This document shows, in pieces, positions 1-64,000 of a DNA stretch of 64,000 nt. The stretch is taken from assembly GCF_047663525.1 (NCBI RefSeq), contig NC_092606.1, forward strand, positions 4,896,501-4,960,500, in the 5' to 3' direction. The notes beneath the pieces were generated by a model. The model ran no database searches. It was not told the DNA's origin and saw only the letters and a program-made list of their open reading frames with translations. The DNA is from Anas platyrhynchos (taxonomy: Eukaryota > Chordata > Aves > Anseriformes > Anatidae). A program made the position numbers and the translations under genes. Numbering within the stretch: the stretch's first letter is position 1; the number at the start of each line of letters is the position of its first letter.

Positions 1-465
1 AGCTTTGGGGTGCCCTGATCCGGCACGGCGCAAGCGATGGGGGTCTGGTGAGGGGGTCTGTCCCCAAGGGGGGGGGGGTCTGTCCCTGTTGGGGGGCACA
101 TCCCCATGGGGTGCAGGCTGCGTGGAGGAGCCAGCCGCAGGGAGCAGCCGTGCGGGGAGTTACATAAACTCCCATCTGGCCGCCGAGCCCAGCCGGGAAG
201 GACGCCGTGGCCCCGTGCCCGCTGCTATTCCCGGCTCGCCAAACCACCCCAAAGCTGCTGGCCTGGCCCCATTCCTCAGGGGAATGTATGGGGACCCCCC
301 CGTGGGGTGAAAATTGGGGTGAGGCTGCGGGGAGCCCTGTCCTGCTGGGGGGGGGCGGTGGGGATGCAGGGGGGTCGCGTCCCTGGTTCTGTTTGGGGTT
401 GGTTCTGTCCTAGGAGAGGGGGCCCTGGGTAGGGCAGGATTTCCCCGGAGGGAGGCTGGTGCTTG

Positions 466-560
466 CCGTGTCAGTTTAATGATTTCTAATGAGCAATTAC
501 CTCCAGTCAGTCCCCTAATTTCTGAATATCAATAAAGTTAATTAAACTCCGCATGTGTAT
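466..560. promoter_or_regulatory. AT-rich island, candidate conserved noncoding element
   Basis: A sharp AT-rich block in G-rich surroundings. It contains TTTAATGA, CTAATTTC and a TTAATTAA palindrome near 538. The density of homeodomain-type ATTA cores and the abrupt composition change suggest a neuronal enhancer of SEZ6. This is inference from composition only. Confidence 0.35.
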
Positions 561-3500
561 TTCCCCGAGCCGTAGAGGTAGGGATGCCCTGGGAGGTGCT
601 GAGCTCTTCCCGGGGCTGGGAGCGGCGAGGTCCCATCCGCCCTGTGCCCCCCTTCGATGTGGTGTTGGGGCTGGGGGCTGCCTGTGGGGTCAGCCCCCCC
701 CAAAAAATCCCCGTTAGATGGGGGTCCCAGCCTGGCACTGACTTTTGTGGCACTGCCACGCTCGGTGTGGCCTTGGCTCGGCCTCGGGGCCGGTGCGTGG
801 TGGGGACGTGGCACGGGGACAGGAGGCACGGGGATGGGGGCTTGGGGCCCTCAGCCAGGCCGGGGGATTGGAGATGCTCTCAGGTGGTGGTGAGGAAGGG
901 TCTGACCCTGTCCCCCTCCTGCCAGCCCCCCTGTGCTGTCCCCTCCTGGGGGCAGCTCTGGCTCCCCCCTCCCCAGTGCCCACCGGGGCAGCTCCGTGGC
1001 GCTGCCGCAGCGAGCGGCTGCGGTACCAGGGCACGGCTCCATCCCACCTTCCCCGCAGCACCCGAGCTCTGAAACCTGCTCAGCCTGGATTTTGGAGGCT
1101 TTTTTGCCACGCTGAAGGGTCCAGCTTGTGAGGAGGGGTCCTAGGAGCACAGGCGGGCGGCGTGGATCGAGGCTGGGGGGCGCAGGGCCTGGCGGTGCCC
1201 CCCGGTTCTGCTGCTCCATCCATCCTCAGCAAGGCACACCCGGTAGCAACGCGTTTTGGGGACCTGTGTGCGTGCCTGCCGGGGGGGGTCTTTGTGCCCC
1301 CCCTCGGAGGGGCTTTGCGTGCGAGGAGGCGGCCGGGGAAGGAAGCGAGCGAGCATCTGCTTCGGTAATTAACCGAGCGCGCTCTCCTCCCCTGCGTGCC
1401 TTGGAGGAGTGCATCGCCGCCACGCCGCCGAGCTGCCAGGCCGGGATTATCTGGATAATGCTCTTAAGCGGGGCTGGGGTGCCCCACGGGGACGGCGAGC
1501 GTGGCTGGGCCAGCGGCAACCCCTCAATTGGAAACTCACCGGGGATGGAGCCGGCGCTGGGCACTGCACTGGGCACGGCGCTGCCGCAGGGTGCCAGGAG
1601 GCTGTGCGCTGCGAAGGGCACGGCAAGGGCATGGGGACACCCTCTTCGGATGTTTTGGGGACCCCCCAGGCTGGCACGGGGCTCGCCGGGGCCGTCGGGT
1701 GCTGTGCGGTGCCTGGGGTGGGCTGGGGGCTTCGGGGGGGCGCAGGCGGCTGCCCCCGGGGAGGTGGATGAAGTTGTGTCTCCGGTGGATCCGGCAGGAG
1801 AGGATAATTTAGCTTCCAATCAATTCTTTAAATGCGCACAATTGAAAGATTGCCTCTGAAAGCTGCCTATAACCAGGGAGGTAATGGATTCTCTCCAGTA
1901 ACAGGCGGCGGCGGCGGCTCGGGAGCGCCAGGATCCCTTCCTCGTGCCGGGGTTCTGCTCCCCAGAGGGCTCCTGGAGGGGGGCCGGGGGTGTCCCCAAG
2001 CTCCCCGCTGGGACCCGGCCCCGTGCTCCCCGCGGTGGCGGTGACCGTGGCGCGGCGTCCTGGTGCTGGGGACGCGTCGGGCCCTCTCAGCCCGCTCGCC
2101 GTGCCGCTGGGGGTTATTACGGATATAATTTAAATGCAGTAACGAGCTGCTCTGAAGGGATCAAATATTAATCAGCCGCGCGAGCGCCGCTGTGACCCTG
2201 TGAAAATGGAGAGAGGTGCTTGAAATGCCAGATCAGCCGGCGCCGTGCGGGGGCTGTCCCCAAATGGGGGGGGGCTCTGGCTGTCCCCAGCCGCTGTGGT
2301 CCCCTGGGGGTGGCCGTGGCATCAGCCCTCGGTGGCTTCCAGCCCGAGCTGGGTGGCTCTGCTGTTAGTGTAGGCCCTACACAAACAGAGCGGTGATGGG
2401 GCACCGGGAAGGGTGGGGGGCTCTATGTTACAGGGGGATGCTTCTGAGGGGTTGGTGGGGGGGATAGGGGGAGGTTTGGCACCCCCAGAAGCGTCCCTGT
2501 GGTGCTGGGGCTGGGTTTTGGCTGCGGGGAGGCTGTCGGGGTCGAGCAGCCGAACGGGGAGCCCCAGGAGCGGGTTCCATGTGCTGAGCGCCGCCGCCTT
2601 TCGGTTCTGATCGCTGGCAGCAGGAGCAGGGCTGGGAGCTGGGGGGGGAGGACACAAAAACTGGAGCAAAAACGTCACCCGTGCACAGCACCGAGGCTGC
2701 CCCGTGCAGCCCCGAGCTCAGCCTGGCACCCCAGGGGATGGGGCTGGCACCCCAGGGTGGCACGGGGGAGGCTGTGACAGGGATTTTGGCACACGGCTGC
2801 GGGGTCGGGGGGGGGGCTGCTCCGGGCTCTGTGCGCACGGGGAGGGGGGAAACGCCGCCACGAGGCTGGCTGGCTCCGCCGGCGTGCGTGGCGACAGCGA
2901 TCAGGTCCGAAATAGCAGCAGACGTGCAATTTATCATCGCTGCTGCTCATGGAAATCGCCGTACAAATGCATTAGCGCCGCGGGGAGCGCGGGGAAGTGG
3001 GGGCGCGGGGACCGGGGGCGCAGGGAGCGAGGGCGGCACGGAGAGGATGGGGGCACCACGACCCAGGGCACCCATCTCCCTGGGGTCTCAACGCATCAGC
3101 GGCCTAAATTTGGGGTCACCAAGAAGGAAGGGGCCAGGCTGGGCCCCCCCCGGAGCCCCCAGGCTGGGTGCTGGGTGCCGTGGGCTCGGTGGCGGCGCGT
3201 GCCGGCGGCGCGGTTGGATGTCAGCGGGCGGCTCGGCCGCGATGCTCCGGGGAACCGACTGCGGCGACATGTGACATGTGTCAGCGGGTAAATGACTGTT
3301 CAATTCAAGGAGAATCGCAAAACATACAAGGTCAAACGCTTCCCTGCGAGCGCCACCATGAATATTAAAGCCGGGCTGTGCCGCCAGCTGCCGGGGCTGG
3401 AAGCCGCGCTCGCCCACGGTGTCCCCGGGGGCTGCCCCCTCGTGTGTCCCCTGCTGCTGCACCGGGTTCTGTCGCTGCTTGTCACCTCCCTGGAGAGGGG

Positions 3501-4139
3501 ACAGCAGCCCTGGTTTGGCAGTGGAGGCGCCAGGGTGGTGCCCACCTGCACCCACGTGCCGTCTGCGTGTGCCCACCCACCCCTATCCGTGCTCGTGTGC
3601 CACCCACCTGCATCCTGGTGCTGCCTGCGCCCACCCACGGGTGCCCATCCCTGCCTGCTCCTGGGCACCCAGGAGGGCGTCCCAGTCCCTGTGCCACGTC
3701 TCCATCTCTGGGGACACCGAGGCAGGTGGCACAGATCGGGAGCTGCCATCACTCAGGCACGTCCCCGCGGCTCGAGATGCTCAGTCCGGTGGCACCGCAC
3801 GTGCCCGTGGTGGCTGGGGACCGCAGGAGGGTGTCTGGGGACTGGGGGAGGCTGTCTGGGGACTGCGGGGTGCCGAGCGTGGCGCCGGCTGCCTGACAGC
3901 TCATTCATCACAGCTGCCAGCCCTGGCCACGGGGGCAAAGCCAGATTGGTTTTAAATTGGAAAATAAACCTCGGCTCCTACACGTCCACGGCCCCTGCCC
4001 TCGCTCCGGGCGGCGATCCCGGCTCCCTGCACCGATCCTGCGCCCCGGCTGGGCGCCAGCACCCCCAGGATGGGGAAACTGAGGCAGGGCGCAGGGCCGG
4101 TGCCGGGGGCAGCCGAGCATCTGTCCCATCCCGGCTGCT

Positions 4140-4360
4140 TTGCCGGGCGCTGTGTTATTGCTTTATTCGCCGGCCGTATCGATCGGCGCTCCCCGGGCGG
4201 CTGCGTGCCTGCTTATTTATTTATTTGCGACACCAGCCGCGATTGATTTCTGCCGGGGGGGGCGGCCGCCCGCCGCAGACGGATTAGTCTCCAGCATCTC
4301 TCCGGCTCGTGGCCGCCGTTAATAGACTCCCGCCCGGCAAAGCCGATGTGACGGATTAGG
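4140..4360. promoter_or_regulatory. AT-rich island, candidate conserved noncoding element
   Basis: This segment has repeated TTATT words, an ATCGAT, two copies of GACGGATTAG near 4278 and 4351, and GTTAATAG. It stands out from flanking C/G-rich DNA in the SEZ6 5' region. Candidate enhancer by inference; no motif assignment is certain. Confidence 0.3.
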
Positions 4361-4984
4361 ACCCCGGCCTGGCCGCAGCCACGTGCTCCGCATGCCAAGA
4401 GGGCACCCAAAGGGATGGAACGGCCCCTTTGGAAGGGTCTCGCCCCCCCCGACAGCACCAGGCCCCAGGGTGGTGGGTGCTGGTTAGCAGAGGTCCCTTT
4501 GTCACCAGCACCTGGCCACCTCGGGGACCCAGAAGGGATGGAGCCGTGGCACGGTCACTGGAGATAAGCGGCTTAGAGACGTCTGCGGAGGTGGAGGTTG
4601 TAATCCCTGCGGTGCCTGAGGGGCACGGTGGTGGCATCTGGGCTCGCTCTGGTTTTCTGCGGTGCCCCCCAGCACCCGGTGTCCTCCGAGGGTCAGGAGC
4701 ATCCCCTGGTGCCCAGAGCATCCTCTGGCACCTGGAGCATCCTTGTGGTACCCTAGTGGCACCCAAAACATCCTCGTGGCACCATGAGCATCCCGTGTCA
4801 CCCAGAACACCATGGTGTTATGGCCCCAGACACGTGCCACCGTGCCCCCAGCACCCTGAGCAGGTGACAGGCTGTGGGCAGGGGGTGTGAGGGGTTTGGG
4901 GGGGGGATGTCTGTGCCCCAGCGCCCCCGTTTGCTGCGTGGGACAGCTCACGAGCAGCACGGGACCAGGCCCGGGGTGCCGATC

Positions 4985-5085
4985 TGCTATAAAAGCCTAA
5001 AAGGGATTTTTGGCGCCCTTCAATATAAACTCATTAACTTTTATGTTCTAATAAATGGATCCTATTAGAAAATAATTCTGGCGGT
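4985..5085. promoter_or_regulatory. AT-rich island, candidate conserved noncoding element
   Basis: The most AT-rich block of the first 6 kb, with CTATAAAAG, CTCATTAAC, TCTAATAAAT and AAAATAATT words. The TATAAA could suggest a promoter, but no coding exon follows. I therefore call it a candidate regulatory element of the SEZ6 5' region. Confidence 0.3.
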
Positions 5086-5227
5086 GCCGGGGGGCAGCTT
5101 AACCTCGCGGAGGCGTTGTGGCTGGGCGCTCACCCCCCTGGGCAGCCAGGGGGACACGCGGGGACAGGGTGACGTGGTGCTGGGGACAGCTGCAGCACCC
5201 AGCGGCTCCCCCCACGCTGCTCTCCGA

Positions 5228-5345
5228 AGCTAATGTCTCTTAATAGTCCCTTAAAAGTGGCAGTCGCAGAGTAATTAATCTTTGCGGGGCCCTGCCCTGC
5301 TACGGCTCAGTCTAATTACCCGGTAATTGGCAGTATCGTGTCATC
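5228..5345. promoter_or_regulatory. AT-rich island with repeated TAATTA/TAATTG sites
   Basis: Contains GTAATTAATC, CTAATTACC and GGTAATTGG within about 60 bases, a spacing typical of paired homeodomain binding. The smaller block at 5845-5872 repeats the theme with TTAATTAG and CTAATTGCC. Candidate neuronal enhancer by inference. Confidence 0.35.
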
Positions 5346-6162
5346 AGCGCCGGTGCGCGGCGAGATGTGCCCATGCGCCCTGCTCCGTGCCACGTCGGGG
5401 TGCTGAGCGTCACTGTCACCCCCCCCCCGGCACCACTGCACGGCCACGATGGGGGCTGAGCCCCCCCACCCCCAGGACCCCCACGGTGGCTCGTTAGGGC
5501 TGATGAGGTCCTGTTCTCGTTTGGGTTAATTGGGGTGTTCGCAGAGCTGGGTGTTGATGTAAAGGGGGCTGGGAGGTGGCACTGGGGGGGTCCTCAGGGC
5601 TGTGTGGGGCAGCAGGGAGGGGGCCGGGTTTGGCATATTTTGGGGTGCTGGTGGGCACGGTCCCAGCTTTGGGGCTACGGTGACGACCCCATGGCAGCCA
5701 CCTGCACGTCTGCACCATGGGGATGGGGGTCCTGGGGGGGGTCCCTGCCACGGAGAGGACAAGCTGAGGCCAGGGCTGTCCCCAGCAGGGCTGATTTCGG
5801 AGGCCAGAAGGGCAACCCTTAACGTGCAGCGTGACCCAGCTGTGCGTTAATTAGCCAAGCCCTAATTGCCCATGCTGCCCTGGTGAAGAGCACGCTGGGG
5901 TGAGGTGCGGCGGAGCCCTGCTGCGCGCGGTTGATGCGCTCGCTCGCTGCCCTGGCTCAGGCCTTGCTCACCCAGGAGCGCGTCTGGAGAAAGCGATCGG
6001 CTTTATCGACAGCCCTCGGTCCCCCTGACACCGCTCTCCTCCCCGTGGCACGGCACCGCTGTGCTGGGAGCGTGGCCAAAAAGTGCGGGTGGCACCGCAG
6101 CAGCACCGCGTGCGGCATCAGTGCGCAGTGAGAGGCTCGCGCTTGGGGTGGCACCGCGGTGA

Positions 6163-6405
6163 GGTGTGGGTTTGTGGGGCAGTACGGGTTTGTGGGGCAG
6201 CATTAATCCATGGTGCAGCATCAGTTCGTGGGGCAACATCAGTTTTTGGGGCAGTTTTGGTCCCTGGTGCAGCATCAATCCGTGGTGCAGCATTAATCCA
6301 AGGCGCATCGTTGGTCTGTGGCGCAGCATCGGTCCACGGTGTAGCATCAGCCCGTGGTGTATCATCGTTCCACGGTGCATCGCCAGCCCGTGGCGCACCA
6401 CATTC
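6163..6405. repeat. 18-bp minisatellite immediately upstream of SEZ6 exon 2
   Basis: A degenerate tandem repeat with an 18-base period in its best part; the unit is close to GCAGCATCAATCCGTGGT. Because the period is a multiple of three, it stays open in several frames on both strands and produces spurious ORFs. It ends about 20 bases before the exon 2 acceptor. Confidence 0.8.
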
Positions 6406-6426
6406 CCACCTTCTCTCCTCCCCCAG

Positions 6427-12246
<5,820 letters not shown>

Positions 12247-13060
12247 CCCGGGGTGCCGCAGCCCCCTCCTGAGCCCCCCCTCCCTGTGCCTGCTGCCCCC
12301 CCCCCCCCATAACCCCCCTTATGGGGCCAGGCACACCTCCCGCAAGGAGCCCCCCCAGCGGGAGCCCCCCCCCCCCAACCTCCCCACCACCCCAACCCCT
12401 CCGAGACCCCCGTGGGGTCTCCCCCAGCCCCCCCTGACCCTCCTAATGGGGGTGGGCAGGGGGTGCTGGGCCCCCCCCCAATTTCCCCAGTGATGGAGGA
12501 CGCCCCCCAAATGGGGCAGGGGGGGGCGCGAGGCTGTGGGGAGCCCCTAGGGATGGGCAGGGGTCCCCGGGGGGCAGCCTGAAGGTGCTGGGGGGGGTGT
12601 GGGGGGGGCAGCCAGCAAGGTAATGGGGTGTCCTAAAGGGGGGGGACACAAGGGGGGGCTCAGGGTGCCCCCACCCCATCCCAACCCCATCCCCCTCCTG
12701 ACCCCGGTGCCCCCAGCATGCTGCCCCCCCCCCCTCCTCCTGGTGTCCCCCCCCCTCTGCTTGCTTCACCCTCCTGGGGGATGGGGGGCACCCATGGGGG
12801 TGTCCCCGTGTCCCCCCCCCCAAAAAAAAAAAACAACCCAAACCGCACGTCCTGGCGTCCTATGGGGCCAGATCTGCCCCCCCCCAGCCCTGGGGTGGGC
12901 AGGGGGGCACCGGGCCTGGCTGTGTCCCTGTGTGCCCCCCCCCCCCCCCCCCAGGGGCTGGGGGTGTCACATAGGGTGTGTGCCCCCCCCCCCCCTTTTC
13001 AGAGGAGCCCCCCCCTCATCTTTTGGTCGGTTCATTAATAAAAAAAGCGGTGTTTTAGAA
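12247..13060 (+). other. SEZ6: SEZ6 3' UTR
   Basis: Extremely C-rich with interspersed G runs (12290-12310, 12360-12380, 12580-12610, 12930-12952, 12981-12996) and an A run at 12823-12834. It ends with the AATAAA signal near 13037. Many runs could fold as G-quadruplexes or i-motifs. No coding evidence. Confidence 0.75.
13037..13042 (+). terminator. SEZ6: SEZ6 polyadenylation signal
   Basis: A canonical AATAAA within TTAATAAAAAAAG, followed about 30 bases later by a GT/G-rich tract (13072-13092) typical of a downstream element. It is the first canonical signal after the stop codon. Confidence 0.75.
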
Positions 13061-13320
13061 GAAATCCCAGCGTGGTGCTGAGTGGGGGGGGGGCACTGGG
13101 GGTCGTGGGGGGGTCCCTGGGGTAATGGGGGGGTCCCTGGGGTGGGGGGCACCCACCACCCTATAAAGCCCCCCCGAGCCCTATAACACCCCCCCGGGGC
13201 TGTGCACGGCGCCCCCCACCCTAGGGAGCGCCCTGCAGCACCCCTGGGTGCTCCCCACGCTGCTCCCCCCCCCCCCAGCCCCCACCCCCTGGGTGCCCCC
13301 CCCCCATAATTTTCCAGGTG
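13061..13320. other. SEZ6-PHF12 intergenic spacer
   Basis: About 260 bases of G/C homopolymer-rich DNA containing CTATAAAGC at about 13160. It holds no ORF of interest. The CpG-rich PHF12 promoter begins directly after it. Confidence 0.5.
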
Positions 13321-13355
13321 CTCTGCGCCTTTAAGAGGCGGGGCCCGCGCCGCGG

Positions 13356-13363
13356 TGACGTCA
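13356..13363. promoter_or_regulatory. PHF12: CRE palindrome TGACGTCA (upstream copy)
   Basis: An exact CREB/ATF consensus, followed 21 bases later by a second exact copy. Confidence 0.7.
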
Positions 13364-13384
13364 GGCGCGCCAAACCCCGCGCCG

Positions 13385-13392
13385 TGACGTCA
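13385..13392. promoter_or_regulatory. PHF12: CRE palindrome TGACGTCA (downstream copy)
   Basis: The second exact CREB/ATF consensus, in the context CCGTGACGTCACCGC. A pair this close in a CpG island is a strong prediction of CREB/ATF occupancy. Confidence 0.7.
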
Positions 13393-13470
13393 CCGCGAAC
13401 GTGCCGGCGGCCACGCGCTTGCGCGCGCGCACCCTCCTTCTCCCCCCCACTACGCATGCGCCGCGCCTGC

Positions 13471-13509
13471 GCGGGAAAAGAGGCGGGGCGAGCCGGGTGG
13501 GCGGGAAAA
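13471..13509. promoter_or_regulatory. PHF12: Two E2F-type sites
   Basis: GCGGGAAAA occurs at 13471-13479 and again at 13501-13509; each is followed by AGAGGCGGGGC or a near copy. This is a 30-base local duplication of an E2F motif plus a GC box. Confidence 0.55.
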
Positions 13510-13526
13510 AGAGGCGGGGCGAGCGC

Positions 13527-13538
13527 CGCGCATGCGCA
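13527..13538. promoter_or_regulatory. PHF12: NRF1 site
   Basis: CGCGCATGCGCA, a full NRF1 palindrome. A related but weaker site (ACGCATGCGCC) lies at 13452-13462. Confidence 0.65.
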
Positions 13539-13596
13539 GTGCCCACCCCCTTCCTCCGCCGGGCGGGCGGGAGGCGGTGGCGGCGGCGGCGCGGGC

Positions 13597-13608
13597 CGCG
13601 CATGCGCA
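13597..13608. promoter_or_regulatory. PHF12: NRF1 site (second copy)
   Basis: CGCGCATGCGCA again, 70 bases downstream of the first. A variant CTGCGCGTGCGCG follows near 13645. Confidence 0.65.
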
Positions 13609-13788
13609 GTGTGAGGAGGGGGGGGGGGGGCGGTGAGGCGCGGGCTGCGCGTGCGCGGGGGGCGGCGGCGGCGGCGGCGGGGCCCGGGCGGGTGCGGAGC
13701 GGAGCCGGGGGCGCTGCTGGGGCCGGGGCCGCTCCCCCCTCACCCCAAAAATCCCCTCAGCCCCCGAGCCCTGCGCGCTGTGACGGTG

Positions 13789-13890
13789 ATGGCAGAGGGC
13801 GGCCGGCCCCCCGCAGCCGCCCCCGGGCCCGGCTGGGTGCTGAGGAGGAGGAGGACGGCGGCGGGCGGAGCGCGGAGGCCCGTGGGGTAG
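13789..13890 (+). other. Possible upstream ORF in the PHF12 leader
   Basis: ATG at 13789 in good context (GTGATGG) opens a 33-codon frame rich in Gly, Pro, Ala and Arg (MAEGGRPP to RRPVG), ending in TAG at 13888-13890. If transcription starts upstream of it, it could dampen translation from the main ATG at 14082. No homology recognised. Confidence 0.35.
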
Positions 13891-14004
13891 GGCCGAGGCC
13901 GCTGGGCAAGGGGGGGGGGGGCTCCCCTCACGGTGCCCTCTCCTCACGGTGCCCTCTCTCCTCTCCCGGTTGCTCCTCTCCGGTTGCTGTCCGCCTGCCC
14001 GGTG

Positions 14005-14007
<3 letters not shown>

Positions 14008-14041
<34 letters not shown>
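14008..14041 (+). repeat. (TG)17 microsatellite in the PHF12 leader
   Basis: An uninterrupted TG dinucleotide run ending 40 bases before the PHF12 start codon, probably within the 5' UTR. Likely polymorphic in length. Confidence 0.9.
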
Positions 14042-14044
<3 letters not shown>

Positions 14045-14081
14045 GCTCGGGGCGGGGGGGGCCGCTCCCGGGGCTGGCTGA

Positions 14082-14147
14082 ATGTGGGAGAAGATGGAGA
14101 CCAAGACGATCGTCTACGACCTGGACACCTCCGGGGGGCTGATGGAG
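14082..14147 (+). CDS. PHF12: PHF12 exon 1
   Basis: Residues 1-22, [20 protein letters not shown] then ME, ending in phase 0 before donor GTGAGG. ATG context is AATATGT-like (modest), but conservation of the N-terminus fixes the start. Confidence 0.96.
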
Positions 14148-17100
14148 GTGAGGCCCGGCCGGCGGGAGGAGGAGGAGGAGGAGGAGGAGGAAGGAAGGGG
14201 GGGGGGGGCACAAACACCGGGCCCCGCTTGCCCACCCCGCTCCCGGTGTCTGCACACACATACACACATGGGGACCCCCCCTAAAAATTAAAAATTAAAA
14301 AAAAAAAGCCCTGTGGCCATAGAAGGAAGTGTGGAGGGAAGGCGGCGGCTCGCCCAGCCCCCGGGAGAGGCCCCTGCAGGGCGCAGGGCGGGCCCGGCCG
14401 CCGCCATCCCCCCCCCCACTCTGAGGCAAGGAGAAGGGTGTGGGGGGGTCGTGGGGTGGTGCTGGGGGTCGTGGGGTTGAGGGGGGGGGGTGGGGTTGGG
14501 GTGTGGAGCAGCCCCTGAGAGCCCCGCTGGGGGTTTTTGTGTCTCTCTGTGTGTGTTGTGTGCGTGCACGCAGCAAATCCAGGCCCTGCTGGCTCCCCCC
14601 AAGAGCGAGGACGGGGAGAAGAAGAGCAGGAGGCCCGAGAAGGAGCCCCGGCGGAGCGGCAGGGCCACCAACCACGACAGCTGCGATAGCTGCAAGGAAG
14701 GAGGGGACCTGCTCTGCTGCGACCACTGCCCCGCCGCCTTCCACCTCCAGTGCTGGTAAGGCTCCCGCCGCCGTCGCTGCCTTCCTCCGTCTCCCTCCAC
14801 GTCCTTCCCTCCCTCCTCCTCCTCCGGCAGCTCCCCGTTAGATCCAGCAGGGCCAAACGGGGCCGGGAGGCCAACCTTAAAAAAATCAAGGAGGAATGAA
14901 ACCCCTTTGGGAGATCCCCAGCACGAAGGCAGCACCCCCTCTGTGTTTTTTTTGGGGTGCAGCCACCGCGACACCCCCCAGGGCACCTCCAGCTTCTTTT
15001 CTTTTTGTGCCGAGAGGCCCCGAGGAGCGGCGAGGCCTCAGCCTGGCTGCTCCTGCCCGCGCCAGCCCTGCCGCCTCCCCCTGGGGCCTTCGGCCTCCCC
15101 TCCTCACCCCTCACCCCCTAGGGGGACGCCCCCCCGGGGGTCTCCAGCCCCCCCGGGATGTGGGGTGGAAGCCGCGGCCGCGTCTCCCCCCCGCGTGGGG
15201 CCTGACGTTCTCCCAGCGCTTCCGTGCTGCTGCAGCTGCTGGGAATAATGGAGGTTGCTGCCTCTGTGTCTCCCTGCCTCACTGTTTACAATATGGCGAC
15301 CTTCCTTTAAATTATATTTTTATTCTCAGCGCCATTTTGGCTGCATATATGACTCCCCAACCCTCGCGGCCCTCGCCGGGTAGCTCAACGGCGCAAATAC
15401 CTTCCCTTTTCCTCCCCCTCCGTGGAAATCCGGGCCTGTGGAGTTTAAAAATTGGCCCGGCTTATTCCTTTCCCTCCTTTTTTTTTGCCTTCCTCCTGAC
15501 TCCGGAGACCTGCTTGGCTCATCCAAGCGCCGTGGATTTTGGGGGGCGGCCGGCTCTTCTCCGTGCCCGGAGTCGGTGCGGCTTTGTTGATAAAAAGGCA
15601 GAGCTTTTTTTTTTTATTTTTTTTTGCTTTTTTTTTTTTTTCCTGCATGCAAATCTCGGGGCCGTGGCGCGGAGGTGCGCGTGCGGAGGCGGTTTGCGAG
15701 GCTGCAGCGGGGAGGAGGGCACCGGGTCCGCACAAAAGCCTGACGGCGGAGGAGAAAAAGCACCTGAACTTTTTTCCCAGCCCCGAAGTTTCTCTCCTCT
15801 CCCGCGCGGGGGGGGAGAGCCCAGGTGGGGCAGAGGCTGCTCAACAGTTACCACGGGGCTGGTGGCTGGTGCGAAACGAGCGCAGGCAGAGCGGGGAAAT
15901 GGGGTGGAGGAGGGAGCGGGGCGAGTCAAACAGCTGGAGCTCGGGCGCACGGAGGATTCTTCCTTAGGGGAGATTTTTTTTTAACCGCATTCCTTTCTCT
16001 CTTTCATGCTTTGGAGCTTTGTTTGCTGCCCTGTTCCAGCTGTCTCTTTTTTTTTTCTCCTATTATTTTTTTGCTTGGTGGTTATGCCGTGTTTCTATGC
16101 TAATTGCAGGTCTCTGAGCACTTATTAAAGGGATTGCTGATACCGGGGAGGCTGAGCGTGCGGCCGCAGCCGTGCAGGGAGTGTCCCGTTAGCAGCGCAG
16201 GGCCAGGCTCACCCGACAATGCTGTAGCAGCCATGACATCATCCCTCCTGCCCCGGGGAAGTGCTGCTGCTGGTGCTGCACATCCTCCGCGCTTGCTAGA
16301 ATGGCACCAAGGTTTTTTTTTCATCCGACCATCTCGGTGGGCTTTAATTTAAGGTTTTTCCTTCTTATTTTGGGCGTATTTGGTTAAAACGCGGCGTTTG
16401 CTTTCAGATACTCTCAAGCACATCCTGAGCTTTCTCTTGCTGAGGCTAGGATGTTAGATTTTGAGACAGGAGACCTGTCACGAAGGCTGCAAAGTTTCTT
16501 GGTTGGCTCTGGATCCTGGTTAACCTCGGCTGTAAACGAGTCTGTTCGGTGCAGGGCTAAATCTGGCTAAATTTCGTGACTTAATCTGGGAAGTTTCTTG
16601 CAGCTGGTCGGTGGGAAATGGCCGTGTAAGCCAGGCAGCTGGGGAGCTTTGGCTGTACCAGGGTTGAGTTGGTTTGCGTTATAATCACAAAAACCCTTTG
16701 GCTAACTAGTCGCCCTTCAGGACAGGATCAGAAGGTGCAGTTCTGATTGTTTGTTCCTGCTTTTCTCACCTTCCTTGGGATATCTCCTGGGTGGTGAGCA
16801 TTCGGATGACCAGCAAAAGCCCAAACCCTGCTGTGTGCTGCTCCTGAGGGCCCCGTCCTGCCTTCCTGCCGAGTCCTCCGAGCAGGCCAGGTTGTGTCAG
16901 AGGGATGCTGGGCTTTTCTTTCCATGTTTTCTTCCCCTTTACCTCCTACATCTTGCTTAAAGTAAACTTCCGTTCTGGATATAAACTTAGGCATAAAGGC
17001 AGCACTTGCAGCTTCCTTTCTGCCTCCTTTCTTTTTCTTTTTTTTTTTTTTTTATTTAAAGAGCAGCAGCTGTAATGCAATGCTTGTTTTAAGTAATTGG

Positions 17101-20100
17101 AACAGCACTTTAAATACGCTGCTGTAGCATGGTAGCTGAATTGTGTCAACAGCTTAACCGTTCTTTAAATATTTATTGCCAGCTCTAGCACCAGGTTGCA
17201 TTTATTATCAATATAGAAAACAAAAAGCTCCTCGTAGGCCAAGGGGTTGTGGTCGGTGCTGTGTGGGAGAGGTACCGTGATGGAAAATGAAAGGCAAGGT
17301 GTGATCGGCCTGGGTTAATGCAGCGGGCTGGAGACAAGCCTGGCCCAGAAACCAGAATGGTTTCTGTGTAGGGAAGGCTCCTCGGTGTCGTGTTGTGCAC
17401 ACCTGCACGTTGGTTCTTTAGGGAAGAAGTTCGTGGCTCCCAAGCTTGCCTTTCCTTGAAAAAGGAGCTGCACGGGTCACGCAGTGCTGCTGTGCTGGGG
17501 TTGTGTCGGTATGCGAGGCGCCGCACGTGGTCCTCGCGCTCTTTGCAGTTGTTCCGCTGAGCCCTGCTGGGAAATAAGAACTGGCATAAATAAGAACAAG
17601 CAACATAGCCCCCAAACCCTCCGTCTTCTACAGAAACCAGAAAATGCTCGGCCAAAATGCTGAGAATCTCGCAGCTGGTGGTGCTGCGTGTCTCTGAGGG
17701 TAGACACCCAGCTCTGCCGTGGAAGTGGCTGAGTTTCCGTGGGTGGAAGCGCCTCCCCGGCTCGGCTGCTGGGAGGGTTTGGGCTCTTCTCACAGCACCA
17801 GCTCCGAATCACTCAAATCACTCGCTGGGTGTATGGCTCCTCTGGGTGCTGCTGCGGGAGGTCACAGATAACCTGCCTCGGTTGGGGAAGTGTGCAATCC
17901 CTTCCGGATACTTAATTTTGACAAACTTGGATTAATATCGCAGCCAGGTGACTGTCTTCAGGTTTGAACTTCCAGAGAGGCTTTTTTCTCCCCTTGGTAC
18001 TTGGTGGAAGCAGAGCAGAGTTCTGTGCTAACGGTGTGTGTGTGCCCTGCCTTCATGCAGTTGAAAAACCATTTTATTTCCCAGCGCTTCTGCTATCCTT
18101 CCCACTTACATCCCCCTCCTGGTGTGTGGTTGCTAGAACTCCCTGTGTTTTCTTAAGCTGTGGGTAAACAGAGTTCGTGTCGAAGCCGGTTCGCGGAGCG
18201 AGCGGTGCTGCGAATTCGTTCCAGCCTCAGCGGAGGATTAGAGAGATCCCTGCGAGAGGAAAAGTTTCGGGAGCGAGCTGGGGGAGGGGAGCAACGGCAG
18301 CCCAGTGTTGTGTTCCCTTTCAAGCCTCGCTGCGAGTTTCTGCTTGGAGGAGCCCTCTTGGAAATCGCTCACCTCGCCGGGCGCCGCCGTTCCGAGTCCT
18401 TCTTAAAACCGCCTGCTGCTGGCTTTGGGAGCTGTGCTGCTAGGGTGGGAGCTGCCTAAATCCCACCGACTGCCCCTTAACCGTAAGCACACGGTGTCGG
18501 GATGCTGCCTGGCAAAACAGCTTCTCCCCCCCGGGCTGCATCTCCCCGCAGCCCTGCTGGGACAAGCACGCCAAATCCCGAGCGGGGCCCGCGAGCTCCA
18601 TCAGACTCCTTGCAGCACTTGCCTCTCGCCGTGTTTATATTTGGAGCGTTTGGCTCCGTTTCCTCTCCGATTTGGCAGCCTCCTCCCGAGCACTGCTGTT
18701 GTCGAAGAACTGGAGTAAAGGAGCTGCAAAGAGGAGCAGCCAGAGCTGAGCCTTGGGGATGTTCTCTGAGTCGCATGGGTTAAATGCTCGGTGCATAGAA
18801 TGGAAAAAGGAGTTGGGTTTAACTGGTGGGACATTAGTAACTCTTTCCGTGCCTCATTCAGGTCTAAACCGCCCTGCCTTATCTCGGCATTCCGTCTCAG
18901 TTTTGCATAAATCCCCATTCTTTGGAGGGGGTGAGGGGAGGGGAGCATCAGCCCGGCTATTGTCTCTGCTGATCCTGCCCTGAAGGTGCCTCTTGGGCTT
19001 CCTCCGGCTTTCAGGTGAAACTTTGAAAGGACCCAAAGCATCTGCCCCTGCCGGGAGTGGCAGGGTGGCCGGGAAGCTGCCCAGAGGCTTATCTCAGCCC
19101 TGAGTGACCTGAGGAGGAGCACAGCTCCCGGACTCTGAATTAAATAAATGGTGAGATTTGTGTGCGTTGTGCTTCCGACAGTTTCAAAAACCGTGTAGTT
19201 TAACTCGGTGAAGGCTTTTATTTTGAGGTTTCCTGGTTTGGTTTTTACATTAAACGCCTGGCAAAAGCCTGCTCCAACATCTGTATGAGTGCAGTTCTGT
19301 GCAAAATGTCGCTTTAACTCCCTCAGTCTTAACCGATGGAGTTTGTTAGAACAGGAAAGAGAGGGGCAAAAAGAGGCAGGCAGCTTTTCTTTCCCTGCAT
19401 CTCCCGTCCTGGTACTTCGGTGCTGTTGGGGCCAGCGTGGTCTGGCTCCCAAACCAGAAGGAAGCAGTCTCACTGGCCTGGTTTCCCAGCGCGGGGTCAC
19501 TGCGCATGTGTCTGCAGATGTGGTAACATGATCGGTCCTGGCAGTTCTCTGCAGAGCTCGTACCAATGAAAGCTTTTCTCTCCCCCTTATTTTCGGCCTA
19601 AATCTCTTGGTGCAAAACCAGATAAGGTCAACCTGAATTTGTGACCTTAAGCCGAGGGCACCAGAAAACCGCCGATAAGGAGAAGCGGACGAACTGATCT
19701 AATTTGGGGGGCTGGCAGATCCCAGCTCCCGGCACCGTGAGCGGATTCTGCAGTGTGGGCACGAGTTGGCCCGAGCCGGGCGTTGGGATCAAGCTGTGAA
19801 TCGCCACCATCAGCCTGAAGGGGTGAGACTTGCAAGCCCTGAGGATCCTGAAAATCAACGAGGGGATGTTTAACTGCTTCACTTTAGGCTTTGTCTGCAG
19901 GCAGCTCGTGTACAGAGCAGCACCGTGGCAAACATCCGGCCTGATCCTGTAAAAGGGCACGGCGTGAGGCTGTTAATAAGGAAAGTTCTCGGCTGTTTCA
20001 TCCCTTTGCTTGGGGAGCTGCCAGCTTCACGGTGACTGGGACTGGTGGAGCTGAGAACTCCTTCGGTGCTGTCCTGGAGCTGAGGTTTGAGCCTGACGAA

Positions 20101-23100
20101 GTTCCTTTGGATGAAGTGGCTTTGGGAGCTGGTCTTTCCTGGTACGTGGGACCTGCAGGCATGACTCACGGGAGCATTTCAAAACGTGGAAAGGTCTTCC
20201 CGGAGGAATTCCATCTCCTCCAGGCATTTGCAAAGGAAATTCTTAATTGGATTAGATTCAGAATACTAATCTGCTAATGACTGTTTGTTATGGAGATCTT
20301 AGCGCTATCTTGTAAATATATTCACCTTCATTTAGCCTGCCTGCTGCCTGCTTATTGCACGCGAGCTCGGTAGTGCAGCTGCCTGCAGATCTTCAAGCTG
20401 GGGGTGGGAGAAGGACCACCGTGTGAGCGCACCAAGTGGTGTGACGCTCAGATAATTCTCCCCTCTCTCCATTTCCCAAAGTTGCTTTAGGTGGGGATAG
20501 TAAACGGGGAGCGTGTCTGACCTCCTGCTGTGCTTCTGGTAGGGCTGGTGTGTGGGAGTGCTCCCGTGCTGTTGTCAGCTACCGATTTTTAACCACAAAC
20601 TTTGTATTTTTAGGAAGAGAAAGGGTCAAATATGCATTTTTGCCCCTTGAAAGTGACCTTTTTGACTTGGTTTGCACTTGCTGTCGTGGTGGTGGTGTAA
20701 AAAACCCCTGTGTGTAGTGCAAGTGGGTGTTAAACTGTCTTTCTTTCTGGACTGACTCAGTGGTTCGTGAGGCTCCTGAGCTTGTCCTGTGCTCTGGAGC
20801 CCCTGTGAGTAGCAAGCGGCAGGAATCTGCTGCAAAGAAAGCAAGCAGCTCCTCGCAGAGCAGGAAAGAGGTGTGTATCTTCCTGAAAGCAGGCGTTGCA
20901 AAGCCTGAACGTTCAGGGAACGCTGCCTGTTGCAATATAAATCACATGTGAGAATGGCTCAGCTACCTGTTTTTTTTTTTTGTTGTTGTTTTTTAAACCA
21001 GTCAGGAAGTGAGCTCGGAGTTCTGAAAATGCTAACGTATCTCAGAACATAATATGGCTTTGTTCTGGGAGTACGAAGTGCTGGATCCGAAAGGAGTGAG
21101 TGTAAGCAAAAAGCCGCTTGCCACGTCGAGTTACTGGCTAAACTTGGGATTTTACGACGCAGTCAGACGGTTGGAGCCGGCTTTTCCTTACGCTGCCTGC
21201 AGCTCCACGGCACGCTAGATGTCTGCCCAGCTTCTCCCAGGAGTGCTGCGGGGCCTGGTGTCTGTAAGCTGCGTAACAACAGTGCTGCACCTTCTCTTTA
21301 ATGAAGCACTGGTGGTAATGCGATCACATTTTTGTTTAGGGTACGGAGTAAACGCTTCCTGTAGTCAGAAATGAGGAAGGAAAAACCCTCTAAATTGTCC
21401 CTCCAGCATCAAATCTCGAGTACAAAAAGCCTCTGAGCTGGCTGGGGGAAATGGAGCGCCTGAACCCAACTCTAACCCGTTTCTGCTGACGTCTGCTCTG
21501 CACGAGTCACTTGAAGTAAACTAGATGGAGCTGGAGATTACTGCCTTTGAACCCCGCAGAAAGCAGTGGCCTGAGGATGCAATTTGGCAGGCTGAAAACC
21601 CCATGCTGAATTTCTGGCAAGCGGCAGTGATTGGTGTGAAACACCTGCCTGTACAGCCTCTGACTTGGGGCAGGGCGTCATGTGAACCTCCCGGTGATCT
21701 CAGTCTAGAATAGCAACGGGAGCAGGATATGAAGGTGATCGGGGAAAAAGGCAGAAAAGGATTTATACCCCGGCGTAAGGTCGCTTTTTGGGTTGTGCTT
21801 TCTTCTTTTGGTTGGGGTTGGGGGGCTGTTTTTCATGCTCTTCATTTCCCTCTCCTCCCCGGTGTTCTCGGGAAAACCTAGCCCCCGTGTAGGTGTCAGA
21901 ATTGTGCTGCACTTGGCCGTGTGACAGCAAATTCGTATCCTTGCTTTTATGGGCCTGCATTTCAGCCTCTTCTGATGTTCTGCTTTCCCTGCGTCTGGTC
22001 TCCCTTTGCCACCTTATTGCTTCCGTCCTTTCAGCCCCGTCTCCTTTGAACACATTCAGTATCGCGAGGGCTGAATGTGCTCACCTTTCAGAAACCTCTC
22101 CAACCTGTTTTGATTTTTTTTTTTTTTCCCCAGAGCTGTCTCTTCATTTATTGTTCTTTAGAGACACGATCGGGTGAACCGATTCTCGCTAGAGCTGTGT
22201 TGTTCCTCAGCCCTCTTTCTTCTCCCCGTTGCTGCCCTATGTGTCAGCCAGCTTTGAGGAGATGACTTCTAATCTGTTAAGAAGATGGTGCTATAAAGAT
22301 CTGAACACTTAATGATGGATCTGGCCATTGAATTCGGGCTATTGTTACTATTGTCTGTGGTACAGGCGTAAGGAGTGATGTGCAGGAAAGAAATAGGATG
22401 TGCAAAACGTCTGAATTTCAGGGTATGACCCAAATTTTCCAAAGTCAACAAGTCTTCCTCTTGACTTCTCTGATTTCTGGTTATAAATACAAAGCCAGAC
22501 AGTTGCTAGCAAGTATGTCCCAAATATCAGAGCTCAAAACCAACCAACCAAATTTAAAACCAAAAAAAAAGTACTTAGAGGGTACACGTGACAATATACA
22601 TATTTTTTTCATTCATATCTACTTGCACAGATACGTGCTTATTTTTTTTATATGGAAATCCAACACCTGAAATTAAGGGGAAAAGTGCTTTTATTTTTTA
22701 TTTTTTGTCAGCTGTTAATGAGGATAATAACTAATGGGTTGTCTGGGGAATGCTCTCTAGGCCAGGTTCTTCCTATGAATAGAAGGAACCCGTGGCATCA
22801 GGCGGTCACATTTTTCATGCAGCCTAACCAATCTGTTGGAAGCTCCTGATTGTCAGGCTCAAGACAAAAAAAATTAGACATCTTTGTGTTGGAGAGAACT
22901 TTACTGATTTTCTGAGAGCCTAAGGGGTGCCCATGTGCATGTGGAGATGCCGGAGCACTGGTGATGAAGAGGAGGAGAGGTGAAGTAAGGCAGGTAATGC
23001 AGGCTTTCACGAGCCTTGCTTAGTGGCAGCCGAAATAATCGTTTACTGACCTGTCCAGTGATGCCCAGGTCTCCTTGCTGATGTACACAGCTCTCCTTGC

Positions 23101-26100
23101 TTTTCCTATACATGCTCAATACTTTCACCTCAATGTAAACAAACGTAGGCTGGCTGCTATTAAGCTTTTTTCCCACTCATTCCCCTAGGGGAAGGGAATC
23201 TGTACCGCAGATACAGAAGTACAGCAGCTGATGCTCTGCAGTTCGTGTGAATTGCACTGCTGGCCTTAAGTAGGTATAACGTATACAATATGTGAGCCTA
23301 TTCGAGATCAGAAAGTTCCTAAAACTCTGCTGGTTTTAACACGGTCGGGTCACGCTCAGAGGTCTGCAAGGAACAGAAATTGTGCTGAGCTTGTCTCAAG
23401 TCTGGTGGTCTCTGCTTCGGTGCTTGAGAAATCCGTGTGTTCATCAGGAGGATTTTCTTGTGCTCCTGAGCATCAGGACTTTGTTCGTCTTAAGGAGCAG
23501 AGGGAGTTTGAAGAACTTTTTGTAGACGCTGATGGAATGGAGAGCTGACAGTATTCCCAGTAATTATCTTAAGGTAACGAAGCCTCACTTCTTTCTTCAT
23601 GGAAAATAATAAACTCCTCTGTGATCCAGGACTTGCAGTAGGAAGGTAAGGGAGCTGCAGCAGGGAACCTACACCAAGCTGCAGCTGCTGCCTTGTTCTG
23701 TGGGGTTTTATGGGTTCGGCTGGGGCTACAAGCGCTGCGTCCCAGGTGTCCTCCTGCAGGGTTTGGGAGCAGCTGTGAGCAGAAACGTGGAAATTGGGCT
23801 CAGCAAAACCGCTCCGGAGGCCTGAATGTGTCAGTGATGCAACCTTCTCTGTTTCTCAATGGGCCGCTTGTAATGCGCGGGCAGCGTGGTTGGTTTCCTG
23901 GTTTGTTTTAGCTCGGGCTGCCATTGAGGCCCTGCCGTAGGAAGCCAGGGAGCCTTGTTCTTTATGAAGCCGGTAGAGCAGCTGTACCTCTATCCATCAT
24001 CAGGATAAATAGGAGCCCGATAGAAGAGCCGAACGCTTCTTCCTCTGCCTTACTGGCAGCCGTAACCGGCATCCTTCATCACGAGCCTGTCACTGAGCCT
24101 TGCTAAGGTAAAGGGAAGTTTTCTGAGGACACAAAACTCAGAAATCTTACCTAGATTTTTTCCACAAGGTTGCTATTTTCCACCGCACAGCAAAAATATT
24201 AAGCCCAGTTGCTGAAAACAACTAAAATAAAAGGCAAGTCGTTGCAGAGAGCTCCTCCAGACACCATGGTGCTTTCCTGCCACCTTTACCCCAGCCTGAG
24301 AGCAGCAGCCTGCAGCCCGGTGGGTCTGGGGCATGCGCTCTGCGGCCTCGACATGCTTCTGACGTGAGATGGCCACCAGGCACGCCGTGTGTAAATAACC
24401 ACGGGTCTGCCTGTAACGCTCCCTCCGAGAGCCGTGGCCCGGCTTGCATTGAGAAAGGTGCCGTTCTTTGAGCGTGTTTACTTATTTATTGAGGTCAGCA
24501 AAGTGAAGAGTAATTATGGGATTTAGACGAACATCAGGCAGCTGATGTATGAGAGCTCCAGAGTGTGAAATTGAAAAGCTGAGTGGCTTGGTGCTATTGT
24601 TTGCTTGATTAAAAACTCCGAACACACAGATGACTCTTGGAGATTTTTGATTGCATCATAGCTATTTAAATTTTATTTAAGTGGGGCTCTGCATAATACT
24701 GAGACCATGGGAGCTAGTCCAAAAGTTTGCAAAAGCAAGTCGTGAAAGCATAAATCTGGTGAATTTCAAGAGATGCTACTTGGCTATTTCAAAAAAAAAA
24801 AAAAGCTATTAGACTAGTATTATAAATAATAAATAAATAAAGCAATTTGGTGTAGTGGCTTTTGAATAGGCAGTGATGAACATGTGTCATTTTCAGAGTT
24901 GTTCTTCCCGGTGTTTGTGTGGATATTAACCTTAAAAATCAGACTCCATTTTTTGGATCTGTCTTTGCCTTAAATTCAGAAATGTGTTTGTCTGAGCACA
25001 TTTGATTCAGGTCAGACCAAACCCTGCAGGTTAAATAGCCCCGGTCATCGCTCCTGCCTGTGATGACAGAAGGGGGGGACCTTTCCGAAGTGAATGCTTG
25101 CCAAAATTTTGCGGAGCAGCACAATGGAGTGGTGTGTGGTTCAGAGGAGATGTGCTGGAAGTGAGGATAAAGTTGGTGCTGTGCAGCTACAGGTCATGTT
25201 GGCAGCAAACACTGGCGGCTGGAGATCTGCATGCTAATGAACGTATGAAAGATAGGGAGAAAGCGGCCGTGGTGTTCCTGCCAAAGTGCTAATTCTTACC
25301 TTGGTTATGAAGATCAAGCGTCTTGGTCGGATTTAAAAATGAGTTTCTCTTATGCTTACAGTAAAAGGTTGAAGAATGCGGTCATAACTAGTCAATTAAA
25401 ATAGCATTCTTTAGCACTTCCTTGGCTTTATGTGAAGACCCAGGAAATGCTCTTTCCGTGCGGAGAGGCCAGCAGTCCAGGAACAGCATTCATCAGTCTT
25501 TGTTAGTGCAGCGAGCTGCCTTGATGAACAGTTCATTAACCAGGAGAAGCAGAATCAGTCTTTTAATACACTTGCTGGAGCAGTTAGGCCTTGACAGCGA
25601 GCAAAAAAAAAAAACACCTCAGGAGGCTAGTCTGAGAGCCAAAACCTCGCTGCTGCTCTGAGGCTCGTCTTTTCCCCTCCTTCCCAGGCCTTTTGGGAAG
25701 AAGCATTTCTGTAAATCCTGGGTGAGCCGTCCCGTAAGGGCACTGTGTACACAGGGCTGCCCTAGCAGATAGTTCAAACATGAAGGCGTGCGTTATGGCC
25801 GTGGGTTTTTTTCACCACGGAGCCCGTTCTGACTCTTCCAGCCACCTCTCCAGATTCCTGGCGGTATTAATTGTTTCATTGTGAGGCATGTCAGACGAAG
25901 GCAGCAGGTAAAAACAGATGCCCCCAGGCACCTGGCAGCGCATGGACGCCTGGCAGGCCGCGCGTGCGTTGGGATGGGGCAGACGTGTTCCCAGGAGTTG
26001 AGGCACGCTCGGCGGCGGCTTCAGAGGGCTCAGATCCACCGCAAACAAGTCAAAGGCTGTGGGTTTTTTCCTCCACGAGTCAAAGGCTGTGGGTTTTTTG

Positions 26101-29100
26101 TTTTTTTTTTCCTCCCCGGGGTGCTGGGAGGGGAGGCGGAGGTGGGCCGGGCAATGTGTGCTGACTGTGGCTGCGGACCTACAAACCCTGCTGGCAGCAG
26201 GGGTAAAAGCTGAGCTGTTTCAGGGCTGAGCCTGGATTCACAGGGCAGAAAACACATGGGGATCGTTCATTCCTTTCCCCTCCTTCCACCCCCTTTCCAC
26301 GCTTCTGTTAGCAGGAGATTAGCGTGGGCCGGGGAGGGGGGAGTCGCCGCTTCAGCCAAACACCTGAGGCTTGGTGTAAAGCAGGCGGTGGCTGAGGCTT
26401 TGGTGCTGTCATCTAGAGCCCGATCTCTTGTTCATCCCGGCCCTTCAGGAAATGAGAAACAGAAGCTGCAGGTACGTCTCTGTGCACGGGCAGAGCGCGG
26501 CGTTTCTGGAGCCGCCTGCAACGCTGAGGCCTCCGAAACCCTGCGCTGCTCCTCAAAATGGCTGCCAGATGTCTTGGCTCTACTGAATTCCCCGGGGCCT
26601 GACACCAGAAACGCCGCGGCTCACACCGCTTTGGTTCTCGCTCCGTTCTCCCCCCGGTCACCCAGGCAAAGTGGCTCAAGGTTGAGCATGGCCCTTGTTG
26701 GCTGTGGCACCTGAGGCGGCTTTGTGGGACCGACAGCATGCACACAGGGCAAGGCTTGCCAGGGCCGTGCCTGAACAAAGGAAACGCGTTTGTTTTTATA
26801 GTTCAAGCATGGGAGCCCGGCCTGGGACCCTGTGTGATTTCAGTGTGCTAGGAACAAGTCTCCTGGAGCAGGCTGGCTGCCCACACGGCTTCCTGGGCAA
26901 GGCCTTGTGAGCTCCTCGCTGGTGTGGCCACGCAGCGGTCATCTTGTAACCCTGCCATAGCCGAGGTGATGCTGGCGTGGGTGAAGGAGCCTCCACGTCC
27001 TTCTGGTGGTGCTGCATCCGCTGAGCACACAGCACAGGCCTTGCTTTGTGGAGTTCCTGTGTAATTATCTCCAGCATCGATAGGCAGGACTCTTTCAAGC
27101 AGATCTGAAAGCCGTGCTGCGTGGTAACTAGCTGTTGATCTGACAGCGTGGATGTTTTTCCTGCGAGAGTCAGCAGTTTGCTGAAATAACAAAACTTAAT
27201 GATAAAGAGGTGTTGGAAAGTACTCGAGCTAGTAGTAGGATTTGTAAGGGAAGCGTATCATCTAACATATGCTGCTCTGCCTTTCACCGAGGAAAAAACG
27301 TTTCTCAAAATAGTCTTCCTTGCTCCTTCGTCTAATTTACTTGGGTTTATTTCTAGAATCAAAATGAGAATGTCATTTTGATGTGATACAGCCTTTATAG
27401 TAAGTGCAAATCCATATGAGTAGGATGCATCTTGTGCTTCGTAGCCAAGGCAAGCTGTACATGGTGACACTTTTAAGAGTATTTGGGTTGTCTTAAGATA
27501 GGAGGTGGTTTCCACCATGAAGTTAGTGTGCCCAGGGATGGAGTACATGAGAAGCAGTGGGTAGGCTTCATGGCAGCTTGTTCAGTTGCACTCACTGCAA
27601 ATTCAAGGGCTAGAAATGCCTCGCCGTATGACTGTGCTTGCTGCACAGTAATCTCTGTAGTGTTACATCAAGTAATCAAGTTATTTAAAGCGGATTGAGC
27701 ATCAGGGGAAGGTATACTTATGGTACGCAAATGAATTGTCCATTTATCTTTGCTGTTCAGTTCTAAGACTGTCCTCTTAAAAACATGGAGCACGCTGCAT
27801 CGTGGAGATGAGACGGGTGTCATGGAAGACTTAACGTCACTGGTGACAGAGCTGCCCTGACTTGGGCTACGTGTAAATGAGATGTTCCAGAAATAACAGT
27901 AAAGCTTTGCTTTTTATTTCTCTTCTAGCAACCCTCCGCTCAGTGAGGAAATGCTGCCTCCAGGGGAGTGGATGTGTCACCGCTGCACTGTGCGCCGAAA
28001 GGTAAAGTCTGTTGTAACAACCGTGCTCCCTGCCCTTCCAACTGTCCATCTGAAATGTGAACCCTTTATTTTAAGATTTCCTCTCCCCTTAATGTGAACG
28101 TACACGCCACCAGAATTGCTTTTTGTGGTTAGGGTCGTAAAGGGGGCTTTGTTAGGAACAGGCTGCAAGAAAGCCAAGGTGTCTTGATGAGACTGTCCTG
28201 GTATTTTTTAACGTTGCTACTAAGAACCACAAAACTGAAGTGCCTGCTCTGTTTGTGTCAAGCTGTGCCTTTTAACCTGCTTTCCTTTTCTCCCATTGTG
28301 GAAGGGAGGGAGAACTGAGGCACAGAGGGAAGGGCTCTCATGCTGGAGGAGGTGAGCTGTGTTCAGGTCAAACAGGTGGCCTGATAACGTAGCTTTGGCA
28401 TCAGGGCTGTGATTCTGGTTAATGTGCGTTTTTTAGGAGCGTGACTTCACAGCAGTTACACATCAGCATAGGGTGAAATCACAGTGAGTTGTGATTTCCT
28501 GGGCTGTTGAACAGGATGGGGAGGAGATGACTGGGCAAGATTGTGGCTTGTCTTATTTTCCTTGATACTCTTTCTCCAGGAAGCTGTCTTGCACAATGTA
28601 AACATCTTATTGCTGTGAGTACGTAAGACTGCGTACCAGAGGGTTTAGAAACTGTACCAACCAACTAGCAACTGTTCCCTTGAAGTGACACCCAGAACAG
28701 ATTTGAAGAAAACTCTGTACTCAGTCTTTTTTGTTCCCCAAGCTATTTCCTTGTTCTGTTTCCAGGGTACTGTTCAGTCATCTGCTAACAGCACAGAGGA
28801 GGGTCACAAATTTAAAAACAAATAAACACCACAACACCAACGAAAAGAATTCTCTATTAAAAATTGTCTGATAACACTTCTCTCCTTTTACAGACCATTT
28901 CATAGTGATCTTATAGACTGGTGATGCTGGCACTGGAGCAGTTCAGCTGCCACTACCAGGCTGTACAGCTGCCCCCTTCTCTTGCAAAAATGGATCCCTC
29001 AGTGATTGCCATGTAATGTTTTCCTCTGCTGCAGTCCTCCCTGCCCACCTTGTTCAAGAGTCCTGGCGTCAAGAGATAGTGTGCTGGTTTTACGTTGTGC

Positions 29101-32100
29101 TTGTGTTCCCAAGCTCCTTGTTCTGTAATGGGTTCAGATGCACTGCCAGGGTTAATAGACTGTGTCGACAATGAGTGGTCTACCATGGAGTTTCTCTGTT
29201 GGCTAGCAAAGTAAACAGAGTTGTCTGATCTGTCAAGTGTTTAGGACTAGAAGCTGTGAAACATTGTCCTGATGTGGACTCAAATACGGCTGTCCTGAAA
29301 GGAGAGACATGCTAATTTTCCTCCCTGTGCTTGGTTCCCTTCAGCTGGTTTGTCATCTGTGTGTTAGCTGCAAGCAAATTGGTTTTGCTAGGTCAAGGCT
29401 TTATGGTGACTTCACAGGGGAAGTCGTAGGAAGTGGCTGACGCCTTTTCAGATGCTGTTTGTCTTCGATTGCTTATTTGTCAAGGTTGATGTGCTTTGTT
29501 TGTGGCCTCCATGATAAGCCTGCCTATTCATGTCGTGCAGAAGCGAGAACAGAAGAAAGAGCTGGGGCAGGTAAATGGATTGGTGGACAAATCTGGGAAA
29601 AGGACCACCTCCCCAACCAGTGACGCAGACCTCTTGGACAGGTCTAGCAGCAGCATCAGGGCTAATGCGCATGCCAGGATCTTGGAAAGGAGAGCGAGCC
29701 GGCCTGGCACTCCCACATCCAATGCCAGCACCGAGACCCCCAACTCGGAGCAGAATGATGTCGATGAGGACATAATTGACGTGGATGATGACTCTGCCAT
29801 TGCAGAAATGGACTGTGGGCAGCCCCAGCTGAAGCGACCCTTTGAGCTTCTTATTGCTGCTGCCATGGAAAGGAACCCAACGCAGTTCCAGTTGCCGAAT
29901 GAACTGACCTGCACCACAGCACTTCCAGGTGAGCATTGGTAAAGGTGTCAAAAGTTGCATCCTGCTGCCAACTTGCCTTTTCTCCCCTCTTTGCTCCTTG
30001 GTAGCTGTGGTTTTAGTGATGCTGTCTGGTGAAAATAGAGTGCAGAAGTGCCCCTGGTCCTCATACAACAGCAAGTGGCCTCTTGGCTTCCCCGGTGGGA
30101 ATGCTGCTGGGAGCTGCACCTCCTTGAAATAGATGTTTTCTGTATTCAACCTAGTCTAGATCATTGATCTGAAGAAAAAGTTTCCAGTTGACCAAATACT
30201 TGATTTTGACTCTTGGTACAATAGCTTAGTCGAGTAACAGCGTAATTGTTTCAGTGACATCCTGTGCCTTAAGCTTAAAGTGTGTCTACCTTTAAAGCCC
30301 ATTTCTGTCACTTGACTCTAGATTTAGTGGTTGATAAGGGCTCCTGAAGCAGTTCTTTCCTGCCTTTTCTGTTTGCCTCTGCCTGAGAAGATTATATGTA
30401 TCAGCCAGGAAGCGAATCTCTGCTATGTGGGTAACCCAAAGCCTTTTAAAATTTACTTTCAGGTACTAGCAAGAGGAGGAGAAAGGAAGAAACCACAGGA
30501 AAGAACGTCAAGAAAGCACAACACGAGTTAGACCACAATGGTTTGGTTCCCTTGCCGGTCAAAGTCTGCTTCACATGCAACAGGTACGTAACTCTTCCAG
30601 GGAAGCTCACTCTTCCAGGGAAGCCCGTTGTTGTAGCTGCACCCTTCACAGGAACAAAGTTCTTGATGAAAAAAGCAAACTATCTGTTACCTTTTCCATT
30701 CCTGTCAGTTCTCGCTTACAATCTGCTAAACAAATGGAGGAATAATTGTCCTTGCTAAATAACAAATGCTTAGTGACACGTATAGGTGTGGCTTCTGCAG
30801 TCCTGCATGGCTGTAAAGGTTTTAAAGTGTAGCCTGAAAAGAGCAAGCTATATTGCCTTCAGTGTTTTTCTACAAGGAAAACTTCTAGTGATGGTTGTTT
30901 AGACAACTGAGATGTTTGTTTATGGTTCGTGAAGGAGATATGTGGGGAGGTGACCTTTAGGAAATAGAAATCTACAGAGAGATACAAGCCCAAGGCAAAC
31001 AGGAGTATTGTGCTGAAATAGTAAATCTTAGAACTAGTGTAAAATACTGCTGTGCTCTTTTATAACTGCAGAAATAAATGGCACCGATAAATCTCGGCTC
31101 AAAATGTCAGCAGAACCAAAAAACTTTATTTCAGGAACCCAGTCAGGGTGAGTTTCTGGAATGAAGCTGGAGACTCAGGTGGGCTTTTGTGGGAAACGGC
31201 TGATGGCTTTGTCATAGAGTTGACTGCTTAGAGAACCCAGAGCAGTGCGGGTAGTAGCTTTCTGGAGTTTGAGGTGTGTTCTGAGAACATCTCAGGCTTA
31301 TTGAAGTGAATGTCCCAGCTTCACACAAGATTGGTCTGAGGAAAATTGTGATAATCTGAGATTTCCTTTGGATCTCTGAATTTTGCTCTAAATGCAGCCA
31401 TTCAGAACTAACGCACAAGGTCAACTTGAAAAGTCTCTTATGTGACTCAGACAGGTTCTTGCAGCTTTCCAGCAATGGGATCTCCTCCTGCCAAAGGACT
31501 TCTTTTGAACCAAGGAACCCTCGTGTATGGGCAGGTCCTTTTGCCCTGAGTGGGCCTTGCAGAAGGTCCATATAGATCGAGTTACAAATCTGAAGCCTAA
31601 TTTTAGATGCAAGTAACACGGCGTTAGGGGAGTTGGTGGGGAAAGATAAGCCGAAGTGGTCAGCCGAGCCTGCCTGCACGTTCAGTTAATGCTCTGCTTT
31701 CTGCGTGGGAAATAAGATATGGCTCTCTCTTTGCAGGAGTTGCAGAGTGGCACCTCTCATTCAGTGTGATTATTGCCCACTCCTGTTCCACATGGATTGT
31801 CTGGAGCCACCTCTTACTGCCATGCCTCTGGGTAGATGGATGTGCCCAAATCACATAGAGCACGTGGTGGTAAGCAGGACTATGATTGCAGTATGGTAAC
31901 CGGATGCTGGAGTGGAACCTGGCAGGTCCATTAAAGGACAAAGTACAACAAATGTAAAACAGCTTCCGAGCTCTTATTGCTCCCTGTAACGCTTGTAAAG
32001 CTCCTGCTGCAAGCAACACGCTCTCCAAAGGAATATGATGCTGCTCGCTGCAATAAAATATAAGGATGGGGGAACTCCTTCCCGTAACTGAAGCTGACAG

Positions 32101-35100
32101 CTCAGATTGTGACTCACTGGCAGCTTGTCTAGTTTTCAGACTGGACTCCTTAAGATCTAGATGAGCTTCCAGAACTGTGATACAAAGCAGCACAGTGCTA
32201 CAAATAGGGGAAGTAATTCTTTGCATGCTTAACCCAAAAAGCGTTCATTCCAAGCGGGAGCTTTCATTTGTGGAAGAGCATTGTACTTGAGACTAAATAC
32301 TCAGGAAACAGGGGGCTGGAACAAAGGGCTTGTGCCCAGAGAAACTGCTTCTGAGAGCATTGATGCTACTTCGGAGGCCTCTAAGTGCTTTTGTATTCAC
32401 CTCCAGCAATGTGCCCTTTAACAGCAAGGGTTAGTGCCGCAGGAAGCGAATAGTCTAAAGCTGAGCTGATGCTGTACTGCCAGTGCTACGAGGCGTTATG
32501 AGAGTCTTAGGGTGCCTTAGTGACCTGCAGATCCCTAACTTCTGTGGCATTATCTGATCACCCAGCTGAACCAGAAGAACTTGACCCTGAGTAATCGGTG
32601 CCGAGTATTTGACCGGTTCCAGGATACCATATCTCAGCATGTTGTCAAAGTGGATTTCTTAAACCGAATCCATAAGAAACATCCTCCGAATCGCAGAGTT
32701 CTTCAGTCAGTGAAGAGAAAGGGTTTGAAGGTGAGTGTCAACAAGTAGGTACTGGCAGAATTCCCCACGCGCGTGCTTTAATTTGGAAGGGAATCCAGCG
32801 TGCCCCATAGGGATCGCCTTGTCGGGGCAGGAGGAAGAAGGTGGGGTCTGAATAAACGTGTGGTGAGAGGTCTGGAAGTCGGCAGTCAGAGCAGTTTTCA
32901 CTACTTGTAGGATTTAAGAAGCTCGTTTTCCAGCAACCATGACGCTCAGCTCTTAGAAGCAAGCCTGTAAATCTGACACAGGCACGAGAAGTACAACACA
33001 AACCCATTGAAGGTGGCACTAGAGGCAGAATCTGGGCTGCCGCATGTTCCCTGTTAAACCACAAAAAGCATTTTCTGCCAGAATGCCTGAAAAATGCCAT
33101 ATAGGTATTCTAAACATTTCCCTTCTTACCTCGCCTTTTCTTTGCGTGACTTTTTTTTTTTTATGCTGGAGCCACCACATTATGCTGAAGTCATGCCTGA
33201 CCTAAGGGAATGAAACCTATTAATTTCAGCATAGTTGCATTAAATTAAAGTACTCGGCACTTGAAACTTCTAATGTATTGTCTGCAGGGTTCCTCTGGGT
33301 CAGAAAGCAGCAAACACAAGGCACAGTGCTGGTTAGGCACTTCATTTAACCAGTCATTCTTGAGTAATTGTTCTCATGTGTCATCTTCTTTCTCCACAAT
33401 GTAGGTTCCTGATGCTATAAAGTCCCAATACCGGCTTCCGCCCCCGTTACTTGCGCCTGCAGCAATTAGAGACGGCGAGCTGATCTGTAACGGGATCCCC
33501 GAGGAACCCTTGCAGAAGCACCTTTTGAACACTGAGCACTTAGCCAGCCAGACAGAACAACAGGAGGTAAATGAAGTCAAAATGCTTGGACTCTGTAGTC
33601 GCTTCGGTACGACGGTCCTCTTCCATTTCAGTCGTGATCAGAGCAGTTGTCTAGGAAACCGGTCTCAAAATCGTGCGTCTGAAGGTGATAGCTCGTCTTG
33701 GTTCTGACACTTTCGCCCATTAAAACTTCATTTTGGCTTTGCAGCTGAAATGTAAAGCTCCTCGTTTGACACTTCAGGAAAGTGGTGAGAGAGTCTCCTG
33801 GTCTGAACGGCGGAGTTGAGGGCTTTCTGTCTAGATGTCAGTTTTATTTCCTGGCTGAGGGGAAATACTTTCCTCTTTGATTATGTAAGGCTGCTCTCTG
33901 ACACGTTTGTGTGTTAACGTCACATTTCTGGGCTGCTTTTTATTGCCGACAGCCTCAGATTTTCAAATCAAGGTCAAGTGAGTGTTCAAGTCTCGCATGA
34001 AATTTCTTGCTGGATTCAGCAAGGCGAAGGCACGTTGCTTTGCCATCGGTGCCGTGGTCTGATTCCTGTTAGCTCGGGCAGGATTCTTATATATGGCATG
34101 GGCACATTCACCGTGAAGCTTAAAAATTTAAGTTTTTTGGTCGTCTTCTACCTGGTGTAGAAGAAAAGGTGCTCTCCACCCCTGCAGGTGGCTCCCAGTA
34201 ACGTGAGGTAGATCAGCATTTCTTTCCAACGTGAAACAGAGTAAGCTAGAGGGTTTTCTTTGGAGAGAAGCCCGTGTCAGTGGAAAATACGTACGTAACT
34301 AGCTGAAAAGTTTGCAATGCTTTAAATGTGAAGTGAGGGAAATGGCTGGGAGAGAGCATTGTCTGCTGCCTTCCCTCTCCTTTAATCTCTGCTCCTCATT
34401 GTACTGTCCCTAGCACAGAGATAAACAGCACTTAATTTTGGATGTGCACGTGTATGTCTGAACCAAGTCTTCTCCTGGTGCTAGATGAGCACCAGAACAG
34501 ATGCTGAGCGGTCTGCAGCAGTCGGGCAGCTGGATTTCTGCGGGCTGGGGGGGTGATGGGGTGGCTGAGGCTTGGAGCAGCGTCTGCTTGTAGAACTAAC
34601 GTGCTTTTTCTTTTTCTGTCTTCCTCCCAGTGGCTCTGTAGTGTTGTTGCGCTCCAGTGCAGCATATTGAAACATTTATCTGCTAAGCAGATGACTTCGC
34701 TTTGGGACTCTGAGCAAACAGAGAAGGCTGATATTAAGCCTGTTATCGTGGCAGACGGCGCACTCGCCAACCCTTACCAGGCAGCTGACAAGGCACCCAC
34801 ACCTTCCCTCTATTCCATGTCATCCTGCACCTCAGGGATTACCACTCAGAATTCCTTGAGCTCCTCGCAACCCCAGCAGACTTTGTCACAGGAAGAGGTC
34901 AACTGCAGCTCCTGTATAGACAAATCCAAGAAGGGGGCTTCTTGCGGGACTTCCAACGGGCCCACAGCCTCTGACGTGAAGGTCAACGGGCCTCATTTCT
35001 ACGGCGTTTCGTCCGAACCTGCGGCACAGTTGACTGACTCCCAGAGGCTGATCGGGTCGGGTAACACAATCCCTGTTTTGTCGCACCGGCAAACGTGGCC

Positions 35101-38100
35101 CAGGCCCCTCACGCCCCCAGCGACGTGCGGGCTGCTGAATCACACGATCGGAACCGTCGTCAAAACGGAGAACGTCGCGGGACCCGTTTCTTGTGCACAA
35201 AGGGGTTCTGTGCCGGTCACGAGTATGCCTACTTCCATATCGAGCTCCTGTGCCAGCCTGGACACCACCAGCACTTTGCAAAGAAAGAATGTGCAGACGC
35301 AGATCGGACCGCCGCTGACAGCAGACCTGCGATCCGTGGGCTCCCCTCTGACTGCCACCAGGGCTCTCACCCCTCCCCAGGCTGCAGGAGATGGGATCTC
35401 AGCTGTTGGGTCCACAAACAGATTCTGTTCACCAGCACCACCTTCAGGTAAGGGCCCAAGGGCTGATGCTGGCCCCCAGGGCTGAGAAGGCGTTCAGCTA
35501 ACCTCGAGGCTCTAGCAGCACGCCCTTGCTTAATGGGGAATTCGGCTTTCTGTAGAGAACAGGGGGAAGTTTAGGTCTTCTGTGTCCTAGGTCCCTTCAT
35601 GGGAGCCATGGGATGCAGGGAACTCCACCCTGAGAAGCAGGGTGATAGATCCAGTTGGTTCTGGAAAGCAGCAGCGGGTGTAAATCCTGCTCTCAACATC
35701 TCAACAGCTGGCTGCTGTAAAGGACTGGCTGGTTGCGAGGCCTTTCCCAGAACAGCTCTCCTGCACCTCTCATCTCTGTCCTAGTGATGGTTGCATCCTC
35801 TGGTACAGAGGTATTAGAAATCTTCAGCTGCACAGCCTCGATGTTAGAGAAATGTGGGTTTGGGGTGTTGTGGTGTGCTCAGTGCCTGCCAGTCTGCTCA
35901 CACGGGGCAGTCACGGGCTGGATGTACTGCTTCTGCCCTGGGTTGCACCCGAAAACCTCGCTGCCGAGGTTCCTGCACCCATTCATCAGCATAAAACCAT
36001 CAAGTCAAAGATGTTGGGAGGAGAGGGCAGGAGTAACGGCCCATAATTCATAAATTTTGCTGGAATAAGCTTTCACTTGAAGCCTTCTCCTCCTCCCTTT
36101 GCCCCAGCAGCTCTAACCTCAAGCTGTTAGCCCCCTCGTGCAGGCTGGGTTGGAAGCAGTGGCTGGAAAGCAAGCGCCAGGGCTGTCTGTCACTTCTCCT
36201 GCAGTCCTTGCTCAATGGCAGGCTTGGGTGGAGCAATCCAGGCAGCGCAGGCACCATCTTTTATTGTTCTTTACAAAAAAAAATGATTACAGGCAGCTTC
36301 TGGGTTTTATCTCGTGTTTGGAAGCAGTCCCCAGAGCACTTGGTCTCCTTGCTTATTGCCAAACAAACCGAGTTACCCCAGGGCTGTTAGTTGGTGCCCT
36401 GCTTAGACATGCGAGGCTGGGGGGCCTTTAGGAGGAGGAAAGAAAAGGGGCTGTGCTGTAGGAAGCCTCTTCCTTGTGGCTTGAAAAGCACTGCAAATGC
36501 AAACCAACCCCTCCATCATTTTGCAGCTACTTAAGATGTTAAATTTCTTCTAGCGTGAAGTTTGGGTTCTACAAAACGCCCATTAAACCATCATTTGGAT
36601 GCAGTTTCTCTTGGGAAAGGCGTAAATGTGTTCAGATGGACTACATCTAACACCACACGTGTGTGCTTACATCTTAAATGGTGCTCTGCAGAGCGGGTGC
36701 AAACTGACAAAAATACAAATGATTTGTGACCCTTTTTTTCATAAGCTTCAGGCTTACCATAGCTCTAAGCAAACCAACTTGAGAAGAACTGGTATCAACC
36801 ATGCCTTAAAGGGATTTTGCTTCCTGGCATTTGCCTCTCTGGGCTGCGCAGTCACTGCCGAGGCAGCGGGATTGTATTTGGTGGATAACAAATTCTGCCA
36901 ACGACTGTCACATTCCTACCAGGCAGCGCGCTGCACCCTGCAGCCGATAATCGTCCAGAAATCAAAAGGATGCAGCAGACGTGCTTTTTTTCTGCATGTT
37001 CAGGCCTAGACCCAGCTACTTGGCAAAGGTTTAGCCAGCTCTTGGAGCTGCTGGGGGCTCGGTGCTCATCTTCCCGGCCTCTGTAGCATGACATCGCTTG
37101 CAGCCTCTCATCACTGCTCCTTCAGACGGGGGAGCAGAGCCTTAAATATTTAGGTGCAGAGCCCGAGAGCTGATCCTGCGTTCGAGGCACACGCTAATCC
37201 TTCTGCGAGGGGCCGAAAGCACTCGGCCTGTAACTCGGGCCTTTTTCAAAGCGTGGCTCCGAGCAGAATTAATCATTCTGAGCAGCGTGGAAGCTGCGAG
37301 CAGCCCGAGGGGCTGGCTGCATGTCTGGCGAACGTCACAGTGACATATCTTCTCTGCACCATCTTTCTCTGTAGATGGTAAGGTCAGTCCCAGCACCTTA
37401 TCCATAGGAAGCGCTTTAACTCTGCCCTCATCACTCACTTCAAACTCCGCAGCTATGCTGGACCTCAGCAGTTCCCTGAAAGCGTTTGTGGACGGCGGTG
37501 AGTATTTAGTTCGTTCTCAGTCTCTGCTAGCCCTGCCTCTTTGCTTCCCGAGCGCCCAGGCTCTGCTTCAGGAGAAGCTCCGAGATGAAAGGGTTGCAGT
37601 CAGGTGAGGGAGGGGCTGGAAATGCCTTCCCTTAAATACCACATGCTTCCCTGCTCTCCCTGCTCGGAGCGTTGCCAAGGCAGCGAGGCCAATGAAGTGT
37701 TCCTGCCTGAAGCTTTTCTGGGGAACAATCACGGTGCTGTTGCACGGGCTGCTTTCCAGGTGGGATCCGCGTGCAGAAACCTGCAGCCCTGCCGTGCCCT
37801 GGTGCTGCCTGCACCCCGCAGGGGTTCCCGACGTGCAGGAAGCCCACAGCTCCCCATCGTGCCATCGAGCGGTCACCCGGCTCGTGAGGCTTTACTGGCT
37901 CCGTTAATTTTCCGATTGATTTCTGCTTCTGTCAGTCTTCTCCTAGACTGGCATGATTATTTTTTTATTATTCTCCTTTTGTTGCACTTGGCAAGAAATG
38001 CAGAGTCTTAGCAGAGCGACGCGAGGAGGAGGAGATTGCTACCCAGCAATGCAGGCTGTCGCCAGCACCTGCTTCTCAACAAGAGCCTTTCTGGCGTGGT

Positions 38101-41100
38101 CACCCTCTTTTCTTGGGTGAGCCCCGACTGCTCCCCTCGGCCAGGCTGCCTCTCTGCTCTCGGGAAGGGCCCTCGTGGCTCTGCTTCTTCTGCCTGCTGT
38201 TTGAACTGCTGCTGACGTGGAGAAGAGGTCGGGCAGCCTGCTTTTGCTCCCAGAAGGCAGATCTCCGTGGGGCTTCACAAATGGGATCACTCCGCAGCTA
38301 TCAGCAGCAGATCTGCCTCAAAGCTGGTTGAAAATCATGCCTGAATTACCTTGTTTTGGTTAATTGACTCCGCTCTGACAGCGCGTGACTCAAGAAGGAG
38401 CGTGTAGCTGCCCCAGAGTGGTTACTGCTTTCCTCTGCAGCACAGAGTCAGCCTTTCAGGCTAGGAAATGAAGGACCCAACCCGCTGCCAAAAGGGGCAA
38501 TGTCCACTTCTGCAGACCTGTTGCTTCTGAGCTGAAACAGCAGATTTTCGGTTTATCAGACCTCGTTGCCCTGAACTTGTGCTTGCTGCCTGAACTGCAG
38601 CTTTCTAGCCGGAGCTGACGCTCTCCTCACGTGCTGCTCACGTGAGGTGTTGGTATGAAGCCTGACGGCCTGTACGTAACGTTCTTGTGTTGCAGGATTT
38701 GGCAGTCTTTGCTGGAGAAGCAAATGGCACGCTTGAAAATGGGACGGTTAAATCCAGCTCAGATGGCACCCTGTCCGCGAATAACTTGACTAATTGCTTT
38801 TTGTTTGTTAACAGAGATTGAGATAAATATGCTGGATGAGCAGCTGATCAAGTTTCTGGCCTTGCAGAGAATACATCAGCTTTTCCCTTCCAAAGCTCAG
38901 TCTCTAGCAAGCGGTGTCAGTGCCCATCAGCAGTCTCCCGTGGCAAACCACGTCGAAGGTAAGAGCAGCCCTAGAGCAATCGGTTTGGGTTGAGCCGTAG
39001 CTCTCTGGCATTCCCTTGCCTGTTGGTTGAAGATCCTCACTGCTCTTTTGGTATCTGCCTCGTGCCACCTCTCAGGCTTCTTTCCTTGCATTTCCTGCTC
39101 TGGCTCTCCACTGGCCAGAAAATCCTACAGGTCCCTCTGTAATTATTTTTTTTCAAATTATAGCAATAAAAACAATCTCCATGGGCCTGAGTTTGGCATT
39201 GGCTTTGTTTATGGTCACTTGATTTATATTATGAACATTACCAACGCCTAAATCTGCACGGGGATCGTGTCTTCCTCTTCCTCTGCATGCAGTCAGGATT
39301 AATCTGCCCTCAAGCACCAACCGGACAGCCTTGGTGCAGGAGCAGTTGCCTGCTATGGGTTTTGGGGCTAAATACCCAAGATAAGATCTTGGGAAGCCTG
39401 CTAGTACCAGTAACCACCTTCTGAAACTCTCTGCCTGCCTGCTGTAGCATCACAGCATTCTCTAAACACTTTGTCAATCTTTTTGAGCCCTGCTGTAGGA
39501 CGCAGCACCAGGCTGTGCTTGGAGCTGCTTTCCTGTGCTGCCCTGGGAATCCTTCAGCAGCCTCCCTCCCAAAAGGCAGCTTGGTGCTGTCTTAACCCCT
39601 GGCCCTTTCCGGGCAGGATGATGCATCCAGCTGACTGTTTAGCATTGCTGATGAAATAAAAATCAGATCTAAAACCTCTAGTGAGCCCTGATGAGTCAGC
39701 AGAGCTGGACAGCTGAAAGGACTCTGCAGGGCAGCTGCACAGAGATGGGAGGCTGCGTGTTTCTGCTGCATTAAGCACTGCACATCCAACCCCACTGTTC
39801 TTGACACAGGTGACTCTGCAAACAATCTCTTGTAATCCTCGTGTTCTGTTCTTTGATACCACGCTCCTGCTGCAGAACTACCACCCAGATGTGCTATCAG
39901 AAGAGGCTCTGCCTGCATAAGGGGCTTATCTCCAAAAGGCAGCTGCCGAAATCCTGGCAGGCCTGTGGGGTCTGGAGTGTGATCTCTCTTCCACAGAAGA
40001 CGATTTTCTGCCCAGTTCACTGGGGTGTGGGAGAAGGTGTGATTTGAACTTTGCTGCCAGGGAGCTGCTCTGGAGACTCGGTCCTGGACCCTGCTCAACC
40101 CGTGTGGTTTTCCTGCAGCTTCACTGGAAGCTGAATCTCAGCTGCTCAGTTGGTGACGTTCACCAATTTATTTTTTTTAAAGTGGTGCTTTTACAACAAG
40201 AGGCAGGTCTTTGATTACTCAAACTGGGAGAGATTAAGAAAGAAGCTGGTGGCAGGAAGCTTGTGTTCTCCCCAGCACGGCTCCGTTGTGCTCATTCCAC
40301 GATTGCATGGCTTGTGTGGGTTACTGGGAAGAACAATTTTCCCTGGTGACAAAGATGTTTAATCCACACGCATTCCTAGAGGGTTGGGAAACCTTTAGGC
40401 CAAAGCTGCCTGCATCCCTCTTAGGATCTGTGCTTTCTGGAGAGCCTGGCGTCAAGCAGCCTGTGTAGCTGATAAGATTGTTCAAGTCCTTTCTCTTTAT
40501 CTTGCAGCGCAAAGAAAGGAAGTGCAAGCCCGGGCTGTGTTCTATCCTCTGATGGGCTTGGGGGGTGCAGTCAATATGTGCTATCGAACCCTCTACATCG
40601 GGACAGGTGAGTGGCTTTTTCCCCAGCGTGACCTTTAAGATTCAGGGTGGTTCTTCCCAGCCCTCCCTGCTTGTTTGCCAAGTGGGCGTTGAAGAAAACG
40701 GACCCCTTTTGCTAACAAGAAGGGTGGAAATTCCTCATCCACTTGAATCTTCCACCTTTATGACAGCAGGATGGCTCCTAGAGGTTAACTGGCTGATGGA
40801 GAGGAGAGTTAAGGGTTGCTTGTGGGTTTTATTTCTCTGCTTAGATTCTTTTGGCGCTCCAGAAGGCCCAGCAACACCAAAATACTCTGCAGCCTTCCTG
40901 CCTCGTGCAGCCCCAGCCCTCCCTTCCCCCACTGAAACTTTGTTCGTGGCTTATCGCAGCATTATTCATGCAGGCCTGGGAGTGCGGACAAAGGCAGTTG
41001 CTCCCCTGTTGTTTTGCTAATTGAAGTTTAATTCTGTCTGTTGTTCTCTGCTGCCTGACAGGTTTTCTTTTTTTTTCCCTGAAATAAACCCAGTATTTTT

Positions 41101-43517
41101 GTCCTCCCCATTGACAGGAGCTGATATGGATGTGTGCCTTACAAGCTATGGTCACTGTAACTACGTGTCCGGCAAACATGCCTGCATATTCTACGATGAG
41201 GTGAGTGCCTGAGTCCTTTTTTTTATTATTATTATTTTTTTTTTATTATTTGGCATGCATGGCAGTGAGAGCTGGAGATGCAGGCAGCAGGTTGTCTTTG
41301 TGTGGTGCTCCTTTGTGGGCTACAAAGTAAGAGCCAGAGCTGTGAATGGTTTCACTCCAGTGAAGGCTGCGTCAGCATTTTCTGTCAAACCCCTTTTCTG
41401 AAGCACAGAGCTCTGCCAGCAGGATTTCTCTGAGCTAACTGCTCATGGACAAAGACTGACCACAAGTAAGCACTGTCACTGCTGGCATCCAGGGGAAGAA
41501 GAAAAAAAATCATGGAAATGGTTCGATACTTTTTGATGCAGCTGTGCTAATAAAAGCTAAGCTTTACTTGCCTACGTAGAACCTCGACGGGAACAAAACA
41601 GGGAGCTGCTTCATGCCTCTTATTTAACTAAAGTTTTAGTTAAGCTCTCAGTGTAAACAGAGGTCTACGGTTGCCTCTTAACTACAGGCCAGAGATGAGT
41701 TTGTTCTTGAAGTGAACAGACTGGTCTGCCAATAAAAGTGCCACCGGAGATGTCTCTTAGCATGGCAACAGTTTTTGAAGCCAGGTAGTCTTTTCTGTCC
41801 CTATTTGTCAACCAGCTGCTGTGCAGGATCCAGGATTAACCCACAAACTGCTTTAGCTGCTCCTTGGGTGCACTACAAGCTCCAGAGCCCACGTGGTAAT
41901 GGGATCCAGATCCTAAATCTGAGCCAAAACATCTCACAGCGGTCGATCCAAAGGAATCACTGAACTTGTTCTGTACTCTGGAGATCTTCCCATGCTTGTG
42001 GTTGCTCTAAAAAGAGGCAGAGCTCCCTTGCTTAGCTCTGTCTACAGTTTCTGGCCTGGGGGTTTGCAGTCGAGCAGGTTACTTGAAAACTTGCTCCCCT
42101 GTGCATGGCGAGTTTTTGTTAACTCGATTGAGGTTCCATAGCCCTGGCAGGACAAGCTCTTGCTGTCAGATGATTCCTCTGAGCTAACCTGGAATCTCTT
42201 CTATGCTGTCAACATCCTCTGAGGAGTTCAGTTGAGTGTTAGGCTGCTGGTGTCACGCTCTATGTCACGGTAATGTCTCCTGGCATTTCGGCCTTTGTGG
42301 AGGACCTGTAAATCCAAGCCACTGTACCCCATGTCTGCTGCTGCACACCGGTACCCCTCTGTCCATCTTGTGCCTGCTTCCCAAAGCACACCTCTTCCTG
42401 CCAGGCACGGGACTAAGCCACACTGGGCACAAACTTAGCCTGTTAAAACAGAATGCTTGCTGTGCACGGATCAGCTGGAATCCATTTCCAAAAGATCTGT
42501 CGGTTCAAGTGCAGCAGGTAAAACCCACTCCTCTTCAAAGCTGCCCGGCCCTATTTGCCTGCTGGGAAGCATCCCGGGCAGCAGCTGGTTGAGAAGCCAG
42601 CTGTGCTGTGAGCCGTGTACCAGCTTGGGGGTGCTGCTCTCTGAAGTCAGAACTCAATTTAAGTGCTCCAATTTTACCATCAACAGCTGTAGGGAGAGAG
42701 GGGTTCGTGTTTCAGTCCTCCCGATGGGCAGAAGCCTTTCTGACCTGGTATCTTTATTCCTCCTCTTCCCTCGTTTCAGAATACGAAACATTACGAGCTG
42801 TTGAACTACAGTGAGCATGGGACGACCGTGGACAACGTTCTCTACTCGTGTGACTTCTCGGAGAAGATGGCGCCCACTCCTCCCAGCAGTATTGTTGCCA
42901 AAGTGCAGAGCGTGATAAGTGAGTGTGGAAACAGGGCCGGCCCGACATGGGGGAGCTGCTGGAGGGGGACAGGAGCGGGTGCACGTCGCTCCTCCTCGGG
43001 GCTGCTGCACCTCTCGGGGGTGTCTCCTTTTCTCTGCAGCCCTGGGGTCAGCCTCTTGCTGCTCAAATGCCTCACGGCTGCAGGGTTTTACTCCCGAGGC
43101 ACCCCAGCAGCAGCCCCCGTTGATGAAAACAACCCCCTGGCTCCGTCCAGCCTGTACCTGACGTCGCTTTTCCTTTTTCCAGAGCGCCATAAAAGCAGGA
43201 AGCAGGAAGAGGAGCCGCATGAAGAAGCCACTGTGATGAATTCGCAGGCACAAGGGCAGCATCGGAAACCCTGCAACTGCAAAGCCAGCAGCTCCAGCTT
43301 GATAGGGGGCAGCGGGGCCGGCTGGGAGGGCACGGCCCTGCTCCACCACGGCAGTTACATCAAGCTGGGCTGCCTGCAGTTTGTGTTCAGCATTACCGAA
43401 TTTGCGACCAAACAGCCCAAGGGGGACACTGCCTTAGTACAAGACATGGACTTGGAGGAGAAGCTTTCTCTGAAACCCCACCAGGTGCCCGTGCTGCGGT
43501 CCAACTCTGTTCCCTAG
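14082..43517 (+). CDS. PHF12: PHF12 (Pf1), PHD finger protein 12, complete CDS
   Basis: Nuclear transcriptional regulator that links Sin3/HDAC and MRG15 complexes to chromatin. Fifteen coding exons join in phase to 1009 codons: 14082-14147, 14574-14755, 27929-28001, 29541-29928, 30463-30583, 31737-31869, 32566-32730, 33405-33566, 34631-35447, 37375-37497, 38815-38958, 40508-40606, 41118-41200, 42780-42918, 43183-43517. PHD1 spans residues 59-102 (C59, C62, C71, C74, H79, C82, C99, C102). The MRG15/Sin3-binding segment is about 206-237, PHD2 about 272-316 and the FHA-like domain about 795-885. It is close to the recalled human length (1004). The start [14 protein letters not shown] is the conserved one. 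The 13.2-kb intron 2 contrasts with the compact neighbouring genes. Confidence 0.98.
14163..14192 (+). repeat. (GGA)n tract at the start of PHF12 intron 1
   Basis: About nine GAG/GGA triplets, followed by a G run at 14200-14208. A purine-only strand that can form triplex or quadruplex structures close to the first donor. Confidence 0.8.
14574..14755 (+). CDS. PHF12: PHF12 exon 2: first part of PHD1
   Basis: Residues 23-82 plus two bases of C83. Contains the basic stretch [17 protein letters not shown] and the zinc ligands C59, C62, C71, C74, H79 and C82. Donor GTAAGG follows. Confidence 0.97.
15280..15350. promoter_or_regulatory. Candidate element with opposed YY1-like cores
   Basis: AATATGGCGAC (15290-15300) and GCGCCATTTTGGC (15329-15341) are YY1-type cores in opposite orientation, separated by an AT-rich segment with MEF2-like TTATATTTTTATT. 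Possible intronic enhancer or alternative promoter; inference only. Confidence 0.3.
26048..26099 (+). repeat. 30-bp tandem duplication in PHF12 intron 2
   Basis: AGTCAAAGGCTGTGGGTTTT occurs at 26048 and again at 26078, followed each time by T-rich then CCTCC sequence. A recent local duplication with no evident function. Confidence 0.8.
27929..28001 (+). CDS. PHF12: PHF12 exon 3: end of PHD1
   Basis: Completes C83, then [19 protein letters not shown] and TVRRK (to residue 107), supplying the last zinc ligands C99 and C102. Phase 2 in, phase 0 out. Confidence 0.97.
29541..29928 (+). CDS. PHF12: PHF12 exon 4: polybasic, acidic and MRG15-binding regions
   Basis: Residues 108-236. In order: KREQKKEL polybasic segment (reported to bind phosphoinositides in mammalian Pf1), [14 protein letters not shown], acidic [12 protein letters not shown], then [20 protein letters not shown], the MRG15/Sin3-interaction segment. 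About two residues shorter than recalled human sequence after DLLDRS. Donor GTGAGC. Confidence 0.97.
30463..30583 (+). CDS. PHF12: PHF12 exon 5: nuclear-localisation-like region and start of PHD2
   Basis: [16 protein letters not shown] is a basic, NLS-like run. The exon ends VKVCFTCN, with the first two PHD2 ligands C272 and C275. Phase 1 in, phase 2 out. Confidence 0.96.
31737..31869 (+). CDS. PHF12: PHF12 exon 6: PHD2
   Basis: [20 protein letters not shown] through [13 protein letters not shown], residues 278-321, with C287, C290, H295, C298, C313 and H316. Donor GTAAGC. Confidence 0.97.
32566..32730 (+). CDS. PHF12: PHF12 exon 7
   Basis: Residues 322-376, [20 protein letters not shown] and [18 protein letters not shown]. 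In phase 0 on both sides, so it could be skipped without a frameshift. Conserved helical-looking segment downstream of PHD2. Confidence 0.96.
33405..33566 (+). CDS. PHF12: PHF12 exon 8
   Basis: Residues 377-430, [20 protein letters not shown] and [19 protein letters not shown]. Phase 0 on both sides. The acceptor TGTAG at 33400-33404 follows a modest pyrimidine tract. Confidence 0.96.
34631..35447 (+). CDS. PHF12: PHF12 exon 9: large Ser/Pro-rich exon
   Basis: Residues 431-702. It opens [20 protein letters not shown], then becomes Ser/Thr/Pro-rich and poorly conserved, with recognisable [28 protein letters not shown] and [11 protein letters not shown] islands shared with human PHF12 as recalled. 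Probably disordered. Donor GTAAGG; phase 1 out. Confidence 0.96.
37375..37497 (+). CDS. PHF12: PHF12 exon 10
   Basis: [20 protein letters not shown] through [13 protein letters not shown], residues 703-743, phase 1 on both sides. Serine-rich and moderately conserved. Confidence 0.95.
38815..38958 (+). CDS. PHF12: PHF12 exon 11
   Basis: [20 protein letters not shown] then HQLFPSKAQ, residues 744-791. Conserved helix followed by a variable His/Gln/Ser stretch. Phase 1 on both sides. Confidence 0.96.
40508..40606 (+). CDS. PHF12: PHF12 exon 12: start of the FHA-like domain
   Basis: [20 protein letters not shown] then [13 protein letters not shown], residues 792-824. This is the first strand region of the C-terminal FHA domain. 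Phase 1 on both sides. Confidence 0.96.
41118..41200 (+). CDS. PHF12: PHF12 exon 13: FHA core
   Basis: [20 protein letters not shown] then HACIFYDE, residues 825-852. Phase 1 in, phase 0 out; donor GTGAGT. Confidence 0.96.
42780..42918 (+). CDS. PHF12: PHF12 exon 14: FHA C-terminal part
   Basis: [20 protein letters not shown] and [17 protein letters not shown], residues 853-898. Phase 0 in, phase 1 out. Confidence 0.96.
43183..43517 (+). CDS. PHF12: PHF12 exon 15: C-terminus
   Basis: Starts with the split Lys then [11 protein letters not shown], continues [40 protein letters not shown] and ends VLRSNSVP with TAG at 43515-43517. The C-terminal block is near identical to recalled mammalian PHF12. 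Confidence 0.97.
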
Positions 43518-44111
43518 GAATTGTAGGAAGAGAGCTTTGGAGCAAGGGGAACGCCCTCAGACTCTTGCAATGCAAAAATGTACAAACCGAGGTGGGATTT
43601 TCTATGTCAGCCCAGAGACTGTTCACACGCCGTTTGCATGAAATGAAGAACGTTTAACTTTTTTTAATTTTTCTTTTTTGCTCAAGTTTTAGGGGCATTT
43701 GCACATATATTTGTACTATACATTTCATTTTAAAAGGAAAAACTGCAGCGAGAGCAGGACGCGTCAGAGCGAGGGGCGACCGCTGTCTGACTCGAGGACT
43801 CTCTCTGACAGATAGTTCCCATGCAGTTGTAAAATAATCAGAAACTTGTTCTATTTTGTGCCAGTGACAATAGTTTTATATTAAAAGAGAAATACAGTTT
43901 TCATACAGCAAATCTATACAATATCATTGTTTTATTTAATGTAAAGAAGCGCTCTTCTTCCCACAGTTATTTTTTTCCCATCCCTCCCTGCTATGGTTGC
44001 ACTACAAGTAGCTACTGTGTATTATGGGCAGTGAGAAATGAGTTCTTTTCCTGGTGTCCATCCTCTTTTTTTTTTTTTTTATTTCGAATAAGGAAAAGTG
44101 TTGGGATTCTG

Positions 44112-44119
44112 TGTAAATA
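44112..44119 (+). promoter_or_regulatory. PHF12: Pumilio response element in the PHF12 3' UTR
   Basis: TGTAAATA matches UGUANAUA exactly on the sense strand. Confidence 0.6.
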
Positions 44120-44289
44120 CATCAGTGATGGCATTTTCAATGTTTTAAAGCTGTGTACAGTGCTACATGTGGTATGACGTTCCTCAAATTGTCTTATTGT
44201 AGCAGCTCGTTTGTCGTAACCTGTCTGTCTCTTTTGTTTATAAGCCACCCCCCCCTCGCCCCCCCCCCCCGCAGAACAGCTAGCTCCAC

Positions 44290-44297
44290 TGTACATA
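44290..44297 (+). promoter_or_regulatory. PHF12: Second Pumilio response element in the PHF12 3' UTR
   Basis: TGTACATA matches UGUANAUA exactly, about 170 bases after the first. A pair of sites suggests PUM1/2 control of PHF12 mRNA; inference from motif only. Confidence 0.6.
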
Positions 44298-44370
44298 GTA
44301 ATTGTAACGTTTTAGACTTTACAGAAACTTTCCTGTATTCTGTATATAAAAACAAATACTTCACATCCCG

Positions 44371-44753
44371 TTCTCTGCCTGTCTGTCTTCACTCTGTGCC
44401 CACCACCTGGGGAGACGGGGTGTGGGGGGGAGAACTTCATTTTCCCCATTCCAGGCCTGGAGGAGGGGGTTGCACACCTCCAGCCTTATTTTTTTTACCG
44501 TTTTACCCTCTTTTCCACCCATCCTGCTGCAACCACCCAATGCTCCCCAGCAGCTCGCCTTCCTCCGGGGGACAAATTCCAGCTGTGGGAGCGAGCAGCG
44601 CAGCACCCCCCCGTGCCCTCCTCTTCCTCCTCCTCCTCCTCCTCCTCCTCCTCCTCCCGCCGGGGCTGCCGGGAGGCCGGGGCCGGGCCGGGCGGCTCCG
44701 GGGCTGCTCCTGCAGGCGGCGCAGAGCCGAGAACGGAAAAACCGGGGCCGGGC
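44371..44753 (+). promoter_or_regulatory. DHRS13: DHRS13 promoter and 5' UTR
   Basis: Only about 380 bases separate the likely PHF12 3' end from the DHRS13 ATG. The proximal part is CpG-rich and carries a pyrimidine (CCT)n tract at 44624-44657. No TATA box. The two genes are almost back to back on the same strand. Confidence 0.55.
44624..44657 (+). repeat. (CCT)n tract upstream of DHRS13
   Basis: About eleven CCT/CTC triplets, purine-free on this strand. Such mirror-like polypyrimidine tracts can form H-DNA and often mark GC-rich promoters. Confidence 0.85.
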
Positions 44754-44880
44754 ATGGGGTGGGCGCTGCTGGGCGCGGGGCTGCTGCTGGCGCTCGGCGT
44801 CCTCCTGCGCCACCGCCTGCGCGCCCCGGCGCAACCCCGCTCCCGGCCCGATCTGCGGGGCCGCACGGCCATCGTCACGG
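44754..44880 (+). CDS. DHRS13: DHRS13 exon 1: membrane anchor and first strand
   Basis: [20 protein letters not shown] through LRGRTAIVT, phase 1 out. The ATG context GGGCATGG is acceptable, and the hydrophobic anchor matches the family, which fixes the start. Confidence 0.88.
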
Positions 44881-47559
44881 GTGAGCGGCACGGTACGGAC
44901 CGGGAACGGCCCGGTACGGCCCCCCCCCGGGGTTTGTAACCCCCCCTCCCATCCTTTCCCGTGCTTTATAGGGGGGAGCGGTGGCATCGGCGAGGCCACG
45001 GCGCGGGCCCTTGCGCGCTGCGGGGCGCGCGTGGTGCTGGCTGCGCGCAGTGCGCGGCGCGGGGAGGCGGCGGCGCGCCGCATCCGCACGGTGAGAGCGC
45101 CCCCCCCGCGCACACACACACCCCGAAACCCCATAAAGCCCACCCCCACAGGGGGACGTCCCCGGGCATCCCAATAAATAACCCCCCCGGGCACCCCGCT
45201 GCACCCCCATGGATGGCCCTTGGGCACCATCGCCACCGTGCCCACCCCAGACACCCCCAGTGCACCCCCCCCAGTGCTCCACACACCCCCCAATTGCACC
45301 CCAAGGGCACCCCCTCGACACCCCAATATCCCCTATGGGACAGCCCGCTGCGCCCCCCACCCCGAGCACCCCCCTGAGTACCCCCAGTGCACCCCCCAGG
45401 CCTTCCTGTGCACCCCTCTGGGACATCCCCGGTGTACCCCCCCCCACAACACCCCCAGTGTACCCTGCCACCTCCAAAATCCCCCCCTGGCACCCCTAGG
45501 ACACCCCCATGGGACATCCCTGGGCACCCCCAGGACATTCCTTGGGCACCCTGACAGCACATCCCCAGTGTACCCCCCCAAAACCCCCAGTGCCCCTCCC
45601 CATACACCCCCGGTAACATCCAAGTACTCCCAGTACCCCCACATACAGCCCCAGTACCCCCTAAATACTCCCAGTGCCCCACCATTGGCCCCAGTATCCC
45701 CCAAGTACTCCCAGTACCCCCCTATACACCCCCAGTATCCCCCCAAGCACCCCCAGTACCCCCCATACACCCCCAGTATCCTCCCAAGCACCTCCAGTAC
45801 CCCTCCCAAACACCCCCACGGGACACCCCAAAGCACCCCCAGCACCCCCCTGCTGCACCCGCAGGAGACGGGGAACCCAGAGGTGCTCTTCATGCCCCTG
45901 GACCTGGCCAGCCTGCGCTCGGTGCGCGCCTTCGCCAGCGCCTTCCTGCGCCAGGAGCCCCACCTGCACCTCCTGGTCAACAACGCCGGTGAGCCCCCGG
46001 GCTGCACGGGGACCCCCCCAAAAAACCATCCCCAAATTTCCCCAACCTCCAGCACCGTCCCCACCTCCCGCTGCCCCTCCGCAGGGGTGAGCGCCGGGGG
46101 GACGACGGAGGACGGCTTCAGCCTCACCTTCCAGGTCAACCACCTGGGCCACTTCTTGCTCACCCAGCTGCTCCTGGAGCGGCTGCAGCACAGTGCTCCC
46201 AGCCGTGTGGTCATCGTCGCCTCCGCCGCGCACCGTGCCGGCCGCTTGAACCCCGCCGCGCTGGGTCGCCCGCCGCCCGGCCCCCTGCCCACCTTCCAGG
46301 GCTACTGCGACAGCAAGCTGGCCAACGTGCTGCATGCCCGCGAGCTGGCCACGCGCCTGCAGGGCACCCAGGTGACCGCCTACGCCGTGCACCCAGGTAG
46401 GGCCCCGCTGGGCACAGCTTCCTTCATGCGGTGCCTGCGTTGCACCTGTGCAGAGCGTGGGGTTTTTGCTTTGTGCATGGTGCAGTCTGTGCTCAGAGAA
46501 GTTCTTTGCACAGAGAATTCCTTTGCGTGGAGCATCCCTTTGCACGTTGCACCCTTTGCATGATGCCTTTTTTGCACAGCGCATCCTTTCCATGGAACAT
46601 CCTGGGTGCAGTGCATGCTTTGCATGGTGTGTCCTTTTGCACGGTGCAGGCCGTCCTTTTGCATGGAGCATCCCTCTGCACAGCTCAGCTTTTGCACAGG
46701 GTCCCTTTGCATGGAGCATCCCTTTGCACGTTGCGCCCTTTGCATGATGTGTTTGTTGCACAGTGCACCCTTCGCATGGAACATCCCTTCAGTGCGTGCT
46801 TTGCATGGCACATCCCCTTGCATGATGTGTGCTTTTGCACAGTGCCTGCCTTTGTGTGGACTGTCCTTTTGCATGGTGCATCCCTGTGCACTGCTCACCT
46901 TTCGCACAGCTCAACCTTTGCACGTTGCACCCTTTGCATCATGCTTTTTTGCACGGCACATCCTTGGTGCAGTGCATGCTTTGCACGGCCCATCCCCTCG
47001 CATGGTGTGTCCTTTTGCATCCCTTTGTGTGCACCGTCCTTTTGCACGGAGCATCCCTGTTCACAGCTCACCTTTTGCACAGTGCATCCCTTTGCACGAC
47101 GCATCCCTTTGCACAGTGCACTCCTTGCGCAGCGCATCCTTTTTGCACAGAGCCCCGTGCACTGCAGAGCAGCTTTGCAAAGCCGGGCCAAGCTCAGGCA
47201 CAGGCAGCACCCCGAGCAAACAGCACCCTGGGGGGGGGGGGTGTCCCCTTCCCCACCAGGCCCCGGCTGCGACACCGCCCCTTCCCCTCGCCCCAGGCTT
47301 TGTCAACACGGAGCTGTTCCGCCACCTCCCGCTCTGGCTGAAGCCTCTCTTCGTGCCCTTGGCCTGGCTCTTCTTCCGCGACGCCGCCGAGGGCGCCGAG
47401 ACCTCGCTGTTCTGCGCCACGCAGGAGGGCCTCGAGCGCTTCAGCGGCCGCTACTTCGCCGACTGCCGCCTGCAGGAGCCGTGGCCCCACGCCCGTGACG
47501 ACGCCGCGGCCCGGGAGCTGTGGGAGGCCAGCGAGAGGCTGGCGGGGCTGGCGCCGTGA
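44754..47559 (+). CDS. DHRS13: DHRS13, short-chain dehydrogenase/reductase 13, complete CDS
   Basis: NAD(P)-dependent SDR of the retinol-dehydrogenase-like branch. Five coding exons (44754-44880, 44972-45090, 45865-45988, 46085-46396, 47297-47559) give 314 codons. An N-terminal hydrophobic segment (residues 3-19) probably anchors it in the ER. The cofactor motif is T42-G-G-S-G-G-I-G49; NNAG is at 121-124; the catalytic Ser is S170 in VASAAH; the YxxxK motif is Y197/K201. The protein stops straight after ERLAGLAP, whereas the recalled human protein (377 aa) has a further acidic/Ser-rich tail. The gene is riddled with tandem repeats in introns 2 and 4. Identity rests on sequence and on position between PHF12 and FLOT2. 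Physiological substrate is not known to me. Confidence 0.9.
44972..45090 (+). CDS. DHRS13: DHRS13 exon 2: Rossmann glycine motif
   Basis: [20 protein letters not shown] through RIRT, residues 43-82. The intron before it is 91 bp. Donor GTGAGA; phase 0 out. Confidence 0.9.
45205..45860. repeat. C-rich minisatellite filling DHRS13 intron 2
   Basis: Degenerate units of about 20-22 bases, such as CCCCCAGTACCCCC alternating with ATACACCCCCAGTATCC and AAGCACCCCCAG. Almost no G occurs on this strand over long stretches. It ends at the exon 3 acceptor and explains the long Pro-rich ORFs in this interval. Confidence 0.85.
45865..45988 (+). CDS. DHRS13: DHRS13 exon 3
   Basis: [20 protein letters not shown] through LHLLVNNA, residues 83-123, with the conserved D-L-A-S-L and the NNAG motif (Gly split). 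The following intron (45989-46084) is 96 nt and stop-free in this frame. Confidence 0.92.
46085..46396 (+). CDS. DHRS13: DHRS13 exon 4: catalytic core
   Basis: [42 protein letters not shown], then [16 protein letters not shown] and AYAVHPG. It carries the catalytic Ser, Tyr and Lys. Phase 1 on both sides; donor GTAGGG. Confidence 0.93.
46400..47165. repeat. Higher-order TTTGCAY tandem array in DHRS13 intron 4
   Basis: A dense array of CTTTGCATGG, CTTTTGCACGG and GCATCCC words. The motif CTTTGCACGTTGC recurs near 46538, 46722 and 46916, with a related copy near 47090, showing a higher-order period of about 175-195 bases. It creates long Cys-rich ORFs in several frames that I treat as artefacts. 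The simple unit is close to a POU half site. Confidence 0.85.
47297..47559 (+). CDS. DHRS13: DHRS13 exon 5: C-terminus
   Basis: [52 protein letters not shown] and TGA at 47557-47559. It lacks the C-terminal extension of recalled human DHRS13. Confidence 0.9.
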
Positions 47560-47600
47560 CCCCCCCCAAGCCACTGTCCCCCTCCCCGTGTCCCCCGTGC

Positions 47601-47606
47601 AATAAA
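47601..47606 (+). terminator. DHRS13: DHRS13 polyadenylation signal
   Basis: AATAAA 41 bases after the stop codon, in the context CGTGCAATAAAGCC. The 3' UTR is therefore very short (about 60 bases). The same 14 bases recur in the downstream array at 48211-48224. Confidence 0.85.
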
Positions 47607-47860
47607 GCCGAGCGTCCTGCAATGGTGTCACCTGCCAGCAGGGTTAGGATGCAGCGAGGTGGTGGAGGTGGAGGAGGTGCCCTCGTTTTGGGGAGGTGGT
47701 GGCCGTGTGTGCAGTGCTGGCTGCTTTCCTGCTCCGGCACCGCGGGCTGCAGCGCCCTGAGCTGCCCTGCAGCAGCTGCTGAGCAGCGTGCACACCTCAC
47801 AGCTTCTGTGCACACACACACGGGTCACCCCGCCTTGCACTGGCAGTGAAACAGCACGTG
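47607..47860 (+). other. DHRS13 downstream spacer
   Basis: Noncoding, with short GGAGGT and TGTGCACACACA runs at about 47654-47680 and 47805-47822. No ORF of interest. Confidence 0.45.
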
Positions 47861-48500
47861 TAGCCTTGCAGAGTGGGCATGTGCTGCAGTACAGCACGCT
47901 CTGCCTTGCACGTACGGGCACAGACAGCCACGTGCTGCACCTCGCACAGTGCGTGCCCTGCTTTGCTTGCACATGCACATTTTGCAGCAAATGCACCAGC
48001 TTGCACATGCATGCAAATGCTGCAGTGTGCATGCCCTGCCTTGCACACCTTGCACTAAAGCATGCCCTGCTGTGCGCATGCTTGCAAATACTGCAGTGTG
48101 CACACACTGCAATAAAACATGCCCTGCTGCCTACACACCTGCAAATACTGAAGTGTGCACGCCCTGCAATGAAGCACGCCCTGCAATAAAGCCTGCCCTG
48201 CCATGCATACCGTGCAATAAAGCCTGCCCTACCGTGCACACTGGGCATTGCACACCCAGCCCTGCACACCCCACAAAACTCCTGCCTTGCACACCAAGTC
48301 CTGCACACCATGCAATAACACCTGCCTTACACACCCACCTTGCACACCCTGCCTTGCACACCCAGCTTTGTACACGCAGTCTTGCACACGCAGCCTTGCA
48401 CACCCAGCCCTGCACACCCCACGTAACACCTGCCTTGCACACCCTGCAATAACGCCTGCCTTGCACACCCAACTCCCCCCTTGCACACCCCCCTTGCACA
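47861..48500. repeat. TGCAY-rich tandem array between DHRS13 and FLOT2
   Basis: Degenerate repeats of CCTTGCACAC, TGCAAATACTGCAGTGTGCA and TGCAATAAAGCCTGCCCTG types. Exact AATAAA copies lie at 48111-48116, 48185-48190 and 48216-48221. The array stops within about 20 bases of the first FLOT2 YY1 motif. It shares the TGCAC/TGCAT words of the DHRS13 intron 4 array. Confidence 0.85.
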
Positions 48501-48518
48501 CCCCCCTCCCGCTGCCCC

Positions 48519-48530
48519 CAAGATGGCGGC
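48519..48530 (+). promoter_or_regulatory. FLOT2: YY1 site, FLOT2 promoter copy 1
   Basis: CAAGATGGCGGC, an exact match to the start-site-associated YY1 motif on the sense strand. Confidence 0.7.
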
Positions 48531-48578
48531 GGCCCCGCGCTCCCCTGGCCCCGCCCCCCCGGCCGGCCCCGACCTTCC

Positions 48579-48590
48579 CAAGATGGCGGC
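48579..48590 (+). promoter_or_regulatory. FLOT2: YY1 site, FLOT2 promoter copy 2
   Basis: The same CAAGATGGCGGC, 60 bases downstream; it may define a second start site. Confidence 0.7.
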
Positions 48591-48662
48591 CGCGAGGCGG
48601 GGCCGGGCGGGGCGGCGCGGGGCGCTGCGGGAGCGGGCGGCGGGGCAGGCGGCGGCGCCACC

Positions 48663-48711
48663 ATGGGCAACTGCCACACGGTGGGGCCCAACGAGGCGCT
48701 GGTGGTGTCAG
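48663..48711 (+). CDS. FLOT2: FLOT2 exon 1: acylated N-terminus
   Basis: [16 protein letters not shown] plus a split Gly. Gly2 and Cys4 are lipidation positions in mammals. Donor GTACGG; phase 1. Confidence 0.97.
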
Positions 48712-51700
48712 GTACGGGTCGGGGAGGGCTCGGGGGAGCCGGGGAGGGGGCTTTTGGGGAGCCGCTGCGGCTGCGGGGGTCCCGTCCTGAGGGGGCTGTG
48801 AGGGGGGACAGCGGGGAGGCGGTGTGGGGGTGGTTCTGTCATGGGGGTTGGTTGGGGGTGAGAAGGGAGGACGAGGGGTTTTTGGGGTGCCCCACGAGGG
48901 AGGACGTGGCGGGGGGCACTGTCACAGCCATGTCCCCGCCGTGGGTGGCAGCAGGTGGGGACACGGCGTGACACTGGGGCTGGCAGCCTTCAGTGCTGCA
49001 CAGGGGTGCTGATGCTGGAAGCCCACCAGGTGAGCTGGTTAATTAGGCTGGTGTTAATTAAACCAGTAAAATCCCCTGAGTCCGTGCATTAGCGCAGGGC
49101 AGGCTGCAGGCAGGGCTGGTGAGGTGACATTAGGGCTTGCTGTGAGGGCTGCGTGCCCCGCTGTTATGGGGCCACGTGCAAGGAAATAACGGGGTTAGGT
49201 TCATGCTGGTGTCACTTCATGTGCCCTCGGTCATGTTACATCCTTCTTGTCACCGCCGGGCTGGCTTTGAGGTCGATTCTGTGATCCTCGAACCTAAACT
49301 CGCATGGAGATGGGGGTGAGTGCCAGGGGGATGCTGTGGTGGCAGCTCTGTGGTGAAACCACATCGTCATGCTTTTGGACCAAAATATCCAGCAGGCCGC
49401 AGCCCGGCTGGGCTGTTGTCAGTTCATCTCTCGGATAATTATGGGAATTTCTGAAGGGATGGCAGGAACAGGCTGCAGTTTGGGAAACAAATGTGCCCTC
49501 TGACCGCCGCTTCGGAGGGGTCGCAAACCGCGCCCGCCAGCTGGCTGGAGCAGCAGTTTCCTGCAGCTTTCCTGGTCCGTGAGCAGCTGCTGCACGTCTG
49601 TGGTCCCAAAGCTGGGAAAAAAAATGAAAACCTTGAAGAAATTGGGTGCTTCCAGCTGGGATCTGGTCCGCAAATCTAGAGCTGATGCTGCGCCTCCCTC
49701 CAAGAGACCCCTCCAAAAGCAGCGCAGCTTGGTGAAACGCCACATCCAGCGGGGGAACCGAGGGGCTGTGCAAGGATGGCATTGTTTTAACAGCTTGGTT
49801 TAACCCCTGTTCCTTTCTGAAGTTAAAACAGGGCTTTGTAGGATGGGCCGGCAGGAATTTGTGGCATCTGCTTGCATTCTCCTACTGCCAGCGAGCCGAG
49901 GATGCCCCTCAGCACACAGCCGCCTTCTGGGGGGAAAGCACAAATCATGGCAGGCCCTGGGGGTCGGAGCTGGGTTCGGTGCTGCCACCAGACCCGGCTG
50001 CCCTCCACTGTGACCTGTGAGCCCTTACTGTCCCCTGAGAGCACTGACTCGGGGGTGGCAGAGCCCTGCAGCCACCCCACGGCTCCTCAGCACCCACATG
50101 CCAGGGCAGGGGCAGGAGGATGCAGCCCCTGAAGGCTCTGGTTCCAGGAACTCAGGCGGTCCCTGGGGAAAAACAGACAGGACCTCATGGCCCAGAGCTT
50201 ATTTGGATGGGGTTAGGTCAGGTTTGGGGAGGGAGGAGGGAAGGGAAGGATAACCCGACAGCAAATTACGTTAATGAGAGGCTTTTGGCTTGCGGTGTTG
50301 AATTGTCATACGGATGTTATCTGCAAGGCTTCGCTTTGCAGGAAGGCACCTCAAAATCATGAAGCAAAGTGGAAAGTTTTCCTTCTTGTAAACTTAGCTG
50401 GGCCTGCTGAAGGAAGTTCTGTCACGTGCCTCCTCTGGCATGTGTTTTTTTTCTGTTCCTTGAGGAGTGGTGTTCTTTCTTTTCACTTCCTCGTGGCACA
50501 TCTCAGCTCCCCCAGCCCCGCAGGAGCTGTGCTTTGGGAACTTGTGTGCGTGCAGGAGCCTCGTGGCATTTTTTGGGAAGCTGCCTGCTGGCTCTCACGT
50601 CCTGCCCCTCTTGAGCAACGTCCTGCCCTTCTTGAGCAACGCTCCTCTCCTTCTAAGAAACTGCTCTCAGGCAATCCCTTTGTGAAATGCAGAGGCCAGG
50701 CATGGCAGGGATGCTCCGTGGAGCCCTACCTAGGTGATTATGGTTCCTCTGGGACGTGGCTCTGGCGTTGCCAAAGAGCAGTGGTGCTGGGAGCTGCCAG
50801 TGAGGCTCGGTGCAAGCCCTGGGGAGCCTTTGACGGGTGTCTCTGGCTCCTTCCTGGCTGCTCTGAGCACGGCTGGAACCAGCCGAGAGTTCGGGGAAGC
50901 AGAAAATATCTGCTCATCCTGACGTCAGGCTCTTCCCACTAAGATAAATAGATTCTCTCCAATCCGTGACACTGGTTTTGGGTTACAGCCTGGGTGAAAG
51001 CAGCTTTTTGTGGCTGAGGATCGATCTGCTCCTTTTGAAAGACGGCGCTGTAAGGTTTCTGCAGGGCCTCGTAATGAGGAGATGCGATATTTAATGGCTC
51101 TGCTCATCCTGCAGCTCCCCTGGGCAGGCAGCGATGCCCACATCTCTGCAGCTTGGCCGTCTTCCATCCTGGCTGGAAGGGCTGCAGGGTGGCAAATTCG
51201 AGCTGGACACCTGCAGGCGTGCTACAGGGGCAGTCCACAGCGTTTTTGGGGCAGGACAGACTGCTGTTTCAGCTAAAGTTCGTGATGTGAGAGGAGGAGA
51301 AAAACAAAAAAGCCAGGAAGTGACAGCCCAGTCGGTCTAGCTTTATTTCCTAGGAGAACACCAGAACAAATATTGCTCGGAAGAAAACACCTGACACATA
51401 TTTGATGAATATAAGCCACATCCAGCTCATCTGCCTTCCCCCTCAGGTGAGGTAAGTGTGGGGAAGAGCAGCAGCTGAGGCACACCTCGCCTTTACTGAG
51501 GCTTCTTACGCTGGCTTGTGATTTCTCAGAAGTCAGCTCGAGAAATAGCATCCAGCTCAGTTTCTCGAACTTTTAAGTCAGGTCCCTCTGGGGCTCTTTA
51601 ATCTCTTCCAAAGTCAAAGAAGAGCTGGCATTTTATTCCTAGTTTATGTAAACATTTCATGCCAGGCCCCAGCACTTGGGGATAATTAACCCTTCCAGAT

Positions 51701-54700
51701 CTAATCTGAGCACTCACATCCCTCTTCCTTCTTCCCGTAAGAGGTCACGGTTTTGAGCCAATGTACCATAAAAAGAGAACAGGCTCTTTTATGAGTTTTG
51801 AAAGCCTGAAATAAAGGCTTCTGAAAGTTCTGCAAACCCTTCCCGTTCTGCAAGAGGCCTGCAGCCTGAGGAGGAGCTGAGCTCTCAGCTCTCAAAACTG
51901 GTACGAGAGTGACTGGAAAACCATTGCCAGGGAACGTAACAGTGGCTCACTGTTCGGCTGGAAGGATTTATCGAGTTTCTTGTTTTGGCTTGGAGAATGG
52001 AATGGAGAATGTGCTTATTGAGTTTGCAGATGGCAGCGAGCTGGGAATGGATTTGAGAGCTTTGGAGAGCAGGATTAGGCTCGAAATGAACTCAACAGAT
52101 TGCCCGAACGGCCCAAAAGAAACACGATGCGGTTTGGCGATGTGAAAGAGCGGCTCTTAGGTGAGGACAATCGATTACATGAGCACAGAAACCCTACGGA
52201 GGTTTCTGTAGCCCCCGAGGGACACTGACTTCCTTCTCAGGAGCTAATTCTTCAGCTTCTTGCAGTTTCTGTTTACAAGATCAGTTAAACTAAAGGTGTG
52301 GTTTTAAACCCACTCTGTACCATTGGTGCTCGTAGTTTAAAATGAGTGATTTTGATTCAGTTTCTCCAAACCAAGCTAACCAGCACAACCTACTTTCACC
52401 TGCTGTAGTGACCCTCAAAGGATTGAGTGGATCCGCTCAGAATGCTGCATCTGTTGAAATAAATTCTTGTTAACCTTGCACCACTTCTGCAATGGGACAA
52501 AGCCTGATTTATATTCACGGTAGGACGCAGGAAGCAGACACTGACTGTAGTCTAGACTATGCTTTATTCCATGAGATGCTTTACGTATGCCTTCGCCTTT
52601 TTCTCCCCTCCCCTTTATGCCTTTTTCCAATTACCAATTTGTGCCTTGTCCTTCTGCACCCGGCTGTTAGCACCCCGTGACATTTCCCAGCACAAGCCCG
52701 ATGCTCCAGCCAGCCCGGCATCATCCCGACATGACCGAGCTGTTTGTTTCCACCTCCAGCAGCAAGAGGAGGCGATCCCAGTGCCAGATGGAAGCTCCCG
52801 TGCACGTGAAGGCAGCAGCATCGCTCTCTGAACCTGTGCTGGGCGTTGGGCAGCCCCTGGGAGGGAGCCCAGCCACCCGAGCAGCCTGCTCTGATGGTTT
52901 GCTTTCCTGAACGCTCACCGCTTCCTGCCACCTTACAAGCCTCAGGTTACCTTGGGAGATCAAAGGACACGGAGCTTGTTCACGAGCCTAAATTGTCCTG
53001 CAAGGCTGGCCTTGATGCTTTGAGCCCCGTGTTCCCTTAACCCTCGGGGTTTGTCTTCTTCCTTGCGTGCCATCCGTTAGCGCAGGCTTCCTGTGTGTCC
53101 CAGGGAACTGTTTATCTCAAATGGTTAATCTGATTTCATAAAAAAACAGACAACGTGCTTTCTCTTGGCTCTGGGGATTCTTGCATGAACACAGGACCCC
53201 TCCATCTGGGCAGAGGCCGTGAATCCTCCGTTTGTAGCACGGTGCCCCCAGACGAGGTGTGGTGGCTGCTCGTGGAGGCTATGGCCAAGTTCAAGTAACG
53301 GGCATATTATAGCTGGAAAAGGCAATTTTTCTTCCAGATCTCATCGTGCTAGAGGGTTTGTTCTTCAGCCTTGCAAGGGTTTCACTTTGGTCATTCCTTT
53401 TCTTCACTTGATCTCTGAGACCTGGGAAGCGGGGCTGCAGAGCTGCAGTGGGGAATCAGCGATCGGCTGCTCTGAGGTGTTACCAGGACCGAGCTCTGCT
53501 CAGCTCAGACACCCAGCCTGTATGAAAGCTACCAGCTGGCGTCCTTCCCCTGGTTAATGTCTTAGGTTTCCCTGTTTTTCTTATGCCTCAAACACTTCTT
53601 GCCACGCAGCATAGCTCAGTGAGCAGAGCTGTGTAGCTGCGCTACGCGCTCCTGGAGACAAGCACAGGGCTGGCTTTGGGTGTGATCCTAAACGAGGCAT
53701 TTCCTTGCGCTGCCTGCAGAAGAAATATTACAAAAAAACAAAAACCTGTGTGCAGAGGCATGTTCCTTCCTTGTAACAGCGGCGGCTCGAGGGCGCGGAG
53801 TTTTCTCAGGAGGTTATGAAACAATTCCCAGCCGTGCAGCAGCAGAGGACCACGTCGATCCCGCAGACCCAAAGGCCTTTCCACGCGGAGCTGCAGCAAC
53901 ACCTCCCTTCCTGTTCCTGGAAAACAAGGGCCTGGCTGGCCGGCCGAGCTGGCCGGGCTCACGTCCGCCAAGAAATGTTAGAAGGCATGGAGTTACTGCC
54001 TCGTGGGGCTGTGACACCAGCTCCTGTAACCCTGCCCGCCTGACGTAGCCCTCCAGCTACAGAAGAAGGTCAAGAGAGGTGATTCCTCTGTGCTGTGGAG
54101 CACAAGAGACCCCCACGCTGGTTCTGTTTTGCCTGGTCAGAGCCCTGCGGGGTGGGAAATGCCTCTTGGAGGACATTTGGGGGCTGCCCATGCTCTGTTC
54201 GTGGGCGGCTCCGTGATGAACCCTCAAAGCCTCGTGTGCCACAGTGCTTGTGCGAGCCAGAGCCAGAACCAGGAGGTGTTTGCAGGGTAGCTTGAAGGTT
54301 CTCCCTGCCTCTAACGCTGACCTGCTGGCTTTTTGGGAGGTTTCAGGGTTGTTGCTTTGCAGTGGAGGTGACTGGTGAGGGAAAGGAGAAGGATTTCTTA
54401 CGTGGCCTTCCGTGCCGGAGCTGGTGCATCACAGCTTAGGGTGATTCTGTTTGCTTGACACTGCCTTACGAAAGTAAAATACAACCCTGGTTTGAAATAG
54501 AGTAGCTTTGTGTGGTGTTGTTTGTCATAGCAATTTATCGTAAATATGGTTTTCTGGATTTGTAGGCCAGTTATAAAAAAGGCTGCCTTTGGGAAATGTC
54601 TGTGAGAAGGAAGGGCTGCGGAGGGGAGGAGAGCGCGGGGCTCCCCGTGTCCACCACGAGGGAGCTCCAGCTCCAGCACTGCTTACTGGGGCCGTGCTGG

Positions 54701-57700
54701 GACAGTCTCAGCTCTTCCCTGCGGGCCCTGGGAAGAGTTTTCTGTGTTCATTATTTATCAGACACCTCAAGCGTGCTGGGATTCACCTGGGTGATGTTGT
54801 GGAGCGGGGCTTCGCAGCACCGTAAGGCAGCTGATGCAAGGTGCTCTCCCTGCTCCGAGGGGCTGGCAGAGCTGGTGACCCTTTCCTCAGTGCTCTGAGG
54901 TTGTTCAGCTTGTGCTTCACCCCGTTAGGGTGCGGGTTTTTCCTTGGCACATGTATGTAATCCCTCAATCTCTGTGCTTTGTGCCGCAGGTGGCTGCTGT
55001 GGCTCTGACGTGAAGCAGTACGTGTACGGAGGCTGGGCCTGGGCGTGGTGGTGCATCACCGACACCCAAAGGTAAGCAGAGCTCGGTTATTTGAGGTTTT
55101 AGGGTACAGGCTAGGCAGAGCTGCTCCAGCAGGGCTGTCAGCAGGATTTTTAGGAGCACAGGACTGGCCAGTACCCGAGAAACCACAGCTGAGCATCAGC
55201 CCAGCCCTCTGCCTTCATCTGCAGCCACCTCCGGGCCCTTCAGAGGAAGGCTCCCCCTGTACAGCCGTGGCAGGAGCAGCGTGGGCCCTGTCTCATGCCC
55301 TTGCTGTGAGAGACCCTCTGTTCACCCACACAGCTTCTGGCTGTCCTCTGTGAGTGCTGAGCTTGCCCAGGGCAGAGGTGCTGTGAGCACCGTGAGCCCT
55401 GAGCACCAGGAGGATTTGCCACGCTCTGCCCAGGGTGGCCCCAGCCCTCACCCCGCAGCAAACGGGCCCTTGCCCCCATAGCCTGGATTGCTAAAGGTGT
55501 GCTGACTGCTGTTGCCACAAGAGCAGACCACGTTCCTGTTTAAAACCACGGGATTTCCTTTCTCTCCCTTTCCTCAGCCGTGGATTCTGCTTGCTGCTCA
55601 TTACTGCTCTCAATTAACATGCTGTCATTGCTGCTGCCCCGCTGATGTAGCCCCTCATCCCTAGGACCTGTGGCAATGTTCCTAAGTGTGCCTCTGTCCT
55701 AACACCTCCCTCACGCTCCCTGATGCAGGTTTTGTCTATCTATGTAAAAAAAAATAGGGAAAAACCCAAAGACGTGACTTTTGGGGTTCTGCACTGAGGG
55801 AAGCCCAGCGGTTGCAATTAACCTTTTACCACCTGCCCTTGCCACCTCTCCTCCCTGCTCCCGTGTCACCACCAGCAGACAAAGCTAGCACACTGCTGCC
55901 CTTGCTCTGCAGACGATGCCCTCCTGCAGGAGCTGCTCACCCGGGGTCACCCAGCTTGCGTGGTTCAAAGGAGCCCTGGCTGCTGCTGGCGATGGGCTCA
56001 CGACGCCTCTGGGTCCTCTCCCGGCTGGCTGGCACGTGGGATTGCCACAAGGGATTGCTACAAGGGCTATGACAGCTCACTGGCTGCATGGAGAGACCCC
56101 AGCTAACACCCCCTGCTTCGGCCCGGGGTCCCTAGCGATGCTTGTGTAAGGTGGGAGGGGAAGGAAAGGCCCTGCGCTCTGGCACAGTGCTCGAGGAGTG
56201 CATTCGGTCTGGCTTCCTCCTCAAATTTTGGTTGCTGTTCCCGCTCGTCTCACGGTGGGAGAAGCCCAGAGAGCAGTGCAGGGCCTTGAGCTGCTGTTTG
56301 CAGGAGATGCAGCCCCATTCAGGAGGCTAAATTCAGCAAGGGGTGAGTCCAGGGCGAAGAACTGCCTGCCAGGAGCGAGCTGGAGGTCCCTGCATCGCCT
56401 GGCAAACGGGGCTCGGAGAGCACTGCCAGCATCCAAAAAAATCCTTTACTTAAAAATCTTTACCCCCAGCTCATGCCATGGGATACGGGGCTTAATTCTC
56501 CTTTGCAAACCAGAGTCTTGCCCAATCCCATAAGCTGCGCTCCACAAACAGAGCCTGCTGCATGCACGTGAAGAGCTGAGGCTGATTCGCAAAATGAGGC
56601 CAGCTTTTCTGGAGCTGCCGGTGCCGCGAGGAGGCAGCGGCCGTTGTGTCGCCATCAGCGGCACCCCGCCAGGTAGCACTGACCCGGGGACAAAAGGAAC
56701 AGTTAGAGCTGGCAGGGAGCTGGGCTCTTGCCCTGCCGCAACCTTGAGGATTGGGGAAAAAAAGTAAAAAATCCTGTCCTTGGTTAGGGGTCAGCAATAA
56801 AAGCCCGAGAAGCAGGGAACCAAGTGGTATTCAGCGTCTCAGGACAGCCTTGGAAGCACCTTCTCTCATCAATGCCTTAGCCAGGGATGTGTAGCCAGAC
56901 CCCTGGTGCTTTTATTTTGCTAGCCCATCGTACGTGTTGGCACAGAAGCGCTTAAACGATTACAAAAAGGAATTTTCTGTCTGTGAAAAGCACGGTGAGA
57001 GAAAATTCCAGCTGAATTCAGGGTGGCAGTGCGGGTGGGATCCATGGCTCAGCTTCAAATGGGATTTGGGGGGGATGAGACCCCATCCAGCCCCGTTACA
57101 GCATCTAGCTGTGATTTTTAAGCATGAGGGGGGCTGTTCTGGGCATTACGAAGTCCTGGGAGCGGGCAGAGGGAGAAATGAGAACAGGGCAGGGAAAAGC
57201 CGAGCCCCCCAAGTCCCGCCTGTCCTTTGCACCGAGTGTCTGACTGTCTGGTAACCGCTGTGTGTATTTGCTGTCCCGCCCTTGTTCCTCGCTGCTCAGA
57301 CTGTCTTTGGAGGTTATGACCATCCTCTGTCGCTGTGAGAACATTGAGACGTCGGAGGGCGTCCCACTGTACGTAACGGGGGTCGCACAGGTAATAACCC
57401 ACCGGCTTCCTCACGGCGCGGCTAACCCTTCTGCCTCTGGTTCCAGCAGCAGCAGCAGCAGCAGCAGGATGACCCAAAACGAGTGGTTTTCTAACGGGAG
57501 AGGGCAAATCTCAGAGCTCTCCTCTCCTTCCCCTTCTCCGGCCCTTGCTCCGAGGTGCGCTCCTCGGTCCGTGGGTAATGCAGACAGGTGCACACGGGGC
57601 AGATCCCAAATTCAGCTCCTTCCGACAGTGCTGCAGAGGTTTTCTCCGGCTGTGACCCTCCCCTCGGCAGCACTGAGCACATCTTGTGCCTGGTGGAGGG

Positions 57701-60700
57701 CAGAAAGGCATCTGCTTGTACACGGCCGGGCTCTGCACAGCCTCTGGGGAAGGTGGGAAGCCAGGATTTGTGCCACCTCACAAGGAAATCCGTGCACCCG
57801 TGGGGAAACTGCAGCTGTAGCCGGCTCTCTAGGTTTGGATGTGGGTTTCCACTGAGCCCTTCCTCCCCCACGTGGAGGCAGAGCCCGCTGGGGATGTTGT
57901 CACGTTTAACAGCACAGCACGGAGACCCTGGGGGAGTTGCAACCCAGAGTTGAGTGTTTGCTCAGCACTGCGAGCAGCTGCAAAGCAGCGTAGTGCTGGC
58001 ACCAACCCTCCCTGGGACTTGCACAGCATTGAAATTAATTCAAGGTGTGGGTTAGGCCATCGGAAGGCTCTGGAGCTGCAGCAAGAGCTTCAGGGTGCCC
58101 GATGCTGTGCAGGGACGGCCCCAAGGAGCTGGAGACTCGCTTCTCCTGTCTGCCTTTGGGTTACGGGACAGGAAAAATAGGGAGGGTGAGGCACTGAGGA
58201 AGCAGGTCTGTGTTAATGCCAGCCCAGCAGGGGCAGAGGCTTCCTGCAGCGCTGGGTTTGGCCAAGCAGGGTGTGCACAAGGTTACCCTGGGGGTGGTGA
58301 TGCCGGGTGGGCGCACCCGGGGTCCGTGCTGTGCTCTTAAACCTGACACCAGCCTCCCACGGGGTCCTGGAGCCGCGAGCTCCTGGCCACATTCCTGTGG
58401 GGTCACGGTCCCATTGCCAGCCTGGCTCCCGGCCTTTCCCTGCTGATAAATCACCTTTAAGCATGGTTTGGAAATTTTTTATTGGCCAAAGCATTTTGTC
58501 TGCCTCCGGGGACGGACACAGCCCCTGGGTGCCTCCCGTGCCTGTCTGACATTACCTGCGACGAGAGCTGCAGGTGGCCTGGGGCAGGAGATGCGAGGGG
58601 AGAGCTGAGCCTGTGTTACCTGGAAACGTGCAAATATTTTACGTTTTTTGGCAGGATTTCCCTAGAGATAATGACGTTACAGCCCAGGTGTGAGGACGTA
58701 GAGACGGCGGAGGGGGTAGCTTTAACTGTCACAGGTGTGGCACAGGTACAGTAACTCCAAACCATCCTTTCAGGAATTGCATGTCTCTAACCTGCGTCTG
58801 GTTTTTCCCCATTAAAAGGTTGCTGTTGTCCAGGAACAGAAGCCAACTGCTTTGAAAGAAATGTTTGATTAAAAAAAAAAAAATACCACGCTGTCCTCGT
58901 TGATTCCAGCTCACGACCGCATGGCCATGTTGTACGGGGGGGTGACCCCTCCTCTCCCCAAAATCATCCCTCGTTTTCTGGTGTCTCATTTGTCCACGTG
59001 GCAAATGAGGTGTGTGCTGGTGACTGATTTCTTTGTGAAATGCTGGTGTGCCCCTGGAGCTCTGTGTGACACCGCAGGACCGAGCAATTCCCTCCTGAGA
59101 TGGCGTCTTTCGGGTTGTTATCATCATTATTATTATTTTTATTATCATTAGCACGTGGATCTTGTAATTCACAGTGAGTTAAAACCTAAAGAAAGAGCTC
59201 GGTCCCTCTGGACGATAAAATTTGTACATAAAATTTCCGGCTTGAAAGGAATTTTGGTTCTTTCAAGCCTTCTCCACACATGAACTCCAGCTCGTGCTGA
59301 TTTAAACACCTGCATTTCCCAGGCTTTGGGGTGTGCTGCCCTGACACAGCTTGTCCCTGTGCCTCGGGCGGGACGCTGGCAGGAGAAGATTGCAGTGACG
59401 TACCCAAAATCTCACGTGCGTCAAGAGGCTCCCCCGGGAAGAGCCAGCCACAGCCCCTCGGGAGCGTCAGGAGGAATTCACCCAGCGCTCTGCAGGGCAC
59501 CAGAGTCCTCCTGAGGCTCGTTGGTTTGCTCTGAGCTGACACCATGGAGTAATTGTGTGTTGTCTGGTGCGTAGACAAGGATGTAAGCTCAGCCAGGAGT
59601 AGTTTTTTGGGTTCTTGCACAAGGCAAAGGGCTGGTCCTGCGCTGTGCTGTTCTTGGGAACGTGGCCGTGCCCAAGAGCCCCAGCACGGGAGCTCCTTGG
59701 GCTCCTCCTGGCTCCAAGGGTGGCTCTTGCTGGAGCCTCTGAGACAGGAGCAGCACAGCTCGGATAATTCCAGGGGCTGAGGGCATTTCCTTGCTGGTGT
59801 GAAGCATCCTCATTTTCATTTTTTCAGCTCTTTCTACCCATTTAGGTACTAACATGTCACCTAACCTCAGTGGTCTTCGCATGCTTGGCAAAATGCATGT
59901 GCCCATGGCTCCATCCCACACGTTTCAAAGCTCTGCAGTCCTTTCTGTCCTGCATTTGGTGACACCATTCAGGGGAGGTATTTCTGTGAAGCATTCCCTT
60001 TTTAGCTTAGTTTTGGGGCATTGCCTACAAAAAGTAGGCAGCGCACGCTGGCAAACGGCTGGACCACCAGGTGCCTTGATTAAAAACGCAGCTCCAAATT
60101 CATCTCATTTAGCTTATTCTTTTTTCCACCATTTGCTTTTTTTTTTTTTTTCTCTGCTGTCGATTCATTCATTTTAAAGACTTTACAACATTTAGGATTG
60201 TGAAATGTGGGGAATTACCATGCTGAAACATGCCAGAGACAGTTGGGTTTGGGAGGTACAGGGCCGAGTTTTTCTGAATTCTGCAGAAGTCCAGAGGGAA
60301 AACTTTTGAGGCAACCGTTTTTCTTTTAAAACCTTGTGCAAAAAAAAAAAAAAAAAAAAAAAAGCAAATTTACTACCAGATAAACACTTTTTTAAATGTT
60401 TGCTGCAATAAAAGAAGCGCTGAGTGTTCCCGAGGATGCTCTTTTTTAAAGCCACAAGTGAGGAGCACTCCAGTGGCCTCCTTCTCCTGTCAGCTGGGCA
60501 CTTGGGGTGCGGGGGACACTGCCTCAGACCAGCAGAGCTGTGTCTTCCACCCCATTTTTCTGAGCTTTGGGCTCATTGGATTATTCCTGCTCACCCCTTG
60601 TGGGGAACACAGCTGGTTGGAGCTGGACATGGCAGTATTGCTCCTGCAGGTGGGGTTGGTTTGTAGAGGCACTGCTGCCGTGCCAGCCAAACTCTCCAAT

Positions 60701-63700
60701 TTGGAGACGTTTGAAGATGCACCAACTGTTGCAGGGGAAAATGAGAACTGGAAATGAGCTGAGCACGAATCTCTCGGCCCTGTTTTGGTTTGCGTGGTGT
60801 TGAGCTGACTCCAGGCTGGTTTGGGTGTAGCAGCACCCGAATGAACCCGGTTTTTGGATTTGTTGCAGAGGCAGGACCCTTCCCTGCTCCCCGTGAGCCT
60901 GCTCTGTGCTCTGACCGTCCGCTCTGTGGCTCCCCAAAGGTGGGGTTGTTGGGAGAGGACACACACCGTAACCACTGCTGCTGAGTGTCATTAACACCAA
61001 GAGCCCATGGCGAGACCCTCGGGGTCCCTTTTGGAGGTCCCTGAGCCAGGACGATGCCGGGCAGCAGCAGTCCATGGGGCAGGAGGTAGGATGTAGCTTG
61101 CCTCTAGGATCTCCTGGGCCAGAGCCCTTCCTCAGCAGCAGGCAGTGCCCAGCCCCAAATTCTCCATGAGAGGGTGCTGTGGGACTCGCTCAGCACCCGG
61201 TGTCAATAGGGCCTGGCCAAAAGGAGCTGCCACCATTTGGGGCCGCAGCTCCCTGTGGCTGGCACCTGTAGGGCTCTGAATGCCAGAGGCGTGTGCTGCA
61301 TCTCCACTGCCTGGTGTGGAGGTTTAAAAATCCATAAGGATTTTTAACCCGTTTTGCTTTTAAAAAGGACCAGCAGGACATTCTTAAGACCTTGGCTCAT
61401 CTCAGCCTGGGGGTGGTGTCACAGCTGGAGCTGGCTGGGAGGTGAAAACGCAGCTGGGGTGGCTGTGCCCAGCTCTGGGGACCATTAACAGGTTGCAGGG
61501 AGTGGGACGGAGGGGTGCTGGTCACCACGCCTGATAGGAGTCACACAAAATGTGGCCAGGAGCTCCCAGGTATGCGCAGGGTGTACCTGGTGTGCTGCGG
61601 CCATCTCGTCCCCTCTCCTTGCAGGGAGCACCGAGCAGAGGCCCTGTTCCCAAGGTGTCCCTTGGGCATGCCAGGCTCTTCCTTGTGCTCTGCCTTTCAG
61701 AAAGAGTAATTCTAGTGAAGGAGGAGGGAGAGAAGGGTAATAAAATGGCTTTTGGACAGGGTAACGATAGAAAGTGCTCTCCTCCCAGGTCTGGTTTTGG
61801 TTAAGGGACTGAATGGGTAGTTTGGGGCTCTTTGGTGGGGTTGTTCTCAGATGTTGCAGGATGGATGGCCTCAGGGAGCACCTCTCCGTGCCGAGCCACG
61901 GTCAGGGTCTGGAGAGGTGCCTTCCCCGGCCTCAAACGCTGCAGCTTTGGCTCGGGAGGGCTCAGGTGTGCCTGCAGGGCTGTCCCCAGCAGCAGGGAGC
62001 AGGAGCCCACCCGTGGGGCAGGTGACGTGGCTCGGCACGGGGTCTGCTCAGCTTGGTCCTCGGAGCTCCGGTGGCACGGGGTCCTGGCAGCCTGGTGGTG
62101 GTGCTGCTGCTGCTGCTGCTGCTGTTGGGTGCACGTCCCACCACGGAGAGGCACATTCAGCCCTTTGTTTTTTGTCTCCTGTCTCCAGGTGAAGATAATG
62201 ACCGAGAAGGAGCTCCTGGCTGTGGCCTGCGAGCAGTTTTTGGGGAAGAACGTGCAGGACGTGAAGAACGTGGTCCTTCAGACGCTGGAGGGGCATCTGC
62301 GCTCCATCCTAGGTGCGGAGGGGCTCTTGCAGCCTTGAGGCAGTGCTTCCTCTGCTGCCCGCAGATGGGACAGCTGAGACGGTTCCTCCCTTGCAGCAGC
62401 TGCTGCTGGGTGTCGTGATAAATGAGTTTTCAGTGCCTGCAGTAAGAGATGTCCGAGTCCCCAGGGGTCGCAGGTAGCCTGTGCATGGTGGCTGTGCTTT
62501 GGAGATGTCGGCGTGGGCTGAAAAGGCACCGTTGTGCCCAGGCCTGACCTCGTGGTTGGAGAGGTTCTGGACAGTGAGGATGTTGCTGAGCTTAGCCCAG
62601 TGCTGCTGTTTTCGTGCTGCTTTTTTCCCCTAATAAAGTGCTTTCCCTGCCCTCCCTCTGCAGGAACCCTGACGGTGGAGCAGATCTACCAGGACAGGGA
62701 CCAGTTTGCCAAGCTGGTGCGGGAGGTGGCAGCTCCAGACGTGGGTCGCATGGGCATCGAGATCCTGAGCTTCACCATCAAGGTATGCCCAGGCGAGGGG
62801 CATGGGGCTGGGCTGCAGCCAGCCGTGATGTGACACAGGAGCTGAGCCTGGCCCTGTGCCCCTGCTGTAGGTGACTGCAGAGCTGTAGGTGACAACCTAC
62901 AGCCCTTTGGGGCTTCCCATGACAGCTCCCGTCCTGCGAGCCCCAAACAGGGCTGGTGGAGCTCAGTGATAGCCCAGCAGGCTGACACGGCCCTTTCTAA
63001 CCTGGCCCTAACAAATGGTGGCTGTGAGCTCCAGCAGGAGGGGAGCGAGATGGAGCAGCTCGTGTGAAATGACCACAGCTTATCTCCTCCTCCCCAGGAT
63101 GTCTACGATAAAGTGGATTACCTGAGCTCCCTGGGGAAGACTCAGACGGCGGCTGTCCGGAGGGATGCAGACATCGGGGTGGCAGAAGCCGAGCGAGACG
63201 CTGGCATTCGGGTGAGTCCCAGGACGTGCTGAGCTTCCCCGCAGCTGCCCGTTGTGCTCCAGCTGCAGGCTCTTGAGCTCTGCTCTCTGTTTGCTCTCCG
63301 CAGGAGGCAGAGTGCAAGAAGGAAATGCTGGATGTCAAGTTCATGGCGGATACCAAAATAGCAGATTCCAGGCGTGCTTTTGAATTGCAGAAAGCTGCCT
63401 TCACCGAGGAGGTCAACATTAAGGTGAGAGGTACCCGACAGCCCGCTGCTGTTCCCTGGTTTGTGGTGGCCTTGGTAGCTCTGGGGCTTTCCAGGTTCCT
63501 TCCTTGTGTGTTAGCAGAGCTAGAGATGGAGACCCCACGTTTCTGCGTGTGCTCCTCACAGCAGATTCCTCTCCTGCCCTGTTTGCAGCAGTTAGGTGGG
63601 ACTAGGAGGAGGTGGAAGGATGGGGAGGGTCACCCAAACTGAGCCCAGAGCTGGCTGTGCTCAAATAATAGCACAGAGAAGGACCCCGAGTCCAGCACTG

Positions 63701-64000
63701 GGGACACGGACATGTTCCCTGGGTGGGGACCTGGCCCACAGCAGGAGCCACATCTGGTTTAGAGCCTGCCAAGGGTCCTTGCGTCTGCATCCAGCAGATC
63801 ACAGCCAAGATCCCTTTTCTCCCCTCTCCTGCCTGCAGACTGCGGAGGCCCAGCTGGCCTACGAGCTCCAGAGCGCCCGAGAGCAGCAGAAGATCCGCCA
63901 GGAGGAAATTGAGATCGAGGTGGTGCAGCGCAAGAAGCAGATCGACGTCGAAGAGAAAGAGGTCATCCGGAAGGAGAAGGAGCTCATCGCCACCGTCAAG
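48663..64000 (+). CDS. FLOT2: FLOT2 (flotillin-2/reggie-2), exons 1-8, 3' incomplete
   Basis: Scaffold of flotillin membrane microdomains at the plasma membrane and endosomes; forms hetero-oligomers with flotillin-1. Exons 48663-48711, 54990-55071, 58655-58745 (alternative 57300-57390), 62189-62312, 62664-62782, 63098-63211, 63304-63423 and 63839-64000 join to 287 codons. Visible features: Gly2 myristoylation and Cys4, Cys19 and Cys20 palmitoylation positions (as known for mammals), the SPFH/PHB domain to about residue 185, Tyr163 (a reported Src-family site) and the start of the Glu/Ala/Lys-rich coiled-coil flotillin domain. The window ends inside exon 8. The Kozak sequence GCCACCATGG is optimal. 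The gene has two homologous, apparently mutually exclusive exons for residues 44-74. Confidence 0.98.
48712..54989 (+). other. FLOT2 intron 1 (6.3 kb), no coding evidence
   Basis: No exon or RNA gene recognised. A composition-distinct patch at 49037-49066 has TTAATTA twice. A short duplication of TCTTGAGCAACG-type sequence lies near 50608-50645. No interspersed repeat family was recognised by eye. Confidence 0.55.
54990..55071 (+). CDS. FLOT2: FLOT2 exon 2: membrane-associating hydrophobic segment
   Basis: [20 protein letters not shown] then WCITDTQ, residues 17-43, ending AG of Arg44. Cys19/Cys20 are palmitoylation positions and the Trp-rich stretch associates with the membrane. Phase 1 in, phase 2 out: the donor must join a phase-2 acceptor, and both 57300 and 58655 qualify. 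Confidence 0.97.
55072..57299 (+). other. FLOT2 intron 2, upstream part
   Basis: Noncoding. GCATG occurs at 57122-57126, about 175 bases before the alternative exon. The pyrimidine tract of that exon (GCCCTTGTTCCTCGCTGCTCAG) closes the interval. Nothing else recognised. Confidence 0.5.
57300..57390 (+). CDS. FLOT2: FLOT2 alternative exon 3a (mutually exclusive candidate)
   Basis: 91 nt, with acceptor GCTCAG ending at 57299 and donor GTAATA at 57391. It completes Arg44 and encodes [20 protein letters not shown] then [10 protein letters not shown]. Length and phases are identical to exon 3b, and 21 of 31 residues (44-74) agree. Differences are at 45, 49, 52, 53, 54, 58, 59, 62, 66 and 68, so Pro54 becomes Cys54. 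The intact frame, good splice sites and many third-position differences from 3b argue for purifying selection rather than a dead copy. It may already be present in transcript databases; I cannot check. Confidence 0.88.
57391..58654 (+). other. FLOT2 intron between exons 3a and 3b
   Basis: 1264 bases, noncoding apart from the (CAG)8. It is long enough that splicing 3a to 3b is not sterically blocked, so exclusivity must come from regulation or from decay of the frameshifted product. A GCATG lies at 58461-58465. Confidence 0.5.
57444..57467 (+). repeat. (CAG)8 microsatellite after FLOT2 exon 3a
   Basis: Eight uninterrupted CAG triplets starting 54 bases after the exon 3a donor. Complementary in the transcript to the (CTG)7 at 62104-62124. 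Confidence 0.95.
58655..58745 (+). CDS. FLOT2: FLOT2 exon 3b (canonical exon 3)
   Basis: Completes Arg44 and encodes [20 protein letters not shown] then [10 protein letters not shown], matching the recalled mammalian FLOT2 sequence. Acceptor TTGGCAG after a T-rich tract; donor GTACAG. Phase 2 in, phase 0 out. Confidence 0.96.
58778..58783 (+). promoter_or_regulatory. FLOT2: UGCAUG RBFOX-type element after exon 3b
   Basis: TGCATG, starting 33 bases downstream of the exon 3b end. RBFOX binding downstream of an exon generally promotes its inclusion, so neurons and muscle might favour 3b. Motif evidence only. Confidence 0.5.
60340..60363 (+). repeat. Poly(A) run, 24 bases
   Basis: An uninterrupted A tract in FLOT2 intron 3, flanked by TTGTGC and GCAAATTT. 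A simple repeat; retroposon origin is not supported. Confidence 0.8.
62104..62124 (+). repeat. (CTG)7 microsatellite before FLOT2 exon 4
   Basis: Seven perfect CTG triplets (preceded by TG), 64 bases upstream of the exon 4 acceptor end. Reverse-complementary in the same transcript to (CAG)8 at 57444-57467. Confidence 0.95.
62189..62312 (+). CDS. FLOT2: FLOT2 exon 4: SPFH domain
   Basis: [20 protein letters not shown] then [20 protein letters not shown], residues 75-115 plus split Gly116. The donor GTGCGG is weaker than consensus. Confidence 0.97.
62313..62663 (+). other. FLOT2 intron 4
   Basis: Noncoding, 351 bases, GC-moderate, with a pyrimidine tract before the exon 5 acceptor. Nothing else recognised. 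Confidence 0.5.
62664..62782 (+). CDS. FLOT2: FLOT2 exon 5: SPFH domain
   Basis: [20 protein letters not shown] then [19 protein letters not shown], residues 116-155. Phase 1 in, phase 0 out. Confidence 0.97.
62783..63097 (+). other. FLOT2 intron 5
   Basis: Noncoding, 315 bases. It contains a short repeat of CTGTAGGTGAC at about 62865-62893. Nothing else recognised. Confidence 0.5.
63098..63211 (+). CDS. FLOT2: FLOT2 exon 6: end of SPFH domain with Tyr163
   Basis: [20 protein letters not shown] then [18 protein letters not shown], residues 156-193, phase 0 on both sides. Tyr163 is the residue reported as a Src-family target in mammals. Confidence 0.97.
63304..63423 (+). CDS. FLOT2: FLOT2 exon 7: start of the coiled coil
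   Basis: [20 protein letters not shown] then [20 protein letters not shown], residues 194-233, phase 0 on both sides. The heptad-like charged pattern begins here. Confidence 0.97.
63424..63838 (+). other. FLOT2 intron 7
   Basis: Noncoding, 415 bases, ending in a strong pyrimidine tract before CTGCAG. Nothing else recognised. Confidence 0.5.
63839..64000 (+). CDS. FLOT2: FLOT2 exon 8 (cut by the window end)
   Basis: [40 protein letters not shown] and LIATVK, residues 234-287. The last base of the window completes a codon and no donor is visible, so the exon or gene continues beyond. Coiled-coil flotillin domain. Confidence 0.95.

Follow-up and report, generated by a model that had tools for sequence, protein, structure and literature searches.

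Our analysis of a 64,000-nt stretch of the Anas platyrhynchos genome (the window) indicates that two neighbouring exons of FLOT2, here called 3a and 3b, are very probably an ancient tandem duplication of one exon that has been retained as a mutually exclusive pair. Exon 3a (57300..57390) and exon 3b (58655..58745), both on the + strand like every feature given below, are each 91 nt long with an AG acceptor, a GT donor and a common phase, and are separated by an intron of 1,264 nt. Each completes Arg44 and encodes the same 31-residue stretch of the protein, residues 44-74, with 21 of 31 residues and 56 of 91 nucleotides identical between the two. In coordinates, lengths, splice sites and identities the pair is as the first-pass annotation had described it, as are the end of exon 2 at 55071 and the start of exon 4 at 62189. 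The gene begins with the coding part of exon 1 (48663..48711; 16 residues plus a G, from translation, with the end and the donor GTACGG taken from the DNA) and exon 2 (54990..55071; residues 17-43 plus the AG of Arg44). It continues after the pair with exon 4 (62189..62312), an in-frame partner of 3a and 3b alike, and exons 5 (62664..62782), 6 (63098..63211), 7 (63304..63423) and 8 (63839..64000), the last of which reaches the window edge, with coding going on past it.

Since 91 is not a multiple of three, a message with both exons or with neither is frameshifted. In the spliced sequence the first stops after 12 codons of 3b and the second has a TGA directly after Arg44, so the earlier proposal that only one of the two exons can give flotillin-2 holds. 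Because these stops lie many junctions before the end of the message, nonsense-mediated decay would be expected by the usual rule, and the frame itself would then enforce the choice of one at the protein level. 3a and 3b share several features of homologous mutually exclusive pairs, being neighbouring, homologous internal exons alike in length, phase and splice sites, of which the frame admits one. The same early stops fit a different use of the locus, in which messages with both or neither exon are made on purpose and then destroyed, lowering the amount of FLOT2. We regard such dose control as rather unlikely; it is compatible with mutual exclusion, but alone it does not account for 3a having been kept as conserved coding sequence. 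The first-pass annotation had also spoken of a built-in two-state switch, for which the sequence shows a coding constraint of one out of two rather than regulation. For Anas platyrhynchos, we infer the use of the 3a and 3b junctions from the genomic sequence.

The likeness of the two exons is not due to chance: in a tblastn search of the 64-kb window with the 31-residue 3b peptide, 3a is found at E = 4e-11 and the next best match at 0.098. Over the 1.26-Gb genome the same query gives, at a cut-off of E ≤ 10, three matches (all three candidates scored), namely 3b, 3a (5e-6) and one exon of FLOT1 (0.25), and the DNA of 3a has a single match, itself (one candidate scored). Synonymous sites between the two copies are saturated (pS 0.87) while dN is 0.25, which points to an old duplication with constraint on both copies and purifying selection between them. 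In the introns around 3a and 3b we found no co-linear homology apart from one short, marginal block after the donors. A recent duplication or an assembly artefact is thereby ruled out, given the synonymous saturation, the non-homologous introns and the single genomic place of each exon. Two further collections were searched for vertebrate DNA: viral_contigs gave a single match, only 16 residues long and chance-like, within an open frame of 523 codons on a viral contig, and genome_contigs gave no relatives among 30 candidate stretches.

FLOT1 of the same genome has a 91-nt exon with the phase and the equivalent protein position of the FLOT2 pair, but in a single copy, a tblastn search of 9.9 kb having found no second one. 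This exon shares 15 of 31 residues with 3a and 17 of 31 with 3b, against the 21 that the two FLOT2 copies share with each other. Because the FLOT1 exon is further from each copy than the copies are from one another, the duplication belongs to the FLOT2 lineage itself.

Moreover, both peptides are found in deposited proteins. The FLOT2 of 9L3G and that of 1WIN (domain only) are identical to 3b at all 31 residues, the match of the 3b query to 9L3G running end to end over residues 1-271, in agreement with the first-pass annotation, which had matched the second exon to the mammalian protein. The FLOT2 of 9BQ2 (chain A), from cages of human HEK293 cells, has instead the 3a peptide, in the same protein position as in the window, with the frame kept and 30 of 31 residues identical; 3a of Anas platyrhynchos and of 9BQ2 thus differ by one residue, position 68, which is Tyr in the window and Phe in 9BQ2, both aromatic, where 3b has Thr. 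The counterpart of 3a that was to be sought in another vertebrate is therefore at hand, and both peptides stand among the deposited mammalian FLOT2 sequences. The 3a segment of 9BQ2 lies in or adjoining a part that its authors except from the well-built model, which was started from an AlphaFold prediction, and for this reason the entry is a record that the 3a sequence existed, not proof by density. Each form thus has a deposited protein sequence, the 3a one being modelled in or near a poorly resolved part.

These entries also bear on whether 3a might be a decayed or unused exon-like copy, with FLOT2 always made from 3b, which we consider highly improbable. Such a reading would accord with 3b being the form in 9L3G and 1WIN, and with the 9BQ2 peptide being a modelled one in or beside the poorly resolved part. 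However, 3a has an open frame and both splice sites, its protein sequence has stayed close to that of 3b through the saturation of synonymous sites, and a dead exon should not remain so alike between duck and human. Given the 30 of 31 residues shared with 9BQ2, 3a appears to be neither a relic nor restricted to Anas platyrhynchos. Compared with the PDB sequences, 3a has changed at 1 of 30 residues, 3b at 0 of 30 and the remainder of residues 17-287 at 18 of 241, a difference that does not mark 3a as more or less conserved than the rest (Fisher p 0.70). The reading frame, the 3a peptide in 9BQ2 and the purifying selection between the copies together support mutual exclusion.

How could the choice between the two exons be made? 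The donors of 3a (GTAATA) and 3b (GTACAG) both have no G at +5, in contrast to the six other donors examined, those of exons 1, 2, 4, 5, 6 and 7, and we call them weak for this reason. Splicing regulators acting on these weak donors would then make the choice, with QKI as the best candidate. Downstream of the 3b donor, at distances of 33 and 42 nt, there is a TGCATG followed by CTAAC (58778..58791), which we take to be RBFOX-like and QKI-like motifs, but with 7 CTAAY and 4 TGCATG in 7,117 nt these candidate sites are within chance and we do not take them as a signal; the full ACTAAY is absent from the 300 nt on each side of both exons. A study of exons regulated by Qki in the embryonic cortex of the mouse includes Flot2 in a gene table (PMC6429586); the available part of its text does not name the exon. 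A further candidate is the element CTAACCCTTCTGCCTCTGGTT (57422..57442), 32 nt after the 3a donor, which resembles a block after 3b from 58787. With 80-nt flanks the similarity scores 19, reached by 7 of 500 shuffles, and with flanks of 100, 150 and 300 nt comparable scores are reached by 18, 30 and 153 of 500; the flanks upstream of the exons give no signal (383, 468, 188 and 173 of 500). A regulatory block shared by both donors is therefore marginal, and we do not take it as proof.

The choice could also be biased by RNA structure. Eight CAG units begin 54 nt after the 3a donor (57444..57467) and seven complementary CTG units precede exon 4 (62104..62124), so that pairing of the two would loop out 3b and favour 3a. 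Among 51,040 tile pairs between 55072 and 62188 this is the strongest (-59.0 kcal/mol as a tile, -66.1 for the whole arms; the best of 3,896 random pairs reaches -52.5), and it encloses 3b; there is in addition an imperfect inverted repeat between the exons (57892-57923 with 58323-58354). However, other tile pairs come near (-56.1), the tile of the inverted repeat ranks 13th, and each repeat is also able to fold on itself. Repeats of CAG and of CTG occur widely and change quickly in length. We think it quite unlikely that such a duplex sets the choice.

Still less probable, in our judgement, is a mechanical cause in which steric hindrance or U2/U12 incompatibility blocks the joining of 3a to 3b. 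Some known pairs do work in this way (57 possibly steric and 5 U2/U12 clusters in the available text of PMC5740500), and near 3b we saw no good branch-point motif, only a TTTAC placed 14 nt upstream of the AG. But with the nearest upstream AG 47 nt from the start of 3b, a local branch point is to be expected, far from the 3a donor across the 1,264-nt intron, and donors and acceptors are ordinary GT-AG. These sites and distances do not point to a U12-type site or to a branch point less than 50 nt from the upstream donor, and this cause is not supported.

In kind, the FLOT2 pair is ordinary and on public record. Tandem mutually exclusive pairs such as that of PKM (PMC7954323) are likewise ancient, homologous neighbours of equal length and phase with conservative swaps, although for FLOT2, unlike these, the accessible portions of the texts give no regulator or isoform function. 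The parts of the surveys available to us report 236 human mutually exclusive events (PMC9741552) and lengths not divisible by three in 377 of 629 clusters (PMC5740500). A full-text literature search, covering main texts, did not find FLOT2 described as such a pair, and a text search of the main texts, as far as available, of PMC9741552, PMC5740500, PMC7954323, PMC13247117, PMC4465641 and PMC7561204 did not find FLOT2. The main text of the 9BQ2 paper likewise makes no mention of an isoform. A sepsis study (PMC9205547) reports a FLOT2 isoform switch, between ENST00000394908 and ENST00000585169, and has FLOT2 (section 19) under ES and not in the mutually exclusive class; the available text does not state how these transcripts differ, and we do not accept the switch as proof of 3a and 3b. 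Whether 3a was new had been left open in the first-pass annotation. The human counterpart of 3a is on public record, as is human 3b, and this kind of swap is not new.

Either form matches Pfam Band_7 about equally well, with 76.5 bits (E 3.5e-21) for 3a and 77.3 bits (E 2e-21) for 3b, and is thus a flotillin-2 of the SPFH / Band 7 family. The ten differing residues, chiefly Q53L, P54C, A66P and T68Y/F, fall in a segment that opens the globular SPFH region and directly follows the N-terminus inserted in the membrane; here 3a brings Leu53, Cys54 and an aromatic residue at position 68 and has a slightly higher hydrophobicity. The fold would be left intact, and a few residues close to the rim that the flotillin cage turns towards the membrane would be tuned.

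More generally, it is conceivable, though we offer it tentatively and as the less probable case, that vertebrates have two kinds of flotillin cage, in which these residues, lying where the SPFH rim has its base, alter contact with membrane or cargo in a tissue- or stage-specific manner, 9BQ2 (3a) and 9L3G (3b) being different isoforms, unremarked at least in the 9BQ2 main text. The deposited cryo-EM cage models do carry different exon-3 peptides beside the part that enters the membrane. Work on flotillin-2 probably relies on one cDNA, most likely 3b, and if 3a were the main form in some tissues, then knock-in, rescue and structural work based on 3b only would cover half of the protein.

Our analysis places the 5' part of the flotillin-2 gene (FLOT2) on the + strand of the window, with exon 1 (ATG at 48663), exon 2 (54990-55071), two alternative third exons, 3a (57300-57390) and 3b (58655-58745), and then exons 4 (62189-62312), 5 (62664-62782), 6 (63098-63211), 7 (63304-63423) and 8 (from 63839); a query with human sequence finds that coding continues beyond the window edge on the same contig (stretch L011). 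Of 302 open stretches listed, ten were scanned, and two of them gave domain matches: 10049-11182 (+) to a Sushi repeat at E 2e-8 and 45178-46560 (+) to a segment of a short-chain dehydrogenase at E 4e-10. Both are probably exons of adjoining genes.

The first-pass annotation had claimed that 3a and 3b are homologous 91-nt exons of identical phase, of which a flotillin-2 message can use only one, and had called them a two-state switch; as a one-of-two coding constraint this finding is correct and well read. Each exon is 91 nt long and bordered by AG and GT, each completes the AG of Arg44 and terminates on a codon border, and the two peptides agree at 21 of 31 residues. At the DNA level 56 of 91 nt are identical, and 10 of the 20 identical residues following Arg44 are written with different codons. 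A search of the window with the 3b peptide recovers 3a at E = 4e-11, the runner-up scoring 0.098, and a search of the whole genome (1.26 Gb, 42 contigs) gives three matches at E <= 10, namely 3b, 3a and one FLOT1 exon; these values rule out chance resemblance. Exon 2 joined through either 3a or 3b to exon 4 stays open up to the window edge, with 270 residues translated in each case. Including both exons brings a stop once 12 codons of 3b have been read, and skipping both places TGA directly behind Arg44. A stop many junctions ahead of the message end leads to decay by the usual rule, and since both of these stops lie so placed, decay of FLOT2 messages carrying both exons or neither is expected. 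Separately, a short WAWWCITD stretch (L001:5001-5048), lying in an IMG/VR contig within an open frame of 523 codons, looks like a chance match.

Is 3a a living exon? A search of solved structures shows FLOT2 present in both versions. The 3b peptide, named in the first pass as the mammalian form, indeed occurs at 31/31 residues in PDB entries 9L3G and 1WIN, and 3a is found in the FLOT2 of another vertebrate, chain A of 9BQ2 holding it at 30/31 residues with Phe for Tyr at 68 as the sole difference. We regard 9BQ2 as human because its cages came from HEK293 cells (PMC11260169), and 9L3G is taken as human because it is identical to 9BQ2 outside exon 3 across aligned residues 17-287. Between the window and the PDB sequences, 1/30 positions differ in 3a, 0/30 in 3b and 18/241 in the remainder of residues 17-287, the rate in 3a not differing significantly from that of the remainder (p 0.70). 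A comparison of the two exons with each other gives saturation at synonymous sites (pS 0.87) and a dN of 0.25. Together with the human match, these values show that the duplication took place before this species and human diverged and that purifying selection acts on both copies; judged on sequence, 3a is very probably functional.

FLOT1 of the same genome (G000 C17:4787132-4789138, stretch L012) offers an outside comparison. Its only match, at C17:4787132-4787224, is a single 91-nt exon of the same phase as FLOT2 exon 3, and tblastn over the 9.9-kb C17 stretch found no second copy. This exon is identical to 3a at 15/31 residues and to 3b at 17/31, against 21/31 between 3a and 3b. It follows that the awkward length of 91 predates the duplication and that the duplication happened within the FLOT2 line. 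Among the ten residues that differ between 3a and 3b, FLOT1 shares three with 3b and one with 3a, and at the other six it matches neither exon, a faint hint that the ancestral exon may have been slightly more like 3b.

How might the choice be made? Regulated exons usually have weak donors. The donors of 3a (GTAATA) and 3b (GTACAG) have no G at +5, which, in a comparison covering exons 1-7, is present in those of exons 1 (GTACGG), 2, 4, 5, 6 and 7. Steric or U12 exclusion as the cause of one-of-two use was not supported. Flot2 appears, the exon unnamed, in a gene table of a study on exons under Qki control in the cortex of mouse embryos (PMC6429586). Past the 3a donor CTAAC occurs at 32 nt; past the 3b donor TGCATG occurs at 33 nt and CTAAC at 42 nt. 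These sites are within chance, because 7,117 nt hold 7 CTAAY and 4 TGCATG, and no full ACTAAY occurs within 300 nt of either exon. It is also possible that RNA pairing would loop out 3b: a CAG repeat in the intron after 3a (57444-57467) and a CTG repeat in the intron before exon 4 (62104-62124) enclose it and form the strongest complementary pair when 51,040 tile pairs from this region are compared. The 3a-3b intron itself contains an imperfect inverted repeat (57892-57923 / 58323-58354; 87.5% over 32 nt; duplex about -52 kcal/mol), with no other copies in the window at E <= 0.1.

From 3b to 3a the substitutions are I45L, I49V, L52I, Q53L, P54C, D58N, V59I, A62S, A66P and T68Y, four of the ten staying among Ile, Leu and Val. 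Mean hydropathy is 0.56 for 3a, 0.40 for 3b and 0.70 for the corresponding peptide of 9BQ2, which makes 3a slightly the more hydrophobic of the two exon peptides; it also carries an additional cysteine. The two forms score about alike against the Pfam Band_7 profile. In the domain scheme given by the review PMC11775717 (SPFH1, residues 1-47; SPFH2, 48-160), exon 3 starts at the SPFH1/SPFH2 border; there only SPFH1 enters the membrane, an assignment doubtful owing to low resolution. We infer that the swap would tune contact at the rim.

Two deposited flotillin cage models, 9BQ2 (chain A) and 9L3G (chain a), differ in the exon-3 peptide. As described in PMC11260169, native cages were used, model building began from an AlphaFold model, and the SPFH1 domains are excepted from the well-modelled part; the words 'isoform', 'splice' and 'exon' are absent from its main text. 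Given that starting model and the standing of SPFH1, 9BQ2 shows that a human 3a protein sequence was on record and does not tell the cage's form.

Homologous exons used in mutually exclusive fashion form a class that is well described: in PMC5740500, 377 of 629 clusters have a length not divisible by three, and PMC9741552 reports 236 human events, with bony-fish orthologues for >90% of the tandem ones. A search of six main texts (PMC9741552, PMC5740500, PMC13247117, PMC7954323, PMC4465641 and PMC7561204) finds no mention of FLOT2, and we expect it in the supplementary lists of those exon surveys. Full-text searches on splicing and on the cage structure, in literature outside most subscription journals, yielded no description of the pair as mutually exclusive among the papers examined; the accessible part of PMC9205547 files a FLOT2 isoform switch in sepsis under ES, the differing exons not stated. 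The FLOT2 pair is an instance of this known class, and 3a, the less familiar of the two isoforms, is already public for human. What deserves a look is which FLOT2 form the published cages contain, and the role and place of 3a use.
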